From Candidatus Thiothrix sulfatifontis (GTDB taxonomy: Bacteria; Pseudomonadota; Gammaproteobacteria; Thiotrichales; Thiotrichaceae), in NCBI GenBank assembly GCA_022828425.1, contig CP094685.1:1240001-1304000 (forward strand): a stretch of DNA of 64,000 nt. The letters run 5' to 3'. Below the pieces are notes generated by a model. That model ran no database searches and had not been told where the DNA came from. It worked only from the letters and a program-made list of their open reading frames with translations. Shown here piece after piece: positions 1 through 64,000 of this stretch. The position numbers and the translations under genes are program-made. Within the stretch, counting starts at the first letter, position 1; every line of letters begins with the position of its first letter.

Positions 1-837
1 AAGTTTTCAAAGTTTTACGTCAATATGGTGCGGGCAGGGGAGGCTGGCGGTTCGATTGACGATGCTTTGGCGCGTTTGGTGGAATACATGGCGCGGGCGA
101 AGGAATTGCGCGGTACGGTTATTTCGGCATTGATTTACCCGGCGATTTTGGCGTTTGTGGCAGTGGTGTCGATTTTTGCGTTGCTGGCGTTTGTGGTGCC
201 GCAATTTGCGCAAATGTTCGGTGATATGGGGGCGGAGTTACCGACGATTACCAAAGTGGTGATGGGTGCGGCGGCGACCTTGCGTGACTATTGGTGGGCA
301 GTATTGGGCGGATTCTTGCTACTGCTAATGCTGGTGCAATACGTATTGAGCAATGAAAAGGCACGTACTGGGTTGGATCGCAGTATGTTGCGCTGGCCGT
401 TGGTAGGGGGGCTGGTCGGTAAGATTGAAACCGCCCGCTTTTCGCGCAGCTTAGGCACGTTATTACACAATGGCGTGCCGTTACTGGGTGCGTTGAAAAT
501 CGCCAAAAACACCGTGGGCAACCGCGTCATGGCAGCGGCAGTGGAAGAGTCCGCCGACAGCCTTAAGCAAGGCGAAAGCCTCACCCGTACATTATTAAGC
601 AAAGGCGTGTTTCCCCCTTACGCCTTGCATATGTTGCGCGTCGGGGAAGAAACCGGGCGCATGGAAGAATTGCTGCGTGAAGTCGCCGATATTTACGACG
701 ATGAAGTCAAAACCTCGGTGAAACAGCTATTAGCCTTGCTGGAGCCGGTGCTGATTCTGATCATGGCGCTTGCCATTTTGGTGATTATTGGTTCGGTATT
801 GTTACCGATGATCAATATGGCTGATTTGGTTAAATAG
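1..837 (+). CDS. gspF: GspF, type II secretion inner-membrane platform protein (5' end outside window)
   Basis: The reading frame is open from base 1, so the start lies upstream; about 278 residues of a family usually near 400 are present. GspF is the polytopic inner-membrane protein that links the secretion ATPase to pseudopilus assembly. The visible part begins in the typical conserved stretch YVNMVRAGEAGG at the end of the first cytoplasmic domain. It then shows two hydrophobic segments (about residues 45-75 and 100-120), the second F domain with FSRSLGTLLHNGVPLL, and a C-terminal membrane segment. It is followed by gspG after 54 bp, so it belongs to the gsp operon. Confidence 0.95.
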   Translation, partial: KFSKFYVNMVRAGEAGGSIDDALARLVEYMARAKELRGTVISALIYPAILAFVAVVSIFALLAFVVPQFAQMFGDMGAELPTITKVVMGAAATLRDYWWAVLGGFLLLLMLVQYVLSNEKARTGLDRSMLRWPLVGGLVGKIETARFSRSLGTLLHNGVPLLGALKIAKNTVGNRVMAAAVEESADSLKQGESLTRTLLSKGVFPPYALHMLRVGEETGRMEELLREVADIYDDEVKTSVKQLLALLEPVLILIMALAILVIIGSVLLPMINMADLVK

Positions 838-891
838 TTTCCCAAGAAAACCACAAACTATTGAAATTATAATAAATAACAAGGAGTTAAT

Positions 892-1335
892 ATGCGAATC
901 CAATCTCAATCCCGCCGGTCTGCCGCTCATGGCGGCTTCAGCTTGATCGAGCTGATGATCGTGCTGGTGATTCTCGGCTTGATTGCCGGGATCGTCGGCC
1001 CACAAGCCATGAAATACCTTGGCAAGGGCAAAACACAGTCATCCAAAGTCCAGATTGAAAACATCAGTGCGGCGCTGGATATGTACCGTTTGGAAGTGGG
1101 CAGTTACCCCACCACCGCCGACGGTTTGAAAGCGTTAGTGACCGCGCCGTCGAGTGCGCGTGGCTGGAATGGCCCTTACTTGAAAAAAGGCGAAGTGCCC
1201 AAAGATGCGTGGAACAATGACTATCAATACAAACGCCCCGGCAGTAACGGTCAGCCGTATGATTTGTTGTCATTTGGCGCAGACGGTGCCGCCGGTGGTG
1301 AAGGCGAAGATGCCGACATTACGCTCTGGAAATAA
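892..1335 (+). CDS. gspG: GspG, major pseudopilin
   Basis: This is the main subunit of the type II secretion pseudopilus. The 147-residue protein has a 15-residue basic leader, the prepilin peptidase site G|FSLIE with Glu at +5, and a hydrophobic helix. The C-terminal part is typical of GspG: GWNGPYLKK, DAWNNDYQY, and an acidic tail (GGEGEDAD) in the calcium-binding position. A good ribosome-binding site (AAGGAG) lies 6 nt before the ATG. The gene overlaps gspH by 26 bp. Confidence 0.97.
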   Translation: MRIQSQSRRSAAHGGFSLIELMIVLVILGLIAGIVGPQAMKYLGKGKTQSSKVQIENISAALDMYRLEVGSYPTTADGLKALVTAPSSARGWNGPYLKKGEVPKDAWNNDYQYKRPGSNGQPYDLLSFGADGAAGGEGEDADITLWK

Positions 1336-1756
1336 GGGTTTCACCCTGCTCGAAGTTCTGCTGGTCTTGGTTATCGGCGGGCTATTGATGGGGGTGGTGG
1401 CAACGTCACTCTCCGGAGGCCCGGTATTGCGCAAAAGCAGTCGCGAAGTCGCGGCGAGTTTGCGTCATGCGCGGGCGCAAGCGGTGATGCGTCAACAGCC
1501 GACGCTGTGGAAAATGCAGATTGAGGAAAAACGTTTCTGGATTGACGGGGGCGCAACCGCTGAGGAGCGCCAGCTCAGTGCGGCGATTACTGCCAAAATC
1601 AACACCACTTCCGCCGAAGTCGATGCCGCCAATCAGGGCGGCATTCGCTTTTTTCCTGATGGCAGTTCTACCGGTGGCTCGGTGGAATTGACGCACAACC
1701 AACAGACCTACAAGGTCAATGTGGAATGGGTGACGGGGCGTGTTTCAATCCAATAA
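1310..1756 (+). CDS. gspH: GspH, minor pseudopilin
   Basis: The 148-residue protein is a minor pseudopilin of the type II secretion tip. It has a short leader and the processing site NKG|FTLLEVLLVL. The frame is open further upstream, from 1205, but that extension lies inside gspG and would place an improbable 43-residue leader before the prepilin motif. The ATG at 1310 gives a normal 9-residue leader and a 26-bp overlap with gspG, so it is preferred. The rest of the protein is the variable GspH globular domain. Confidence 0.92.
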   Translation: MPTLRSGNKGFTLLEVLLVLVIGGLLMGVVATSLSGGPVLRKSSREVAASLRHARAQAVMRQQPTLWKMQIEEKRFWIDGGATAEERQLSAAITAKINTTSAEVDAANQGGIRFFPDGSSTGGSVELTHNQQTYKVNVEWVTGRVSIQ

Positions 1757-2135
1757 AGGTTTTTCCCTGCTCGAAGTGCTGGTCGCTTTCGTGGTCATGG
1801 GCTTGGTGGTCGGGGTCTTGCTGCAATTGTTTGGTTCGTCGATGCGCAGTGTGGCGTTGGCGGATGAATACAGCTTTGCGATACAGGTCGCCGAATCCCG
1901 TTTAGCAGCGGTGGGCAATGAGATCGAGGTGGAAGAAGGCAACGTCAGCGGTGAAGAACAAGGTTCAGGCTACCGTTGGGAAGTGCAAATGTCTCCGCTC
2001 GAACTCAGCGAGGCATTGGAAAAACTGCCAGTCGCTTTACAACTTTACCGGGTTGAAGTGGTTGTGACGTGGAAAAGTGGCGATAGCTCACGTGAATTCC
2101 ACTTATCCTCCCTGCGTTTTGGGGAGGCGACATGA
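1740..2135 (+). CDS. gspI: GspI, minor pseudopilin
   Basis: Minor pseudopilin of 131 residues starting with GTG and overlapping gspH by 17 bp. The leader is seven residues long and is followed by G|FSLLEVLVAF. The body contains the family pattern of small residues and the SFAIQVAESRLAAVG helix. GspI acts with GspJ and GspK in the initiating tip complex of the pseudopilus. Its last codons overlap gspJ by 4 bp (ATGA), a sign of translational coupling. Confidence 0.93.
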   Translation: MFQSNKGFSLLEVLVAFVVMGLVVGVLLQLFGSSMRSVALADEYSFAIQVAESRLAAVGNEIEVEEGNVSGEEQGSGYRWEVQMSPLELSEALEKLPVALQLYRVEVVVTWKSGDSSREFHLSSLRFGEAT

Positions 2136-2749
2136 GGCAACGCGGTTTCACTTTACTGGAAATGTTGATTGCGTTTTCGTTGGTTTCCTTGCTGTTTCTC
2201 GCGTTATTCGCCAGTTTCAATACCATTGCGCGGAGTTGGGATGCGGCAGATACGCGCATGAATAAAACTGAAGACATGCGCCTGATCAGTGACTTTCTGC
2301 GCCGCCAGTTGGGGCAGGCGATGGTGGTGCGCATTGCCGGTGAAAAAGAAGCCAAAGTGTATGCGTTTGAGGGGACAGCGACGTCATTGCGCTATGCCGC
2401 GCCCTTGCAACCCTTGCAGCATCAGGGCGGGGTGTTTCTGATCGAACTCAATATTGTCGGTGATAAAGACGGTAAGAAACTGGAAATGCTGTTTGCCCCG
2501 TATCGCCCGGAACTGACGTGGAAGGATGCGTTTGCTGAAGCCGAACCCGTTTTGATTTTCGAGGGCTTGCAAGCGGCGGAATTCGAGTATTTCGGGGCGG
2601 AAGAAGCGGGCAACGATTCTGATTGGACATCCGATTGGGAAGACAAGCCGCGCTACCCCGATATGCTGAAACTCACCTTGGCGGATAAAGAACGCGCTTG
2701 GCCGGAGCTGTTGGTGGATTTGCCACAGGTAACTGATTATGCAAAATAA
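2132..2749 (+). CDS. gspJ: GspJ, minor pseudopilin
   Basis: The 205-residue minor pseudopilin has a very short leader, MRQRG|FTLLEMLIAF, then the hydrophobic helix and a larger globular domain, as usual for GspJ. The ATG lies inside the gspI stop (ATGA), and the gene's own 3' end overlaps gspK by 11 bp. Together with GspI and GspK it should form the pseudopilus tip. Confidence 0.92.
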   Translation: MRQRGFTLLEMLIAFSLVSLLFLALFASFNTIARSWDAADTRMNKTEDMRLISDFLRRQLGQAMVVRIAGEKEAKVYAFEGTATSLRYAAPLQPLQHQGGVFLIELNIVGDKDGKKLEMLFAPYRPELTWKDAFAEAEPVLIFEGLQAAEFEYFGAEEAGNDSDWTSDWEDKPRYPDMLKLTLADKERAWPELLVDLPQVTDYAK

Positions 2750-3626
2750 ACAATCCGGGGTTGCCATGATCGTGGTGTTATGGATGATCATGGTCATGAT
2801 GACGTTGGCAGCTAGTCTGTTATACGCCACTCGCACCGAAACCAGCATGGTGGATTACGCTCGCCGCAGTGCGCAAGCGCGAGCCGTGGCGGATGCGGCG
2901 GCACACTACGCGGTGATGCAATTATTCCTGCCCAATAAAGACCGTGAACTCAAGCTCGGCGGCGCTCCTTTGCTGTGGGAGTATGAAGGTTCCAAAGTGG
3001 AAATTCGTGTCGTCGGCGAAAATGGTCTGGTGGATATTGGTTTTGCCAGCCCGCCGTTGATTCGCTTGATTCTTAAACAAGCCGGGTTGGATGAATCAGC
3101 GATTGAGCGGATGTTGGATACCTTGGAAGACTTCCGTGATGTGGATGACTTAAAACGCATCAACGGCGCAGAAGACGCTGATTATGACAGCGCGGGTTTG
3201 CCATTTGGGGCAAAAGATGCGCCATTTGAGCGTATTGAGGAATTGCAGCAAGTATTGGGAATGACGCCGCCACTTTATCAAGCCCTGACACGCTTGCTGA
3301 CCGTAAATTCCGGTGGCAAGGGCATTAACCCGATGTTAGCGCCGCGTCAAACTTTGCTGTTGTTAGCAGAGGGTGATGCGGCGAAAGTCGATGCGTATAT
3401 GCAGCAACGCGCTGAATCCGACGGTGAATACGTGCAACCCGATTTCGGTGCGGAATTTCTCGACCCTACGCAACAACCCTTGTACCGGATGCAAATCAGA
3501 GTGTACTCCGACGAAACCGCTCCTCCGTATTTTGAAGAGCGGTCGTTGCGGCTAAATCCGGGGCAAACCCCGCCGTTTGTTAATTATTTCCGTATCTTGC
3601 AAGAATCTTCCGCGCAGTTTGAGTAA
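2739..3626 (+). CDS. gspK: GspK, large minor pseudopilin
   Basis: The 295-residue protein matches GspK in length and layout. It has a leader ending QSG|VAMIVVLWMIMVMM with no Glu at +5, which is normal for GspK. This is followed by SARAVADAAAHYAV-like helices and a large periplasmic domain with LDTLEDFRDVDDLKRINGAE. GspK caps the pseudopilus tip. No gspL, gspM or gspN follows: the next gene is on the other strand and its 3' end overlaps this one by 47 bp, so the remaining secretion genes must lie elsewhere. Confidence 0.93.
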   Translation: MQNKQSGVAMIVVLWMIMVMMTLAASLLYATRTETSMVDYARRSAQARAVADAAAHYAVMQLFLPNKDRELKLGGAPLLWEYEGSKVEIRVVGENGLVDIGFASPPLIRLILKQAGLDESAIERMLDTLEDFRDVDDLKRINGAEDADYDSAGLPFGAKDAPFERIEELQQVLGMTPPLYQALTRLLTVNSGGKGINPMLAPRQTLLLLAEGDAAKVDAYMQQRAESDGEYVQPDFGAEFLDPTQQPLYRMQIRVYSDETAPPYFEERSLRLNPGQTPPFVNYFRILQESSAQFE

Positions 3627-4686
3627 CGGTGGCGGCTTCAATCCAGCGTTTCAGGCTGCCTTTTTCTGCATGAACCAAGGGCGCGACCGCTAACAGGTAC
3701 GCCAAGAAGGTCAGCAAGAAGCCGTAGAACATCACGCTGGCATTGGTGTGCCAGTATTCGCTGAGCACGCCAATACTGGCGAATATCGCGGCAAGCATAG
3801 CCATTGTTGCCAATGTTGCACCTTTGCTCATACCAATTTCCAGCAATAGGTGGTGGAGATGGTCGCGCCCAGCCGCAAACGGTGAGCGGCGATCACGTAG
3901 ACGCACCAGAATCACCCGTACCATGTCCATCAGCGGCAGGGCAATCAACCACAACGCAGTGACAGGGCGGAAGGCTGGATGCGTTGGGTCTTGCGTGCCT
4001 TCAATCAGCAACCAACTGATGCTTAAACCGATGAGCATGGAACCGGCATCCCCCATGAAAATTTTCTCTTTAAACGGCGGTAGCACCAAATTGTTCATCA
4101 GGTAGGGGATCAGGGCAGCGACGAAGATTACGCCAATACTCAACAACGTGGCGTGCGTGGAGAGGCTAAACAAGGTAATCAGGCTCAACAGTGCGACCAT
4201 GGCAATCGAACCCAGTAACCCATCAATACCGTCGATCATATTGAAGGCATTAATCACGCCCAAGACGATTAAAACGGTGAACGGGTAGCTGAAGACGCTT
4301 AAGTCGATTTCACCCATGCCCAATAAATCGCCCAAGTTAGCCAGTGACGCGCCAGTGCCAATGCATAACGCCAACGTGAGCAGCACTTGCATCATAATCC
4401 GCAATTTGACTGAGAGGTCTTCGGCATCATCCGCGACACCTAATAACACAATGCCTAAAGCGCACAATAGCCAACTGGTAACGGCGGCATCATTGGGAAG
4501 GGTTAGCATCACTGCCGTGGCAACGCCGATGAAAATGGACATACCGCCGATCAGCGGAATAGCACCTTTGTGTTGTTTACGTCCTTTGGGAATGTCTAAT
4601 AATTTGGCGTGGTAAGCCACGGGTTTCAATAAATAGAGTGCTATCCCTGTCATGCACAGACTCGTGATTAGCGATATTATAAGCAT
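3580..4686 (-). CDS. wecA: WecA-like undecaprenyl-phosphate sugar-1-phosphate transferase
   Basis: This is a 368-residue polytopic membrane protein of the MraY/WecA family. It transfers a sugar-1-phosphate, typically GlcNAc-1-P, from a UDP-sugar to undecaprenyl phosphate and so starts glycan assembly. Family motifs are visible in order: ADDAED, NAFNMIDGIDGL, FMGDAGSMLIG and GRDHLHH. About eleven hydrophobic segments are seen. The start has a GAGGA ribosome-binding site. The 3' end runs 47 bp into gspK. The exact sugar cannot be read from sequence. A second, unrelated priming enzyme (WbaP type) lies at 13821-15179. Confidence 0.82.
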   Translation of the reverse strand: MLIISLITSLCMTGIALYLLKPVAYHAKLLDIPKGRKQHKGAIPLIGGMSIFIGVATAVMLTLPNDAAVTSWLLCALGIVLLGVADDAEDLSVKLRIMMQVLLTLALCIGTGASLANLGDLLGMGEIDLSVFSYPFTVLIVLGVINAFNMIDGIDGLLGSIAMVALLSLITLFSLSTHATLLSIGVIFVAALIPYLMNNLVLPPFKEKIFMGDAGSMLIGLSISWLLIEGTQDPTHPAFRPVTALWLIALPLMDMVRVILVRLRDRRSPFAAGRDHLHHLLLEIGMSKGATLATMAMLAAIFASIGVLSEYWHTNASVMFYGFLLTFLAYLLAVAPLVHAEKGSLKRWIEAATVTQTARKILARYGNN

Positions 4687-4978
4687 ATTGTCCTCGGGGT
4701 TTCTGACTAGCTTTCTTATTTTGTTATTGTAGTAAGTGATGATTGATTTTAGTTATTTCTTGAGGCTAAGTGAGCAATAATTCTGATTAGTGGACAGGGT
4801 GGGATTAAGTGTTCAGATGGGCGGTAGTTTAACTGCCATTGGTCAGATTCTGAGGATTATTTGCTATTGTTGTGTTAATTTTTATTACTAATATTAATAA
4901 TAATTTTAATTAATGAACGCACGGTTTAGCCCTTAACGTGTGTCTTTGTTTGCAGCATTGAGTCGTTTATTACGCACT
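4687..4978. other. AT-rich intergenic region between divergent polysaccharide genes
   Basis: These 292 bp separate the WecA-like gene (minus) from the CpsB-like gene (plus). The stretch around 4860-4915 is very AT-rich and probably holds the promoters. I see no hairpin, repeat or convincing small gene in it. Confidence 0.4.
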
Positions 4979-5791
4979 ATGATCGATTTACATAGCCATA
5001 TTTTACCCGCTCTTTGTGATGGTTCCCAAGATTTGGAAACCTCGTTAATAATGGCACGCTTAGCCATTGCCGATGGCACGACGCATTTGGCCTGTACGCC
5101 CCATATTTATCCGGGGGTGTATGACAATTCCACCGATATCATTGCCAGTGCCATGCGTATGTTGCAAATAGAGCTGTATTCGCGTGATATTCCGCTGCGC
5201 TTGGTGATCGGGGCGGATGTGCGGTTGGTGTCTGGGGTGCTGGAAGGCTTACAGCAAGGCATTATTCCGACGCTGGATAATTCGCGGTACTTCTTACTGG
5301 AGCCGTCACATAGCCTGCCAGTACCGCATTTTTTACGCCATATTGAAACGTTTCTCGCAGCGGGATACGTGCCGGTGATCACCCATCCAGAACGTTTGCG
5401 TTGGTGTGAGGCGAACTACCAAGAGTTTATTGCGGCGGCGCAAATGGGCGCGTGGTTGCAAGTGACAGCGGGTGCGATTGCAGGCACGTTTGGGCGTACC
5501 GCAAAACGTTGTGCCGAGCGCTTATTATTGGATGGGGTGGTGCATATTATTGCGTCAGATGCGCACAATGTAAATTATCGACCGCCGATTTTATCCGCCG
5601 GTATTGAAGCGGCCATGCGTATTACGGGCGATGATACCGAAATTATGCGAATGGTTAATGATAGACCCTTGGCGATTTTGGATAATATTGAGCCTAGTGA
5701 GGTATTATTGCCTGCTGGTTTATGTGCCAATAGAGCATCAATACATGCGGCATCTATTCAAAAACCTTGGTTAGAACGCTTACTCGGTTAA
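4979..5791 (+). CDS. CpsB/YwqE-type tyrosine phosphatase (PHP domain)
   Basis: A 270-residue PHP-fold metal-dependent phosphatase of the CpsB/CapC/YwqE family. It starts with the metal motif MIDLHSHILPALCDGS and contains the later ligands CTPHIYPGVY, VITHPERLRW and IIASDAHN. These enzymes dephosphorylate the tyrosine kinase that controls polysaccharide chain length and export, which fits its position between WecA-like and flippase genes. The ATG at 4979 sets the HxH motif at the very N-terminus as in the family; a GTG at 4940 would add 13 residues. Neither has a clear ribosome-binding site. Its 3' end overlaps oxyR by 12 bp. Confidence 0.85.
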   Translation: MIDLHSHILPALCDGSQDLETSLIMARLAIADGTTHLACTPHIYPGVYDNSTDIIASAMRMLQIELYSRDIPLRLVIGADVRLVSGVLEGLQQGIIPTLDNSRYFLLEPSHSLPVPHFLRHIETFLAAGYVPVITHPERLRWCEANYQEFIAAAQMGAWLQVTAGAIAGTFGRTAKRCAERLLLDGVVHIIASDAHNVNYRPPILSAGIEAAMRITGDDTEIMRMVNDRPLAILDNIEPSEVLLPAGLCANRASIHAASIQKPWLERLLG

Positions 5792-6703
5792 TCCCTGGTT
5801 TTCGAGTAATGTTAACCAAGTCGTTTTAATGAATTCACCTAGTTGCTTAAATTCCACTTCACGGGCGCTGCCCCGTCGCCAAGCTAAGCCCACTTCACGG
5901 TAACTTTCTTCTGGCAATGTCCAAATTTTAACATTTGTACCGGTTAATAACGTTGAACCTTTCACCATTTCTGGTAAATAAGAAATTCCTAAATCTGCAT
6001 CAACCATTTGCGTCAATGTGAGCAGGCTGCTGGCGGTGAAACGGCTGATTTTGTCCATGTCCTGCAAATGGCAGGCTGACAGCGTGTGGTCGCGCAGGCA
6101 ATGCCCGTCTTCCAATAGCAAAATGCTTTCTGGATTGAGGTCGTTAAAAATGTGCCTTCTGGGACGGGTATGGCGGGTGTCTTCGCGGCAAGCTAGGAAA
6201 AAACGGTCTTTGAACAGCGACATAATTTCAACATTGCGCAGTGCATACGGCAACGCAATGATGATGAGATCCAGCTCACCGTTCATGAGTTTTTCGTAAA
6301 CACGTTGGGTAATGTCTTCCGTTAAGTATAAGCGCAAGTGCGGAAATTGTTGACGCAACGCGGGCAATACCCGTGGCAACAAAAACGGGGCTATTGTGGG
6401 AATAATGCCTACCCGGAGTTCGCCAGTGAGAGGCGCATGATTGCTACGCGCTAATTCGACTAGATTTTCCACATCCCGCAAGCACCGCCGCGCTTCGACT
6501 GCGATTTGGCGGCCTATGTGGGTGACGGTGACATTTTTGTTGGTGCGATCCACCAGTTGCACTTCTAACGTCGTTTCCAATTCGCGGATGGCGGTACTGA
6601 AAGCGGATTGTGAGACAAAACAAGCCTCAGCAGCTTTGCCGAAGTGTTCATGGCTTTCTAGGGCAACAAAGTAGCGAAGTTGTTTTATGGTTGGCAGGTT
6701 CAT
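5780..6703 (-). CDS. oxyR: OxyR, peroxide-sensing LysR-type regulator
   Basis: The 307-residue protein has an N-terminal LysR winged helix (IKQLRYFVALESHEHFGKAA) and a C-terminal inducer domain. It keeps both redox cysteines of OxyR in the right context, C202 in EDGHCLRD and C211 nine residues later, the pair that forms the regulatory disulfide in E. coli. The frame is open 21 codons further upstream, but the ATG at 6703 has a proper GAGG ribosome-binding site and matches the family start. It is divergent from the flippase gene. No peroxide-defence gene is adjacent, so its targets must be elsewhere. Confidence 0.92.
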   Translation of the reverse strand: MNLPTIKQLRYFVALESHEHFGKAAEACFVSQSAFSTAIRELETTLEVQLVDRTNKNVTVTHIGRQIAVEARRCLRDVENLVELARSNHAPLTGELRVGIIPTIAPFLLPRVLPALRQQFPHLRLYLTEDITQRVYEKLMNGELDLIIIALPYALRNVEIMSLFKDRFFLACREDTRHTRPRRHIFNDLNPESILLLEDGHCLRDHTLSACHLQDMDKISRFTASSLLTLTQMVDADLGISYLPEMVKGSTLLTGTNVKIWTLPEESYREVGLAWRRGSAREVEFKQLGEFIKTTWLTLLENQGLTE

Positions 6704-6959
6704 GGCAACCTCGGCGGTGAATCGTTTTTGGAACTTACAATAAGAATAATATTCTATTTTCTGCATGATTGTAAAAAATCTTTTGAATCCTTGTGTGTTA
6801 TTTTTTATGTAAATGGTGTTTTAATAAGAAAAACAGTATCCATCATTTATTTTTATTGGTTGTAATATTTACATGCTATTTGCCTAATCCTGATTGACGA
6901 CTATAATTTTCTATAAATTTATTAGATTAAATCAAGTATTGAGCGGGTTCAAAAAATTC

Positions 6960-8450
6960 ATGAATAATGCGCGTAAAAATGTGGTTTTTACTGGAGTTGG
7001 TTACGCCTTGCCATTATTGGCAGCGTTAGCCACCATCCCTATTATTGTTTCAAAATTAGGCGTTGATTTGTACGGGTTGTACATTATTTGCATATCGCTG
7101 ATTGGTTTTATGACTTTTGTGGATTTTGGCATTGGGCAAACCGTTGTTAAATACGTGGCAGAATATGAGGCGACTAATCAGCGTGACAAAGTTAAGCCAG
7201 TATTGGGCGTCGCCTTGTTGATTTACTTGGTTATTGGTTTGTTTGGTGTGGCTAGTTTGTATGCTTTTGCACCACTGTTGGCTAAGGGGCTGTATTTGCA
7301 ACCCGACAAACAAGTGTTGGCAACGGAAGCTTTACGGATTACGGTTGTGCCACTGTTTTTCAGCTATCTCAACCAATTTTTTCTGAATGTGTGCAAGGCA
7401 TACCATCGCTTTGATTTGCCTGCGATTATTCATAACTCAGGGAATTTGGGGGGGATTGTGTTGGCTACCGGCTTGTTGCTGGCAGGTTATGGGCTGACTG
7501 AGGTGCTGTGGGGATACGCGTTGGTACAATTCGTAGCCATTATCAGTGGCTATTTTGCCAGTGTGGAAGTCTTGCCCCGTGGCATCAAACCGCATCCGGC
7601 ATTTCAGCGCCGCGTGTTTATGGACATTATTTCTTTTAGCTCGTACACCTTTCTGGGGAATTTAATCGGCTCTTTGGTTTCGCGTGCCGATAAATTACTG
7701 ATTGGCATTGTGATTGGTACCGAGGCCGTCACGTATTACCAAATTCCGTTTACGATTGCGCAAATGGCGAATGGCATTATCCACACGCTGGTGCACATTG
7801 CGTTCCCGCGTTTCACCGAGATGTTTAGCTTGAATGATCGGGCGGGTGTGTTGAAGTTGTATCGCTTGGCGAATAATTTGGTGTTTTTGCTCAGTTTGGT
7901 GATTGCGGTGTTGTTGATTACGGTGGGGGATGATTTCTTGGCGCTGTGGATTTCCCCAGAATTTGCACAAAAGACCAGCGTAGTATTGCAAGTGATGGCG
8001 CTGTATTTCTTCCTTCAGTCCAATACCGTGGTGGGGTATTGGGTGTTGCAAAGCGCGGGACAGGCTAAGTTGACCGCACTCATGGCAATTGTGGCAGGCG
8101 TTATATATTTTGCTGCGCTGTATTACTTGGGAGGTAAATACGGTTATATGGGAGCAGCTTTGGCATTGTTTTTTACGCTGAGTGCTACAGCGCTTCAATA
8201 CATTTGGATTGCTCGCCATATCGGACACGGTTTTACCGAATACCTAGGGCAATTGTTGGCGTTTTTGCTAGGGGGCTATGCGGTTATTTATCTGATTGAA
8301 AACGTGAATATGTGGTTGAGCGACCATTTGCTGGAAATTATTGTGAGTGCTGCTTTGGCGTTGGGATTGTTGGTTATTGGCATGTGGTTGCTGTTGGTGC
8401 GAAATAATCGGGATACCAAAGGGCTTAATGCTGTGTTGAACAAACAGTAG
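6960..8450 (+). CDS. Wzx-like polysaccharide flippase (MOP family)
   Basis: An integral membrane protein of 496 residues with about 12-14 hydrophobic segments. The pattern is that of the polysaccharide transporter branch of the MOP superfamily: an N-terminal NVVFTGVGYALPLLAAL segment, LGVDLYGLYIIC, and DKLLIGIVIGTEAVTYYQ in the middle. It should flip lipid-linked glycan units across the inner membrane. I chose the ATG at 6960, which starts just before the first membrane segment; the frame is open 22 codons upstream. The 256 bp before it are AT-rich and shared with the divergent oxyR. Confidence 0.82.
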   Translation: MNNARKNVVFTGVGYALPLLAALATIPIIVSKLGVDLYGLYIICISLIGFMTFVDFGIGQTVVKYVAEYEATNQRDKVKPVLGVALLIYLVIGLFGVASLYAFAPLLAKGLYLQPDKQVLATEALRITVVPLFFSYLNQFFLNVCKAYHRFDLPAIIHNSGNLGGIVLATGLLLAGYGLTEVLWGYALVQFVAIISGYFASVEVLPRGIKPHPAFQRRVFMDIISFSSYTFLGNLIGSLVSRADKLLIGIVIGTEAVTYYQIPFTIAQMANGIIHTLVHIAFPRFTEMFSLNDRAGVLKLYRLANNLVFLLSLVIAVLLITVGDDFLALWISPEFAQKTSVVLQVMALYFFLQSNTVVGYWVLQSAGQAKLTALMAIVAGVIYFAALYYLGGKYGYMGAALALFFTLSATALQYIWIARHIGHGFTEYLGQLLAFLLGGYAVIYLIENVNMWLSDHLLEIIVSAALALGLLVIGMWLLLVRNNRDTKGLNAVLNKQ

Positions 8451-8465
8451 CCCTTGGCATTTGGC

Positions 8466-10130
8466 TTACGCTTTCAGTTTCTTGTACTTAATGCGATGCG
8501 GATTCAAGTCGTTGCCGTGGCGACGCTTGTAATCTTCCTCGTAATCGCTGTAATTCCCCTCAAACCACGTCACGGTTGAATCACCTTCAAACGCGAGGAT
8601 GTGCGTGGCAATCCGGTCTAAGAACCAGCGGTCATGCGAGATCACCACCGCACAGCCGGGGAAATTGAGGATCGCTTCTTCCAGCGCCCGCAAGGTTTCC
8701 ACGTCGAGGTCGTTGGTCGGTTCGTCGAGCAGCAATAGGTTGCCGCCTTCTTTGAGCAATTTCGCCAGATGCACGCGGTTGCGTTCCCCGCCCGACAAAT
8801 CACACAGACGTTTTTGCTGGGAATCCCCTTTGAAGTTGAAACGTCCGCAATACGCCCGCGCCTGAATCTGGTAGCCGCCGACCGTCATAATGTCGTGCCC
8901 GTCGGCAATTTCTTGGAACACGGTTTTGGTGGGGTCGAGGTCGTCACGGGATTGGTCAACGTAAGCAATTTTGACGGTTTCGCCGACTTTGAACGTGCCG
9001 CTATCCGGCTGTTCCTGCCCGGTAATCATGCGGAATAGGGTGGTTTTACCTGCACCGTTGGGGCCGATAATGCCGACAATGCCACCTTTGGGCAGGCTGA
9101 AGCTGACGTTTTCATACAGCAAGCGATCGCCGAAGGATTTGCTGATGCCATTGGCTTCGATCACCAAATCACCAAGGCGCGGGCCGGGAGCGATGTAGAT
9201 TTCGTTGGTTTCGGCACGTTTTTGGTAGTCGCTGGACGAGAGTTCTTCAAAGCGTTGCATCCGCGCTTTGCTCTTGGCGTGGCGGCCTTTGGGGTTGGAA
9301 CGTACCCATTCCAATTCCTGTTTCATGGCTTTTTGGCGACCTTGCTCGGACTTGCTTTCTTGGGCGAGGCGGTTTTGCTTTTGTTCCAGCCATGAGGAAT
9401 AGTTGCCTTCCCACGGGATGCCTTGCCCACGGTCGAGTTCCAGAATCCAGCCCGCCACGTTGTCGAGGAAGTAACGGTCATGGGTAACAGCAACGACTGT
9501 GCCGGGGAAGTCTTGCAGGAAGCGTTCTAGCCATGCGACGGATTCGGCATCCAAATGGTTGGTCGGTTCGTCCAGAATCAGCATGTCGGGGGAAGACAGT
9601 AGCAGGCGGCACAGTGCCACACGGCGTTTTTCACCACCGGATAGCGTGGTGACATCGGCATCCCAAGGGGGGAGTCTCAGTGCGTCGGCGGCGACTTCGA
9701 GGGTGTGTTCGAGGTTGTGTGCGTCGGCGGCTTGCAGGATGTTTTCTAAACGCGCTTGTTCGGCGGCGAGTGCGTCGAAGTCAGCATCGGGTTCGGCGTA
9801 GGCGTTGTAGACTTCATCGAGGCGGGCTTGTGCATCTTTGATGACTTTTAAGCCTTCTTCGACGTTGCCGCGCACATCCTTGGTTGGGTCAAGTTGTGGC
9901 TCTTGCGAGAGGTAGCCGATATTGATGCCGGGTTGCGGGCGGGCTTCGCCGAGGATGTCGGTGTCGATGCCAGCCATGATGCGCAGTAAGGTGGATTTAC
10001 CCGCGCCGTTGTAGCCGAGTACGCCGATCTTTGCGCCGGGGAAGAAGCTCAGGTAAATGTCTTTGAGAATGTAACGGTTCGGCGGGACGACCTTGCCGAC
10101 ACCGTTCATGGTGTAAATGTACTGTGCCAT
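8466..10130 (-). CDS. ettA: EttA, ABC-F translational throttle ATPase
   Basis: The 554-residue protein has exactly the length and layout of EttA, a ribosome-binding ABC-F protein that gates entry into the elongation cycle according to ATP/ADP. Two ABC domains are visible: Walker [10 protein letters not shown] with signature LSGGEKRR, then GPNGAGKTT with LSGGERNR. Between them is a charged linker (about residues 240-320). Both Walker B regions read LLLDEPTN or LILDEPTN. The ATG at 10130 gives the canonical start [17 protein letters not shown]; the open frame further upstream is not needed. Confidence 0.96.
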
Positions 10131-10227
10131 CCAATGCTCCAGAGTGCGGAAAACGCTAATTATGCGGGATGTTCGGGAGTGTGTCCTATACAATTGAAGC
10201 ATTCTGGTATTGAAGAGGTAACACGAG

Positions 10228-10521
10228 ATGCAGCTACAAGATCAAACTGTTCTGAGCAATGTTGCTACCCGTTTGCACATTTCTGAATCCACCTTGATGC
10301 GGGAAAGCCTGCGTAGTTTTTTGGAGCAACAATTGCGCGGATTGAACGCGGAAGTTTTCATTTTGCACCTACGTTACGGGGTATCCAGTGTCGAGGATAT
10401 GGAAGCACGGTATCAGGACGGTACGTTGGAAGAAGCTGATTCTTGGCGTGATTTGCAACGGCTCGACCGCTTGGAATTTCAGCGTGATGAACTGAGCAAG
10501 CTACTGCGGACTCTCCAATGA
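10228..10521 (+). CDS. Small antitoxin-like protein
   Basis: A 97-residue protein of unknown family. Its N-terminal half (about residues 10-45) resembles a ribbon-helix-helix or helix-turn-helix region ([21 protein letters not shown]), and the rest is a charged helix. The gene has a good GAGGT ribosome-binding site. Its stop overlaps the start of the next small gene (ATGA), the usual layout of toxin-antitoxin pairs. I do not recognise a named family, so the role is inference from size and arrangement. Confidence 0.6.
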
Positions 10522-10768
10522 ATATGCAGCTTTTACAAGGCATCGTAGAGCGCGAATTTCCCGACATCATCAGTAGCACCGTACTCGGCGAAGTCAACGA
10601 GCTGCGTATTTTTTTGAATGATGGCAGTCAGTTAGCACTTTTCCCAAGCATTACCATGATGGTTCGGAAGGTAATGTGACTGCCAGTTATATCAGCGATG
10701 ATCCTGAGATGGCAGTGCGTGAGTTTTTGCGATTTGTGCGCGAAACCGTCAAGTTGCGCAATGATTGA
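10518..10768 (+). pseudogene. Probable small toxin-like gene, frameshifted
   Basis: The ATG overlaps the stop of the preceding antitoxin-like gene. The first frame encodes about 53 residues ([14 protein letters not shown]...) and stops at 10679. A second frame, open directly downstream, continues with a plausible protein sequence (YHDGSEGNVT... to FVRETVKLRND) and ends at 10768. Joining the frames near the T-run around 10644-10650 gives a protein of about 82 residues, so a single-base indel is likely. It could instead be a genuine 53-residue product. The family is not recognised. Confidence 0.45.
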
Positions 10769-10780
10769 GTGGATGTGTTG

Positions 10781-10963
10781 TTAGTGTGGCTGCGTTTCTG
10801 ATTTGGGATGCTGCTTGGGCGCATCTTCTCCGACCAGCACGGGTTTGCCATCTTGCCAAATGACGGCGTATTGACCGAGGCGTTTTTTGCGGTCTAAGGC
10901 TTTTTCAACGGCTTTACGCATCACATCCAGCATTTGCTGGGTATCTTGGGATGGTGTGTTCAT
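10781..10963 (-). CDS. Small hypothetical protein
   Basis: A 60-residue charged protein (MNTPSQDTQQMLDVMRKAVEKAL...) without membrane segment or signal peptide. An AGGA ribosome-binding site lies at normal distance from the ATG, and codon use is like that of neighbouring genes. It stands alone on the minus strand between the toxin-like gene and the LprI-like gene. Function unknown. Confidence 0.5.
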   Translation of the reverse strand: MNTPSQDTQQMLDVMRKAVEKALDRKKRLGQYAVIWQDGKPVLVGEDAPKQHPKSETQPH

Positions 10964-11039
10964 AATCCTATCTGTTCACTGTACCCCGCAAGTAAATTTG
11001 CTGGGGTACGAGTGTCAACGCTGATACAGCAGGTACAAT

Positions 11040-11540
11040 TTACTGAGGATCATCCATTCCAGAAGAGCTACGCAGCTCTTTTATCCGATAGAAGTTTTTT
11101 TCCATGTGACATCCCATCGAAGCATTTCCTGCCCCCATGGCCGATCCCATCATAATAACCTCTGCCTCGTTACATTCCAGATCACGATATTTTTCCCAAT
11201 AGCTTTGTGATTTTTTTAGCATATCTTTCCAAGACTGTTTAGTTGTCGTTGATGACAAACCAAGTTCTTCGAGATTGATAGAATCAATGTGTTGCAATAT
11301 GTCTTTAAAGTTTTGTTCCAACTCTTTTACACTATATTCTTGTGCGGAAAACATGCAATCTCCCCACTCCGCATTAGCCATATCCTTTCCCGCCTGACAT
11401 CTATCGCCTGCAAATTGCATATAATATTTTTGGATTTTATCAGAATCATCAGTTTCAGTTGCAAAAGCTAAAGATGTTCCGAAACAGATAGATGCAAATA
11501 ATAAACTGCTGCATACGGTTTTCAACTTTGTTGATGGCAT
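11040..11540 (-). CDS. Secreted LprI-like (DUF1311) protein
   Basis: A 166-residue protein with a signal peptide (basic start, hydrophobic core about residues 8-25, cleavage near AFA). The C-terminal part resembles the DUF1311/LprI domain: WKDMLKKSQSYWEKYRDLECNEAE, with cysteine pairs at DRCQ, GDCM, LECN and GCHM that could form disulfides in the periplasm. LprI itself is a lysozyme inhibitor, but most family members are uncharacterised. A strong AGAGGAA ribosome-binding site decides for the ATG at 11540. The gene is clearly more AT-rich than its surroundings, which may indicate acquisition by transfer. Confidence 0.65.
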   Translation of the reverse strand: MPSTKLKTVCSSLLFASICFGTSLAFATETDDSDKIQKYYMQFAGDRCQAGKDMANAEWGDCMFSAQEYSVKELEQNFKDILQHIDSINLEELGLSSTTTKQSWKDMLKKSQSYWEKYRDLECNEAEVIMMGSAMGAGNASMGCHMEKNFYRIKELRSSSGMDDPQ

Positions 11541-11798
11541 ATTAAATTCCTCTGTCAATGATTCTTTCAGATAAATTGATATAAATGTGATTATGGATTT
11601 TTTGCGTGAGCATATTTGCAAGACTGGATCATGCATTTAGAAATTAAAAATTAATGTGACAGGAAGCACATCACGATAAGAAAATGTCGTTTTACTCGTG
11701 ATTAGAAGTTGTCATGCTTATACTTTTGGAGTGATAGCCTGCCCCAAAACCAGCGGCTGTGCTATGTTTGCGGTGTGCCTGCTTTGTGGAGAACAGCA

Positions 11799-12374
11799 AT
11801 GTCTACTGCCGAAAAATTGGAAGAACGTTACACCTACGCCGATTACGCCCGCTGGTCGGAAGACGAGAGCTGGGAGCTAATCGACGGTATAGCCTATGCG
11901 ATGGCTGCGCCGTCCCGTATCCATCAGGAAATCGTGTTTGAGTTGGGCAGACAGATCGGTAATTACCTGCAAGGTAAATCTTGCCGAGGTTATGTTGCGC
12001 CGTTCGATGTGCGTTTGCCACGTCAGAATGAGGCGGATGATAAGGTAGATACCGTGGTGCAACCCGATTTAACCGTGATTTGTGACCGCTCCAAGTTGGA
12101 TGATAAAGGCTGTCGAGGTGCGCCGGATTGGATTGTGGAAGTGTTGTCACCCGCCACCACGCTCAAGGACATGCACACCAAAACCCGGTTGTATGAACAG
12201 CACGGCGTGCGTGAATATTGGATTGTGCATCCCACCGAACGCTGGGTCATGGTGTATACCTTGGATGAGGCAGGCAAGTACAGCCGCCCCTCTGTGTATG
12301 GCATGGATGAGCCGCTTGCCCTGCAAGTTTTGCCTGATCTCAGCATTGATTGGGCATTTGTGGAACAGATTTAG
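11799..12374 (+). CDS. Uma2 family endonuclease-like protein
   Basis: A 191-residue protein of the Uma2 (DUF820) family, a PD-(D/E)XK-fold group that is abundant in cyanobacteria and some sulfur bacteria. Visible core: WELIDGIAYAMAAPSRIHQEI at the N-terminus, then QPDLTVICDRSKLDDKGCRGAPDWIVEVLSP (shown in part here) holding the nuclease-like acidic residues, and TRLYEQHGVREYWIVHP. Biological role unknown. The ATG at 11799 fits the family start. Two more members lie beside CRISPR leaders at 41757 and 60970. Confidence 0.85.
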   Translation: MSTAEKLEERYTYADYARWSEDESWELIDGIAYAMAAPSRIHQEIVFELGRQIGNYLQGKSCRGYVAPFDVRLPRQNEADDKVDTVVQPDLTVICDRSKLDDKGCRGAPDWIVEVLSPATTLKDMHTKTRLYEQHGVREYWIVHPTERWVMVYTLDEAGKYSRPSVYGMDEPLALQVLPDLSIDWAFVEQI

Positions 12375-12400
12375 CGTAGGCAGTAGTGTAGAGGCGGAGT

Positions 12401-12428
12401 GTAAGGGCGGTTCGCGAACCGCCCTTAC
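12401..12428. terminator. 28-bp perfect palindrome between convergent genes
   Basis: A perfect inverted repeat with 14-bp arms (GTAAGGGCGGTTCG and its complement) lies between the 3' ends of the Uma2 gene and the phosphomannomutase gene. A perfect hairpin between convergent genes is well placed to act as a bidirectional terminator. It could also be one copy of a dispersed palindromic repeat; no long T-run follows it. Confidence 0.55.
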
Positions 12429-12432
12429 GGAT

Positions 12433-13797
12433 TTAAAAGAAGCGGCTGATGTTCGCAACCTGTTCTTGCACCAACGCCATGTCTTGGCGCGATTCCACAT
12501 TCAAACGCAGGACAGGCTCGGTATTAGAACCGCGCAAGTTGAAGCGCCATTCCGCAAACTCCATGCTCAAGCCGTCGGTGGTATCAATCACCAGCGGTTG
12601 CAATGCCGCGAAGTGTTCACGCACCGCCGCGATACACGCTTTCACATCGCTAACGTGGAAATTGATTTCACCGCTGCACGGGAATTTGCCAATGCGTTCA
12701 CTCACCAGCGTGGAGAGTGTTTGCCCTTTTACGCTCATCAATTGCGCTACCAACAACCACGGAATCATGCCGCTGTCGCAGTACGCAAAGTCGCGAAAGT
12801 AGTGGTGCGCACTCATTTCGCCGCCGTAAATCGCATCTTCCAGTCGCATCCGTTCCTTGATGAAGGCGTGCCCCGTTTTGGATTGGATCGGTACGCCACC
12901 CGCCGCTTGCACCACGTCAATCGTATTCCAGGTCAGGCGCGGATCGTGGATGATTTTCGCACCTTGATGCTGTTGTAAGAACGCTTCCGCCAGCAAGCCG
13001 ACGATATAATAGCCTTCGATGAATTCGCCGGTTTCGTCGAACAGGAAGCAGCGGTCGAAATCGCCATCCCACGCAATCCCCATATCGGCGTTGTGTGCCA
13101 ACACTGCATCACGGGTATCGGCACGGTTTTCCGGCAGCAAGGGGTTAGGGATACCGTGCGGGAACGTGCCATCCGGTTCGTTATGCACTTTGATGAAGGT
13201 AATCGGCACTTGCAGGCGTTGGCACTCAGCTTCCAGCGCATCGACCACATGACCCGCCGCGCCATTGCCCGCGTTCACCACCAATGTCAGCGGCTTAATC
13301 GCTTTCAGGTCTATGTAACCGAGCAAGTGTTGCACGTAATCGGCAAGGCACGATTGCTGCGTGAGTGCGCCGCGTTGCGTGACGGGCGGGAAGTTATTCT
13401 CTTCCGCCATACGCTGAATGTCTTTCAAACCCGTGTCGCCGCTGATGGGGCGTGAACCTTCACGCACCAACTTCATGCCGTTGTAATCCATCGGATTGTG
13501 GCTGGCGGTGACTTCAATGCCGCCATCCACACCGAGGTGGAAAGTGGCGAAATAAATCTCTTCCGTGCCCGTCATACCGATGTCGATCACATTCACGCCT
13601 GCGTCTTGCAAGCCATTCGCGAGTGCCAGCTTCAGGGTTTCGGAGGTCAAACGCACGTCGCCGCCGACCACGACTTGCTTGCCCGCGCCGATAAATTCCC
13701 CATACGCCCGCCCAATGCGGTAAGCCACGTCGTCGTTAAGCTCGTCCCCTAGCTTGCCGCGAATGTCGTAGGCTTTGAAACAGGTTAGTTTTTGCAT
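12433..13797 (-). CDS. Phosphomannomutase/phosphoglucomutase
   Basis: A 454-residue member of the alpha-D-phosphohexomutase family. The phosphoserine loop TASHNP is at residues 97-102 (Ser99), the metal loop is WDGDFDRC near residue 240, and the sugar-binding loop [10 protein letters not shown] follows. Near the C-terminus is the phosphate-binding loop [10 protein letters not shown]. It interconverts hexose 6- and 1-phosphates to supply GDP-mannose or glucose-1-phosphate for surface polysaccharides, fitting the glycosyltransferase genes next to it. Family relatives are called AlgC, CpsG or ManB; the choice cannot be made by sequence alone. Confidence 0.92.
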
Positions 13798-13820
13798 GTA
13801 TACGTCTCGTGTTTGCTTGT

Positions 13821-15179
13821 TTAATAGCTGCCCTTGCGTAAGAGCACCGCCACAAAAGTTTTGGTCAGAATGATTAAATCCAGCTCCAGTGACCAGTTGC
13901 GCACATACCAGACATCCAACTGGACGCGCTCGGCGTAGCTTAGCTCATTGCGCCCGCTGACTTGCCACAAGCCAGTAATGCCCGGTCTGACTTGCTGGTA
14001 ATAGTCGATGTATTCGCCATAATCAACAATTTCTTCCCCAATGATCGGGCGTGGCCCGACCAGTGACATTTGCCCGCGCAAGACATTGATCAATTGCGGG
14101 AGCTCGTCCAGCGAAGTACGTCGTAAAAATTGCCCCACACGGGTAATGCGTGGGTCGTTTTTTAATTTGCGGTCACGTTCCCATTCTTCCCGTGCGGCGG
14201 GGTCGGCGGCAAGGATTTTTTCCAGTTGTTCGGCAGCATCGGCACGCATGGTACGGAACTTGTAAATTTTGAACAGTTTGCCATTCTGCCCGATACGCTT
14301 TTGTTTGAAAATCGGTTTGCCAGCGGTTGCCAGCCAGACCCAGGCATACAGCCCAAACAAAAACGGCGATAGCGTCAGGGTCAGCAGGAGCGCCAAGATG
14401 AAATCCGAAATGTGTTTGAATGCCCGATCACTGTCACTCAGCAGGTTGTTGCGGACAAAGAAAATCAAGCCTTTCTGGTTGATAGAGTTGAAAACTTCGG
14501 CATTAAACATGGGTAACGAGGTCATGCGCGGGACGAGGAGGATGCGTTTCACTTTGTGTTGAATTTGATCCATGAGGTGGAACATGCGCTCCATGCCGGT
14601 ATTTTCCAGCATAATAATGGTGGCAAAAAAGTGCTGTTTTTCTAAAATTTGCGCGACTTTGGATTCTAGCCCTTCGGGGGAATAGTGGTTGATATTCACG
14701 GTGGCGGCAACATCGAAACCAAACGGGTTGTCAGCTTTTAGCCATTGGTGGGAGTCCGCACACGCTGCTTCGTCGCAGATGAGCAGCACTTGTTCGCGCA
14801 GCAGTGGGTGTTGCAAGCAGCGGCGTTTTACGTAGTAAATCCAGATAGGCAATACTAGGTTGAGGCTGAAAAACATTAGAATGATCAGGCGCGAATATTG
14901 ATCCGATTGCTTGAACAGTGACATCAGTGCGAAGTTGATAATCAGGGCGATCGCACTGCCTTTGATGATTAACCAGGTTTCTGACGTAGTGACCATCCGT
15001 CTGGTTAATAGGCGCAGATAGAAAAAAATTAGCAAATAAACCATCACTTGCCACAGATACTTACTGGCGGGATGCGCGTGTGCATCGGGGAGCAGCCATT
15101 CTGCCAGCCAGCGTGCCAGTAGCAGATTCAGTAGCAGCAGCAGTGTATACAGAGTCAGTTTGAACAGGGTATATTTCAT
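13821..15179 (-). CDS. WbaP-like undecaprenyl-phosphate hexose-1-phosphate transferase
   Basis: A 452-residue polyprenyl-phosphate sugar transferase. It has four N-terminal hydrophobic segments, a central cytoplasmic domain, a fifth membrane segment near residue 270, and the C-terminal catalytic domain. The catalytic domain carries [28 protein letters not shown] and [12 protein letters not shown]. It loads the first sugar onto undecaprenyl phosphate. It is divergent from the glycosyltransferase at 15228, with about 50 bp between them for two promoters. The ATG at 15179 precedes the first membrane segment; upstream codons in the open frame look non-coding. Confidence 0.9.
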
Positions 15180-15227
15180 GCGTTTTTTATAGTGAAAAGA
15201 AGTTATTGCATCTTGAACAGAAGTGCC

Positions 15228-16157
15228 ATGCCAGCGGTTGCTATCCTGCTCTGTACCTATAATGGTCAGCGTTACTTGAGTGAGCAACTGGATTCAGTGG
15301 CTACCCAGACTTACCCGCACTGGCGTATGTGGGCATCGGATGACGGCTCGCAAGATGATACTCCCTCAATTCTGACAGAGTATAGGTCAAAATGGTCGAG
15401 TGGGCGCTTATCTATTGTGCAGGGTAATGCGCAGGGATTCGTGGCTAATTTTCTGTCGCTCTGCTGCCGTGCTGAAATTCAGGCGGATTATTACGCTTTT
15501 TGTGATCAGGATGATGTATGGGAGGCGGATAAACTTCAGCGGGCGCTGGATTGCTTGCAAGCAGTGCCAGTGGATATTCCGGCGCTGTATGGTTCGCGGA
15601 CACGGTTGGTGGATGCGAATAATGGTGAATTGGGGTTGTCTGCGCCGTTTACCCGTTCGCCGGGGTTTGCTCATGCGCTGACGCAAAATATCGCCAGTGG
15701 GAATGCGATGGTATTTAATCATGCTGCTATCGCGTTATTGCGTGCTGCGGGGAGCGAAGTGGCGGTCGTGGCGCATGACTGGTGGTTATATTTGTTGGTG
15801 AGTGGCGCGGGCGGGCAGGTGTTTTATGATGCACATCCTAGCGTGCGTTACCGTCAACACGGTGGCAATCTGGTCGGGATGAAAACACACTGGCTGGCGC
15901 GGTTGGTGCGGTTGCGCACGATTCGCGAGGTATGGCAGGGTACATTTCGTGCCGGTAATCATCGGCAAATGCAGGCGTTACAAGCGATGCGTGCTAAACT
16001 TATCCCCGCCAATCGCGTGATATTGGATCGGTTTATGTTGGCGCGAAACCGTTGGTTATTACCCCGCTTGCTGGGTTTCTGGCAATCCGGTATTTATCGC
16101 GAGCCGTTGGGGAGTCACTTGGGACTCATTGCCGCCGCTATTTTAAAAAAGATTTGA
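15228..16157 (+). CDS. Family 2 glycosyltransferase
   Basis: A 309-residue GT-A enzyme that begins directly with the nucleotide-sugar domain (AILLCTYNGQRYLSEQLDSV). It has the metal-binding acidic motifs SDDGS and FCDQDDVW, followed by a rhamnosyltransferase-like acceptor region (HDWWLYLLVSGAG). It probably adds one sugar during O-antigen or capsule assembly. The ABC permease gene follows after only 8 bp, so they are probably co-transcribed. Confidence 0.88.
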   Translation: MPAVAILLCTYNGQRYLSEQLDSVATQTYPHWRMWASDDGSQDDTPSILTEYRSKWSSGRLSIVQGNAQGFVANFLSLCCRAEIQADYYAFCDQDDVWEADKLQRALDCLQAVPVDIPALYGSRTRLVDANNGELGLSAPFTRSPGFAHALTQNIASGNAMVFNHAAIALLRAAGSEVAVVAHDWWLYLLVSGAGGQVFYDAHPSVRYRQHGGNLVGMKTHWLARLVRLRTIREVWQGTFRAGNHRQMQALQAMRAKLIPANRVILDRFMLARNRWLLPRLLGFWQSGIYREPLGSHLGLIAAAILKKI

Positions 16158-16165
16158 AGTTATTT

Positions 16166-16996
16166 ATGCAGCTTTATCAGCCTCTTCCGCTTAGTCCCCT
16201 TGCCATGCTGGAGTCGGTGTGGCGTAACCGTCAGCTTATTTGGCAAATGAGTAAACGCGATGTGCTAGGGCGTTACCGTGGCTCCATGATTGGAATGGCG
16301 TGGTCGTTTTTTAATCCGCTGTTTATGCTGGCGGTATACACCTTTGTATTTAGCGTGGTGTTTGAATCGCGTTGGGGCGTGAATACCAGTGAAAGTCGCG
16401 GGAGTTTTGCGGTCATTCTGTTTGCGGGTCTGGTGGTACACGGTTTGTTGGCGGAATGTGTGAATCGTGCGCCCGGTTTGATTTTATCCAATGCCAATTA
16501 TGTGAAAAAAGTGGTGTTTCCCTTGGAAATCTTGCCGTGGGTTACGTTGGTATCGGCGTTATTTCATACGGGCATTAGCTTGTTGGTGTTGCTGATAGCC
16601 GAGCTTATGTTGATGCAGTATGTGCCGTGGACGGTGCTGTTGTTGCCATTGGTGTGGCTGCCGTTTGTCATGGGCATTATGGGGGTTAGTTGGTTTTTGG
16701 CGGCGTTGGGGGTGTATGTGCGTGATGTTGCGCAAATTACCGGCTTGGTGACGACGGTATTGCTGTTTATGAGTCCGGTGTTTTACCCCTTGTCTAAATT
16801 GCCCGAACATTTCCAGACCTTGCTCTTGTTGAATCCTTTGACGTTTATGATTGAGCAAACGCGGCAATTGGTGATCTGGGGCAATACGCCGGATTGGGGC
16901 GGTTTGCTGCTGTACAGTGTGGCGGCGTGTTTGGTGGCGTGGCTGGGGTTTGTGTGGTTCCAGAAAACCAGAGGAGGGTTTGCGGATGTCCTCTGA
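16166..16996 (+). CDS. ABC-2 type polysaccharide export permease (Wzm/KpsM type)
   Basis: A 276-residue inner-membrane protein with six hydrophobic segments and the family signature near the N-terminus (RDVLGRYRGSMIGMAWSFFNPL). It forms the channel of an ABC exporter for a finished lipid-linked glycan. Its 3' end overlaps the ATPase gene by 11 bp. The open frame starting at 16052 lies inside the preceding gene, and the ATG at 16166 is the natural start. Confidence 0.92.
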   Translation: MQLYQPLPLSPLAMLESVWRNRQLIWQMSKRDVLGRYRGSMIGMAWSFFNPLFMLAVYTFVFSVVFESRWGVNTSESRGSFAVILFAGLVVHGLLAECVNRAPGLILSNANYVKKVVFPLEILPWVTLVSALFHTGISLLVLLIAELMLMQYVPWTVLLLPLVWLPFVMGIMGVSWFLAALGVYVRDVAQITGLVTTVLLFMSPVFYPLSKLPEHFQTLLLLNPLTFMIEQTRQLVIWGNTPDWGGLLLYSVAACLVAWLGFVWFQKTRGGFADVL

Positions 16997-18311
16997 GTTT
17001 GCGATTAAAGTGGAAGGGGTGGGCAAGAATTACCGCCTGTATGACAAGCCGCATCACCGTTTGCTGCAAATGTTGCGCGGCGAGAAGAAAATCTATTACC
17101 GGGATTTTTGGGCGGTCAACGATGTGTCGTTTAGTGTGCGCAAGGGTGAAACGGTGGGGATTATTGGGCGTAATGGTTCCGGTAAATCAACCTTGTTGCA
17201 AATGATTTGCGGCACCTTAACACCGACTACGGGCAGTATTGCGGTGAATGGGCGTGTGGCGGCGCTGTTGGAGTTGGGGGCGGGCTTCAATCCTGAATTT
17301 ACCGGGCGCGAAAACGTATACATGAATGCGGCGGTATTGGGCTTGAGTCACGAGGCGATTGACGCACGTTTTGCGCAGATTGCAGCATTCGCGGATATTG
17401 GTGACTTTATTGAGCAGCCGGTGAAAACCTATTCCAGCGGGATGTTCGTGCGTTTGGCCTTTGCGGTGATCGCGCATGTGGATGCGGATATTTTGGTGAT
17501 TGATGAGGCGTTGTCGGTTGGCGATGCCGTTTTTTCCCAAAAATGTATGCGTTTTTTGCGCCAGTTTAAAGAAAATGGCACTTTGATTTTTGTCAGCCAT
17601 GACATGGGGTCGGTACTGAATTTGTGTGAACGCGCCTTATGGTTGCACACCGGGAAATTGCGGCAGGTGGGGGCATCTAAAGAGGTGGCTGAAGCTTATT
17701 TGCAACACACGTTGCAAGAAACGTATGGGCAAGACGTGCAATTGCAGGAGATTCAGGTTGCTCCCGCTGCGATACCTGAACCCGTTGCAGCAGAGAACGT
17801 TGCTCCCTTGATTGATTACGGCAGCGAAGTGCAAGCCAATGATAATTTGTTGGCAGCCAATGGTTGGAAGACTGGCGATGGTGAGATTCTGGAAGTGCGT
17901 TTGGAGCATCTGACCTCATCGTCCAGTAGCGTATTTCGTGGCGGAGAAAAAATCCGCCTAGTGATTACCGCGAAAGCCTATCAAGACATGAATAGCCCTA
18001 TCTTGGGGTTTTTGGTGCGTGATCGTTTGGGGCAGGATTTGTTTGGTGAAAATACGTTGGCTTTTACAGGGTTAAACCCTCATCCCATTGCCGCCGGTAA
18101 AGTTTTTACCGGCGAATTTGTCTTTCGTTTACCCATGTTGCCCAATGGTCAGTACGTCGTGATGGCCTCATTGGCCAATGGTGATATTCATAACCATGTG
18201 CAGCACCACTGGTTGCATGATGCGGTCATTTTAAACGTGTCTTCTAGCACGGTGCGCTGGGGGCTAGTGGGTATCGCGTTCGATAACGTTAATCTTAAAG
18301 AAATTGCATGA
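16986..18311 (+). CDS. Polysaccharide export ATPase with C-terminal Wzt domain
   Basis: A 441-residue ABC ATPase. Walker A is GRNGSGKST at residues 61-69; the signature region is TYSSGMFVRLAFAV, with the degenerate signature typical of this family, and Walker B is DILVIDEALSVGD. After about residue 250 comes an extra beta-rich domain (residues about 290-435, VFRGGEKIRLVITAKA, ILGFLVRDRLGQDLFGEN) of the Wzt C-terminal type. In Wzt that domain recognises the modified end of the O-antigen chain, so this pair probably exports a terminally capped polymer. The cap could be made by the methyltransferase encoded next. Confidence 0.92.
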   Translation: MSSEFAIKVEGVGKNYRLYDKPHHRLLQMLRGEKKIYYRDFWAVNDVSFSVRKGETVGIIGRNGSGKSTLLQMICGTLTPTTGSIAVNGRVAALLELGAGFNPEFTGRENVYMNAAVLGLSHEAIDARFAQIAAFADIGDFIEQPVKTYSSGMFVRLAFAVIAHVDADILVIDEALSVGDAVFSQKCMRFLRQFKENGTLIFVSHDMGSVLNLCERALWLHTGKLRQVGASKEVAEAYLQHTLQETYGQDVQLQEIQVAPAAIPEPVAAENVAPLIDYGSEVQANDNLLAANGWKTGDGEILEVRLEHLTSSSSSVFRGGEKIRLVITAKAYQDMNSPILGFLVRDRLGQDLFGENTLAFTGLNPHPIAAGKVFTGEFVFRLPMLPNGQYVVMASLANGDIHNHVQHHWLHDAVILNVSSSTVRWGLVGIAFDNVNLKEIA

Positions 18312-21300
18312 AATCTATCAAAGCGTTGCATCAAGCTCACCAAGGTAAAGTATCAGATCGGTGGGCAAGTTATTTGAGCGCATACGATCGCTTATTGGCC
18401 CCTTTTCAAGATCAACCGCTGAATTTGCTGGAAATTGGCATTCAGAATGGCGGTTCGCTGGAAATTTGGGCGCAGTATTTTGCGCAGGCGCAAACCCTAG
18501 TGGGGTGTGATATTAACCCTGATTGTGCGCGTTTGCAGTACGATGACCCGCGTATCCATGTGGTGGTGGCGAATGCGAATACGGATGCGGCTGAACAAGC
18601 AATACTCGCACACGCGCGTGATTATGATGTGATAATTGATGATGGCTCACACACGTCAGCGGATATTATTTTGGCGTTTGTGCGGTATTTTCAGTATCTC
18701 AAGCCCGGCGGCGTGTTTGTGGCGGAAGATCTGCATTGCAGCTATTGGCAGACGTTTGAGGGTGGCTTGTATTACCCGTATACGTCTATCGCCTTCTTTA
18801 AGCGACTCGCCGATGTGATTAACCATGAACATTGGGGCATTGAGCGCGAGCGGCAGGCAATTTTGCAAGGGTTTGCGGAACATTTGGGTGTGACGTTTGA
18901 TACGGTGGGCTTGGAAGAGATTCATGCCATCGAATTCTCCAATTCGTTGTGTGTCGTGCATAAACGTCCCGCCGGGTTGAATGCCTTGGGTGAGCGTTGT
19001 GTCGCGGGTCAAGTGGAAGTGGTTGTGCCGGGACATCATGGTGTGCGTGGTCAGTCATTAGTTGCGCCTTCTCAGGCAACGAACGCTTGGGCAACCATGA
19101 GCGTTGCGCCTGAAGAACAATGGGAAGGGTTGTCTCAGGCCAAGCAACGGGACAAGCAGCAAGCCAAGCAGCAGTTGGCGCAAACCGTTGCGGCACATGA
19201 CCGTCAAATTGCCCAGCTTCATCAGGCATTGGCAGAGCGAGAAACACATCTGGCGGTGGTGTTGACGTCTACCAGTTGGCGTATGACCTATCCCTTGCGT
19301 TTTGCATTGGATCAGCTTAAGCGTGTCCGCCGCGCGGTGACGTTAGCGCTGCCTGCGGTACGTCGGGCTGGTGGCGTTAAGAATGCCGCCCGTAAAGCGT
19401 TGCGCTTGTACCAAAATGAAGGATTGGCGGGGATCAAGCGTGGCTTTCGGCTCGCCGCTTTATCGCAGCAGTTGCATGAAGTGAAAGTGGTGGATCCCTT
19501 GTATTTGCAAGCCTTCAGTCATTCGGCTGAAACTTACTTGGTGCCGCGCGTTTTGATCATTGCCGAGATGAGTATTCCCCAATGCGTGAAGTATCGGGTA
19601 CAACAAAAACACGCGATGCTGCTGTCTTTGGGTGTGGACTGTACGCACTTGAGTTGGGGGGATACGCTGGCGTGCCTTGCTGCCTTGCAAACGCATTCGT
19701 TGGTGATTTTTTACCGTGTACCGGCTTACGATTCGGTCATATCCCTGATTACAGAAGCAAAACGACTCGGTTTGCCGACGTATTGGGAGGTGGATGATTT
19801 TATCTTCGATGCCGAGGTATTGAGCAACAGTAAAACCTTGGCAGCACTCGACAAGCATACGTTTGCCCAATTAGTGGAGGGGGCGGGTTTATACCGTCAA
19901 GCCATGTTGTTGTGTGAGCGGGGAATCGCCTCTACCACCGGCTTAGCGGCGGCGATGCAAGCGGTTGGGTTAGCTGAGGTCCTGGTCATCGAAAATGCCT
20001 TGGATAGCCAAACGTTGACGGTTGCTGCTGCGGTTTTAGCCGAACAGCCTGCTGCGGATGATAGTGGTATCGTGCGCATTGTTTACGGTTCGGGGACGAA
20101 TACGCACAACATTGATTTTGAGGAAGCGGCGGCGGCAATTGTCGCAATACTGGCGAAGTTTCCGCAGGTATACTTTCGTTTAATTGGTAAGTTGGAGCTT
20201 CCAGACGAATTTACACATTATGCCAGCCAAGTAGAAACCATTCCGTTCTGTGATTACCCCACGTATTTACGCAGTATGGCAGCGTGTGACATCAGTATTG
20301 CGCCGCTGGAAAATTATGTGTTTAACGATTCCAAAAGCAATATCAAATACCTTGAGGCCGCTGCGGTAAAATTGCCCTCGGTCTGTTCGCCGCGTGCCGC
20401 ATTTACGCAAGTGATGGTTAATGGTGAAAACGGCTTTTTGTGTGATACACCGGCAGAATGGGAAGCTGCGTTGACCGTGCTGGTAACGGATAAAGCCAAG
20501 CGCGTGCAGGTAGGAGAGGCCGCTTACGCTACCGTCATGCACCATTACACGCCGGAAACGGTTGCACAAGAACAGGTTGCGCCTTTGTTGGCTGATTATC
20601 GCAGAAGCCCTGCTACGGTGCGGGTGTTATCCGTGAATTGCTACTACGCGCCGCGTTCATTTGGGGGGGCGACCATTGTGGCGGAGGCAGTGAATCAGTG
20701 GATTCATGCGCAAGAAGATGCTGAAGTCCACGTGTTTACCACCGTACCAACCGCAGTGGCTACACCTTATGCATTGCACCGCTATGAAGCGGGTGGGGTG
20801 AACGTGTACGGTGTGGGAGTGCCCGATACCTTGGATCAAACAGCACAGTTTGATAATCCCGATATGGTAGCCGCGTTTACCGCTGTGTTGGCGGTGGTGC
20901 AGCCTGATGTGGTGCATTTTCACAGCATCCAAACCATTGGGGTGGCGGTGATGGATGTTTGTATTCAGCAAGGGATTCCTTATGTGGTAACGCTGCATGA
21001 TGCTTGGTGGTTGTGTGGGCGGCAATTCATGATCAATCAGCAGGGCAAGTTTTGCGGGCAGGAAAAAATCGAGCATTCGGTTTGTACGGCTTGCGTCGAT
21101 CAGCCTGCCTTGAATGATTTGCGCCGCGAACGCTTGCTGACTGCACTGCGACAGGCGGCATTATTGTTATCCCCCAGCCAGTTTTTTGCGAATTTCTATC
21201 GGGATAATGGCTTTCAACAGGTGCAGGTCAATAAAAATGGTATTGTGAAGCCAGCCTCGCGCTGCCGGGTGCGCGGAGACGGGGCGCTACGGTTTGGGTA

Positions 21301-21826
21301 TGTTGGTGGTAATACACCCATCAAAGGGTTCCACCTGATTCAGCAGGTGTTTGCGGCTTTACCGGCGAATAAAGTGAAATTGGTACTGGTCGATAATGCC
21401 GTGAACTTGGGATTCTCTTCCTACCATCAGCAAGATTTGGTGGGCATTCCCAACGTCGAGATTGTGCCTGCTTACACGCAGCAAACGATTGATGATTTCT
21501 TTGCGAACATTGATGTGTTGTTGTTTCCGACGCAATGGAAGGAAAGTTTCGGGTTGTCGGTGCGCGAGGCGCTGGCTAGACACGTATGGGTGATTGCGAC
21601 GGATGCGGGCGGTGTGGTGGAAGATATTATTCCCGGTCAGAACGGGTATATCATTCCGTTTGCGGATACGGGAGCAGGGTTGCGGCAAGCTGTTCTTGAT
21701 ACAACGCAACATTTTGAGCGTATCCCGTCCGGTGAAACGGTGGCATTGGGTGTCAGCCATATCCGGTTCTTTGACGAACAGGCGCAAGAGCTATTGACCT
21801 TGCTTAAACGTGTCGTGTCCAAATAA
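18308..21826 (+). CDS. Large fusion: SAM methyltransferase plus two GT4 glycosyltransferases
   Basis: A 1172-residue protein overlapping the Wzt-like gene by 4 bp. Residues about 1-220 form a class I methyltransferase (LLEIGIQNGGSLEIW, VGCDINPDCARL, YDVIIDDGSHTS, LKPGGVFVAEDL). Residues about 265-330 are a coiled coil ending in SWRMTYPLR, as in many surface-glycan enzymes. Residues about 400-760 form a first GT4-like glycosyltransferase (YWEVDDFIFD, KSNIKYLEAAAVKLPSV). Residues about 775-1172 form a second one with a glycine-rich start (APRSFGGATIV) and the ESFGLSVREALA motif. Fused methyltransferases and glycosyltransferases often cap or terminate ABC-exported O-antigens; that role is inference. 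Confidence 0.88.
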   Translation: MKSIKALHQAHQGKVSDRWASYLSAYDRLLAPFQDQPLNLLEIGIQNGGSLEIWAQYFAQAQTLVGCDINPDCARLQYDDPRIHVVVANANTDAAEQAILAHARDYDVIIDDGSHTSADIILAFVRYFQYLKPGGVFVAEDLHCSYWQTFEGGLYYPYTSIAFFKRLADVINHEHWGIERERQAILQGFAEHLGVTFDTVGLEEIHAIEFSNSLCVVHKRPAGLNALGERCVAGQVEVVVPGHHGVRGQSLVAPSQATNAWATMSVAPEEQWEGLSQAKQRDKQQAKQQLAQTVAAHDRQIAQLHQALAERETHLAVVLTSTSWRMTYPLRFALDQLKRVRRAVTLALPAVRRAGGVKNAARKALRLYQNEGLAGIKRGFRLAALSQQLHEVKVVDPLYLQAFSHSAETYLVPRVLIIAEMSIPQCVKYRVQQKHAMLLSLGVDCTHLSWGDTLACLAALQTHSLVIFYRVPAYDSVISLITEAKRLGLPTYWEVDDFIFDAEVLSNSKTLAALDKHTFAQLVEGAGLYRQAMLLCERGIASTTGLAAAMQAVGLAEVLVIENALDSQTLTVAAAVLAEQPAADDSGIVRIVYGSGTNTHNIDFEEAAAAIVAILAKFPQVYFRLIGKLELPDEFTHYASQVETIPFCDYPTYLRSMAACDISIAPLENYVFNDSKSNIKYLEAAAVKLPSVCSPRAAFTQVMVNGENGFLCDTPAEWEAALTVLVTDKAKRVQVGEAAYATVMHHYTPETVAQEQVAPLLADYRRSPATVRVLSVNCYYAPRSFGGATIVAEAVNQWIHAQEDAEVHVFTTVPTAVATPYALHRYEAGGVNVYGVGVPDTLDQTAQFDNPDMVAAFTAVLAVVQPDVVHFHSIQTIGVAVMDVCIQQGIPYVVTLHDAWWLCGRQFMINQQGKFCGQEKIEHSVCTACVDQPALNDLRRERLLTALRQAALLLSPSQFFANFYRDNGFQQVQVNKNGIVKPASRCRVRGDGALRFGYVGGNTPIKGFHLIQQVFAALPANKVKLVLVDNAVNLGFSSYHQQDLVGIPNVEIVPAYTQQTIDDFFANIDVLLFPTQWKESFGLSVREALARHVWVIATDAGGVVEDIIPGQNGYIIPFADTGAGLRQAVLDTTQHFERIPSGETVALGVSHIRFFDEQAQELLTLLKRVVSK

Positions 21827-21836
21827 CGGGTATCAA

Positions 21837-22772
21837 ATGTTAGCGTCGACACCTGCTTCGATCGTGGCGATTGTGGTCACGCATTTTCCTGACGTTGAGA
21901 TGTTGGGTGAGCAATTGACGCGTCTTGTGCCGCAGGTTGCAGCGGTGGTGTTAGTGGATAATGGTTCCAATATTGATATACTGGCATGGAATGCCGAGCG
22001 CAAGCTCAAAGCCATGTCAGCGGCTAGTGAGGTGATACCGTTGGGGATTAACAAGGGTATTGCAACGGCACAAAACATTGGGATTCGGTGGGCGCAACAG
22101 CAGCAGGTGACGTGTGTGTTATTCATGGATCAGGATAGCGTGCCAGCAGCGGATATGGTGGTGCATTTGTTCGCTGCATTAGTGAAATTGCCAGCCGTCG
22201 CAGCCGTCGGGCCACGGTATTGGGATGAGCGCCAAGCCTCACGTCAACAAAACTTAGCCTCCTTCATTCGACGTGACGGCCTTAAATTGAAACGTTATGC
22301 GTGTGACAGCGAGGGGGGCATTATTCCTGTTAGCTACTTGGTGTCCTCCGGTTGTTTAATTCCCCTGTCTGTATTGGAAAAAGTCGGGGGGATGCGTGAT
22401 GAGTTGTTCATTGATTACGTGGATTTTGAATGGGGCTTACGTGCCGCGCATCATGGTTTATGCAGTTATGGGGTTTGTGCGGCGCATTTGCACCACCAAT
22501 TAGGGGATTCACATCTTAAGGTGTTTAATAGGAACATTCCGTTGCATAGTCCATTGCGGCATTACTATTTGTGCCGGAATGCTGTGCTGCTCTATAAAAT
22601 GGCTTGGATTCCGTATCAGTGGAAAGTAGCGGATGGCGCTAGATTGCTGCTTAAATGCGGCATTTATATTGTGTTCGCCCCACAACGCTTGGCACATTGG
22701 CGCATGATGGCATTGGGCGTTTGGCATGGCTTGAGGGGGCGATTTGGTCAATTGACAGCGAATACCTTATGA
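21837..22772 (+). CDS. Family 2 glycosyltransferase, rhamnosyltransferase-like
   Basis: A 311-residue GT-A enzyme. N-terminal VAIVVTHFPD, then VLVDNGSN, CVLFMDQDSVP (metal site) and FIDYVDFEWGLRAAHHGL, which together resemble dTDP-rhamnosyltransferases. It follows the large fusion gene within 11 bp, so it is in the same operon. A GTG at 21810 inside the previous gene would add nine residues; the ATG at 21837 fits the family start. Its 3' end overlaps the convergent gene by 6 bp. Confidence 0.86.
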   Translation: MLASTPASIVAIVVTHFPDVEMLGEQLTRLVPQVAAVVLVDNGSNIDILAWNAERKLKAMSAASEVIPLGINKGIATAQNIGIRWAQQQQVTCVLFMDQDSVPAADMVVHLFAALVKLPAVAAVGPRYWDERQASRQQNLASFIRRDGLKLKRYACDSEGGIIPVSYLVSSGCLIPLSVLEKVGGMRDELFIDYVDFEWGLRAAHHGLCSYGVCAAHLHHQLGDSHLKVFNRNIPLHSPLRHYYLCRNAVLLYKMAWIPYQWKVADGARLLLKCGIYIVFAPQRLAHWRMMALGVWHGLRGRFGQLTANTL

Positions 22773-23864
22773 CGGAGACACTACCAACGAATCCCCGCTT
22801 TGCAAGTAAACCCGCCGATAACTATCCGCCATCTGCTGCACCGTAAACTGCTGTTCCAACAATTCCCGGCTGGCACGCCCCAGCCGCTCACGCAATACCG
22901 CATCGTTTGCCAGCGTTTTGAGTGCGAGAATCGCCGTATCATCATGCTGAAACAAATAGCCATTGCGCCCATCCTGCACAATATCGGTATGCCCGGTGCA
23001 TTCACTCAATACCATTGGCAAGCGATAACACATCGCTTCTAACGCCGACAGTGGCAAGCCTTCCCATAAGGAGGTGGATAAATAAATGTCAGCCTGCTGC
23101 AAGTGTTGCGCGACTTCTTTGGTGCTGACCCAGCCGGTGCAGCGAATATTCGGTGCGGTCAACAAATGACGCAATTCACCATCGCCGATCCAAACAAAGC
23201 GGAACTGGGATTCATTGGCGAATGCTTGTGCAATCGCATTAAAACGCGCCGGATTTTTCTGGTTAGAAATTCTGCCAACCACCGCAATGGTGCAAGGCGC
23301 ATCATCCGATTTGCTCAGAGCTGATTCCGGTAGCCGCGCACAAGTAATGCCATTGTTGATGTAATCGGCATCAATACCGTGGGCGTGAAAACTCGCCGCT
23401 TCCGACGCTGAGCACGCAATCACCTGACCGCTGCATAAACTGGCAACCTTTTCTAAGCCAATAAACAGTGTTTGTTTGAGTGAAGTCACGTCTTGGCGCA
23501 GGAAGGCAACCCCGTGTGGTGTGTAAATAACCTTGCTGGATTGCCAGAGCAATTTTGCCGCAATACGCCCCAAAAATCCCGCTTTGGAGGAATGCAGATG
23601 AATAACGTCCGCATCGTGTTTGCTCAATAAACGCATTAGGCGCAACAACGCCAACACATCGCCCAATGGAGAAATGTCACGACTGACACCGTGCCAAGCT
23701 AACAATTTTACCTTGTTAGAAAAAAGACTTGCGTAATTATTGGGCGTGTCGGGGCGCTTCCCGTGAATGACAATATGCTCATGTTCCGGCATGGCATGAG
23801 TCAGTTGCGCCACAAAATGTAGTACACCGGCTGCGAATGATTCGGCTACGTGGATAACCTTCAT
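22767..23864 (-). CDS. GT4 family glycosyltransferase
   Basis: A 365-residue GT-B enzyme. The N-terminal domain begins MKVIHVAESFAAGVLHFV and contains DVIHLHSSKAGFLGR. The C-terminal nucleotide-sugar domain contains VVGRISNQKNP and TSLWEGLPLSALEAM with the ExxxxxxE-type pattern. Substrate unknown; probably O-antigen or capsule synthesis together with the next gene. It is in the same direction as the gene at 23916, about 50 bp apart. Confidence 0.87.
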   Translation of the reverse strand: MKVIHVAESFAAGVLHFVAQLTHAMPEHEHIVIHGKRPDTPNNYASLFSNKVKLLAWHGVSRDISPLGDVLALLRLMRLLSKHDADVIHLHSSKAGFLGRIAAKLLWQSSKVIYTPHGVAFLRQDVTSLKQTLFIGLEKVASLCSGQVIACSASEAASFHAHGIDADYINNGITCARLPESALSKSDDAPCTIAVVGRISNQKNPARFNAIAQAFANESQFRFVWIGDGELRHLLTAPNIRCTGWVSTKEVAQHLQQADIYLSTSLWEGLPLSALEAMCYRLPMVLSECTGHTDIVQDGRNGYLFQHDDTAILALKTLANDAVLRERLGRASRELLEQQFTVQQMADSYRRVYLQSGDSLVVSPS

Positions 23865-23915
23865 AGTGGGTATTTGTCTTTGCTTTTTGATCGGTTAGTA
23901 GATAGTAGCTAATTT

Positions 23916-25031
23916 CTATATTTTCTGCTCTAGCAGTTGCGCAATATGTTGATTAATGTCCTGCCGAAACCGAGTGATGGAAAATTGTTGCGCAAATTCA
24001 CTGATGCTGGCGGCATCCAGCAACTGGTTTTGGCGAGCTTCAAATTCATTCACCGCTTGGCGAATTGCTGCCACGCTTTGTTCTTGAAAATGAATGCCGG
24101 TTTTGCCGTGAAGCACGGTTTCAGCCGTTCCGCCTTGATTCAAGCAAATTACCGGCGTGCCACAGGCTTGCGCTTCGACCGGGATAATGCCGAAATCCTC
24201 CAGCGCGGCAAACACCAAGGCTTTTGCCTGCTGCATTAAGATGGCGACCCGTTGATCATCCTGAAAACCGAGGAACTCGATGTTCGGGGTAGCCATGCCA
24301 CGCAGTTTTTCCATTTCCGGGCCATTGCCCACCACCACCAATTTGCGCTTCGTGTGCGCAAAGGCTTGCACAATCAGGTCGATACGCTTGTAGGGGACTA
24401 AACGTGAGAAGGCCAGATAATAATCATCTTTATCCGTCGATAAGCTGAATCGCAGGGTATCCACCGGGGGGTAAATGACGTGTGCTTCGCGGCGGTAAAT
24501 TTTCTGGATGCGTTTGCGGATGTAATGCGAGTTGGCGATGAAATGATCCACGCGATTGCTGCTCAGCACATCCCACAGGCGCAAATGGTGCAAAGTGCGC
24601 CGACTTAGCCATGACTTAATGCTGCTGTTTTGCAAGTTACCGCCGCGCAGATAGTCGTGATACATGTCCCACGCATAGCGCACCGGCGTGTGGCAATAAC
24701 ATACATGCAATTGCCCGTGATGCGTCAGCACGCCTTTGGCCACCAAATGGGATGAGGACAGCACCAAGTCGTACTTATCCAAATTGAACTGTTCGATCGC
24801 AATCGGGAATAAGGGCAGGTATTGGCGAAAATGTTTACGCGCAAACGGCAAACGTTGGATAAAGGACGTTTGGGTTTGCTTGCCGCCTAACAACGATTCA
24901 CGGCTGGTAGCATCCAGCCAGTCCACCAAGGTGAAAATATCAGCGTCGGGATAGAGTGTATTGAATTCTCCTACGCACTTTTCCGAGCCTGCCACTTCGT
25001 TAAACCATTCATGCACGAGAGCTACTTGCAT
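23916..25031 (-). CDS. GT4 family glycosyltransferase, WbaZ/mannosyltransferase-like
   Basis: A 371-residue GT-B enzyme. Its start MQVALVHEWFNEVAGSEKCV and the segments YCHTPVRYAWDMYHDYL and FSRLVPYKRIDLIVQAF are characteristic of the mannosyltransferase-like branch that includes WbaZ. A conserved nucleotide-binding end (FGIIPVEAQACGTPVI) is also present. Probably the first gene of a two-gene minus-strand transcript, divergent from the ligase gene. Confidence 0.88.
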   Translation of the reverse strand: MQVALVHEWFNEVAGSEKCVGEFNTLYPDADIFTLVDWLDATSRESLLGGKQTQTSFIQRLPFARKHFRQYLPLFPIAIEQFNLDKYDLVLSSSHLVAKGVLTHHGQLHVCYCHTPVRYAWDMYHDYLRGGNLQNSSIKSWLSRRTLHHLRLWDVLSSNRVDHFIANSHYIRKRIQKIYRREAHVIYPPVDTLRFSLSTDKDDYYLAFSRLVPYKRIDLIVQAFAHTKRKLVVVGNGPEMEKLRGMATPNIEFLGFQDDQRVAILMQQAKALVFAALEDFGIIPVEAQACGTPVICLNQGGTAETVLHGKTGIHFQEQSVAAIRQAVNEFEARQNQLLDAASISEFAQQFSITRFRQDINQHIAQLLEQKI

Positions 25032-25218
25032 CTAAAAACCTTGGCTTGATCAAACGTGTCTGCAACAATAGCTGGGCGCAATCTACAAACAGCGTGTCGC
25101 TGAATTCCCTTGATGGTCAGACCGTCGAATTTGTTTTCGCAAAAGTCGGAATTCTAGCACAATTTTGTGAGAGACACCTGTTGTGCCGTGATATGGATAG
25201 AGGGATGGGATAGCCATA

Positions 25219-26472
25219 ATGAAAATTATAACCCCGGTAGGTGCCGAGGAAGCAACGCTTAATATTGCCCGTGTAAACTCATGGTTGCTGGTGATATTTG
25301 CTGCGACATTCATGCTGAGCATGGCTTTGGGTGGGGTGTTACTCACACTCATCTTACTGTTATGGCTAGTGGAAGGCAGATTTGCTGAAAAATTCCATGC
25401 TTTGAGGCATAACCGTTTCGCTTGGGCAGCGGTGCTGTTTGTCGGGTTACACTTGGTGGGATTATTGTGGACTAGCGACTGGGAATCGGTGGATTTGGTT
25501 CTGAAAAAAGAAGCAAAATACTTGTTGTTACCTGTTTTAATGACGGTCGTGCGCCAAGAACACATTCAGTATTACTTATTCGCCTTGATTGGGTCGATGG
25601 CGTTATTGGTCGGTGTCTCCTACGGTTTGTATTGGGACATACTTCCTGCTTATGCTGCCTTCAAGTTGGAAGATGCACAAGATTTCACCCCTTTGTTTAG
25701 CCATATCGTTTACAACCCGGTGCTGGCTATGACGCTTTACATTCTTTTGTATCTGGTGTTTTTTCAGAAAACCTTGTCGCCCACCTTCAGGGTGCTAGGG
25801 GGCGTGGTGTTTGTGTGGATGGGGATTAATATGTTCTTAACACAGGGGCGCATGGGGCAACTCGTGTTTTTAGTGTTACTGACGCTGTTTGTATTTCAAT
25901 TTTACCGCAACAAATTGCTTAAGCCAGCGCTTGTGGCGTTGCTATTAGTGACTACGATTGTACCAATGGCTTATGTGTTGAGTCCGGTTGTGCAGGAGCG
26001 GGTGGATATGGCGATTCATGAAGCACAGTATTACCAGCAAGAGCCCAACTCCAGCGTCGGTTTGCGCGTTATTATGTCTTTGAATGCGTTAGAGATTATT
26101 CGCGAAAATCCTTGGTTTGGCGTAGGGACGGGCGATTACAAGCAAGAATATGCCAAGGTGAATCAGAAAAACTTCCCCGCAGCGGATCGCGGTGAAGTTT
26201 TCTACCACCCACATAACGTGTATTTGTTGGAATTGGTGCAATTGGGTGTCTTGGGTTTGGGGGTGTTGTTGTATTGGTTTTACGTGATGTTGGTAATGTA
26301 TCAACGTTCGCTGAGTCCGCTACGCCCGTTGATGTTGGGTTTTCCAGTATTTTATGCGGTCATCTTTTTTTCTGACGGCTACATTATGGATCATTACCTG
26401 ACATTTCTGTTTTTGCTCTTGGGTTCAATTTTATACACAGATTATGAGCCACCACCGCAGATGAGTGCATAG
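25219..26472 (+). CDS. O-antigen ligase family protein (WaaL-like)
   Basis: A 417-residue polytopic membrane protein with about ten to twelve hydrophobic segments. A large loop before the last segments contains IIRENPWFGVGTGDYKQEY and YHPHNVYLLELVQLGVLG. The histidine/asparagine-containing PHNVYL region is typical of Wzy_C/WaaL ligases. It should transfer the exported glycan to lipid A core or another acceptor. The polymerase Wzy has a similar architecture and cannot be excluded, but an ABC-exporter pathway needs a ligase and not Wzy. Confidence 0.85.
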   Translation: MKIITPVGAEEATLNIARVNSWLLVIFAATFMLSMALGGVLLTLILLLWLVEGRFAEKFHALRHNRFAWAAVLFVGLHLVGLLWTSDWESVDLVLKKEAKYLLLPVLMTVVRQEHIQYYLFALIGSMALLVGVSYGLYWDILPAYAAFKLEDAQDFTPLFSHIVYNPVLAMTLYILLYLVFFQKTLSPTFRVLGGVVFVWMGINMFLTQGRMGQLVFLVLLTLFVFQFYRNKLLKPALVALLLVTTIVPMAYVLSPVVQERVDMAIHEAQYYQQEPNSSVGLRVIMSLNALEIIRENPWFGVGTGDYKQEYAKVNQKNFPAADRGEVFYHPHNVYLLELVQLGVLGLGVLLYWFYVMLVMYQRSLSPLRPLMLGFPVFYAVIFFSDGYIMDHYLTFLFLLLGSILYTDYEPPPQMSA

Positions 26473-26474
26473 CC

Positions 26475-29400
26475 GTGTTGTACCTGCACCATTCCAACCA
26501 ACTCGAACAACTTGCGCAGCAATTTGCACAGTTACAGCGCGAAAATCCGCTCGAACCCTTGGCGAAAGAACAAGTGGTGGTGCAAAACAGCGGCATGGGG
26601 CGCTGGCTTTCGCTGCAAACCGCTGGATACAACGGCATTACTGCCAATATACGCTATTTGTTCCCGGCGGAAATGACGTGGGAATTATTGCGCATGGTGT
26701 TGGCGGAAGTTCCCGCAAAAGACCCGTGTGCGCCAACGGTGATGCGTTGGCGATTGTTTGATATTTTCCTGAATGAACCCGAACAATGGCCGGAACTGGC
26801 GCGTTACCTGAGTGAGGGCGCGACCGCCGCTTGGCAATTGGCGGCGCAGGTTGCCAAAGTTTTCGACCAATACCTGTTTTTTCGCCCAGACTGGATTCGC
26901 GAATGGGAAAGTGGCAAAGGCGCAAGTGATGATTGGCAAGCGCGGTTGTGGTGGCGCGTTGCTGGGGAACAACAGTTGCCGCATTGGGTGCGCCTGCAAG
27001 AACGTTTTGCGCACGCGCTGGCTGGTATTGATCCGGCGGTGTTGCCTGAACGTATCTGCTTTTTTTCCGTGCCGGTATTGTCGCCCGGTTATGTGCAATT
27101 GCTGGGCAAGGTGGCGGAATACCTCGATATTCACATTTACCTGATGAACCCGTGCGCGGATTATTGGGGGGACATCGAGTCCGAAAAGCGCAAGCATAAA
27201 CAGCAAGCCGATGTGCAAGATTATTTCAGCGTTGGCAACCCTTTGCTGGCATCGTGGGGGCGGCAGGGGCGTGATTTTCTGGATTTGCTGATTGAAGCCA
27301 ATGCCGATTTGGATGACGTGGAACTGTTCGGCGAACCGGATGAAAGCACGTTGCTGGGGCGGATTCAAACCGACATGCTGTTGCTGCGAATGCCGGAAGT
27401 GATGGAGTGGGACGCGGCAGATACGTCCATCGCGTTTCACGCTTGCCATTCGCCGATGCGCGAAGCCGAAGTGTTATACGACCAATTGCTGGCGTTGTTT
27501 ACCGCGCATCCTGACGTGACTCCGGCGGATGTGGTGATTATGACCCCCGATATTGATAAGTATGCGCCGTATTTGGATGCGGTATTTTCCAGTGCGCCGT
27601 ACCCGTTGCCGTTTAGCATTGCGGATCGCAGCCCCGGTTATGCGCAAAGCATCACCAATCTGTGCGAACATTTGCTGAGTATTCCGCAAGGGCGTTGCGA
27701 TGTCGAAACCGTGCTGACTTTGCTGGAATTCGAGGAAGTGCGGGCGCGTATCGGCGTGGATGAAGCGCAAGTGCAGCAATGCCGCGCTTGGATTCGTGCC
27801 GTCAATATTCGCTGGGGCACGGATGCGGGAATGCGCCCCGAACTCGGCGGCGCTAACACGCCCGAACATACCTGGCGTTACGGGCTGGATCGTTTGCTGT
27901 TGGGTTACGCCATGCCGGGTGAGGCATTGTTCAACGGTATTTTGCCTTGGAATGAGATTGAAGGCAGCCAAGCCGAAATGCTAGGGCGCTTGCAGCAGGT
28001 ATTGGAAGCGGTATTCGAGTTGGCAAGCTGGGGGCGACAGTCGCAAACTTTGGCGGAGTGGAACCGACGTTTTCGCTACTTGTTGGATGCAGTGGTGGGC
28101 GACGATGCACCGCTGCAAGCCGTGTGGCAAGCCTTGGATAATTTGGAAAAAACCGTGGCGCAAGCCGGTTTTGAGCAGTCGCTGGAATGGGCGGTATTCC
28201 AAAGTGCCTTGGCGGAACAACTTGATAAACGCAGCGAATCCGACGGCTTTTTGGGGCGCGGTATCACTTGCTGTGCCTTGATGCCGATGCGCACCGTGCC
28301 GTTTCGGTTTGTGGCGCTGATTGGCATGAATGACGGCATTTACCCGCGCCGCGATGCCCGCGCCAGTTTCGACCGCATGGGGCAAGGGATCAAACGGGGC
28401 GACCGCCTCAAACGTGACGAAGACCGTTACCTGTTTCTGGAAAGTATCCTCTCGGCTCGCGATTGGTTGTACCTCAGTTATGTTGGGCAAAGCCCGCACG
28501 ATAACAGCGAATTGCCCCCCTCGGTGCTGGTCAGCGAACTCATGGATTATCTGGAACGTTGCGCTCCCGACTGCCGCGAAACGCTGTTGACTAAACACCC
28601 GTTGCAAGCGTTTAGCCAAAAATATCTGCGGGGTGAGAAGGGTTTGTTTACGTATAATTCGTACATTGAGCCGCAAGCGGGTAATGCGACCCTGACCGTT
28701 TGCCCGACTTTTTGGCAAGATTTCACGCTTCCCGAACCTGACCCCGCCTACCGTTCCCTAAATCTGGCTGATTTGATTCGTTTTTACCAGAACCCAGCGC
28801 GGGTGTTTCTCAAAGAGCGCTTTGGTTTACGCTTGAGCGAATACGCGGAAGATCTGCCGGTACGTGAGCCATTCGGCTTGGAAAAATTCCGTGAGCGTGA
28901 CGTGCGCGACTGTATTTTTCAGCAATTGCAGCAAGCCTTGCCGGTGAGTACTGCCGAGCCGTTGTTGCGGGCGCAGGGCTTATTGCCACACGGCAAACCC
29001 GGTGAGTTGGTGTTTAGAAAAGAGGCAGATGTTACCGAGGAATTTTTCAACCGCATCCAACCGTTAGCGGTGTGGCAGCGTGAGCCGTTTAGCCTGACCG
29101 ATGGGGATTTCTACCTCAGTGGCACGCTCAATAAACTGGATGTGAGGGCAGGGCGCACACTCTACGAACTCGGCAAACTGAGTTACTGGAACTGGTTGGA
29201 TGCGTGGCTACACCATCTGGCGCTGAATACCTTGCCGGAAAGCTTTTGCCCCCACGTCACGCTGATTCATACACCGGAAGAAAGTTATCAGCTTGAACCC
29301 GTCAGCGATGCGCGTGAACAGTTGCAGCAATTGTTAGCGTGGTATTGGCAGGGTTTGCAAGCACCGTTACCGTTTTTCCCCAAATCCGGTCTCAATTTGA

Positions 29401-29591
29401 TGGAGCAAAAAGAGCCGGAGGTGGCAAAAGTCATGAGTACGTGGGAGGGCAGCGGCAATTTTGCAGGCGAATGCGAAAAGCCCGAATACCGCTTGTTGTA
29501 CCGTGACAGCAATCCGCTGGAAACGCAGGAAGCAGAATTCCTAGCGATTGCTCAGAGCGTATTCGGGCAAATGCTTAGCGTAAGGAAATGA
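26475..29591 (+). CDS. recC: RecC subunit of exonuclease V
   Basis: A 1038-residue RecC, slightly shorter than the E. coli protein. The N-terminus LYLHHSNQLEQLAQQFAQL and the segments QNSGMGRWLSL, CHSPMREAEVLYDQLLALF and RTVPFRFVALIGMNDGIYPRRD are characteristic. RecC recognises Chi and holds the inactive helicase fold of RecBCD. The start is GTG at 26475, 2 bp after the ligase stop, with no strong ribosome-binding site, so it may be coupled to the ligase gene. recB and recD do not follow; the next gene is convergent with a 17-bp overlap. Confidence 0.95.
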   Translation: MLYLHHSNQLEQLAQQFAQLQRENPLEPLAKEQVVVQNSGMGRWLSLQTAGYNGITANIRYLFPAEMTWELLRMVLAEVPAKDPCAPTVMRWRLFDIFLNEPEQWPELARYLSEGATAAWQLAAQVAKVFDQYLFFRPDWIREWESGKGASDDWQARLWWRVAGEQQLPHWVRLQERFAHALAGIDPAVLPERICFFSVPVLSPGYVQLLGKVAEYLDIHIYLMNPCADYWGDIESEKRKHKQQADVQDYFSVGNPLLASWGRQGRDFLDLLIEANADLDDVELFGEPDESTLLGRIQTDMLLLRMPEVMEWDAADTSIAFHACHSPMREAEVLYDQLLALFTAHPDVTPADVVIMTPDIDKYAPYLDAVFSSAPYPLPFSIADRSPGYAQSITNLCEHLLSIPQGRCDVETVLTLLEFEEVRARIGVDEAQVQQCRAWIRAVNIRWGTDAGMRPELGGANTPEHTWRYGLDRLLLGYAMPGEALFNGILPWNEIEGSQAEMLGRLQQVLEAVFELASWGRQSQTLAEWNRRFRYLLDAVVGDDAPLQAVWQALDNLEKTVAQAGFEQSLEWAVFQSALAEQLDKRSESDGFLGRGITCCALMPMRTVPFRFVALIGMNDGIYPRRDARASFDRMGQGIKRGDRLKRDEDRYLFLESILSARDWLYLSYVGQSPHDNSELPPSVLVSELMDYLERCAPDCRETLLTKHPLQAFSQKYLRGEKGLFTYNSYIEPQAGNATLTVCPTFWQDFTLPEPDPAYRSLNLADLIRFYQNPARVFLKERFGLRLSEYAEDLPVREPFGLEKFRERDVRDCIFQQLQQALPVSTAEPLLRAQGLLPHGKPGELVFRKEADVTEEFFNRIQPLAVWQREPFSLTDGDFYLSGTLNKLDVRAGRTLYELGKLSYWNWLDAWLHHLALNTLPESFCPHVTLIHTPEESYQLEPVSDAREQLQQLLAWYWQGLQAPLPFFPKSGLNLMEQKEPEVAKVMSTWEGSGNFAGECEKPEYRLLYRDSNPLETQEAEFLAIAQSVFGQMLSVRK

Positions 29592-30228
29592 TCGGCCAGC
29601 CTTTTTCCTGCGCGATAGTGCGTAAGGTGTCATCGGGGTCAACAGCGACGGGGTTGTCCACCATTTCCAACAAGGGCAAATCATTGCGGGAATCGCTGTA
29701 GAAATAACTGCCCGCCAAGGTTTCCGCACGGTTTTCCAGCCAGTGTTGCAGGCGCGTGACTTTGCCCGCTTGGAAACACGGAACGCCCACGATTTCACGG
29801 GTATAGCGCCCGTCCATCACTTTGGGTTCAGTTGCTAACAAGTGTGGAATGCCAAAGGCTTCTACAATCGGGCGGGTGATAAAGCTGTTGGTGGCGGTAA
29901 TCACCACCAGCGTGTGCCCTTGGCGGCGGTGTTGTTCGACCAATTGCTGTGCCGCGTCGGTGATCATGGGGTGAACGCTGCTGATCATGAATTCGCGGTG
30001 CAATGCCGCCAGTTCTGCCATGCTGCGCTCACTTAGCGGCTGGAATGAAAATGCCGCGAATTCGTGAATATCGAGCACACCTTGTTTGTATTGATCGTAA
30101 AAATACTGGTTGGCCGTTTCGTAATGCTCACGTTCGACCAAGCCTTTGCTGACTAGAAACTGTCCCCATGCATAATCGCTGTCGCCATTGAGGAGGGTGT
30201 TATCCAGATCAAAAAGTGCCAAAGTCAT
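29575..30228 (-). CDS. HAD-IB family phosphatase
   Basis: A 217-residue haloacid dehalogenase-type hydrolase of subfamily IB (SerB/CicA-like). Motif I is ALFDLDNTLLNGDSDYAW, motif II LVVITATNSFITRP, and motif IV YSDSRNDLPLLEMV. The cap is alpha-helical between motifs I and II. It probably removes phosphate from a small metabolite; the substrate is unknown. Its 3' end overlaps recC by 17 bp. Confidence 0.87.
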   Translation of the reverse strand: MTLALFDLDNTLLNGDSDYAWGQFLVSKGLVEREHYETANQYFYDQYKQGVLDIHEFAAFSFQPLSERSMAELAALHREFMISSVHPMITDAAQQLVEQHRRQGHTLVVITATNSFITRPIVEAFGIPHLLATEPKVMDGRYTREIVGVPCFQAGKVTRLQHWLENRAETLAGSYFYSDSRNDLPLLEMVDNPVAVDPDDTLRTIAQEKGWPIISLR

Positions 30229-30347
30229 GTTTTTCTCACCTTAGTTGACGAAAACCGCTGATTGTACCCGCTTTTCACTCACGTTAAATTGCTGAATGAT
30301 GACAGTTGTGGAAAAATCAGGGAAAGTTCAGCTTTGGAGAATGAATC

Positions 30348-30818
30348 GTGATTGATCAGGAAGGATTCAGAGCCAATGTGGGCATCATCCTCTGCAATTG
30401 CGACGGGAAAGTGTTTTGGGGGAAACGGTTAGGACAGGATTCCTGGCAGTTTCCACAGGGAGGAATAGATCAAGGAGAATCGCCGATAGACGCCATGTTT
30501 CGTGAACTGTACGAGGAAGTCGGTTTACGGCACGATCAGGTGGAAATTGTCGGGCAAACTCGTGGCTGGTTGCGGTACCGCATCCCCCATTACATGATTC
30601 GCCGTCGTGCGAAGCCGTTGTGCATCGGGCAAAAGCAGCGCTGGTTTTTGCTGCGCCTGTTGTCCCACGACTATGATGTCAATTTGCAGGCTACCGGGAA
30701 ACCGGAATTTGATCACTGGGAATGGGTGGATTATTGGCATCCTGCCCACCAAGTGGTGTTTTTTAAACGTCGTGTATACCACCGAGCGCTCAACGAATTA
30801 GCGCCGTTGTTAGGATGA
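30348..30818 (+). CDS. rppH: RppH, RNA pyrophosphohydrolase
   Basis: A 156-residue Nudix hydrolase that removes pyrophosphate from the 5' end of mRNA and triggers decay. The start [17 protein letters not shown] is that of RppH. The Nudix box is [21 protein letters not shown]. The later [10 protein letters not shown] and [10 protein letters not shown] match the enzyme. Translation starts at GTG 30348. Confidence 0.95.
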
Positions 30819-30936
30819 GAAGACCCTCACCCCCCAACCCCCTCTCCCAAAGGTAGAGGGGGAGCAAGACAAAGATAGCTAGATCTCTTCTCTTAGCCCC
30901 TCTACCTCTGGGAGAGGGGTTGGGGTGAGGGGATTT
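30819..30936. repeat. MITE-like imperfect inverted repeat, copy 1
   Basis: About 110 bp with complementary ends. The left arm begins CCCTCACCCCCCAACCCC and continues with CTCTCCC and GGTAGAGGGG. The right arm is CCCCTCTACCT, then GGGAGAGGGGTTGGGGTGAGG. The middle is about 35 bp. A second copy with closely similar arms is at 45263-45369. Here it lies between the convergent rppH and hemJ genes and could work as a bidirectional terminator. It encodes nothing. Confidence 0.8.
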
Positions 30937-30937
30937 C

Positions 30938-31363
30938 TTAAAACGGCTTCACTATCGCTAAAATCACAATCACGATCAGCAATACGCTAGGCGCTTCATT
31001 GAACCAGCGATACCATTTGTGATCGTGCGTATTCGCGTCATTGCGAAACTTAACCATCAGCGAGTAACACGCGTGGTGATAACCCAGCAGCAATACAATC
31101 AGCAGCAGTTTGGCGTGAAACCAATGGGTTGCGACCATCAGATATTGCCAATTAAGCGCCAGCATAATCAGTCCACAGACCAGCGTGATTCCCGCCCCAA
31201 TGGTCATAATCGCAAACAAGCGCCGTTCCATGATTTTAAACAGCGCGAAACTGCCGCTGTTTTCTGGCATGGCGTGGTAAACATACAAGCGTGGCAGGTA
31301 AAACAGCCCCGCAAACCAAGTCACCATGAAGATGACGTGAATAGCTTTGATCCATTCGTACAT
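30938..31363 (-). CDS. hemJ: HemJ, protoporphyrinogen IX oxidase
   Basis: A 141-residue four-helix membrane protein of the HemJ (UPF0093) family, which oxidises protoporphyrinogen IX in haem synthesis. The N-terminal helix carries the conserved histidine and the motif IHVIFMVTWFAGLFYLPRL. THWFHAKLLL and the C-terminal WYRWFNEAPS are also family hallmarks. It lies 3 bp downstream of the TlpA-like gene and is probably co-transcribed with it. Confidence 0.93.
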   Translation of the reverse strand: MYEWIKAIHVIFMVTWFAGLFYLPRLYVYHAMPENSGSFALFKIMERRLFAIMTIGAGITLVCGLIMLALNWQYLMVATHWFHAKLLLIVLLLGYHHACYSLMVKFRNDANTHDHKWYRWFNEAPSVLLIVIVILAIVKPF

Positions 31364-31366
31364 AAA

Positions 31367-31870
31367 TTATCCTTTAAGCATGGAACGGATTTGCTGTTCC
31401 AGTTGGTCGAAATCGAAATTACCGAGTTGCATTCGGGTGATTTTTCCGTCTGGGTTGACGAGAAACGACGTTGGCGTGACTTTGATACCGCCAAACGCCC
31501 GACTCCATTCGCCCGTTTTGTCGTAGACCAAATCGTATTGCATCCCTTTCTGCTGACGCATGGCTTGGATGGAGGCTTCTTTATCGTGCGGCAGCGCAAC
31601 GGCGATGGTGCGGAATCCCGTGCCTTGCAGCTTTTGGTTCAGGTCTACCAAATGTGGGATTTCTTTCACGCAGCCGGGGCAATCGGTTGCCCAAAACACC
31701 ATCAGATAGGGCTTGCCTTTGAGCTTTTCCAACTCAATCGCTTGCCCATCAATGGTTTGCAACGTGATAGCAGGCGCGGCATTGATACCGCCCGCTGGAG
31801 CGAGTAAGAAAAAGGCTACAATGCCTGCGATGAATGCCAAAATGGCGATTCCTTTGAGATCCAGTTTCAT
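31367..31870 (-). CDS. TlpA/ResA-like membrane-anchored thioredoxin
   Basis: A 167-residue protein with an N-terminal membrane anchor or signal (residues about 8-28) and a thioredoxin fold. The redox site is CPGC (Cys64-Cys67) in FWATDCPGCVKEIPHL, and the cis-proline region is KVTPTSFLVNPDGK. Such proteins reduce cytochrome c or haem-handling apoproteins in the periplasm, fitting the neighbouring hemJ. Divergent from argC, with 75 bp between. Confidence 0.9.
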   Translation of the reverse strand: MKLDLKGIAILAFIAGIVAFFLLAPAGGINAAPAITLQTIDGQAIELEKLKGKPYLMVFWATDCPGCVKEIPHLVDLNQKLQGTGFRTIAVALPHDKEASIQAMRQQKGMQYDLVYDKTGEWSRAFGGIKVTPTSFLVNPDGKITRMQLGNFDFDQLEQQIRSMLKG

Positions 31871-31945
31871 AGGCTTGGTGTTTGTTAATCGTTAAGGAAG
31901 GCGTATTATACAGGGATTTTTCGAGCCGACATAAAAAGAGGTAGT

Positions 31946-32977
31946 GTGAAAAGGAAGATTGGCATTGTGGGCGCGACAGGTTATACCGGCGTCGAATTGT
32001 TGCGCTTGTTAGTGAGCCATCCTGAGGTTGATATTACGTGCGTGACCTCCCGTGAATACGCGGGCAGCCGGGTGGATGCGATGTTCCCCAACTTGCGGGG
32101 TTATGTCGATTTGGCGTTCACCGCACCCTCTGATGACGCCTTGAGCGCGTGCGATTTGGTATTTTTTGCGACACCCAACGGCATTGCGATGAAAAGTGCG
32201 CAAACCTTGTTGGATGCTGGCACTAAGGTGATTGACCTTGCCGCCGATTTTCGCATTAAAGACATTGCGGTCTGGGAAAAATGGTACGGAATGCAACACG
32301 CCAGCCCGCAATTGGTGGAAGAAGCGGTGTACGGTTTGCCCGAATTAAACCGGGCGCAAATTCGCAATGCACGGCTTGTCGCTAATCCCGGTTGTTACCC
32401 CACCGCTGTTACCTTGGGCTTATTGCCCTTGGTGGAAAACGGTTTGATTGATGTGGCAGGGATTATCGCCGACACTAAATCCGGTGCCAGTGGCGCGGGG
32501 CGTAAAGCCGAAGTGCATACTTTACTGGCAGAAGCGGGGGATAATTTCAAAGCGTATGCGGTAGCCGGGCATCGCCATCAGCCGGAAATTGCGCAAACGC
32601 TTTCCACGCTTGCCCGCACGTCGGTTAGCCCGGTTTTTGTTCCGCATTTATTGCCGATGATTCGCGGTATTCACGCTACACTGTATGCAATGCTGACCAG
32701 CGAGGCCGATTTGCAGCAGCTCTATACCACCCGCTACGCCAACGAGCCGTTTGTGGATGTGATGCCTGCCGGTTCGCACCCTGAAACCCGCTCCGTGCGT
32801 GGCGCAAACATGTGTCGCATGGCGATTCACCGTCCCGGTAATGCCGCACGCGTTGTGGTACTCTCGGTGATTGATAATCTGGTCAAAGGTGCAGCGGGTC
32901 AGGCCGTGCAAAACATGAATTTGATGCTGGGTTTAGCAGAAGATACCGCGTTAAAGCAGCCGGGCTTATTGCCCTGA
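31946..32977 (+). CDS. argC: ArgC, N-acetyl-gamma-glutamyl-phosphate reductase
   Basis: A 343-residue enzyme of arginine synthesis that reduces N-acetylglutamyl phosphate to the semialdehyde. It has the NADP-binding start [18 protein letters not shown], the catalytic cysteine Cys150 in VANPGCYPT, and the GHRHQPEI region. The start is GTG at 31946 with an AGAGG ribosome-binding site. It heads an apparent operon with the DUF6776, bactofilin and erpA genes. Confidence 0.96.
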
Positions 32978-33005
32978 TGAATACACCAAGAGATAGTAAA
33001 CACTC

Positions 33006-33851
33006 ATGAGTCTAGAGTATAAATTTGAAAATCGCGGCACGGTACAAGTGCGCCCGACCGGGAGCGACAAACGCAGCCCGTGTTGGTACATGCTGGTAGG
33101 TGTCCTGTTGTTGTTGACTGCCTTAGCGGGCTGGTTATTTTTTAGTGGCTACATGACCCCTGCGAATGCGTCGGGTGGTATCCATGCCATGACCTTGCGC
33201 GGTAAAATGGACGAGCAAGAGCGCCTGATTGCCCAGCAAGCCACCACCCTCCGCGAACTGGAAGATAAATTAGCCTCTGCCAAACGTGGCGAAGACGTTC
33301 AGGTGGTCGCCAATGAAGAACTTAAGCGCAAATTTGCCGCTGCCGAAGCGGATCTCACCGTGCAGCGTGGCAAACTCGCCTTGTATGAAGAAATTCTGTC
33401 GCCAGCGGGGTTAGAGCAAGGCTTGCACCTCCAGCATTTCGCCGTCAAAGAACGTTTGGTTGATAACGATGGCAAGAAAATCAATGAGACGCGTCTGTAT
33501 CAGTACCACCTTGTGTTGGCGCATATTCGCAGTGGCGAGGAAGTTATCAAGGGCAGCTACAGCATCGCGATCAGTGGCAAGCAAGATGGCAAATCCGCCA
33601 GCGTGTTGCATAAAGACGTTACCCCGCCGGGCGAAACAGCTAATACGGCATTTGAAGTGAAGCATTACCAAAGTCTGGAGGGCAATTTAGTCTTCCCTAA
33701 AGATTTTGTGCCAGAATCCATTAAAGTCAAAGTGACGCTGGCGTCGGGTGAAACCCCGGAGCGCTTGGCGAAAAGTTATGATTGGTCTTCTTTTAGTAAT
33801 AAAGTCAGCGCCGTGGTGACTGACTCCACCGCATCCATCACCAAGGAGTAA
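33006..33851 (+). CDS. DUF6776-like membrane protein with coiled coil
   Basis: A 281-residue protein with one membrane segment (about residues 29-50), a coiled coil (about residues 68-135), and a C-terminal beta-rich domain. The layout and the adjacent bactofilin match the gammaproteobacterial DUF6776 family. It is probably an inner-membrane protein facing the periplasm and may anchor or steer the bactofilin polymer. Its stop is directly followed by the bactofilin ATG. Confidence 0.7.
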   Translation: MSLEYKFENRGTVQVRPTGSDKRSPCWYMLVGVLLLLTALAGWLFFSGYMTPANASGGIHAMTLRGKMDEQERLIAQQATTLRELEDKLASAKRGEDVQVVANEELKRKFAAAEADLTVQRGKLALYEEILSPAGLEQGLHLQHFAVKERLVDNDGKKINETRLYQYHLVLAHIRSGEEVIKGSYSIAISGKQDGKSASVLHKDVTPPGETANTAFEVKHYQSLEGNLVFPKDFVPESIKVKVTLASGETPERLAKSYDWSSFSNKVSAVVTDSTASITKE

Positions 33852-34328
33852 ATGAACATGTTCGGAAAATCCGCCAAGTCTAACAGCGGTAGCACCAGTA
33901 GTCCTGCCCCCAGTCATCATGGCGACCAGAAAATTCGCAGCGCCCAGATTGACACGATTATTGGCAAAGGCACCACCATTGACGGCGATTTGCGTTTCTC
34001 CGGTGGTTTGCATGTCGAGGGCGTCATCAAGGGTAATTTGGCAGCCGATGGCGACAATGCCACGCTGATTTTGAGTGAGCATGGGCATATTCAGGGTGAA
34101 GTGCGTGTTCCCAGCATGGTATTAAACGGCGCAATCGACGGTGACGTGTTTGCCGGTGGCAAAGTGGAGCTGTTTGAAAAAGCCCGTATCTGTGGTGATG
34201 TGTACTACAACTTGCTGGAAATGGCAGTAGGTGCGGAAGTCAACGGCAAGTTAGTACGCCAGAAACCAGAGTCCGGCAAATTTGCGCCGCCACCTGCGCT
34301 CAGTGCACCAGCATCCGACAGCGAATAA
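33852..34328 (+). CDS. Bactofilin, polymer-forming cytoskeletal protein
   Basis: A 158-residue bactofilin. A disordered Ser/Pro-rich N-terminus (residues 1-30) is followed by the right-handed beta-helix core with repeated turns (TIIGKGTTIDGDLRFSGGLH, GVIKGNLAADG, HGHIQGEVRVPS, AIDGDVFAGGKVE). A short proline-rich tail closes it. Bactofilins polymerise without nucleotide on the membrane and organise wall or polar functions. The gene abuts the DUF6776 gene and is followed by erpA after 68 bp. Confidence 0.93.
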   Translation: MNMFGKSAKSNSGSTSSPAPSHHGDQKIRSAQIDTIIGKGTTIDGDLRFSGGLHVEGVIKGNLAADGDNATLILSEHGHIQGEVRVPSMVLNGAIDGDVFAGGKVELFEKARICGDVYYNLLEMAVGAEVNGKLVRQKPESGKFAPPPALSAPASDSE

Positions 34329-34396
34329 GGCCTTTTTGCCTTGTTACCCCGGCAATGGTAACGTAACACAATACATTTGTTTTAAGGAGATCACCC

Positions 34397-34747
34397 ATGA
34401 GCGTTGAAACCGCTATCCCTGCACCGTTGGTCTTTACTGACGCTGCTGCTGTTAAAGTCAAAGCCCTGATTGAAGATGAAGGCAATGCAGCACTGAAACT
34501 GCGCGTATTCGTGCAAGGCGGCGGTTGTTCCGGCTTCCAGTACGGCTTCACTTTCGATGAAAACATGAACGAAGATGACACCGCCGTGGAAAATGCTGGC
34601 GTGACGCTGTTGATTGACCCGATGAGCTTCCAATACATGGTCGGTGCAACAATCGACTACACCGAAGGTCTGGAAGGGGCGCAATTCGTTATTCGTAACC
34701 CGAATGCGACCACGACTTGTGGTTGTGGGTCGTCTTTCAGCCCGTAA
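34397..34747 (+). CDS. erpA: ErpA, iron-sulfur cluster insertion protein
   Basis: A 116-residue A-type Fe-S carrier. The three ligand cysteines are Cys44 ([10 protein letters not shown]) and Cys108/Cys110 ([10 protein letters not shown]). It inserts Fe-S clusters into target proteins, including those of isoprenoid synthesis. AAGGAG precedes the ATG at a good distance. A clear rho-independent terminator follows. Confidence 0.96.
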
Positions 34748-34764
34748 GCTGTATTTGCATTGAT

Positions 34765-34792
34765 AAAAAAAGCCGCTTTCGCGGCTTTTTTT
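34765..34792 (+). terminator. Rho-independent terminator after erpA
   Basis: The stem AAAAAAGCCGC / GCGGCTTTTTT with a TTTC loop is followed by a T-run; the A-run on the other side makes it work in both directions. It sits between the convergent erpA and ppc genes. Confidence 0.9.
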
Positions 34793-34803
34793 ATGTTCAA
34801 GGC

Positions 34804-37623
34804 TTACCCCGTATTGCGCATCCCCGCTGCAATCGCATTAATCGTCCGCAACAAGGTCGGCAACCAAGGCGAATCGGTATTCCCCGTTTCCGCCACATAC
34901 TGCCGATGCCGCCGGATCAGCGTGATCTGGATATGGTTCAGCGGGTCAAGGTAAGGGTCGCGGCGTTGCAGTGAATATTGCAGCAATGGCGTTTCTTCCA
35001 TCAGCCCGCTGATGTGTGCTACCGCCAGCACTTCCGCCACCGTCAACTCGTATTCGGTGCGGATGTCAGTAAAAATCTGCTGCGCATTCTCCTGATCGCT
35101 GGCGAGGGCGGCGTATTCCTTGGCGGTATCCATTTCGCCTTTGTACAACGCCATTTGCGTATTGCTGAGCAAGGAACGGAAGGCTGGCCATTGCGCATAC
35201 ATGCGTTCCAGCAATTTGCCGTTGTCGGGGTGTGCTGCGCGGAACGTGCTTAACGCCGTGCCGATGCCGTACCAAGCGGGCAGGGTATGCCGCGATTGCG
35301 CCCAACCGAATACCCACGGAATCGCACGGATCGAGCCTTTGTCACGCACGGTTTTCTTGCGGTGTGACGGGCGTGAGCCAATGTTCAGCAAGGCGATTTC
35401 CTGCACCGGGGTAGCTTCGTAGAAATAATCCATCAGCCCCGGCGTCCAGTCGGTCAATTGGCGGTAATGCTGTTCGCCGCTCGCCGCAATCGTGGACATG
35501 GCTTGGTGGAATTCGTCGGGATATGCGCCGCGTTTTTTCAGCAAACCCACGCTGGCTTTGAGCAGCCCGGTGCAACCCACGCCCAATTCATACACTGCCG
35601 TTTCCACGTTGCTGTACTTTGCCGCCAACACTTCGCCTTGTTCGGTGAATTTGATTTGCCCGTGTACGGTGTCGGGTGGTTGCGCAATAATCGCTTCGTG
35701 AGTCGGGCCACCGCCGCGCCCAACCGTGCCGCCGCGCCCGTGGAACAAACGGCATTTCACCCCGTAACGGTCGGTCAGGGCAATGACTTCTTGCTGTGCG
35801 TTGTACAAGTTCCAGTTGGAAGCGAGGATGCCGCCGTCTTTGCACGAGTCGGAATAGCCCAGCATCACTTCTTGCAGATTGCCTGACGCGGTTAAGCAGG
35901 CACGATACGCGTCATTTTCCAGCAAATGGCTTAACACGCTGCTAATGCGCTTAAGGTCGTCGATGGTTTCAAACAGCGGTGAAATCTGGATGTGGCAGAA
36001 CAATTCGCGCTGCGCATCGTAACCGACCAAGCCCGCCATGTGTGCCAACAACATGACTTCCATAATGTGGCTGGCGTGATGCGTCATCGAAATCACGTAA
36101 GTGCCGAAAATGCCCGCGCCCGCTTCGTTACGCATTTCGACAATGGAGTCGAAAATTTCCAGCGTTTCGGCCGTGCGTTCGCTGAGCTTGGGGCGGTGTG
36201 GCATGGGTAAGCGTGGGCGTAGAATCAATTCCGCCAGCACTTCCATGCGTTCGGCTTCGGGCAATTCCAAGTAGTTGTGGCACAGACCGGAGAGTTGCAG
36301 CACTTCGGCGACGGTTTCGCTGTGGATGGTGGATTCTTGGCGAATGTCGAGTTTGTACAAGCCAAACCCACAGGTTTCGGCCAAACGAATCAGGTCTTTG
36401 AGTTCGCGCCCGGCAATTACCCAGTCGCCGTGGCTGCGCAGCGAGTCGCGAATCAGGTACAACTCGTTGATGAATTCACTGACATCGGTGTAAGCATCGG
36501 CTGAAAGTTGCGCGTGTTCACTTTGCAGGCGTGCATTCACGGTTTCGAGCGTTTGGCGCAATTTGTGGTGCATTATGCTGAGCAAGCGCCGGTAAGGTTC
36601 TTGCTGAAAACTTTCGTGGGCGTAATGAAAGATGACTTCGCCGATACCGATGCGCTGGTCTTCTTGCTGCAAATACGCGGTGAATTCCGGGGTCGGAGTG
36701 ATGAATTCCACCGAATGCGAGAGGATCGAACGCAAGTCTTGCACGCGGTGAATATAGGCTTGCAGGGCGAGCTGCATTTGCATCCGAATCGCTTTGCGCG
36801 TCAGGGCGGGGGTGACAAACGGGTTGCCGTCACGGTCGCCGCCGATCCACGAGCCAAAGCGCAGGAAACTGGGCACGGTGACAGCACCCCAGCCGTAGGC
36901 TTTGCGGGTAGCGCGTTCAAAATAACGGTAAACAATGGGAATGGCGTCAAACAAGGATTCGCGGAAGTAGTACAAGCCGTAACGGATTTCATCTTCAACC
37001 GTGGGCTTGCGAGTACGCACTTCGTTGGTGCGCCACATGAGCTGAATTTGCGCTTTCAGGTGGCGCATCAGCGATTCGCGTTCACTCTCTTCGGGGTGAT
37101 TATTGAGCTGGTCGATCACCAAAAAGATGCGGCGCTGAATTTCCATCAGGGTACGGCGGCGGGCTTCGGTGGGGTGCGCGGTGAATACCGGAATGTAGCG
37201 CATTTGATCCAACAGGCTTTGCATTTGCTCGGCAGTCAAGCCTTCTTGCTGAAGCTCCAATACGGTGCGACGTACCGACCCTTTCCACAATTCGCTGTCA
37301 TTTTTTTGGATTTCGCGGCGGCGTTCACGGTGCTGGAAATCTTCTTCGACAATATTGGTGAGGATGTAAAAGGTGTTAAACGCCCGAATCACTTGTTCGA
37401 GCATGTCCACATCCAGCGCGTCAATCAATTGCATCAACTCGGTGCGGGCGGCGTCATCGTTATTTTTACGCAGGCGAATGTAGCCACGGCGTAATTTTTC
37501 CACCATGGTATACACGGCTTCGCCTTCCTGTTCCTTGATGATTTCGCCTAGCAGTTCACCAAACTGGCGAATATTGTGCTGCAACTTGGCAACGTCGAAA
37601 GGCTTTTCTGTAGTGAAATTCAT
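34804..37623 (-). CDS. ppc: Phosphoenolpyruvate carboxylase
   Basis: A 939-residue enzyme that fixes bicarbonate on PEP to give oxaloacetate. Key motifs: FTAHPTEARRRT (catalytic His), SWIGGDRDGNPFVTP, GYSDSCKDGG, FHGRGGTVGRGGGPTHEA, and RAIPWVFGWAQSR, with the family C-terminus ending MRNTG. The ATG at 37623 has an AGGGGA ribosome-binding site. The frame is open 11 codons further upstream but lacks family similarity there. Confidence 0.97.
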   Translation of the reverse strand: MNFTTEKPFDVAKLQHNIRQFGELLGEIIKEQEGEAVYTMVEKLRRGYIRLRKNNDDAARTELMQLIDALDVDMLEQVIRAFNTFYILTNIVEEDFQHRERRREIQKNDSELWKGSVRRTVLELQQEGLTAEQMQSLLDQMRYIPVFTAHPTEARRRTLMEIQRRIFLVIDQLNNHPEESERESLMRHLKAQIQLMWRTNEVRTRKPTVEDEIRYGLYYFRESLFDAIPIVYRYFERATRKAYGWGAVTVPSFLRFGSWIGGDRDGNPFVTPALTRKAIRMQMQLALQAYIHRVQDLRSILSHSVEFITPTPEFTAYLQQEDQRIGIGEVIFHYAHESFQQEPYRRLLSIMHHKLRQTLETVNARLQSEHAQLSADAYTDVSEFINELYLIRDSLRSHGDWVIAGRELKDLIRLAETCGFGLYKLDIRQESTIHSETVAEVLQLSGLCHNYLELPEAERMEVLAELILRPRLPMPHRPKLSERTAETLEIFDSIVEMRNEAGAGIFGTYVISMTHHASHIMEVMLLAHMAGLVGYDAQRELFCHIQISPLFETIDDLKRISSVLSHLLENDAYRACLTASGNLQEVMLGYSDSCKDGGILASNWNLYNAQQEVIALTDRYGVKCRLFHGRGGTVGRGGGPTHEAIIAQPPDTVHGQIKFTEQGEVLAAKYSNVETAVYELGVGCTGLLKASVGLLKKRGAYPDEFHQAMSTIAASGEQHYRQLTDWTPGLMDYFYEATPVQEIALLNIGSRPSHRKKTVRDKGSIRAIPWVFGWAQSRHTLPAWYGIGTALSTFRAAHPDNGKLLERMYAQWPAFRSLLSNTQMALYKGEMDTAKEYAALASDQENAQQIFTDIRTEYELTVAEVLAVAHISGLMEETPLLQYSLQRRDPYLDPLNHIQITLIRRHRQYVAETGNTDSPWLPTLLRTINAIAAGMRNTG

Positions 37624-37785
37624 GGTCTGTGGTGTCCCCTGATAGTTAATACACAATTACATGCAAAAAACATGCAAAAAGTAGACCGGCATTATGCCTG
37701 AAGTGTCACAAGCCACAAAGCCGCCAGTAAAAGATGACAAACGCGTGAAGTTTTGGCGTTTTGTTGCAATGCAGCAAAAAAGTCG

Positions 37786-37814
37786 TTGACTCTGTTTTGG
37801 GAAAGCGATATTGT
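37786..37814 (+). promoter_or_regulatory. Sigma-70 type promoter for the phasin gene
   Basis: TTGACT at 37786-37791 and TATTGT at 37809-37814 are separated by exactly 17 bp, about 65 bp upstream of the phasin ATG. This is a near-consensus promoter and fits a strongly expressed granule protein. Read from sequence only. Confidence 0.7.
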
Positions 37815-37879
37815 GCACTGCATCAAATGCAGGAATGCATGGCAACCCCCAATTTCACAACCGCACTAGGAGATACAAT

Positions 37880-38383
37880 ATGCAAAACGAAATGATGAAC
37901 ATCGTCAAACAATTCAGTGACAGCGCCATGGCTTCTGCCAAGAAAATCGGCGAACTGAACATGAAAACGTTTGAAACACTGGCGACTAAGCAAGCTGACC
38001 TGATGAAATCTTGCGTCGAAATGGGCACTAAAAACGCAGAAGCAGCGACTAAAGTCAAAGACTTGACTGAACTGACCGCCATGCAACAAGACGTGACGCG
38101 CACTTGTGGCGAAAAATGGGTAGCTAACATGCGTGAAGCTACCGAAATGTTGACATCCGTGCGTGACGAACTGACTGCCATCATGGAAGAAGCGGCAAAA
38201 TACACCCAAGTTGGTGCTGAGCAAGCGGTAGAAGCAGGTAAAAAAGTTGCGACTGAAGCCGTAGAAAAAACTACCGCTGCGGTTGAAAAAGCGTCTGCTG
38301 AAGTCGTTGAAATGACCAAAGAAGCGGCTGATAAAGCGGTTGAAGCCACTCAGAAAGTTGCTGCTAAAACCAAAGCTGCTTAA
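37880..38383 (+). CDS. Phasin family protein
   Basis: A 167-residue helical phasin that would coat polyhydroxyalkanoate granules. The start is MQNEMMNIVKQFSDSAMASA, with further amphipathic helices (FETLATKQADLMKSC). A C-terminal low-complexity region (about residues 118-167) is rich in Ala, Lys, Glu and Thr, as in PhaP/PhaF-type tails. AGGAG lies 7 nt before the ATG. The ORF opens further upstream, but the promoter at 37786-37814 and the ribosome-binding site support 37880. PHA genes phaR, phaB and phaA lie at the far right of the window. Confidence 0.88.
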   Translation: MQNEMMNIVKQFSDSAMASAKKIGELNMKTFETLATKQADLMKSCVEMGTKNAEAATKVKDLTELTAMQQDVTRTCGEKWVANMREATEMLTSVRDELTAIMEEAAKYTQVGAEQAVEAGKKVATEAVEKTTAAVEKASAEVVEMTKEAADKAVEATQKVAAKTKAA

Positions 38384-38460
38384 ATAACGGTTTTGACAGT
38401 GGGTCAGGGTGTGTAACTCCTCCTCTCCTCTCTCTAGCGACCTGACCCGCTTCTCCTCCA

Positions 38461-38489
38461 TTGCCCGCTCTTGTAGCGGGCAATTTTTT
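38461..38489 (+). terminator. Rho-independent terminator between phasin and DUF2130 genes
   Basis: The stem TTGCCCGCT / AGCGGGCAA with a short loop is followed by six T. It lies about 80 bp after the phasin stop. A second possible stem upstream (GGGTCAGG at 38401 with CCTGACCC at 38441) brackets a pyrimidine-rich 3' untranslated region. Confidence 0.85.
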
Positions 38490-38491
38490 GC

Positions 38492-39655
38492 CTATTCCGC
38501 GTCAAATTCCAGCGCCGCCACTACCGGCATGGCGTGACCGATAATCCCCTGCAATGCGCCGTACATGCCTGTCGTGCTGCCGATCACCCGTTGCAACTGC
38601 TTTTCACGTTCTGCCCAATGTTTTTCCATCGCGCGGCGTTCTTTGTGGATTTGCGCTTGCATGGTGTCGAAGGCTTCCACAATCGCTTCCACCCGTTGGC
38701 GGAATTCGTCACCGGACAGGTAACGCCACAGCAATTCCATTTTCGCATCCAAACCCTGATTGGCGGCGCGTGCAAAGCTCACCGCCAGCAATTGTTCGCG
38801 CAATACGGCGGCGAGGGCAGGCCAGCTTTTCAAATCACTGACCCAGATGCCGTCAATGCGCCCGAAACCGCGAATCTGTTCCGGCACAACGACCGACACC
38901 AAGACTGCCAGTGCTGCTCCGGCGGTACGTTGGTCTTCTTTGAGTTTGTCGAGCCAAGCGGGTTGCCAAGCTTTGGTGTTTTTCGATTCCCAAATGATCG
39001 CGCCGCATTCTTGCAACTGGCTGTTGATCACGGTTTGGATAATATCCGCGCCGCGCATTCCTTTCGGCACGGGTTGGATGCTGTCGTGCGGGAAGGTGTG
39101 TTGCAGGGTGGTTTGCATGTCCTGTTCTAGCACTTCGCCTTGTAACTCTTGGGAACCGAGTTCGCTGCGGCGTTTGGCGTTTTCTAAGTCTTTGAGCAGA
39201 TTGCTGATTTGCTGATCTTTTTGTTTGAGCTTGAGGTCTTGTTCCTCGGCGATTTGATTGCGCAGACTGTGTTCGAGTTGCTGGCGGGCGGTGTCGAGAC
39301 GGCGTTGAATTTCGATTTCCATGTCGCGGGCGCGGGCTTCGAGTTCGGCTTTTTCTTGGCGCAATTGCAGCTCGGCTTGGTTAGCGGTGGCGATGCGCTG
39401 TTGGCTGGCGTCGAGTTGTTGTTTCAGCAGGGCAATGTCTTGCAAGGCTTGGCGCTGTTGTTCGCTCACTTGTTGTTGCAGCAGTTCGCGCTCGTGTTGC
39501 AGGCGCTGTTGCGCTTGTTGTTCGGCGCGGGCGGTGGCGGCAATGATCGCTTGTTGCTGTTCGGCGGCGAGTTCTTGGCGCATTTGCCCGCGTAGTACGT
39601 CGGAAATGGCAATGGTTGTGCCGCACTGGTGGCATTCGATGGTGGTGTCTTGCAT
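38492..39655 (-). CDS. DUF2130 protein: zinc-ribbon, long coiled coil and nuclease-like C-terminus
   Basis: A 387-residue protein. A small Cys pair (C8, C11, CHQC) starts the sequence. Residues about 25-175 form a long Gln/Glu/Arg-rich coiled coil. The C-terminal half is the DUF2130 domain, with residues compatible with a PD-(D/E)XK nuclease core: Asp204 in RGADIIQ and Glu223/Lys225 in IIWESKNTK. The function of the family is not established. Upstream of the gene is the same palindrome and -10 arrangement found before the cas operons (39686-39731), so it may be co-regulated with the CRISPR system. Confidence 0.85.
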   Translation of the reverse strand: MQDTTIECHQCGTTIAISDVLRGQMRQELAAEQQQAIIAATARAEQQAQQRLQHERELLQQQVSEQQRQALQDIALLKQQLDASQQRIATANQAELQLRQEKAELEARARDMEIEIQRRLDTARQQLEHSLRNQIAEEQDLKLKQKDQQISNLLKDLENAKRRSELGSQELQGEVLEQDMQTTLQHTFPHDSIQPVPKGMRGADIIQTVINSQLQECGAIIWESKNTKAWQPAWLDKLKEDQRTAGAALAVLVSVVVPEQIRGFGRIDGIWVSDLKSWPALAAVLREQLLAVSFARAANQGLDAKMELLWRYLSGDEFRQRVEAIVEAFDTMQAQIHKERRAMEKHWAEREKQLQRVIGSTTGMYGALQGIIGHAMPVVAALEFDAE

Positions 39656-39685
39656 GGTGATAGCCCTTGGTTACTGGATGCGCAG

Positions 39686-39731
39686 AGTATAGGCGCAACC
39701 CGCGACGAAGGGCAGTTTGGCAAGCTTGTCA
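39686..39731 (-). promoter_or_regulatory. Putative CRISPR-regulon activator site and promoter (site A, DUF2130 gene)
   Basis: On the minus strand, TGACAAGCTTGCCA (39731-39718) is followed after exactly 26 nt by TATACT (39691-39686), and 30 nt later by the DUF2130 start. No -35 consensus is present; the palindrome is centred near -45, where class II activators bind. The same arrangement occurs at 45374-45419, 46885-46930 and 58192-58237. Confidence 0.6.
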
Positions 39732-39745
39732 GTGTTGGGGGGCGT

Positions 39746-39997
39746 TTACATTCGGGGTTCGCGGCGCAGCGGTTCGGCGCGTGGTGGTGTGGTGTCACCG
39801 GGTTTGGCGTTCATGTAGCAGGCGTGTTTGCCGTCGCTGTAACCGATGCGGTAGAACACCGCGAGCGCGAGGGTTAGTACGATGCTGGCGAGGGTTTGGT
39901 AAATGCCAAACGCTTCAATCGCGGTGCCGAGCACCCAGAATAAGCCGATGCCCGCGAAGATCGAACCGGCGATAGCGGTGTGTATGCGTGTTGCCAT
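39746..39997 (-). CDS. Small two-helix membrane protein
   Basis: An 83-residue protein with two hydrophobic segments (about residues 6-28 and 34-52) followed by a soluble tail (YSDGKHACYMNAKPGDTTPP). It lies upstream of the DUF2130 promoter on the same strand. No family is recognised. The length and the clean membrane segments make it a plausible real gene. Confidence 0.55.
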   Translation of the reverse strand: MATRIHTAIAGSIFAGIGLFWVLGTAIEAFGIYQTLASIVLTLALAVFYRIGYSDGKHACYMNAKPGDTTPPRAEPLRREPRM

Positions 39998-40099
39998 GAG
40001 AAGCCCCGTGCTGTTTTTATTAATAAGTTAAATTAATGATAGCAGCGGAGGAGATGGGCGTATAGAGCACAACGATTAATTTAAGCGCGTGACCCGTAG

Positions 40100-40117
40100 G
40101 TCGGACTTTAGTCCGAC
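40100..40117. terminator. Small hairpin at the distal end of CRISPR array 1
   Basis: GTCGGACT and AGTCCGAC form an 8-bp stem with a two-base loop about 40 bp left of the last repeat. Because the array is read leftward, this hairpin could end the precursor crRNA. It could also be one copy of a dispersed palindrome. Confidence 0.4.
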
Positions 40118-40158
40118 ACTTTTGCTGAAATTAAAGCTACCCTCATGAATCGAAAGGC

Positions 40159-41576
40159 GTCTTAATCCCTTTTAAATCAGGGCGGTCTTCAGAAACCTCT
40201 TTCTACCTTCAAAGGTGTGTCGGGATTCGTCTTAATCCCTTTTAAATCAGGGCGGTCTTCAGAAACCTTGAAACGGGTGTAACGAAGAAGATCAAGCGTC
40301 TTAATCCCTTTTAAATCAGGGCGGTCTTCAGAATTTTTGCAGATGCCGAATCAGCCAGCTTGTCATCGTCTTAATCCCTTTTAAATCAGGGCGGTCTTCA
40401 GAACTTGTTGCCAACAAACTAACACTTACTTACCAAGTCTTAATCCCTTTTAAATCAGGGCGGTCTTCAGAAATAGTACCGATAATGCTATTGCTAGATT
40501 TGACGGGTCTTAATCCCTTTTAAATCAGGGCGGTCTTCAGAATTTTTCACTACGCAAAAGAAGGCGGGATGATGAGGTCTTAATCCCTTTTAAATCAGGG
40601 CGGTCTTCAGAACCATTCCACTTCCCAAAAACGCACAATAGAGGTGGTCTTAATCCCTTTTAAATCAGGGCGGTCTTCAGAAGTGTCTTTTTCAATTGGT
40701 AAAGTATCTAAAACGTCTTAATCCCTTTTAAATCAGGGCGGTCTTCAGAACCTACTAAGGTACGCTATACGTTCAAAGAAACCGTGTCTTAATCCCTTTT
40801 AAATCAGGGCGGTCTTCAGAAGAAATTGAGGTAACACAATGGTCTAGCAAAATGTCTTAATCCCTTTTAAATCAGGGCGGTCTTCAGAAGAGTTTGTGTT
40901 ATGAGCAACGTGACTTTTGGAACGTCTTAATCCCTTTTAAATCAGGGCGGTCTTCAGAGTCAAAATTTGCTGTACAGAATAAAAATTATTGTCTTAATCC
41001 CTTTTAAATCAGGGCGGTCTTCAGAGCTATCACGTTCCGGGGCTCTGTGGAACCCAACACGTCTTAATCCCTTTTAAATCAGGGCGGTCTTCAGAGATGG
41101 CAAGATTGCCAGCGTGCCTGAAGAAGAGGCGTCTTAATCCCTTTTAAATCAGGGCGGTCTTCAGAGGCCGTTGCACCAATGGATGTAAGGCTTGGCGACA
41201 GTCTTAATCCCTTTTAAATCAGGGCGGTCTTCAGAGAACATGCACCAAGGAAGGTGCGGGTCAAGTAGTCTTAATCCCTTTTAAATCAGGGCGGTCTTCA
41301 GAGAGGGCAATGAAGGGGTACACGACGGGTCAAGGGGTCTTAATCCCTTTTAAATCAGGGCGGTCTTCAGAGCCGTATTTCCCGTGCACGCGTGAATCAC
41401 GGAAGTCTTAATCCCTTTTAAATCAGGGCGGTCTTCAGAGCTTTAGAAGACTTTAATCACAATGAGGGCTGGTCTTAATCCCTTTTAAATCAGGGCGGTC
41501 TTCAGAGGTTAAGCATCAGGCAGAATGCCCTGTTTGTGGTGTCTTAATCCCTTTTAAATCAGGGCGGTCTTCAGAG
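40159..41576 (-). CRISPR. CRISPR array 1: 21 repeats, 20 spacers
   Basis: The repeat is 36 nt; in transcript direction (leftward) it begins TTCTGAAGACCG and ends GGGATTAAGAC. Spacers are 31-35 nt. The leader is on the right, inferred from a conserved flank present to the right of all three arrays. The 3' eight bases ATTAAGAC would form the crRNA 5' handle, resembling the ATTGAAAC-type handles of type III systems. Repeats 1-11 from the left begin with T in transcript direction. Repeats 12-21, those next to the leader, begin with C instead. Confidence 0.98.
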
Positions 41577-41756
41577 GGCTCGTGTCTAATCGGCCTTTTG
41601 AATCAGTGGGTTACAGAGACCCTTAGCAGGAAATTCACTGTGCAAAAAGTTGTCTTGGGCGAAAATACAACAAGATGAGTTTTTAAAGAAGCGACACGCT
41701 CAGGTTTTGCGTGTTAATGGGTTGATTTTACAATGATTTAGCGGCGAATGGAAGGA
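41577..41756 (-). promoter_or_regulatory. Leader of CRISPR array 1
   Basis: About 180 bp directly right of the last repeat, beginning GGCTCGTGTCTAATCGG on the plus strand. It is highly similar over its whole length to the flank of array 2 and over the first 80-90 bp to that of array 3. Minus-strand transcription from here would run into the array. At the position where arrays 2 and 3 have TATACA (possible -10) this leader has TGCACA. Confidence 0.8.
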
Positions 41757-42353
41757 TTATTCAGCAGGTTGGGTAAAATCAACCCCTTCGTAAATCTCCG
41801 CCAGTGTCAACATGCTCTCAGGGCAGGGCAGAATGAGCGCTTGTTCCAGCGCATCAAACCGCGCCACTTCCCAGCCCGTTTCTGCATCGCGGTAATACAT
41901 TGTCACTAACGGCTGATCTTGCGCCACAATCAAATAAACCTGTAACGATGCCAGTTTTTGGTAAGCAAGGGCTTTTTCGGTGAAGTTTTTCCACGCAGTC
42001 GCTTTAGAACCTACCTCCACCAACAAACACGGTTTTTCCAGATAATAGGCATGAGTATCATCCCGTTCACAACCTACCATCACATTCGGGTAGTAATAAG
42101 CATCAGCACCTTGCACCCGAACTTTGACTGTCAATATATTAACCGGGCAGCCAATGGATTTCCCTGCCAAATCCAAGGCGAGCGCTACATTCAACACGAT
42201 ATGGTTATGTCGCCGTGAATTACCCGGCATAGCAAACACTTTGCCTTTCACGTATTCATGGCGTATCTCAGCGCGTTTTTCACCTTCCCAATACGCCTGT
42301 TCGCTGATGTAAGCCGGATGATCGGGTGTTATCTTGCTCAGCAACATAGCCAT
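41757..42353 (-). CDS. Uma2 family endonuclease-like protein
   Basis: A 198-residue Uma2 (DUF820) protein: YWEGEKRAEIRHEYVKGKVFAM, then NVMVGCERDD and CLLVEVGSKATAW, where the core acidic residues of the PD-(D/E)XK-like fold lie, and LIVAQDQPLVTMYYRD. It starts 7 bp after the second cas2 gene and may be the last gene of the SAVED-cas operon. Its stop codon falls at the outer edge of the CRISPR leader. Role unknown. Confidence 0.85.
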   Translation of the reverse strand: MAMLLSKITPDHPAYISEQAYWEGEKRAEIRHEYVKGKVFAMPGNSRRHNHIVLNVALALDLAGKSIGCPVNILTVKVRVQGADAYYYPNVMVGCERDDTHAYYLEKPCLLVEVGSKATAWKNFTEKALAYQKLASLQVYLIVAQDQPLVTMYYRDAETGWEVARFDALEQALILPCPESMLTLAEIYEGVDFTQPAE

Positions 42354-42360
42354 ACTCCAT

Positions 42361-42684
42361 CTACAACGTATCCCGATTATAGCGCAGTTGTGCAGGCAAC
42401 TTCGCCCCCGTCAGCAGCACGCCGTCATCCCACAACGCCTTGCCCAACGTCACCCACTCCGGCGCATTCGGCAACGGGTACACCCGAATATCATCCTGCT
42501 TGGGGTGGATCAAGGTACGCAAATGCTTCAACACCTTCTCGCGCCGTTCTGCATCCAACTCAATCAAAAACACCGAATACTGCAACGGCAACGCAATCTT
42601 TTTCAGGTAACGGTGTACCCGCCCCAACCGCTTAGGGCTGGCAATGTCATACGCAATAATATGCGGCAAACGCCGATGCGCCAT
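42361..42684 (-). CDS. cas2: Cas2 (second copy of the locus)
   Basis: A 107-residue Cas2 of the adaptation complex. The first strand carries the conserved aspartate (IIAYDIASPKRLGRVHRYL, Asp13). The ferredoxin-like fold continues with LPLQYSVFLIELDAERREKVL and IHPKQDDIRVYPLP. Its ATG overlaps the stop of the upstream cas1-like gene (TAATG), so translation is coupled. It differs clearly from the other Cas2 at 44413. Confidence 0.93.
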   Translation of the reverse strand: MAHRRLPHIIAYDIASPKRLGRVHRYLKKIALPLQYSVFLIELDAERREKVLKHLRTLIHPKQDDIRVYPLPNAPEWVTLGKALWDDGVLLTGAKLPAQLRYNRDTL

Positions 42685-43454
42685 TAGTCCGCCTCCTGAT
42701 GTTTCAGCAAACGCCACAAGCGATTCAACGCCACCCGTGCGCGTTCCTCAAAATGCCCGTGATGCGTTTCGTAAAAATGCACCATGCTGTAACGCAAACC
42801 CTTTTCCGCAAACACCTGCGGCACATCCCCACGCACCACCAGCCAATACGCTTCCAGCAGCAACAGCTTTTCCACATCCCGCGACAGATGCACCCGCCGC
42901 GTCAACGGCAACTGGATATTGTCACTAAACCCATACACCGCCAGCACCTCACTCACATGGCTGGCAATCGGCGCTTGCAACTGCGCCACAAACAGCGCAA
43001 AGCGGCACGGCAATTGCGCCTGCACCAACGGTTCCACCTGCGCCATCACCCGCTGCGCCACCGACCCCAGTAACGGACGTTGGCAAGCCCGCGCCATGCG
43101 CTGCACCCAGCGGCTTTCCTCATGCACCCGCCACTGCTGATACAACGCATCCCCCAGCGCATCATCCGCGCAAGCGTGCAACAACGCCTCCAACGAGGTT
43201 TGGCTGCTGCGGTCACTCAAACAATGCCCCACCAACACCCCATCGCGCCCGCGAAATGCCACCGGAATCCCGTATTCCAGACACGCCAGCAACGCCGCCG
43301 TTTCCCACTCCACCTTACCCGTCACCACCACCCGCGAAATGCGCCGCAACGGGTAAAAACGATCCGCCTGCTCATGCGCTTGCACCCGCAACGCCACCGC
43401 ATCCAACCCCACCGCATTCGCCTGCGCCACATCCAAATACAACGGTTTACGCAT
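42684..43454 (-). CDS. Shortened Cas1-like protein lacking the usual catalytic residues
   Basis: A 256-residue protein. Residues about 1-85 look like the beta-stranded N-terminal domain of Cas1: YLDVAQANAVGLD, FYPLRRISRVVVTGKVEW, ACLEYGIPVAFRGRDGVLVG. The helical second half does not show the Cas1 metal site: I find no EGAAAR, no LGFYH-type histidine and no SLAxDLxE segment. It may be a catalytically dead Cas1 partner. It overlaps the active cas1 by 8 bp and the second cas2 by 1 bp, so it is firmly part of the adaptation operon and has a clean full-length frame. Confidence 0.75.
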   Translation of the reverse strand: MRKPLYLDVAQANAVGLDAVALRVQAHEQADRFYPLRRISRVVVTGKVEWETAALLACLEYGIPVAFRGRDGVLVGHCLSDRSSQTSLEALLHACADDALGDALYQQWRVHEESRWVQRMARACQRPLLGSVAQRVMAQVEPLVQAQLPCRFALFVAQLQAPIASHVSEVLAVYGFSDNIQLPLTRRVHLSRDVEKLLLLEAYWLVVRGDVPQVFAEKGLRYSMVHFYETHHGHFEERARVALNRLWRLLKHQEAD

Positions 43455-44400
43455 AAGATTCCCCCTCCCATTCCCGCATGGCTTTGATCAACCCACGCAC
43501 CTGCCAGCGCATCGCCCGCCCCAAGGGGCGCAAGCGCGTTTCCAAACTCGCAAAAAACACCTGCCGCCCCGCCTTATCCAAAAAGCAGCCGTTCACATCC
43601 GTCTTGAAATGGTGTTCGCGCAACGTCTGGGTACGAAAACATTCCCACACCCACGCATCAATGTGCGGTCGCCACACCTCGATCAAATCCGATGCCAACG
43701 ATTCCCGCCCGAAACTGGTTTCGTGATAAAACCCCAGCAACGGCTCCAGCCCATGCGTGTGGATAATCTGCACCGCGCGGTTATGCAACAAGGTATACGC
43801 CAGCGACAAGGTAGCATTCACCGGGTCAGGCGGCGGACGCCGTTTACGCCCCGCAAACCCCAACGCCGCAGGCAACACCGCCGCAAACGCGCCAAACATT
43901 GCCCGCGCCGCCGCGCCTTCCATCCCCAACAACGATGCCAAACTTTCGGCGTTTTCCAGATTCGCCAATTGCGTCCGCAATTGCTGCTGCGCATCCGTCA
44001 ACGCCTTACGCTGATCCGCCCGCTCCACCAGCATCTCATCCAACAAGCGCAAATGCGCCGCGAATTTCGCCGCCAACACCTGCCGCGTAAACGCCAGCCG
44101 CCACGCCGAATCTTGCGCCAGCCGATAATGCAGCAAACGAATGCTGGCATCGTTATGCCCGCTGCCCAGCAACACCGCCCGCCGCTGCGGTTTGCGCTGG
44201 CTGGCAACACTGAACGCAATGCCGTGTTCCGCCAATGTCCCCAATACGCTGGTATCCAATTGCACATTGGCAAGGCACACCACCCGCTCCAGCAACGCCA
44301 ACGGCACCGGGCGCTGGCGCACCTCACCCAGCCGCGCCACCAGCGTTGCGCCTTCCACCTCCAACGTGGCATTTTTATGATCAATGTATAACGTTGTCAT
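43447..44400 (-). CDS. cas1: Cas1 integrase
   Basis: A 317-residue Cas1, the spacer integrase. The catalytic residues are present: Glu161 (GMEGAAARAMF), His226 (LLGFYHETSFGRESLA) and Asp238 (SDLIEVWRP). An N-terminal beta domain (LYIDHKNATLEVEG, VVCLANVQLDTSVLGTLAEHGIAFSVAS) precedes the helical domain. No reverse transcriptase or Cas6 domain is fused. It is flanked by a cas2 on one side and the Cas1-like/Cas2 pair on the other. Confidence 0.95.
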   Translation of the reverse strand: MTTLYIDHKNATLEVEGATLVARLGEVRQRPVPLALLERVVCLANVQLDTSVLGTLAEHGIAFSVASQRKPQRRAVLLGSGHNDASIRLLHYRLAQDSAWRLAFTRQVLAAKFAAHLRLLDEMLVERADQRKALTDAQQQLRTQLANLENAESLASLLGMEGAAARAMFGAFAAVLPAALGFAGRKRRPPPDPVNATLSLAYTLLHNRAVQIIHTHGLEPLLGFYHETSFGRESLASDLIEVWRPHIDAWVWECFRTQTLREHHFKTDVNGCFLDKAGRQVFFASLETRLRPLGRAMRWQVRGLIKAMREWEGESYA

Positions 44401-44412
44401 GATTCCCCCCCT

Positions 44413-44703
44413 TCACCCCAGATAAAACCAGTCCGGGTCAACCGGCGCGACCCCCAAGCCCAGCGTATGCACTGTCTGCCGCGCATCCAGCCGAATCAGC
44501 AGAAAACTGTCGTCATCCTCATCCAGAATAAAGCTCATATCGCCCAGCAATTCGCCTTTTTCCGCATCCGTCAACCACACCTCATGCACCGACTTTTGCC
44601 CACCCGTGGCATACGCCCGCACACAATGCAACGCCGCCCGCAGCCGCCCCGCATCACTCACGTCATACGCCGCGAGGTACAACACCCGCTGACTGTCAGC
44701 CAT
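44413..44703 (-). CDS. cas2: Cas2 (first copy of the locus)
   Basis: A 96-residue Cas2: VLYLAAYDVSDAGRLRAAL with Asp14, then TGGQKSVHEVWLTDAEKGEL and DDDSFLLIRLD. The ATG at 44703 has a GGTGG ribosome-binding site; an in-frame GTG four codons earlier is also possible. Its start lies 7 bp inside the 3' end of the SAVED-like gene or just beyond it depending on start choice, so these genes form one operon. Confidence 0.88.
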   Translation of the reverse strand: MADSQRVLYLAAYDVSDAGRLRAALHCVRAYATGGQKSVHEVWLTDAEKGELLGDMSFILDEDDDSFLLIRLDARQTVHTLGLGVAPVDPDWFYLG

Positions 44704-45241
44704 GTTCCACCCCACTAAACGCGGGTACGGCGGGCAGTTTCAGCAAGCCAAACCCGTGGTAGCCCTCACCCTCGTGGTGATACAACAGCACCGGGCAACC
44801 GTTGCCGAGTTCCGCGCCGACCATTGCCGCCGCCATGCCGGGGCCTGCGTGGAAGTAGTGGATACGGTCAACGCCTTGCGCGTACATTTTCCCGACTTGC
44901 TGGCGCACACTGGCTTTGAAGGCATCGAGTTGATACACGCCCAGCCCGTCACGTTGCAGGTGAAACACCCGTTCACGCGGAATGTCGCGCAAGTTGTCGT
45001 GTTGCTGGCAATAGTTTTCCACCGCCGCGCGGATATTGCGCCCCGGCAACAAGTCGATAATGAAAATGGCAGGGCGATTGCCCGGAGCGGTGCGGATGGC
45101 TTGCAGGTATTGGCGGTAACGGCGGCGATTGCCCCATACCACCTGATACCACGTCCAGAACACCGGAATGGCGAGGATTAGCCCGATGACGATACCGAGC
45201 GGGTCGAGGATGGTGGTGATAATGTCGAGTAGTGGTTGCAT
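44696..45241 (-). CDS. Membrane-anchored SAVED-like protein, candidate cyclic-nucleotide effector
   Basis: A 181-residue protein with one N-terminal hydrophobic segment (about residues 8-35). A soluble domain resembles SAVED, the CARF-related sensor of cyclic oligonucleotides in CBASS and some type III CRISPR systems. Supporting segments are RPAIFIIDLLPGRNIRAAVENY and the C-terminal RIHYFHAGPGMAAAMVGAELGNG and VLLYHHEGEGYHGFGLLKLP. It is short and seems to hold a single half-domain. As first gene of the cas2-cas1 operon it may be a membrane effector or sensor; this is inference from weak but patterned similarity. Confidence 0.62.
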   Translation of the reverse strand: MQPLLDIITTILDPLGIVIGLILAIPVFWTWYQVVWGNRRRYRQYLQAIRTAPGNRPAIFIIDLLPGRNIRAAVENYCQQHDNLRDIPRERVFHLQRDGLGVYQLDAFKASVRQQVGKMYAQGVDRIHYFHAGPGMAAAMVGAELGNGCPVLLYHHEGEGYHGFGLLKLPAVPAFSGVEHG

Positions 45242-45262
45242 GGTGTCCCCTGTTTGAACGTT

Positions 45263-45369
45263 AAAGAACCCTCACCCCCCAGCCCCCTCTCCCATAGGTA
45301 GAGGGGGGCAAGAGCTTGTTTTTCTTAGCCCCTCTACCTATGGGAGAGGGGTTGGGGTGAGGGTCTTTG
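45263..45369. repeat. MITE-like imperfect inverted repeat, copy 2
   Basis: About 105 bp with the same arms as the element at 30819-30936 (CCCTCACCCCCCAGCCCC and CTCTCCC on the left; GGGAGAGGGGTTGGGGTGAGG on the right). Flanking AAAGA/TCTTT extends the inverted repeat. It lies between the putative promoter at 45374-45419 and the SAVED-like gene, and so stretches a promoter-to-start distance that is otherwise 30-41 nt. Confidence 0.82.
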
Positions 45370-45373
45370 AAAC

Positions 45374-45419
45374 ATCATGCCGCAAATAGGGGAAGAAGTC
45401 GGCAATGACAAGCTTGTCA
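45374..45419 (-). promoter_or_regulatory. Putative CRISPR-regulon activator site and promoter (site B, SAVED-cas2-cas1 operon)
   Basis: The perfect palindrome TGACAAGCTTGTCA (45419-45406, minus strand) is followed after 26 nt by CATGAT (45379-45374), a weaker -10 than at the other three sites. The distance to the SAVED-like start is 132 nt, but falls to about 26-37 nt when the inverted-repeat element at 45263-45369 is subtracted, close to the other sites. The palindrome overlaps the last codon of the upstream card1 gene. Confidence 0.55.
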
Positions 45420-46550
45420 GTTAGGCTGCATCCATTGCTCCAGATGGCTACGCAGTTGTTGCAGTTGCGTGCCATGCAGCACCTTGATGCGTAAGTCTTT
45501 GGCTCGCTGCATGTCGTAATCCGGCAACGGTTTGTAGCTGACCAGCATGGCACGCGCTTGCAGGCCACCAATCGCATCCGCCAGACTGTCGAGTTTGTAG
45601 AGCGTTTCCGCCCCGCTGTGGCTATCGCCGCGCTTAAAGTTTTTGGCTTTGCATTCAATCAGGTGCAAGCGATTATCCGCTAAAAACACCACATCCAGTT
45701 CATTGGGGATTTTGCCGGGGTCACGTTCCACTGACAGGCTTTGCGCGGTGTCTTGAATCGACGGAAGCTGTTTTTTCAGGCTGTTCACCGTGGCAAACAC
45801 GTACTGTTCCAACCAGCCACCGTTGGCAAAAAAGCGGGCTGATTCGCTGCTGAACACCAGACGTTGATCCTGTTGTTGCAATACACCGATCTGTTCGAGT
45901 CGGTCGAGCAAGTCTTGCAAGGCATCAAATCGCTGGTGTTGCTTGTCCAGTACCTCCGAGCGCAGGCTACGTTCCGCTGTATTGGCATACCAGTTCAATA
46001 CACCGAGCGCCCCGGAAAAATACTGGATGTGTTGAATCAGCTCCTGCGCAAAGTCACGGTAATCCGGCGGCACTTGCACTGACCCACGTTCCGTTACCCG
46101 TCGCCCGTGTGCTTGGATGAAGTGTGGAATACGGATACGCTGTGCAAGCTGATGGCGGGCTTGACCCGTTGGATGCATCCAGATGATTTGGTCTTTTTCC
46201 GGGTGCACATAGAAAATGGGTTTGTCCAAGGCGCGAAAGGCTTCATAAGCGGCAATGCTCATCGGCTTGGTTCCGCCCGTGGCATTCAGCATGATGTTTT
46301 CATCATCGTGTTGCACCAGCAAATCCAGCACCCGGTCGCGGATGTGTTCGATATTCCACGGGTGTTCAATTGACCAACGCGATACTTTGACACCTGCTGT
46401 CGCTTTCAGGACTTGTTCCAGCCAGTCTGCACGGGTTTGCATGTCAGGGCTGACCAGCAGGATAACTCGGTCAGGGCGGATGTCGGCATCCAGCGTGGGC
46501 GTAATATTGGGTGTTGCTTGCCCAGAAACGAGGTAAAGGTGGGTTTTCAT
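45417..46550 (-). CDS. Card1/Can2-like CARF nuclease (DUF1887)
   Basis: A 377-residue effector of type III CRISPR systems. The N-terminal CARF domain carries the ligand loop NATGGTKPMS (residues 89-98). The C-terminal PD-(D/E)XK nuclease domain has GGWLEQYV (residues 244-251), Asp286 in NELDVVF and the E-x-K pair Glu299/Lys301 in LIECKAKN. Characterised relatives Card1 and Can2 are switched on by cyclic tetra-adenylate and cut RNA and/or single-stranded or supercoiled DNA. All key residues are intact. Its start overlaps the csx16 stop by 4 bp. Confidence 0.92.
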   Translation of the reverse strand: MKTHLYLVSGQATPNITPTLDADIRPDRVILLVSPDMQTRADWLEQVLKATAGVKVSRWSIEHPWNIEHIRDRVLDLLVQHDDENIMLNATGGTKPMSIAAYEAFRALDKPIFYVHPEKDQIIWMHPTGQARHQLAQRIRIPHFIQAHGRRVTERGSVQVPPDYRDFAQELIQHIQYFSGALGVLNWYANTAERSLRSEVLDKQHQRFDALQDLLDRLEQIGVLQQQDQRLVFSSESARFFANGGWLEQYVFATVNSLKKQLPSIQDTAQSLSVERDPGKIPNELDVVFLADNRLHLIECKAKNFKRGDSHSGAETLYKLDSLADAIGGLQARAMLVSYKPLPDYDMQRAKDLRIKVLHGTQLQQLRSHLEQWMQPN

Positions 46551-46843
46551 ACGGCTTTCCGTTGTGCCGCATAGCCTTCTAACCGCGCCCCGTAGGTACG
46601 CATATCTTCCGCCGTCAATTCCTTACCCCGCGCATCCGCTGGCAATTCCAACGTCAGGTGAAAATACGTGCCGCCCCGCGCATTCACTTCCGCCACCAGA
46701 TTGATCGGCAACGTGCCAAGGATTCTGTCACCCGGCTGCACGATAGCCACATCGAAATGCGCCAGCCGCTCATCGACGTGAAAGCCTTCCGATTCTGCCC
46801 AATCGACCGCACCGGGGTGGCGCGAGATGAAGTAAGTGGTCAT
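46547..46843 (-). CDS. csx16: Csx16, CRISPR-associated small protein
   Basis: A 98-residue Csx16: TTYFISRHPGAVDWAESEG, HFDVAIVQPGDRILGTLPINLVAEV, HLTLELPADARGKELTAEDM. The family is found only with type III loci and has been proposed to be a ring nuclease that degrades cyclic oligoadenylate, which would turn off Card1 encoded directly downstream. It is the first gene after the conserved palindrome at 46917-46930. Confidence 0.9.
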   Translation of the reverse strand: MTTYFISRHPGAVDWAESEGFHVDERLAHFDVAIVQPGDRILGTLPINLVAEVNARGGTYFHLTLELPADARGKELTAEDMRTYGARLEGYAAQRKAV

Positions 46844-46884
46844 GGTTTCCCCTTGTTGTATCCGCGTTATGTTAGAAAAACCGC

Positions 46885-46930
46885 AGTGTAAAGCAGGGCA
46901 GGGGGCGGCGCGAGGTTGGCAAGCTTGTCG
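46885..46930 (-). promoter_or_regulatory. Putative CRISPR-regulon activator site and promoter (site C, csx16-card1)
   Basis: CGACAAGCTTGCCA (46930-46917, minus strand; 12 of 14 bases as in the perfect palindrome) is followed after exactly 26 nt by TACACT (46890-46885), and 41 nt later by the csx16 ATG. The region between is very GC-rich and has no -35 box. Confidence 0.58.
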
Positions 46931-47055
46931 TGCTATACTTGGCGCATCACCGAAAGCAGGGTTTACCGATTATCTTTCTTGCCATATTGTTGGGAAAACG
47001 CCGTCAGGTTGCCTTCAAATACCAATCCTTCGCCCCACTCACTCAGCCTGATCAT

Positions 47056-47364
47056 CTAATCTTCTTGGGATAAATCAACTTCGCATAAATAATCCAGATG
47101 CATATCTCTTTCACCATCTGCATCCAGAGCGTATAGACCCATAAGTTTGAGCATAGCTTTGTTTGCTAAAAGACTGCGAGGCGTTGTTGCCTGAAGTGCT
47201 TCAATTAATTCAGGTGCAAAATTCCACACATGACCATCGTGAGAGTAATAAATGGCGCAAGAGCCACACCTTGATGCATTAGTTTTATTCTTGACCGTGT
47301 TGACATAACCATGACCTCTTAACTTAAAAACACCTTGGTATTGTAGTAATACATGGCTGATCAA
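47056..47364 (-). CDS. Hypothetical protein of about 100 residues
   Basis: An open frame of about 102 residues with a TTG as the best start and no good ribosome-binding site; the frame stays open some 30 codons upstream without a Met. It contains RCGSCAIYYSHDGHVWNF (two cysteines) and an acidic C-terminus. The region is AT-richer than the neighbouring genes. It may be a gene fragment. No family recognised. Confidence 0.35.
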   Translation of the reverse strand: MISHVLLQYQGVFKLRGHGYVNTVKNKTNASRCGSCAIYYSHDGHVWNFAPELIEALQATTPRSLLANKAMLKLMGLYALDADGERDMHLDYLCEVDLSQED

Positions 47365-47699
47365 GCTAAAAATAAATAGCGAAGGCAGTAGATCAAGGTG
47401 AGGCGAAGACGGTGGAGGGGTGGAAAAGCGAGGTGTTGGTTTAAGCCAACCACGCCTTTATTGCGCCCGCTTTTGACCTCAATCGCCAGCAAGCAGATGC
47501 AGGAAGCGGCGTGGTTGTTGCAAACGGCTGGTAAGCTGCGCCAGTTGCGGGCGTTGGTGCATGTGGCTCTCCGAATTACTCAGTGTGTTGAGTAATTTTA
47601 CTCAGTAACAAATGAGTCTTCAATGCTTATTGACTCTTGCATACAAACGCCTAGACTCAATGGTTAAGTTTGACTTTCCAATTTTCTAACGTTTAGGTG
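47365..47699. other. Intergenic stretch with direct and inverted TTACTCA motifs
   Basis: I find no convincing gene in these 335 bp. Around 47430-47450 there is a small hairpin (GTTGG..CCAAC). At 47574-47597 an inverted repeat with 9-bp arms (AATTACTCA / TGAGTAATT) is followed by another TTACTCA at 47598-47604, about 95 bp before the toxin-antitoxin pair. A short open frame over 47478-47590 could be a remnant of a lost gene. Confidence 0.4.
47574..47604. promoter_or_regulatory. Possible operator of the AbrB-type/PIN toxin-antitoxin pair
   Basis: Three copies of the heptamer TTACTCA (two facing, one direct) lie within 31 bp upstream of the antitoxin gene. SpoVT/AbrB-type antitoxins usually repress their own operon by binding such repeats. 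The assignment is by position only. Confidence 0.4.
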
Positions 47700-47975
47700 A
47701 TGCCCGTGACCTATGTTCAGGTAAAACACAAATATCAGGTGACGATTCCCGCAGCCCTGCGCAAACGCCTCAACCTGCACGAAGGCGATATGCTGGAAGT
47801 ACGGGAACAGGATGGATTGCTGGTGTTAGTTCCCCAAGCGGTGAGCCAACGTCCGGCTGTACAACCCCGCAGCCCCTTGTTGGCAATGATTGGGGCGAAC
47901 AAGGGCAGCAACCTGTACAAATCCGCGCAGGATGCCGATAACTTTATCCGCAAGCTGAGGGATGAATGGAACTGA
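47700..47975 (+). CDS. SpoVT/AbrB-type antitoxin (VapB/MazE-like)
   Basis: A 91-residue protein with a swapped-hairpin AbrB DNA-binding domain at the N-terminus (VKHKYQVTIPAALRKRLNLHEGDMLEVREQDGLL in part). A C-terminal tail (SAQDADNFIRKLRDEWN) should bind the toxin. Possible starts are GTG 47697, ATG 47700 and GTG 47706; the AGG at 47695-47697 is best spaced for 47706. It overlaps the PIN toxin gene by 10 bp. Confidence 0.85.
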   Translation: MPVTYVQVKHKYQVTIPAALRKRLNLHEGDMLEVREQDGLLVLVPQAVSQRPAVQPRSPLLAMIGANKGSNLYKSAQDADNFIRKLRDEWN

Positions 47976-48406
47976 GCAGCATTGGCAAGGGTATTTTTTA
48001 TCTGGATGCCAATGCGTTTATTTATGCGCTGGAAGCACACCCCGAATTTGTCGGGCAGGTAACAGCGTTGTTTGAAGTGATTGCAGCGACAGGCAGTATC
48101 AGTGTCACCAGTGAGCTGACTTTGGCAGAGTGTTTGGTCAAACCGTTCGAGAAACAGGATGTCGGGTCACAGATGCAATATGAGCAGCATATCAGCCCGT
48201 CTGAGGCGTTGCTGGTCATTCCGGTATCACGCCAAATCCTCAAAGATGCGGCGCAATTGCGGGCGTTTTTCAAGAACAAGTTGCCGGATACCATCCATCT
48301 GATCACCGCACTCACCAGCGGCTGTACCTATTTTGTTACCAATGATGACCGGATCAAGTTTCCGCCACACATCACACCCATTATTATCAGCAAGCTAATG
48401 CTTTAA
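47966..48406 (+). CDS. PIN-domain toxin (VapC-like RNase)
   Basis: A 146-residue PIN-domain protein: first acidic site FYLDANAFIYALE, conserved glutamate SELTLAECLV, and C-terminal acids KLPDTIHLITAL and FVTNDDRIKF. Such toxins cut tRNA or rRNA and are neutralised by the antitoxin encoded just upstream. It forms a complete toxin-antitoxin pair inside the CRISPR island. Confidence 0.88.
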   Translation: MELSSIGKGIFYLDANAFIYALEAHPEFVGQVTALFEVIAATGSISVTSELTLAECLVKPFEKQDVGSQMQYEQHISPSEALLVIPVSRQILKDAAQLRAFFKNKLPDTIHLITALTSGCTYFVTNDDRIKFPPHITPIIISKLML

Positions 48407-48455
48407 AAATAGCAGGTGGTGAAACTGCACCTCCGAAGGGAGATGCAGCGCATCA

Positions 48456-48641
48456 CTATTTGTATTGCGTCACACGGTGACGTTTCCAGCATTTATGGTG
48501 ATAACAGGCCTTGATTTTGTCATCCCACGCATTAGCAAGACCTTTAGGGCAGCGCTTGGCGCGAGGTTTAACATCTTGGTCAATGGCATCAAAATACAGT
48601 TTTGCTTCACTGTGTGTTTTGGGTTTTTTGAGATACCCCAT
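48456..48641 (-). CDS. Small basic hypothetical protein
   Basis: A 61-residue basic protein (MGYLKKPKTHSEAKLYFDAIDQDVK...), with a cysteine/histidine cluster near the C-terminus (CYHHKCWKRH). A GGAG sequence lies in front of the ATG. It sits between the PIN toxin gene and the distal end of array 2. No family recognised. Confidence 0.45.
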   Translation of the reverse strand: MGYLKKPKTHSEAKLYFDAIDQDVKPRAKRCPKGLANAWDDKIKACYHHKCWKRHRVTQYK

Positions 48642-48841
48642 AACCTTTTCTCCAGTTAGTTAAAGGCTATGAATCTCCTTCGTTTTTTAGACTTAATATA
48701 TTAATCATAAATATTCTCTTTGATTTTTGTCTTGAACTGGGATTTTTAGGATTAAAGGATTAGTGGGATGTAAGTGGGCATCTTGGAAATCTTTTAATCC
48801 TGAAAATCTTAGTTCGGACTAAAAGATTTTGTAATGAAAGA
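48642..48841. other. AT-rich distal flank of CRISPR array 2 with inverted repeats
   Basis: About 200 bp without a gene. AGGATTAAAGGATT near 48748 faces AATCTTTTAATCCT near 48789. Directly after that, AAATCTTAGT faces ACTAAAAGATTT around 48805-48830. These could fold at the 3' end of the array precursor (leftward transcription) and act as processing or termination structure. Confidence 0.35.
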
Positions 48842-49710
48842 GGCTTAATCCCTTTTAAATCAGGGCGGTCTTCAGAATCATCCGAAAGCGATAAAGGCGA
48901 AAGGTTCAAGTCTTAATCCCTTTTAAATCAGGGCGGTCTTCAGAAGCGATAGATCGGGAATTGAATACCACATTTAGGGTCTTAATCCCTTTTAAATCAG
49001 GGCGGTCTTCAGAAGAAATTTGTTTACGAAAAAGGATTAAATGGGAGTCTTAATCCCTTTTAAATCAGGGCGGTCTTCAGAAAGATTTTGGTTATGTTAC
49101 CAAAGTAAACCGCAAAACGTCTTAATCCCTTTTAAATCAGGGCGGTCTTCAGAATGATGTTGAAGATAACTATGCAGGATGGGTAAAGTCTTAATCCCTT
49201 TTAAATCAGGGCGGTCTTCAGAAGTAACTCCTCCTCTCCTAGCGGGTTGGCAGGGCGTCTTAATCCCTTTTAAATCAGGGCGGTCTTCAGAACGATTAAA
49301 TAAGAGGTATCAACCATGTTCACAAGTCTTAATCCCTTTTAAATCAGGGCGGTCTTCAGAATACAACGTCACGTCGGGTAAGAAATACAAAATCCGTCTT
49401 AATCCCTTTTAAATCAGGGCGGTCTTCAGAAAGAAGAGTACACTAAGGTCATGTCATGCTCTCAGTCTTAATCCCTTTTAAATCAGGGCGGTCTTCAGAA
49501 GCCTAAGATGTACCGTAAGATGAAGGAGCAGGCAGTCTTAATCCCTTTTAAATCAGGGCGGTCTTCAGAATTATTGCTGTAAAGCGTGTCGTAAAAAAGC
49601 AGAAAAGTCTTAATCCCTTTTAAATCAGGGCGGTCTTCAGAAGCTGCTGTGTTGACGTTTGGTGCTAAGAAATAGTCTTAATCCCTTTTAAATCAGGGCG
49701 GTCTTCAGAA
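48842..49710 (-). CRISPR. CRISPR array 2: 13 repeats, 12 spacers
   Basis: Same 36-nt repeat as array 1, all with the original T as first base in transcript direction. The leftmost repeat (48842-48877) has one substitution near its end, as expected for the leader-distal terminal repeat. Spacers are 32-36 nt. The leader is on the right (49711 onward). Confidence 0.98.
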
Positions 49711-49893
49711 GGCTCGTGTCTAATCGGCCTTTTGAATCAATGGGTTACAGAGACCCTTAGCAGGAAATTCACTGTATAAAAAGTTGCCTTGGGCGAAAAT
49801 GTATCACTGGCAGATTGTTAAAGAAGCGACACGCTCAGGTTTTTCGTGTTAGTGTGCTGATTTTACAATGATTTTTTGAAAAATGGAAGGATT
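49711..49893 (-). promoter_or_regulatory. Leader of CRISPR array 2
   Basis: About 180 bp similar to the leader of array 1 and ending at the shared GGAAGGATTATTC next to the flanking gene. On the minus strand, CAACTTTTTATACAGTG holds a possible -10 (TATACA) about 60 bp before the first repeat. GCGACACGCTCAGG and TTTTACAATGATT blocks are conserved with array 1. Confidence 0.8.
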
Positions 49894-49916
49894 ATTCGGC
49901 AGTTCCGTTGATACTG

Positions 49917-51164
49917 TCAAACAACAAAGGTCTGCGGGAGCTGTGCCGGAAGTTCGCGCATCCCCAGACCGTTTACTTGCGATAAAATCAATGGAATAAG
50001 GGCATCTTCCATGAATCTTTCGATTTCTTGCCACTTTTCCAGTGAAATGGCTTCAAAACCGTGTGCGAGAATGGAGTAATTCCTGATTTGCAGCCAATTT
50101 TTCAAACGCCCTTCATGATTTTTCCAGAATTCTGCCACTTCCGGCCTACCATGCAATGCTGCCAATTGCCAAGCTTGCATTAATGACGCCAAATATTTAC
50201 CTTTTTGTTCATGCAACTCCATGCCTTCAGGGATTTTATCCGCTGGAACCTCACTGGTTTTGATATTGGCTTGCGCCTCCAATAACCACTGAGCAGTCCA
50301 CTCAGTCAAGCGGTAAGCACGGGCAGTCGCATCATCATAGCGTTGTTGGGTCGCCCGCCTTTGGGTATTGCGCCACAAATCCAACAGACGACTCGGCATT
50401 TGACGCTTACCTTCACGACACAAATCCCGCAGATTAGCCAAGTAAGGTTTTAACTCATGCTCATAGCGCGGCAGGTTTTGCAGAATTATTTGTGCTGCCA
50501 CATGATCAAAACGATCCCAATGACTAAACGCACGGCTGAGTTCTCGGATAGCGGTCAGTCTGGCTTTGTCTTCGCGATGCGCTGGTTTTTGCTTGCGTAA
50601 TTGTTGCAAAGTATCGTCGTAGGCGTATTGCTGCCAAGCTTCCAAGGCTTGGGTGGCTTTGAGTTTAAAACGGGTACGCCCAATTTCCGCTGTTTGGGAT
50701 TCTTCCGTACCGTCTTTCACCTTATGCAAATCTGCCCGGACTCCTGTGACCAATTGCAGGCTAATGTCATCATGATCCAACGCGGGTAAACACAGCGCTG
50801 CTGACATGGTTTTAGTGCCGCCTGTGTAATCAACAACGATGTTGTCGCCACGTTGCACGTAAACATTAATACACTCGGCAATCTGGCGGTAAGCGTGATC
50901 AAGATCATCGGCGTAAACGCACAAGACCTGATAACGCGCTACTGGCAAATCAAGTTGGGTGGGAATATTGGGCAAGGTTGGCTTCGGGTCATCGCGCCCT
51001 TGTTTGAGGAAGATACCCGCTTTGAGTATTTGCTCGTAAGAACCCCGATTGCCGCCTGCATCGTCTTCCGAACACACAAACAGCACAAAGTCCGGCTCAT
51101 TGTCTTGGATGGCTTTGATAATCGGTTGGTGTGAACCACCGACAGTGCAAATTAGTGTTTTCAT
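49917..51164 (-). CDS. CARF-HEPN RNase, Csm6-like (TIGR02710-type)
   Basis: A 415-residue type III effector. The N-terminal CARF domain has LICTVGGSHQPII and the ligand loop DYTGGTKTMS (residues 112-121). The C-terminal HEPN domain contains the RNase motif Arg361-x6-His368 in RNYSILAHGF. Such enzymes are activated by cyclic oligoadenylate from Cas10 and cut RNA without sequence specificity. The gene follows the TumA-like gene by about 20 bp, and its 3' end faces the leader of array 2. Confidence 0.87.
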   Translation of the reverse strand: MKTLICTVGGSHQPIIKAIQDNEPDFVLFVCSEDDAGGNRGSYEQILKAGIFLKQGRDDPKPTLPNIPTQLDLPVARYQVLCVYADDLDHAYRQIAECINVYVQRGDNIVVDYTGGTKTMSAALCLPALDHDDISLQLVTGVRADLHKVKDGTEESQTAEIGRTRFKLKATQALEAWQQYAYDDTLQQLRKQKPAHREDKARLTAIRELSRAFSHWDRFDHVAAQIILQNLPRYEHELKPYLANLRDLCREGKRQMPSRLLDLWRNTQRRATQQRYDDATARAYRLTEWTAQWLLEAQANIKTSEVPADKIPEGMELHEQKGKYLASLMQAWQLAALHGRPEVAEFWKNHEGRLKNWLQIRNYSILAHGFEAISLEKWQEIERFMEDALIPLILSQVNGLGMRELPAQLPQTFVV

Positions 51165-51183
51165 GCGGTGTTTTTATCCCAAG

Positions 51184-51549
51184 TTAAGCGGCAGCTTGCA
51201 ACGGCAAGCGCACATCAATTTCATCCCAAGGCACGAAGACCTTACCGTGTTTGTCTTTCTCGATCACCAGCCATTCGCTGAGCAAGGCGACATCCTGATG
51301 TACATTGCGGTAGTGGCGATCCAGCCGTTTTGCCAGTTCGTAGATGGAAACCGCGCCGAGTTTCTTGAGTTCGCTGATCAACTCCCAGCGTTTGGGGGTG
51401 AAGACCTTGGCGAACTGCGGCACGGTTTCAAAGCCGATGCTGAAATGGGGCGCGATGGCTTGGCCTGCTTCGAGCTGTTGCAGGGTTGCGCTAAAGGTGG
51501 CTAGGGCAGCAGTGGCGGGTTGAATTTCGACGTGTAGTACATGGCTCAT
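51184..51549 (-). CDS. tumA: TumA-like HTH antitoxin
   Basis: A 121-residue winged-helix protein (RWELISELKKLGAVSIYELAKRLDRHY, then a wing with WLVIEKDKHGKVFVPWDEIDV). It is of the HVO_A0114/MarR-like type found as antitoxin partner of DUF6516 toxins. Its ATG overlaps the toxin stop (ATGA). In such pairs the toxin gene comes first, as here. Confidence 0.8.
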   Translation of the reverse strand: MSHVLHVEIQPATAALATFSATLQQLEAGQAIAPHFSIGFETVPQFAKVFTPKRWELISELKKLGAVSIYELAKRLDRHYRNVHQDVALLSEWLVIEKDKHGKVFVPWDEIDVRLPLQAAA

Positions 51550-51833
51550 GATATTGCACCCTCTAGGTCACGTTTGAAGTCTGCCAATAGCGTTGGTACA
51601 TTGTTGAAAACATAAGCGACTTCCAGCACCCCCATATGTTTATGGTCGCCTTTGCCGCGTTCGTTGTCATAACCGATCACACGTTTACCCTCAACGATGT
51701 AAACCAGACGGTATTTGTACGGATGTTCGGAGGGCGGTACAGGTGTTGGAACTTCCCATACCACGCCTTCAATAATTCCGTCACCGTAGGCTTGGCGGAA
51801 CTTGTGGAGCAGCTTTGCTTTCGATTCTGGCAT
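51546..51833 (-). CDS. tumE: TumE-like DUF6516 toxin
   Basis: A 95-residue DUF6516/TumE protein: VVWEVPTPVPPSEHPYKYRLVYIVEGKRVIGYDNE in part, and the invariant GKGDHKHMG. It is thought to act as an RNase-like toxin. It lies 55 bp after csm5 on the same strand, between the interference genes and the Csm6-like effector gene. Confidence 0.85.
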   Translation of the reverse strand: MPESKAKLLHKFRQAYGDGIIEGVVWEVPTPVPPSEHPYKYRLVYIVEGKRVIGYDNERGKGDHKHMGVLEVAYVFNNVPTLLADFKRDLEGAIS

Positions 51834-51888
51834 GATGCGTCATTCTTGTGGGGTTTGTAAAGCCATATAGGGTATACTAAGCATGATG

Positions 51889-53450
51889 TTATATCCAAAC
51901 CCTGACTAAATCTTTACCATTAACTTCGGCGTTGACTTTGATGCGTGAGTTGGGCTTTTGCACCTCTTTTCTGATGTTTTCTGCTAACGTTTCCAGTAGT
52001 TCACGTCCTTTAGGCTGGTAAGCGTAAGCAATTGGCTTGCCCTTTTGCTCAAGGTGCAATGTGCCATTTTTAAGATTAAATTTCAGGTATCCTTCAATGG
52101 CTTGCGGTTGAGATTCGGCAATAATCGCGGCTTGTTGTGTCTGCAATACTGCACTGTGTTTGCCGCTGGCTTGCTGCAATTTTTCCTGCCGTTGCTGGTC
52201 TTTGTCCTGCCAAGGTTTCATCAATGTTTGCAGTTCGGCATCGGAGGCATCATCCAGTTCCACCAATACCCAACCGAAAGGCAACATCCCGCTACGGTCT
52301 TTTTCAGTGTTGGCTGCCAACCATACGGTTTTAGCTTCTGCTTGGTAAGAAGATTTTTGTTTGCCGTCTGCACCTTTACCTTCCAGTATTTTGATACTGC
52401 GGACACCTTCGATGGTGACAGATTCAGCCCCGCTATGCCGCCCGACGCGTAGCAAAAAGGCTTTGCCTGCTTTCATTTTCTGGTAAATCACGCCACTGGT
52501 AATGGCTTCGGCGAGTTTTTCCCAGTCCGGGTGCAGATAGCGACGTTCCCGTAAAACTTTCATTTCGGCGACGAAACGCTTGTGATAGAAATAATTGCAA
52601 GTAGAGGCAATATCTTGCACCGTCCAGCGTAATTCTTTGGTTGGTGTGCCTTTGCCTGTCATGCCTTGCAAGTCTTGCACGCTCAATGTGCCACCAAAAC
52701 TGCGGTAGCGTAGTGCTGGCAAACATTCCAGAAGCTGGTAAAGGTTTTGGGCTTCAGCTTGTGATTGCACAATTTGCCCGTCTTTGACGACTTCTTTTTT
52801 CTTACGGTCAACGGCGAAGCGGATTTCACTACCAAAGAGTGTTGGGGTCTGGTAATTCGCATCGCCCAAGCTGATTAGCCGCATTGGGTCAGTGGCAAAT
52901 TTACCCTGCATCAAACGTTCTTGTAGTTCTCTATTTTTTTCATTCCGGTGCTGCAATGGTTTCCCATCATTCACATCATCCAGCAAAGCAGTGCGGATTG
53001 CGCCTTTGATACTGCTACCGGGAATAATGGATGCCGGCTATACGGGTTGAAAAAGGTGCGCTGGATTTCCAACTTGTTGACCACGCTTTTGCCACCGCTT
53101 TCACGGTTGGCACTTTGCCCAACACGCTTCTGGTACAAATCAAACACCCCAGCACTGACAGGCAGGAAATGGCTGGATGCAGCCGCCAATGGCTTGCGGT
53201 TGTTGTAGAAGAAATCCTGTACCTGTTTGATCATGTCTTCGGCGCGGCGAGTCGGTTTACTCACCATCTCCAACAGGTCTTTACGTTGCCGTTCGGTCAA
53301 AACACGGTTGGCGACATCGCTGTCAAACGCAAACAGGGCTTCCTCTTCCATCACGTAATTGGTGGGTTCGTAGTCTTCGCCGATCCCCACATGCACAGGT
53401 GATAACGGCGTGATGTGCAGGGTGACGCTTTCCATTGTGTTGGTTTTCAT
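51889..53450 (-). pseudogene. csm5: csm5, type III-A RAMP protein, frameshifted
   Basis: The N-terminal part (53450 to about 53020) is Csm5-like: LHITPLSPVHVGIGEDYEPTNYV, the first RAMP half. It then runs out of frame and stops at 52971. The frame open from about 53025 down to 51889 continues directly with IPGSSIKGAIRTALLDDVNDG, the glycine-rich RAMP loop, and the rest of Csm5. One base is missing near 53020-53030 (in the sequence coding HPL-IPG). Joined length is about 520 residues. It is either a real mutation or an assembly error. It overlaps csm4 by 4 bp. Confidence 0.85.
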
Positions 53451-54378
53451 GCTTGCTCCACCGGCTTAAAGTGAATCGGAATCACGGGCGCGTAGCCTTG
53501 TTGCACCGTTTCAGGAATCTGTTTGGATAATTGCCCGTTTCCACCCAGCCCTTGCCCGATAAACGTGGTCGTTGCACTGAGTTGTGCTGAACTGAAGACT
53601 GCGCCTGTTTTTGCCATTAACACAGGTGTTTTGAACGGTTTACCCGCTTGTACAGCCTGCCCACCGTGCCGCCCGAAACGGGTAAAAAGCTGGTAATAGC
53701 TGTTGGCTGCATCAAAGTTCAAACCTTGAGGCGCACTGGGGGCAAGCGTCAGCACGGCATTGGCGTTTGGATTGGCTGGCAAGGCTTGAGTGGTCGTTGC
53801 CTGCACTTCAAATTTGCCTAAACCAACACTGGCATCACGCCCGAAACCCACATTCCCCATTTGCTCGAAAAGCTGTGTTAGTGTTTCCGCCGTTAATTTG
53901 CTCTCATCAAAAACCACGTGCACATCCAGCAAGGTATCTGCTTTGTACCAGTGTTGATCCAGCGCATAGGGGCAAAACCATCCCCGGTTGTACCTGTTAA
54001 ACGGCTGATGCTGTTGTGTTGCTGAAGGTGTTCTTCAATGAAATCCTTCGCTTCACACACTGACAACCAGTCCGCAAACGGTTTGTCGAGTGCGCTCAAG
54101 GTTAGCCAAGCCTGCTTTTTTACGGCTTTACGGTCGGCATTTTCGATTGGCTGGAAGAAATACAGCGGTACATTCGGGCGTGGCACATAACCGTGTGGCA
54201 AGGCATCGGATACCACTGCAAACGGCTTGCCAGTCGTATAATCGTCGAGCAATTCCTTCAACTTGCTTTCGCCCATGCCATCCCGCAATAACCAGCACAA
54301 CTGTCCAAACAGCGTGTCACCCATCGGCAATGTGCCGAAGGCAGACAGCGGGCGTAATGTCAGGGTCAGGGTTTGCAT
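53447..54378 (-). pseudogene. csm4: csm4, type III-A RAMP protein, frameshifted
   Basis: The N-terminal frame (54378 to about 53972) is Csm4: LRPLSAFGTLPMGDTLFGQLCWLL, PHGYVPRPNVPLYFF, ISRLTGTTGDGFAP. Continuity is lost at a run of four C (53969-53972). The other frame picks up with YALDQHWYKADTLLDVHVVFDE and the glycine-rich VGFGRDASVGLGKFEV, down to the stop at 53447. Restoring a fifth C would fuse them into about 310 residues, the normal Csm4 size. Homopolymer loss can be biological or technical. Confidence 0.85.
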
Positions 54379-54379
54379 A

Positions 54380-55096
54380 TCAGGCTGCCTCACCGAAAGT
54401 CACGGCATCCAGTTTGGCTTGTATGTCGGTATTGCCCAGTTTGAGGTCAACGAATTCAATCTTCCCGTAACCGCGTGACAATGAACCCCCCAAGCCCGTC
54501 AATTCGATCAGCTTCAAACCTTGGAACAGCATATCGCTCAGGTCTTCGCCGTCATGTACTTTCAGTGTCAGTCTGAAATCGAACTCTGCACCTGCTGGAA
54601 CACGCTCGGTATTACGCGGGTGTTGCGCGACACCTTGAATACGGTCAATGGTGTTTTCCATTTTGGTTTCAGTGAACAGACGGTTTTTGTCGGATACTTC
54701 ACGTTTTGCCCAGTTCTGATTCAGTGAGCAATCCCAGAATGCCAGACGGGTGGGGCCGATTTCTGCAATCAGTTTTTCGTCATTTTTTGGATCAGGCGAA
54801 CCACCAAAAAGCTTCAGCAATTGCTTGGCTGCTGCCTGATTCGGGGTTTTGGTGATGTCTTTGAAGCTCAACGGTTTGCCTTCGGTCAAGCCAACAACAC
54901 CCAGTTGCCATTCGAGCAGGCTACGCATTTTGCCTTTCAAACTGGAGCCGGGAATATACGGTTGTCCGGTCAGCGGGTTTTTGATGACGGGATTATCCGT
55001 GCCACCGATGTGCATTTCTTCGCTACCTGCACCGATGTGCAAGCCAGTCAACAGGCGGATTTTGCCTTGCAGAAGTTGGATATTGGTCAATTGCAT
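54380..55096 (-). CDS. csm3: Csm3, backbone RNase subunit of the Csm complex
   Basis: A 238-residue Csm3, intact. It forms the helical backbone along the crRNA and cleaves target RNA every six nucleotides. The catalytic loop LHIGAGSEEMHIGGTDNPV contains the aspartate expected at about position 34. The RAMP signature is YIPGSSLKGKMRSLLEW, and a second glycine-rich loop is ELTGLGGSLSRGYGKIEF. A GGAG ribosome-binding site precedes the ATG. Confidence 0.95.
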   Translation of the reverse strand: MQLTNIQLLQGKIRLLTGLHIGAGSEEMHIGGTDNPVIKNPLTGQPYIPGSSLKGKMRSLLEWQLGVVGLTEGKPLSFKDITKTPNQAAAKQLLKLFGGSPDPKNDEKLIAEIGPTRLAFWDCSLNQNWAKREVSDKNRLFTETKMENTIDRIQGVAQHPRNTERVPAGAEFDFRLTLKVHDGEDLSDMLFQGLKLIELTGLGGSLSRGYGKIEFVDLKLGNTDIQAKLDAVTFGEAA

Positions 55097-55108
55097 GTCG
55101 GTTCTCCG

Positions 55109-55489
55109 TCAGTCTTTCTTTTCCAGTTTGTAAAAGCCCAGCATCGCCTCAAAAAACAGCTTGAAGGTGCGTAGTGTTTTGTCATCTGTCACTTGTTGCA
55201 GGCAGTGCTGCATGAGCATCGTGAAGTTATTATCCACATGCCCGCGCCCTTCGGCATACGCTGCTTTAGCGTTTAACATGCGGATGAAAGGTAGATACTC
55301 CGCAAATTTCGCCGGATTTTGAGTGGCTTTGGTTTCCCACATCAGCAATTCATCGTAGAAACGCCGGATTTGGGTGGACTTGTTTTGTTCCCTTCTTTGC
55401 GTGTCCGCTAAGGTTTGTGCGGTTTGTTGTGCAACGCTATTGAACAACTCCGCATCAATCGGGTTGAACTTGATCAGTTTTATATCCAT
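55109..55489 (-). CDS. csm2: Csm2, small subunit of the Csm complex
   Basis: A 126-residue all-helical Csm2, intact (TQIRRFYDELLMWETKATQNPAKFAEYLPFIRMLNAKAAYAEGRG in part). It binds target RNA along the second filament of the complex. The presence of Csm2 places the system in subtype III-A rather than III-B. It starts 4 bp after the cas10 stop. Confidence 0.9.
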   Translation of the reverse strand: MDIKLIKFNPIDAELFNSVAQQTAQTLADTQRREQNKSTQIRRFYDELLMWETKATQNPAKFAEYLPFIRMLNAKAAYAEGRGHVDNNFTMLMQHCLQQVTDDKTLRTFKLFFEAMLGFYKLEKKD

Positions 55490-55493
55490 GCAC

Positions 55494-58151
55494 TTATCTC
55501 CGGTGTTGATAGATGTGGGTAAACAAGGCGATGCGGTAGTTACCCTTGTGTTTTTCGATGCCTTGGCTGGCGATTGCCAGACTCAATTCAGCTTGCAAAC
55601 GTCTGCGCTCGGTTTCATCCAGCTTGCGTCCATCCCGACGACGGGTTTCCAGCATCCGGTAAGTGCGGTAGACAAAGCGTGAATGCCAAACGGCGTTTTC
55701 TGGTTTGCTGCGGTCTTCGGCAAGACTGGTGAGGTTTAGCAGCCCGTATAGGTAGCCGGTACTCAAATCAAAATCTTTGCGCATGATATTCAGTTGCTGG
55801 GCACATTCCAGCAGATCATTGAAATGTTCCCAGCTTGCGCGGATGAGCAAAACATGTAACCGCATTTTTGGGTGAAACATTTCCCTTTTTGTTGTAAGAC
55901 TTGGCTTGATCAAGTGCCGCTTCTGCCATATCCGCCAAATAGTTGATCGGCAAGCCCGGTTTGGTGATGGAAAGCCCCGCCGAGAAATGCACATCGGGGT
56001 TTTCACCGACGTAGCGTTTGAATTCCACCTGCATCCGCTGCGCCAGTTTCATGGTAGAACGCCACTGCCCAATCGAGGAAAAAGTCATCCCCACCCGCAA
56101 ACACGGTGTAAGTGTTCGGGAATTCCTTCTGGCACAGATACGGCAACCAGATAGAGAAAAAGGCATTCATCTGACGCGATAATGCCGCCATTTTTGCAAA
56201 GCTGGGCGCACCGATGCCGCGTTGAAAAATGATGCCAAGGTTGTCTACGTCACCTTTCAAGGTCATCAAGGCACTGATGCCAATCCAATTGCCTTTTTCA
56301 TCCATCCATTGATCTTCATCGGCAAGATGGTTGAGTGTTTTGGTTTCGCCCTCAGCCTTCTCATAGATTTCGTCGGTATCGGTATATTTGTCGAAGGTGT
56401 CGAAATCAGCTTTGGTGAAGCGCGGAATCCAAGCATTGATGGCGCGGCGGGCATAGCCTTTCCATAATGGTTTGTCGGCGGTATCCGGTAAGGAAAAGTC
56501 GAAGGCTCGCAACAGGTTTGCTTCTCGTGCCAACTGTCCGAATTTGCCGGTAATATCTTCGCTTTTGGTGAAACTAACATGGAAACCAAAAATCGGCAGT
56601 TTCAGGGTGTTATGGTTCAAGTCATCACGGGTTATTAGCAAGCGTTTGAAGCTGGTCAGGTATTGCCCCACCTTGATTTGATCGGCGGCAAGACGGCTAA
56701 TCCATTTATCTTCCAATGCCACAACACCGGGTGAACGCCCATCAATGGCGCACACGGTTTTATTGTTATCGAACGCATCCAAGAACCCGTCAAATACCAT
56801 CGGTGCTTCAGCCGTACACAAATCAAAACGGCACAGTTTGACCTTTTCCAATTGCTCAAACAGCCGTTTCATCAAGTCGCTGAACTTGCCTTGCGTGAAG
56901 TCATTGCACGCAGCAGGCAACCACGCCAACCCTACGCCCGATTGCCCGAAGGTATGGTCAATGAACCATTGATTCAGTTCGTGCTGCACCTTTTCGAGTT
57001 TTTGGATGGTTTCTGGCGTATTCGGCGCAACGATCAGGAATTTACCAGCCGCATTGGTCACTTGGCTAGTGGAGGGTAAACCCAGCACATCCATAATCTT
57101 GAGCGCGGCACATTCCATCAGCAGGGAAACGTAGAACGAACGCCCACGCAACAGCTTTGCGGCACGTTTACGGGTTTCGCCACCGCTGGCAAAGATGAAA
57201 TCTTGAATACCGAAAAAGTCACCTTGCACCAACAAGAATTTAGGTGTTTCCCAACCTTGTTTTAAGGATTCGCCGGTTTCCAGATTGTTTTGATGATGGT
57301 ACTGCCACAATGCTACTGCCAACGCTGCGGTGGTTTTGGAATGGTCATACAGCGACACATCCGCTTTGATGTTCTGATTCATCGGTGACACGGTAGCCGC
57401 TGGGATGGCATGGGCGTACACCTGCCAAAGCGTATCGAAATGGTCTAACCATAACGGTAGATTTTTGCGGTGTGCATCGGGAATCTTGGTCAATGCTTCA
57501 CGGAAACCCTGCCATAATGCTTTGTATTCTGCCTGTGCCTTGGCGTTGTTGCCTTCAGGCTCGCACTGTTCTTTTTTCTGCGGGAACAGGCTATCAACCG
57601 TCAACGCTTGCAACGCATAGCGGTAATTCAGTTTTTCTGCTGCTTTGCCATCCAGCCGGATTTGTTCCAACAGGGTGAGCTGGCGGGTGGTGTAGTGATT
57701 GAGTTTGGCTTTTTCATCATCGGCAAGTTTGTTGTAGTCCTCAAACTTCTCGCGCTCAAAACCAGAAGCTACGCGGTCGGCAGTGGCAATCACCCATTGC
57801 AAAAACGTACCCGGTTTGTGGTGCATTGCCGCTGCATTGATCAATGAATCATCGGCATTGCGATCTTTCCACGATTTGAACGGGGTCATGTCATCCCCGA
57901 CCAGATCAGGCATGTGCTGTTCCAGCAAATCAAAACCCATCGCGGTGTAAGCTGCATGGATGTGGGTATGCCGTTCGTTATACTTCGGGCAATAAAGCTG
58001 CACGTTCAGGTCGCGGCGTTGGTTGCCGTCTGCGTCTTTTTGATGGGCTTCGTCGATACGCGCCCGTTCTGCAAACTTCCCCAAGTCGTGCAAAAATGCC
58101 GCTAATGCAACCCGCCCGGATGATGTGTGGTTCTTTGAAGGTTAGTGCCAT
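55494..58151 (-). pseudogene. cas10: cas10/csm1 with three apparent frameshifts
   Basis: About 885 residues in three frames. The ATG at 58151 (with AAGGG ribosome-binding site) opens MALTFKEPH, then loses frame near 58105-58130. The main frame continues with SGRVALAAFLHDLGKFAERA (HD nuclease motif) to the cyclase motif FAGGDDFFL. Frame is lost again at 56070-56080, where one extra G is inserted before IGQWRSTMKL. A third shift near 55835-55850 leads to the C-terminal frame (SWEHFNDLLE). The HD and GGDD motifs are present, but no continuous product can be made. Without repair, neither target-dependent DNA cleavage nor cyclic oligoadenylate synthesis is expected. Confidence 0.88.
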
Positions 58152-58191
58152 GATAAGCCCTTTGCCGTTGATGCAATAAATTTATGCTTTG

Positions 58192-58237
58192 AGTATTAAC
58201 TAAACACCCCCACTTGTCACCCATGACAAGCTTGTCA
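58192..58237 (-). promoter_or_regulatory. Putative CRISPR-regulon activator site and promoter (site D, cas10 operon)
   Basis: The perfect palindrome TGACAAGCTTGTCA (58237-58224, minus strand) is followed after exactly 26 nt by AATACT (58197-58192), and 40 nt later by the cas10 ATG. A half-site repeat (GTGACAAG) lies directly after the palindrome. Spacing agrees with sites A and C. Confidence 0.62.
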
Positions 58238-58354
58238 AACCCGATACCTAGCCTTGACTCTCTAGTGTTAATACCCTGAAATATGTCTAGCGAAAGCCCA
58301 GTCGAAATTATGGCTGAATAATGTGTTAAGTACGGTGACAACGCTCACATTTCA

Positions 58355-59482
58355 TCAAACCAACATCAACACACCCACCGCCAACGTCAACCCAAAACAA
58401 GTACGAGGTTTTTTCCCATGCGGGTGCAGCAAATACGCCTCTGCCGCCGCCTGACCGAGCGCGGCGCGTAACGCTTTGTGGGTATTCGATTTACGTTCCT
58501 CAAACCACGCCTTAGTGATGCCATCGCGCAGGGCCAGCGCTACCTGTGCGTAGCTGCCGGTTTGCCCGTGAAGGCGGGCGTAAACGGTGAGGAATTGGCT
58601 GGCAAGATCAGGGGTTTCGGCGCTAGTCCAGTGGATGGGGGGTAAATCGTTGGCGCGGCGTTGTAACATCCACGCATAAAACGCGAGTTGCACGGGGGAC
58701 ATGGTGACGGGAATTCCGCCACAAGTGAGGCTGGCGCGTTGCCAATCGAGGCGTACCTGCGCGGGGTCAAAACGGCGTTGCGCCGCTGCAATCGTAGCGC
58801 TGAAACTGCTGCTGCCTTGCAACAGCTCTTGCGGCAAACCTTCCCGCAGGCGCACAAACGGGATGTCGGCGAGCGTCACTTCCACCTTGCTGGCATCAAA
58901 ACCGGAGCCGTCTTCGCGCACCACCCAAACACTGCGCGACGGTGGGTAGAAGAATTCTTGGTGAAAAAAATACTCCTGATCGACCAGCACATGGGTGAGG
59001 CGGTCTTGCGCCCTGCCCAACAGCGAAAGCGCGTAGCCAGCGTAAAACGTCATGGTGCGTCGCCCGCCGGAAAGCGAAACGGTGAGTTGGCTGTGCGGGT
59101 CGGCGGTCAGTTGTTGCACAATGCGGGTGATGCAATCGGCGGCGTGGGTATTGTCGCGGTGGGTGCGAATGTCGTCGAGCGCTTGCCCCGCCGCATCCGT
59201 GATCAGGTGGATGTGCGAGGGGGCGCAAGTGGGGGCGGGCAGGGCGTAATCCGCACACAGTTTCGCCAGCCAGCCGGGTTGCGTGCCGCACAATAATTGA
59301 CGCACAAACGGCTCACCTTGGCAGGTGGTGATAATGTGTACTTCGGTGGGCATACACGCGGGCGTGGTGTGTTGGGTGAGGGCGTAAACGGTTTCGGTGA
59401 CAATTTGCGGGGAATTCGCCGCCACCGCCAGCAAAATACGGCGCGGGTAGGTGTGCGGTTGGGTGGGATCGGGGTGTGTCAT
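58355..59482 (-). CDS. CARF protein of the NE0113/TIGR02584 type
   Basis: A 375-residue CRISPR-associated protein. The N-terminal CARF domain starts ILLAVAANSPQIVTETVYAL and has the ligand loop SLSGGRRTMTFYAGYALS (residues 136-153) and DQEYFFHQEFFYPP. The C-terminal part (GGIPVTMSPVQLAFYAWMLQRR) resembles a winged helix. Relatives are annotated as Csm6-like or as ring nucleases; no HEPN motif is evident, so it may sense, degrade or transduce cyclic oligoadenylate rather than cut RNA. TATAAT lies just upstream of the ATG at 59482, and the gene is divergent from vapB. Confidence 0.8.
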   Translation of the reverse strand: MTHPDPTQPHTYPRRILLAVAANSPQIVTETVYALTQHTTPACMPTEVHIITTCQGEPFVRQLLCGTQPGWLAKLCADYALPAPTCAPSHIHLITDAAGQALDDIRTHRDNTHAADCITRIVQQLTADPHSQLTVSLSGGRRTMTFYAGYALSLLGRAQDRLTHVLVDQEYFFHQEFFYPPSRSVWVVREDGSGFDASKVEVTLADIPFVRLREGLPQELLQGSSSFSATIAAAQRRFDPAQVRLDWQRASLTCGGIPVTMSPVQLAFYAWMLQRRANDLPPIHWTSAETPDLASQFLTVYARLHGQTGSYAQVALALRDGITKAWFEERKSNTHKALRAALGQAAAEAYLLHPHGKKPRTCFGLTLAVGVLMLV

Positions 59483-59556
59483 GCGGCAATTATAGGCGGA
59501 ATCGGCAGCAGAACACGACTTTGTTTCTTGCTGAATCTTGGTTGAAACCCTACTAT

Positions 59557-59572
59557 GTGTATAGCCATACAC
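59557..59572. promoter_or_regulatory. Palindromic operator upstream of vapB
   Basis: GTGTAT and ATACAC face each other around a 4-bp centre, 14 bp upstream of the vapB start. VapB-type antitoxins commonly bind such palindromes to repress their operon. The site also lies in the divergent region of the CARF gene at 59482. Confidence 0.55.
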
Positions 59573-59586
59573 AACAGGAGTTCGCT

Positions 59587-59811
59587 ATGCGTACCAATAT
59601 CGTGTTAGATGAAACACTCATAAAAGAAGCGATTCGCCTTACCAAAACGCGCAGCAAGCGCGAAGTCATCCATCTTGCCTTGCAAGAACTGGTGCGTTTA
59701 CGCCGCGAACAGCAAATGCCTCGGCGGGCATTCGTTAATACTTACCTGCAACACCCTATTCAGCTACCCGACTTCACGCCGATGACGCGGGACGACATCT
59801 ATGTCCGGTAA
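59587..59811 (+). CDS. vapB: VapB-type antitoxin
   Basis: A 74-residue antitoxin: MRTNIVLDETLIKEAIRLT with TRSKREVIHLALQELVRLRR, the ribbon-helix-helix pattern of the VapB family that represses its own promoter. The C-terminal tail binds the toxin. A strong AGGAG precedes ATG 59587. It overlaps vapC by 11 bp. Confidence 0.9.
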   Translation: MRTNIVLDETLIKEAIRLTKTRSKREVIHLALQELVRLRREQQMPRRAFVNTYLQHPIQLPDFTPMTRDDIYVR

Positions 59812-60214
59812 AATCTTCTGTGATACCAATATTTGGCTCTATTCACTGATTAAATCGGATGAAGCTAAGTACCAAATCGCCACCGATTTGATTACTCAGG
59901 AAGAGGGTATTGTCAGTAGCGTTCAAGTGGCTAACGAGATCAGCGTCAATCTGATGCGTAAAGCAGGGAAAGATCACGCTTATATTCAAATCTTCCTCAC
60001 GGATTTCATGGCAAGCTATCCGGTGCTGTCGCAAGAAAAAGAAGACATACTGACAGCCGCAGGTTTGCGGCTGGACTACCGCTTATCCTATTGGGATAGC
60101 CTGATTGTTGCCGCCGCATTACGTGGGGACTGCGACACGTTGTATTCAGAAGATATGCAACACAATCTGCAAATTCGGGGATGCTTACGCATCATTAATC
60201 CATTCAAGTCTTAA
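59801..60214 (+). CDS. vapC: VapC-type PIN toxin
   Basis: A 137-residue PIN-domain RNase with the acidic sites IFCDTNIWLYSL, ANEISVNLM, SYWDSLIVAAAL and LYSEDMQHN. It pairs with the VapB just upstream. It ends about 80 bp before the distal end of array 3. Confidence 0.92.
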   Translation: MSGKIFCDTNIWLYSLIKSDEAKYQIATDLITQEEGIVSSVQVANEISVNLMRKAGKDHAYIQIFLTDFMASYPVLSQEKEDILTAAGLRLDYRLSYWDSLIVAAALRGDCDTLYSEDMQHNLQIRGCLRIINPFKS

Positions 60215-60292
60215 TCAGTTCGTTGCCTGAGCGTAGTCGAAGGCAATAAATCTGTTCAGAAACAGTAGTCAGTAAGTCTATATTTGCCCTCA

Positions 60293-60819
60293 GTCTTAAT
60301 CCCTTTTAAATCAGGGCGGTCTTCAGAACAAGCAATCGGAATCTTCCTGTTAATAGGATTTGTGTCTTAATCCCTTTTAAATCAGGGCGGTATTCAGAAA
60401 GTTACCGAAACACAACTAAGGCACTTCTCAGGGGGTCTTAATCCCTTTTAAATCAGGGCGGTCTTCAGAACAGGGAATGGCAAGGTGTGACGGTATTGTT
60501 AGGTCTTAATCCCTTTTAAATCAGGGCGGTCTTCAGAACGCCACATTTACCAGCGTTAGACCTGCGCTTTTCGTCTTAATCCCTTTTAAATCAGGGCGGT
60601 CTTCAGAAGCTTTTTTCGTCCAGAATTGTATAGTATCTGGACAAGTCTTAATCCCTTTTAAATCAGGGCGGTCTTCAGAAATGCAGACCATTATGGGTGC
60701 ATTCACCGCAGCGTCTTAATCCCTTTTAAATCAGGGCGGTCTTCAGAAATTCCATTTACCGCCCCATGTAGCCTTTCCCGGATGTCTTAATCCCTTTTAA
60801 ATCAGGGCGGTCTTCAGAA
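60293..60819 (-). CRISPR. CRISPR array 3: 8 repeats, 7 spacers
   Basis: Same 36-nt repeat. The second repeat from the left (60364-60399) has one C-to-A change. Spacers are 32-36 nt. The leader is on the right. The array lies between vapBC and a Uma2 gene. Confidence 0.98.
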
Positions 60820-60925
60820 GGCTCGTGTCTAATCAGCGTTTTGAATCAATGAGTTACAGAGACCCTTAGCAGGAAATGCACTGTATAAAAAGTTGTCTTG
60901 AAAGAAAACTGATCAAGTTAGGTTT
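60820..60925 (-). promoter_or_regulatory. Leader of CRISPR array 3
   Basis: It is similar to the other leaders over the first 85 bp (GGCTCGTGTCTAATC, GAGACCCTTAGCAGGAAAT, CTGTATAAAAAGTTG on the plus strand) and then diverges. On the minus strand it keeps TATACA as possible -10. The shorter conserved part marks the minimal leader. Confidence 0.75.
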
Positions 60926-60969
60926 TTAAGCAAGCAACGCAGCCCTGTGTCCGTGTGAATAGATTAATC

Positions 60970-61632
60970 TTACACCACCTCAGCAGCGTTTGAATAGGGA
61001 TTTTCATCCACCCAAGCGCGAAACGCCTTCATCGCCACCATGCGCCCCTCACGTTCCGCCAAGTTCAGCAACGCCGGGATTTTTTCCCGCACCGCCAACC
61101 CCGGAAAATGCGGGCTAAATTCAGCAGCCTGATATTCACCCGCCCGCAACACCCAAATCACCAACTGTTTGCCATCGTATAGCCACAACTCCGGCACACC
61201 CAGCGCCGCGTACAACGCCCGATCTGTCGGCGAATAAATGTCAATTTCCACTGCCAAATCCGGTGGCGGGTCACTATCCAGACTAATCTGGCGCTTGCCA
61301 CGCACCGCCGCTGCATGTTCAATATAAAAGCACTCATCCGGCTCAGCCGCTTTTTGCACACTCTGCTTACGCATCGTAAACGAACCCAGTGGGCTAAAGT
61401 CCACCTCGGCGTGTTCCAACAAATATTTTATAAAATCGCCGATATACGTTTTTGGCATTTCATGCCCAACCGATGGTGCCATCAAATGAATACTCCGTTG
61501 ATTGTAAGAAATGCGCAGGCTGCTCCTGTCACCCAATTCATCCATGAAGCGCTCGAAATCTGCCCAAGACACATCATTAATCACCACTTCCGCATTTTCC
61601 GGGAAGCGAAGCTGACTAAACTGAAACTGCAT
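60970..61632 (-). CDS. Uma2 family endonuclease-like protein
   Basis: A 220-residue Uma2 (DUF820) protein: SLRISYNQRSIHLMAPSVGHE, then DPPPDLAVEIDIYSPTDRALYAALGVPELWLYDG in part, the core with the acidic and lysine-like residues. The gene starts 12 bp after the cas6 stop and may be co-transcribed with it. As at 41757, its 3' end meets a CRISPR leader. Confidence 0.87.
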   Translation of the reverse strand: MQFQFSQLRFPENAEVVINDVSWADFERFMDELGDRSSLRISYNQRSIHLMAPSVGHEMPKTYIGDFIKYLLEHAEVDFSPLGSFTMRKQSVQKAAEPDECFYIEHAAAVRGKRQISLDSDPPPDLAVEIDIYSPTDRALYAALGVPELWLYDGKQLVIWVLRAGEYQAAEFSPHFPGLAVREKIPALLNLAEREGRMVAMKAFRAWVDENPYSNAAEVV

Positions 61633-61644
61633 AATGCTTGCCTC

Positions 61645-62607
61645 TCAAATCGCCTTTTCCCCAGTATAGCAGTCGAGCGCATACCCGCCCATGCCCATCA
61701 CCGCGCCTTTCCCCGCGTGTACCCATTGCCCCAACCACAGCCAAGGCCAGAAATCTTCCAACCCGCTCAATTCCAGCGAAAAGCTACCCACCAGCCCGCC
61801 CATCTGCACATGATTTTGCTGGCGATTGGAATAACGCGCCCACTCATGCCAGTGCAAATCCGCCTCTTCCAATGTCACCGCCGCCGCTTGCTGGCTCAAC
61901 GCCTTAAAATCACCCGGCAATTCCACTCCCGCATGATAAGCGTGCAATAAGGTAATCCGCCGCATCAACGCATTGATAAACAACTGAAACATAAACCGGC
62001 TGCTGCGTATCGGCGTCCCCTCCTGCAACAAGCGCAACGGCGTCAACAAACGTACTCGCACCCCTTGTGGCATCGGCGGAATCAGCGGCACAACCCCCGC
62101 TAACGCTTGCAAACTTCCCCCCTCCGCCTGAATTTGCGCCCATTCCCCCGCCCCCGGCGCAAGCTCCTGTGCCACCGCCATCAACGCATAACGCCCATCG
62201 CCCTTACCGATTCCGCGTTCCCCCACCTGCTGCATTGCGTGGATCAAATACGGCAAATGCCCGATCGCCGCCCCCAGCAAACTCAACTCCAGCGCAAACA
62301 CTTCCCCCGGCGCATACTGCCGCCCGGATGTTGCCAAGGGCTGCATAATGTAAGGGTGGGGGGCGGCATTAATCTTTTCCAGCAATGGCCCCTGACCCGC
62401 AGGCGTTTCAAACACCTGACTGTAAACACAGGAACGCCACAACAAACACTGGCGACAATCCGGCTCACGGGTAATGCACACCGTGCGCCGCAAGGCATGA
62501 CCAAACGCGCCGCGCCAAGTCGAGCCAGCATAAGCGGGGAATTGAATCGGGGTCAGCGCCCGCAGCGTCAAACGGTAACGGGCAATCGGCAGGTTAAACG
62601 GGTGCAT
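61645..62607 (-). CDS. cas6: Cas6, crRNA-processing endoribonuclease
   Basis: A 320-residue Cas6 of the larger RAMP type. The N-terminal ferredoxin-like part (IARYRLTLRALTPIQFPAYAGSTWRGAFGHALRR in part) includes a cysteine cluster CRQCLLWRSC. The C-terminal glycine-rich loop is AGKGAVMGMGGYAL. It should cut the repeat transcripts of all three arrays to leave the 8-nt handle. The ATG overlaps the phaR stop (TAATG), so its translation depends on phaR; the upstream extension of the frame lies inside phaR and is rejected. Confidence 0.9.
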   Translation of the reverse strand: MHPFNLPIARYRLTLRALTPIQFPAYAGSTWRGAFGHALRRTVCITREPDCRQCLLWRSCVYSQVFETPAGQGPLLEKINAAPHPYIMQPLATSGRQYAPGEVFALELSLLGAAIGHLPYLIHAMQQVGERGIGKGDGRYALMAVAQELAPGAGEWAQIQAEGGSLQALAGVVPLIPPMPQGVRVRLLTPLRLLQEGTPIRSSRFMFQLFINALMRRITLLHAYHAGVELPGDFKALSQQAAAVTLEEADLHWHEWARYSNRQQNHVQMGGLVGSFSLELSGLEDFWPWLWLGQWVHAGKGAVMGMGGYALDCYTGEKAI

Positions 62608-63059
62608 TATTTCTTCGGCTGCACATTGCCCAAGATGCTTTCCTGCATTTTTTTCCAAGTCTCGATGTTTTGCTCGCCGACTTTCATCCACATCTCCAGC
62701 GGTGTGCCAGCCAGCACTTTGTGCATCTGTTCCTGCATTGCGGTTTGCTGGCTGGTAAACAGCCCGACGCTTTGCTCCATGTATTCCATAAAGCCCTTGC
62801 GGGTCGCGTCACTGTAGTTGCGGATAAATTGCGCCAGAATATCGGTGCTGAACAAGGGCTGTCCGCCCGATTCCTGTTCCATAATGATTTGCAGCAAGAT
62901 ACTGCGGGTAATGTCATCGCCAGACTGACGGTCGATGACTTTGAAAGGCGTTTCCGCCAAGACTAAATCGCGGACATCACTCAGGGTGATATAACAACTC
63001 TGGTTGGTGTCGTACAAGCGGCGATTGGGGTATTTCTTAATAATGCGTTCTTCGGCCAT
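62607..63059 (-). CDS. phaR: PhaR, polyhydroxyalkanoate synthesis regulator
   Basis: A 150-residue PhaR: RIIKKYPNRRLYDTNQSCYITLSDVRDLVL is the DNA-binding N-terminus (shown in part), followed by the PHB-accumulation regulator helices (QPLFSTDILAQFIRNY). It represses phasin and PHA genes until it binds to nascent PHA granules. The ATG at 63059 gives the canonical start MAEERIIKKYPN. It lies in tandem with phaB and immediately before cas6. Confidence 0.94.
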   Translation of the reverse strand: MAEERIIKKYPNRRLYDTNQSCYITLSDVRDLVLAETPFKVIDRQSGDDITRSILLQIIMEQESGGQPLFSTDILAQFIRNYSDATRKGFMEYMEQSVGLFTSQQTAMQEQMHKVLAGTPLEMWMKVGEQNIETWKKMQESILGNVQPKK

Positions 63060-63211
63060 AGGATCTTCGTCGGTGCTACTGTGATGAAACAAATAAAATC
63101 AAGCCTGATTTTATAGGTTAATGTTTTGTTATGCACACAAAAACAGTACGGCGATGCACAAAAGCAGGGAATAGCGGGGGTAGGGGCGTATTGAATACGC
63201 CCCTGTTTAAC

Positions 63212-63943
63212 TTAGTGAATGAACTGACCGCCGTTAGCGGAAATGTTCGCACCCGTGATGAAGCCTGCTTTGTCGGATGCCAAGAAAGACACGATGGCTG
63301 CCATTTCTTCTGGCGTACCCAAACGGCCTACCGGAATTTGCGCAATGATTTTGTTACGCACGTCTTCCGCGATAGCCATGACCATTTCAGTCGCGATGTA
63401 GCCCGGTGACAAAGTGTTGATAGTGACACCTTTGCGCGCCACTTCTTGCGCCAACGCCATGCTGAAACCGTGTACGCCCGCTTTGGCCGCGCTGTAGTTG
63501 GTTTGCCCAAACTGGCCTTTCTGACCGTTGATGGAAGAAATGTTGATCACGCGACCAAAGCCACGCTCAGCCATTTCGTTCACGAACTGGTGCGTCACGT
63601 TGAAAACGCTGTCCAGGTTGGTTTTCATGACCGCAGCCCAATGCGCCGGGGTGATTTTCTTGAAGGTGGCGTCACGGGTAATGCCCGCGCAGTTGACGAT
63701 AATGTCCACCTGACCGAAATCCGCGATCACCGCTTCTTTCAGTTTGGCGCAATCGTCATAGCTGCTGACATCGCAAGGGTAAATCGCTGCTTCGTAATCT
63801 TGTTTGGCTTGCCATGCTTTGGCTTGCTCTTCCGGCTCGAAATAGGTAGTGATAACTTTGTAGCCATCTGCTGCAAATTGCTTGCAAATCGCATTACCAA
63901 TGCCGCCCGTACCGCCTGTTACCAGTGCAACTTTATTCATCAT
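63212..63943 (-). CDS. phaB: Acetoacetyl-CoA reductase PhaB
   Basis: A 243-residue short-chain dehydrogenase that reduces acetoacetyl-CoA to (R)-3-hydroxybutyryl-CoA for PHA synthesis. NADPH site VTGGTGGIGNAI, NCAGITRD, and active site SSINGQKGQFGQTNYSAAKAG (shown in part) with catalytic Tyr/Lys, ending in GGQFIH. Two adjacent ATG codons are possible starts; GAGGAG fits both. Confidence 0.95.
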   Translation of the reverse strand: MMNKVALVTGGTGGIGNAICKQFAADGYKVITTYFEPEEQAKAWQAKQDYEAAIYPCDVSSYDDCAKLKEAVIADFGQVDIIVNCAGITRDATFKKITPAHWAAVMKTNLDSVFNVTHQFVNEMAERGFGRVINISSINGQKGQFGQTNYSAAKAGVHGFSMALAQEVARKGVTINTLSPGYIATEMVMAIAEDVRNKIIAQIPVGRLGTPEEMAAIVSFLASDKAGFITGANISANGGQFIH

Positions 63944-63965
63944 CTATACTCCTCAAATGTTGTCA

Positions 63966-64000
63966 TTAAACCGCTTCAACCGCCATCGCGACACCCTGAC
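63966..64000 (-). CDS. phaA: 3' end of a thiolase, probably PhaA (cut by window edge)
   Basis: The last minus-strand codons visible encode QGVAMAVEAV followed by TAA. This matches the end of acetyl-CoA acetyltransferases (GGGQGVAxxxE) and fits the usual phaA-phaB order. Only 11 codons are in the window. Confidence 0.6.
   Translation of the reverse strand, partial: QGVAMAVEAV

Follow-up and report, generated by a model that had tools for sequence, protein, structure and literature searches.

The stretch of 64,000 nucleotides analysed here (the window) belongs to a genome of the genus Thiothrix and carries, at 38492-39655 on the minus strand, a solitary gene for a 387-aa protein of the DUF2130 family (PF09903; E 1.4e-65, 221.6 bits versus a cut-off of 26.7 with the Pfam profile), in agreement with the strand and extent given in a preliminary description. 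The nearest named orthologues come from T. caldifontis, T. lacustris and T. fructosivorans. Genes for phasin and PEP carboxylase lie on one side, and CRISPR array 1 (40157-41592, approximate ends) is, as had been described, the neighbour on the 5' side, next to the promoter, with DUF2130 transcribed away from the array. The CRISPR region further comprises, all on the minus strand, an adaptation operon (a SAVED-TM gene, cas2, cas1 and a second diverged cas1; 42684-45241), csx16 (46547-46843) together with a gene for a CARF-PDDEXK protein (45417-46550; the pair spanning 45417-46843), the type III-A genes cas10 and csm2-csm5 (51889-58093), a gene for an NE0113-family CARF protein (PF09623; 58355-59572) that is a candidate regulator, and cas6 (61645-62691). 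The search for cas genes revealed no cas4. In the assembly each of cas10, csm4 and csm5 is interrupted by a frameshift when compared with intact relatives, which may indicate that type III-A interference is broken in this strain or that there are assembly errors at 51889-58093. The second diverged cas1 (42684-43454) follows cas1, and PADLOC contains a model for such second Cas1 proteins. A sequence that borders both arrays at their ends (41540-41695 and 49674-49829) has a third copy (87%) at 60783-60938, which may be an orphan leader or an array remnant.

The AF2 model of the DUF2130 protein (46 sequences, mean pLDDT 84.7) shows, in this order, two short strands with the CxxC motif, a helix of residues 17-164, an alpha/beta domain of residues 169-293 and long C-terminal helices. 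C8 and C11 of the N-terminal ribbon (residues 5-16; 39608-39643, minus strand), whose model strands are of low confidence, are invariant in an alignment of 46 relatives from many phyla; exceptions are L113 and L126, which are partial or late-starting ORFs. The long helix (39164-39607, minus strand) is a coiled-coil region by predicted secondary structure, with a pLDDT of about 90 over most of its length. The domain of residues 169-293 (38777-39151, minus strand) is predicted to belong to the PD-(D/E)XK nuclease fold. VIA-align matched it over about 110 residues to McrC (Z 11.0), VC1899 (Card1; 10.6), Cdn1 (9.5), Can2 (9.4), Hjc (9.3) and Can1 (9.1), and the archaeal SSO0001, which we take to be a Cas4 protein, was also among the structural matches (VIA Z 7.3). 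Foldseek matches, including BstEII and SPARDA, were weak on their own (best E 2e-3), and a fold comparison of this kind speaks for a shared fold, not for a function. The D...E-x-K active site appears intact and conserved, with E177, D204, E223 and K225 invariant in the alignment, and with this fold and site the protein is a putative metal-dependent nuclease. Structure prediction therefore agrees with the earlier proposal of a protein compatible with a PD-(D/E)XK nuclease, and the Cys pair, coiled coil, D204 and E223-x-K225 on which that proposal was built are all present, with the correction that there is one CxxC pair.

With Pfam, NCBIfam or PADLOC the protein gave no match to CARF, SAVED or Cas4. 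PADLOC has no DUF2130 model, and its LmuB matches are weak and probably caused by the coiled coil. A relative with a solved structure was not found by sequence. A coiled coil combined with a PD-(D/E)XK domain is also the architecture of RmuC, but homology to RmuC was rejected, since the Pfam scan gave no RmuC match and hhalign returned a probability of 0.1 against the RmuC of the genome itself.

A palindrome, read TGACAAGCTTGCCA on the strand of the DUF2130 gene, lies upstream at 39718-39731 and is followed 26 nt downstream by the -10 box TATACT (39686-39691, minus strand). Genome-wide matching found three exact copies of TGRCAAGCTTGYCA in the 3.69-Mb genome (39718, 45406 and 58224), all in the CRISPR region of the window, and a copy with one mismatch before csx16 (46917), while the reversed palindrome, used as a control, had zero matches in 63 genomes of the family. 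The composite palindrome-N26-TANNNT, with one mismatch or fewer, occurs four times genome-wide, each time in the window on the minus strand and ahead of correctly oriented genes: besides DUF2130 these are the SAVED-cas2-cas1-cas1' operon (45374-45419, with CATGAT), csx16 with the Can2/Card1-like CARF-PDDEXK gene (46885-46930, one palindrome mismatch, -10 TACACT) and cas10-csm (58192-58237, -10 AATACT). The preliminary description had noted the same palindrome and spacing before three cas operons, and the gap is indeed exactly 26 nt in all four cases; the second of these operons starts with the SAVED-family gene. Summed over 16 Thiothrix genomes the composite gave 49 matches versus 5 for the reversed control. 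For 39 palindromes located upstream of annotated cas or DUF2130 genes and chosen regardless of any -10 box, similarity to TATAAT peaked at a gap of 26 nt (4.23 of 6 positions, versus 0.6-2.4 at all other gaps between 18 and 35). At this distance the palindrome would be centred at about -45, immediately upstream of -35, where activator dimers commonly bind.

Across Thiothrix and other genera of its family, the element precedes cas10, cmr1, cas6, NE0113, csx16 and the SAVED-cas2-cas1 operon, and in G049 (T. caldifontis) and G056 the type I-F operon encoding Cas8f, Cas5f, Cas7f and Cas6f also lies behind it. In these two genomes the palindrome is found 64 bp before the cas8f operon (L067:1952-5960 and L080:6238-10249, respectively), so that the regulon crosses CRISPR types. 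All identifiable and correctly placed genes behind such sites are cas genes or DUF2130, which is the only identified non-cas target, and palindrome copies lacking a suitable -10 box mostly resemble chance matches within coding sequence. The element is present before DUF2130 in six Thiothrix genomes (G000, G049, G052, G056, G060 and G061). It is kept in G049, where a different gene lies upstream with its junction at the palindrome, and in G052, where no recognised CRISPR genes occur in the 18 kb neighbourhood of DUF2130. Between G000 and G052 the palindrome (14/14) and the -10 box (6/6) are identical, compared with 14/26 positions of the spacer and 7/20 of the upstream sequence. The site thus did not merely come along with its surroundings, in line with the co-regulation proposed earlier. 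Orthologues with neither palindrome nor CRISPR neighbourhood had been named as evidence against that proposal; next to the six that keep the palindrome, those of Thiothrix G054 and G059 lack it. In G053 DUF2130 is a truncated pseudogene with a decayed palindrome, and G051 has lost the palindrome and part of the coiled coil by deletion. Four other Thiothrix genomes (G048, G050, G057 and G058) contain NE0113 without DUF2130, which is therefore dispensable. The genome G060 retains DUF2130, the sites and adaptation genes without an NE0113 hit, a gene content that fits adaptation as well as interference.

A possible ligand of the palindrome is the NE0113 protein, which has a CARF fold (Cad1 CARF, Z 16.2). 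Such proteins are annotated in databases as ring nuclease Csm6 and have been predicted to act as direct transcription regulators (PMC4012209). Of the 19 family genomes in which the element lies close to cas genes, 18 carry NE0113 (G060 being the exception), a count confounded by the occurrence of type III systems. Its C-terminus resembles PhoB by secondary structure and alignment and might form a winged-helix domain; against PDB profiles it matched the DNA-binding domain of KdpE alone (E 0.47), and the fold search covered the CARF part. Because of the confounding with type III systems and the weakly supported DNA-binding domain, we consider NE0113 as the protein binding the palindrome a possibility that is on balance doubtful.

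Outside Thiothrix, a search of DUF2130 loci in public genomes and a survey of the class found DUF2130 within or next to type III operons at six loci from Beta-, Alpha- and Gammaproteobacteria and one uncultured bacterium, mostly on short metagenome contigs. In the type III-B locus L111 (Betaproteobacteria) the gene order is cas6-NE0113-DUF2130-cmr1-cas10-cmr3-cmr4-cmr5-cmr6-csx16, and in the III-A locus L138 (uncultured bacterium) it is cas6-NE0113-x-DUF2130-cas10. L121 (Alphaproteobacteria) shows DUF2130-cas10, L110 (Chromatiales) a partial cas6 followed by DUF2130, and L292 (genome G135, from a survey of the class) cas6-DUF2130-NE0113. In L126 DUF2130 overlaps a CARF-adenosine deaminase gene, which is followed by NE0113. 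This overlap with the start of the Cad1-like deaminase gene (L126:73-2990) suggests translational coupling. Neither cas1 nor cas2 was detected on the contigs of these type III-linked genes, and the palindrome was not found upstream of CRISPR-linked DUF2130 outside Thiothrix. In a tree of 110 DUF2130 proteins, one clade (SH-aLRT 98) holds all nine Thiothrix sequences and five of the six linked loci, with L138 standing apart. With linkage defined as a type III gene on the same strand no more than 4 kb away, half of the non-Thiothrix clade members (5 of 10) are linked, versus 1 of 74 other DUF2130 genes that have 2.5 kb or more of context (Fisher p = 4.6e-5, to be read as a guide, since the sample is biased towards sequences related to the query, the rows share descent and some context is lost at contig ends). 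In a sixth clade member, L114, cas6 lies 3 kb away on the opposite strand. Two members of the clade without cas neighbours (L112:8684-9163 and L115:944-1471) have in common a conserved gene, 160-175 aa long and assigned to no Pfam family, that overlaps the start of DUF2130.

Judged by gene neighbourhoods, recurrent location in type III operons appears to be a property of one DUF2130 clade and one outlier. The preliminary description of DUF2130 as a CRISPR-linked, nuclease-like protein that might co-occur with type III loci accordingly stands for these sequences and does not extend to the family as a whole, in which most genes lack a CRISPR neighbour. DUF2130 is spread over many bacterial phyla, and a survey of 397 genomes from the phylum found DUF2130 (15) and NE0113 (24) together in the genome of the window alone, so the idea of a generally CRISPR-linked family was rejected. 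In the class, some 40 further genomes have DUF2130, and G135 is the one in which it adjoins NE0113; the order of G135, in which more operons were sought, comprised three genomes. A census of Cas10 with PF22335 was set aside, as it was swamped by weak matches that are probably diguanylate cyclases. Plasmid-borne DUF2130 genes come mostly from rhizobial plasmids (about 36-46% identical), and others were found in seven Helicobacter phages and four viral contigs. At L293:987-10655 a type I restriction-modification operon ends with a DUF2130 gene from a different clade, which is preceded by a large AAA_13 gene and hsdR, and a further DUF2130 gene (L251) lies beside an OLD-like ATPase.

We propose that the DUF2130 protein is an accessory nuclease of type III CRISPR-Cas immunity that lacks a CARF or SAVED sensor of its own and is controlled by transcription, a reading whose chances we judge to be evenly balanced. 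On this view its N-terminus would resemble a zinc ribbon, its long coiled coil would mediate self-assembly, and its PD-(D/E)XK domain, whose active site is intact, would do the cutting. A dimeric DNA-binding protein would sit on the palindrome some 45 bp upstream of the transcription start, just behind the -35 position, and would raise expression of cas10-csm, cmr, cas6, the adaptation genes, csx16, the type I-F operon and DUF2130 together, whereupon the nuclease might work beside the Csm/Cmr complex, cutting nucleic acid of the invader. Elsewhere in the Proteobacteria an operon shared with cas6, NE0113 and cas10 could provide such coupling. The use of the palindrome as an activator site, the nuclease activity and the substrate and role of the enzyme in interference are our interpretation; the promoter element with its fixed spacing and cas targets, the operons, the clade and the conserved active site are seen at the level of sequence. 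A wider version of the proposal, in which a clade of DUF2130 proteins consists of sensor-less type III accessory nucleases coupled by transcription and, in the Thiothrix family, a single dimeric regulator, possibly a cyclic oligoadenylate-sensing NE0113 protein, joins III-A, III-B, I-F, adaptation and the nuclease through one palindromic promoter, is more tentative, and we lean against it in its full form.

The position next to cas6, NE0113, cas10 or cmr genes instead of cas1-cas2, the intact site and the co-regulation lead us to favour a nuclease of interference over an adaptation helper, that is, a Cas4-like PD-(D/E)XK nuclease trimming prespacers for Cas1-Cas2. The latter could explain why DUF2130 adjoins array 1 and has a promoter type in common with the SAVED-cas2-cas1-cas1' operon, and is consistent with the failure to see cas4, with the gene content of G060 (DUF2130, cas1-cas2 and sites) and with the structural match to SSO0001. 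Yet outside Thiothrix the gene adjoins cas6, NE0113, cmr1 or cas10 on contigs without detected cas1 or cas2, and the four-cysteine cluster of Cas4 is absent, which makes an adaptation role unlikely. In L110, L111, L138 and L292 cas6 is a direct neighbour of DUF2130 or its operon, and in G049 it lies nearby. This proximity might instead point to trimming of the 3' ends of type III crRNAs after Cas6 cleavage. Most PD-(D/E)XK enzymes cut DNA, and several Thiothrix genomes with type III genes lack DUF2130, so that we regard such a maturation role as improbable, even though type III immunity is known to make use of housekeeping nucleases (PMC9762709) and Cdn1, which has the same fold, was described as a ribonuclease (PMC12825302).

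Slightly less probable still is that DUF2130 is a general defence-island nuclease that came to lie in or near CRISPR loci by chance and acquired its promoter by recombination. Its occurrence in other contexts, such as the end of the restriction-modification operon of L293 or beside the OLD-like ATPase of L251, agrees with such a passenger, but the palindrome is kept under divergence and across changed neighbours, the gene is repeatedly embedded between cas genes with frames overlapping or nearly touching, and the association with type III genes holds at the level of a clade. Whatever the role of the protein, the palindrome might be a repressor site from which DUF2130 and the cas genes are derepressed together on a signal, since a site of this kind close to a promoter may serve either activation or repression. 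Sites of activators typically have a fixed place just upstream of -35 and do not cover the -10 box or the start, as is the case here, and repression therefore seems rather unlikely to us.

Similar to the proposed DUF2130 nuclease, Card1/Can2, Can1 and Cdn1 are type III-linked, have a PD-(D/E)XK domain and are among its closest structural matches. However, these enzymes possess CARF sensors and are switched by cyclic oligoadenylate, whereas DUF2130 has a CxxC ribbon and a coiled coil instead of a recognisable CARF or SAVED domain. McrC, the top structural match, and the CoCoNuT coiled-coil nucleases (PMC11090510) offer a further parallel, with a coiled coil plus nuclease and CARF neighbours, but they act with an McrB-type GTPase partner and contain DUF2357. 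In the DUF2130 protein DUF2357 was not found with Pfam, and there was no McrB homologue among the identified neighbours. Cas4 is also a PD-(D/E)XK nuclease of CRISPR loci with cysteines, from which DUF2130 differs by its single CxxC, its long coiled coil and the lack of a Cas4 profile match. In the literature searched we found no paper on the function of DUF2130, and those that name it deal, judged by title and abstract, with other matters, although published inventories of genes accessory to type III systems (Shah 2019, Shmakov 2018) may already list it. The clade would thus represent a predicted type III ancillary nuclease without a sensor domain and apparently unrecognised so far, and its function is directly testable because two independent lines link it to type III systems and the predicted nuclease domain has an intact site.

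For the palindrome, a model is provided by Csa3, a CARF-type regulator acting on palindromic sites of CRISPR promoters (PMC8844856, PMC8699464). Csa3 is archaeal and tied to type I, whereas the candidate here is NE0113 and the regulon spans III-A, III-B and I-F. Genes of several CRISPR types appear to be united by this element in a single regulon within one bacterial family, and the element could serve to trace the regulator. Promoters of cas10 in several Thiothrix genomes, including that at 58192-58237, carry an additional half site (TGACAAG or TGACAGG) in the same direction a few bases after the palindrome. In another genus (G018) a palindrome variant whose two arms carry matching changes, TCGCAAGCTTGCGA at L102:1054, sits between NE0113 and cas10, 26 nt before a -10-like box, which possibly reflects co-evolution of the site and its regulator.
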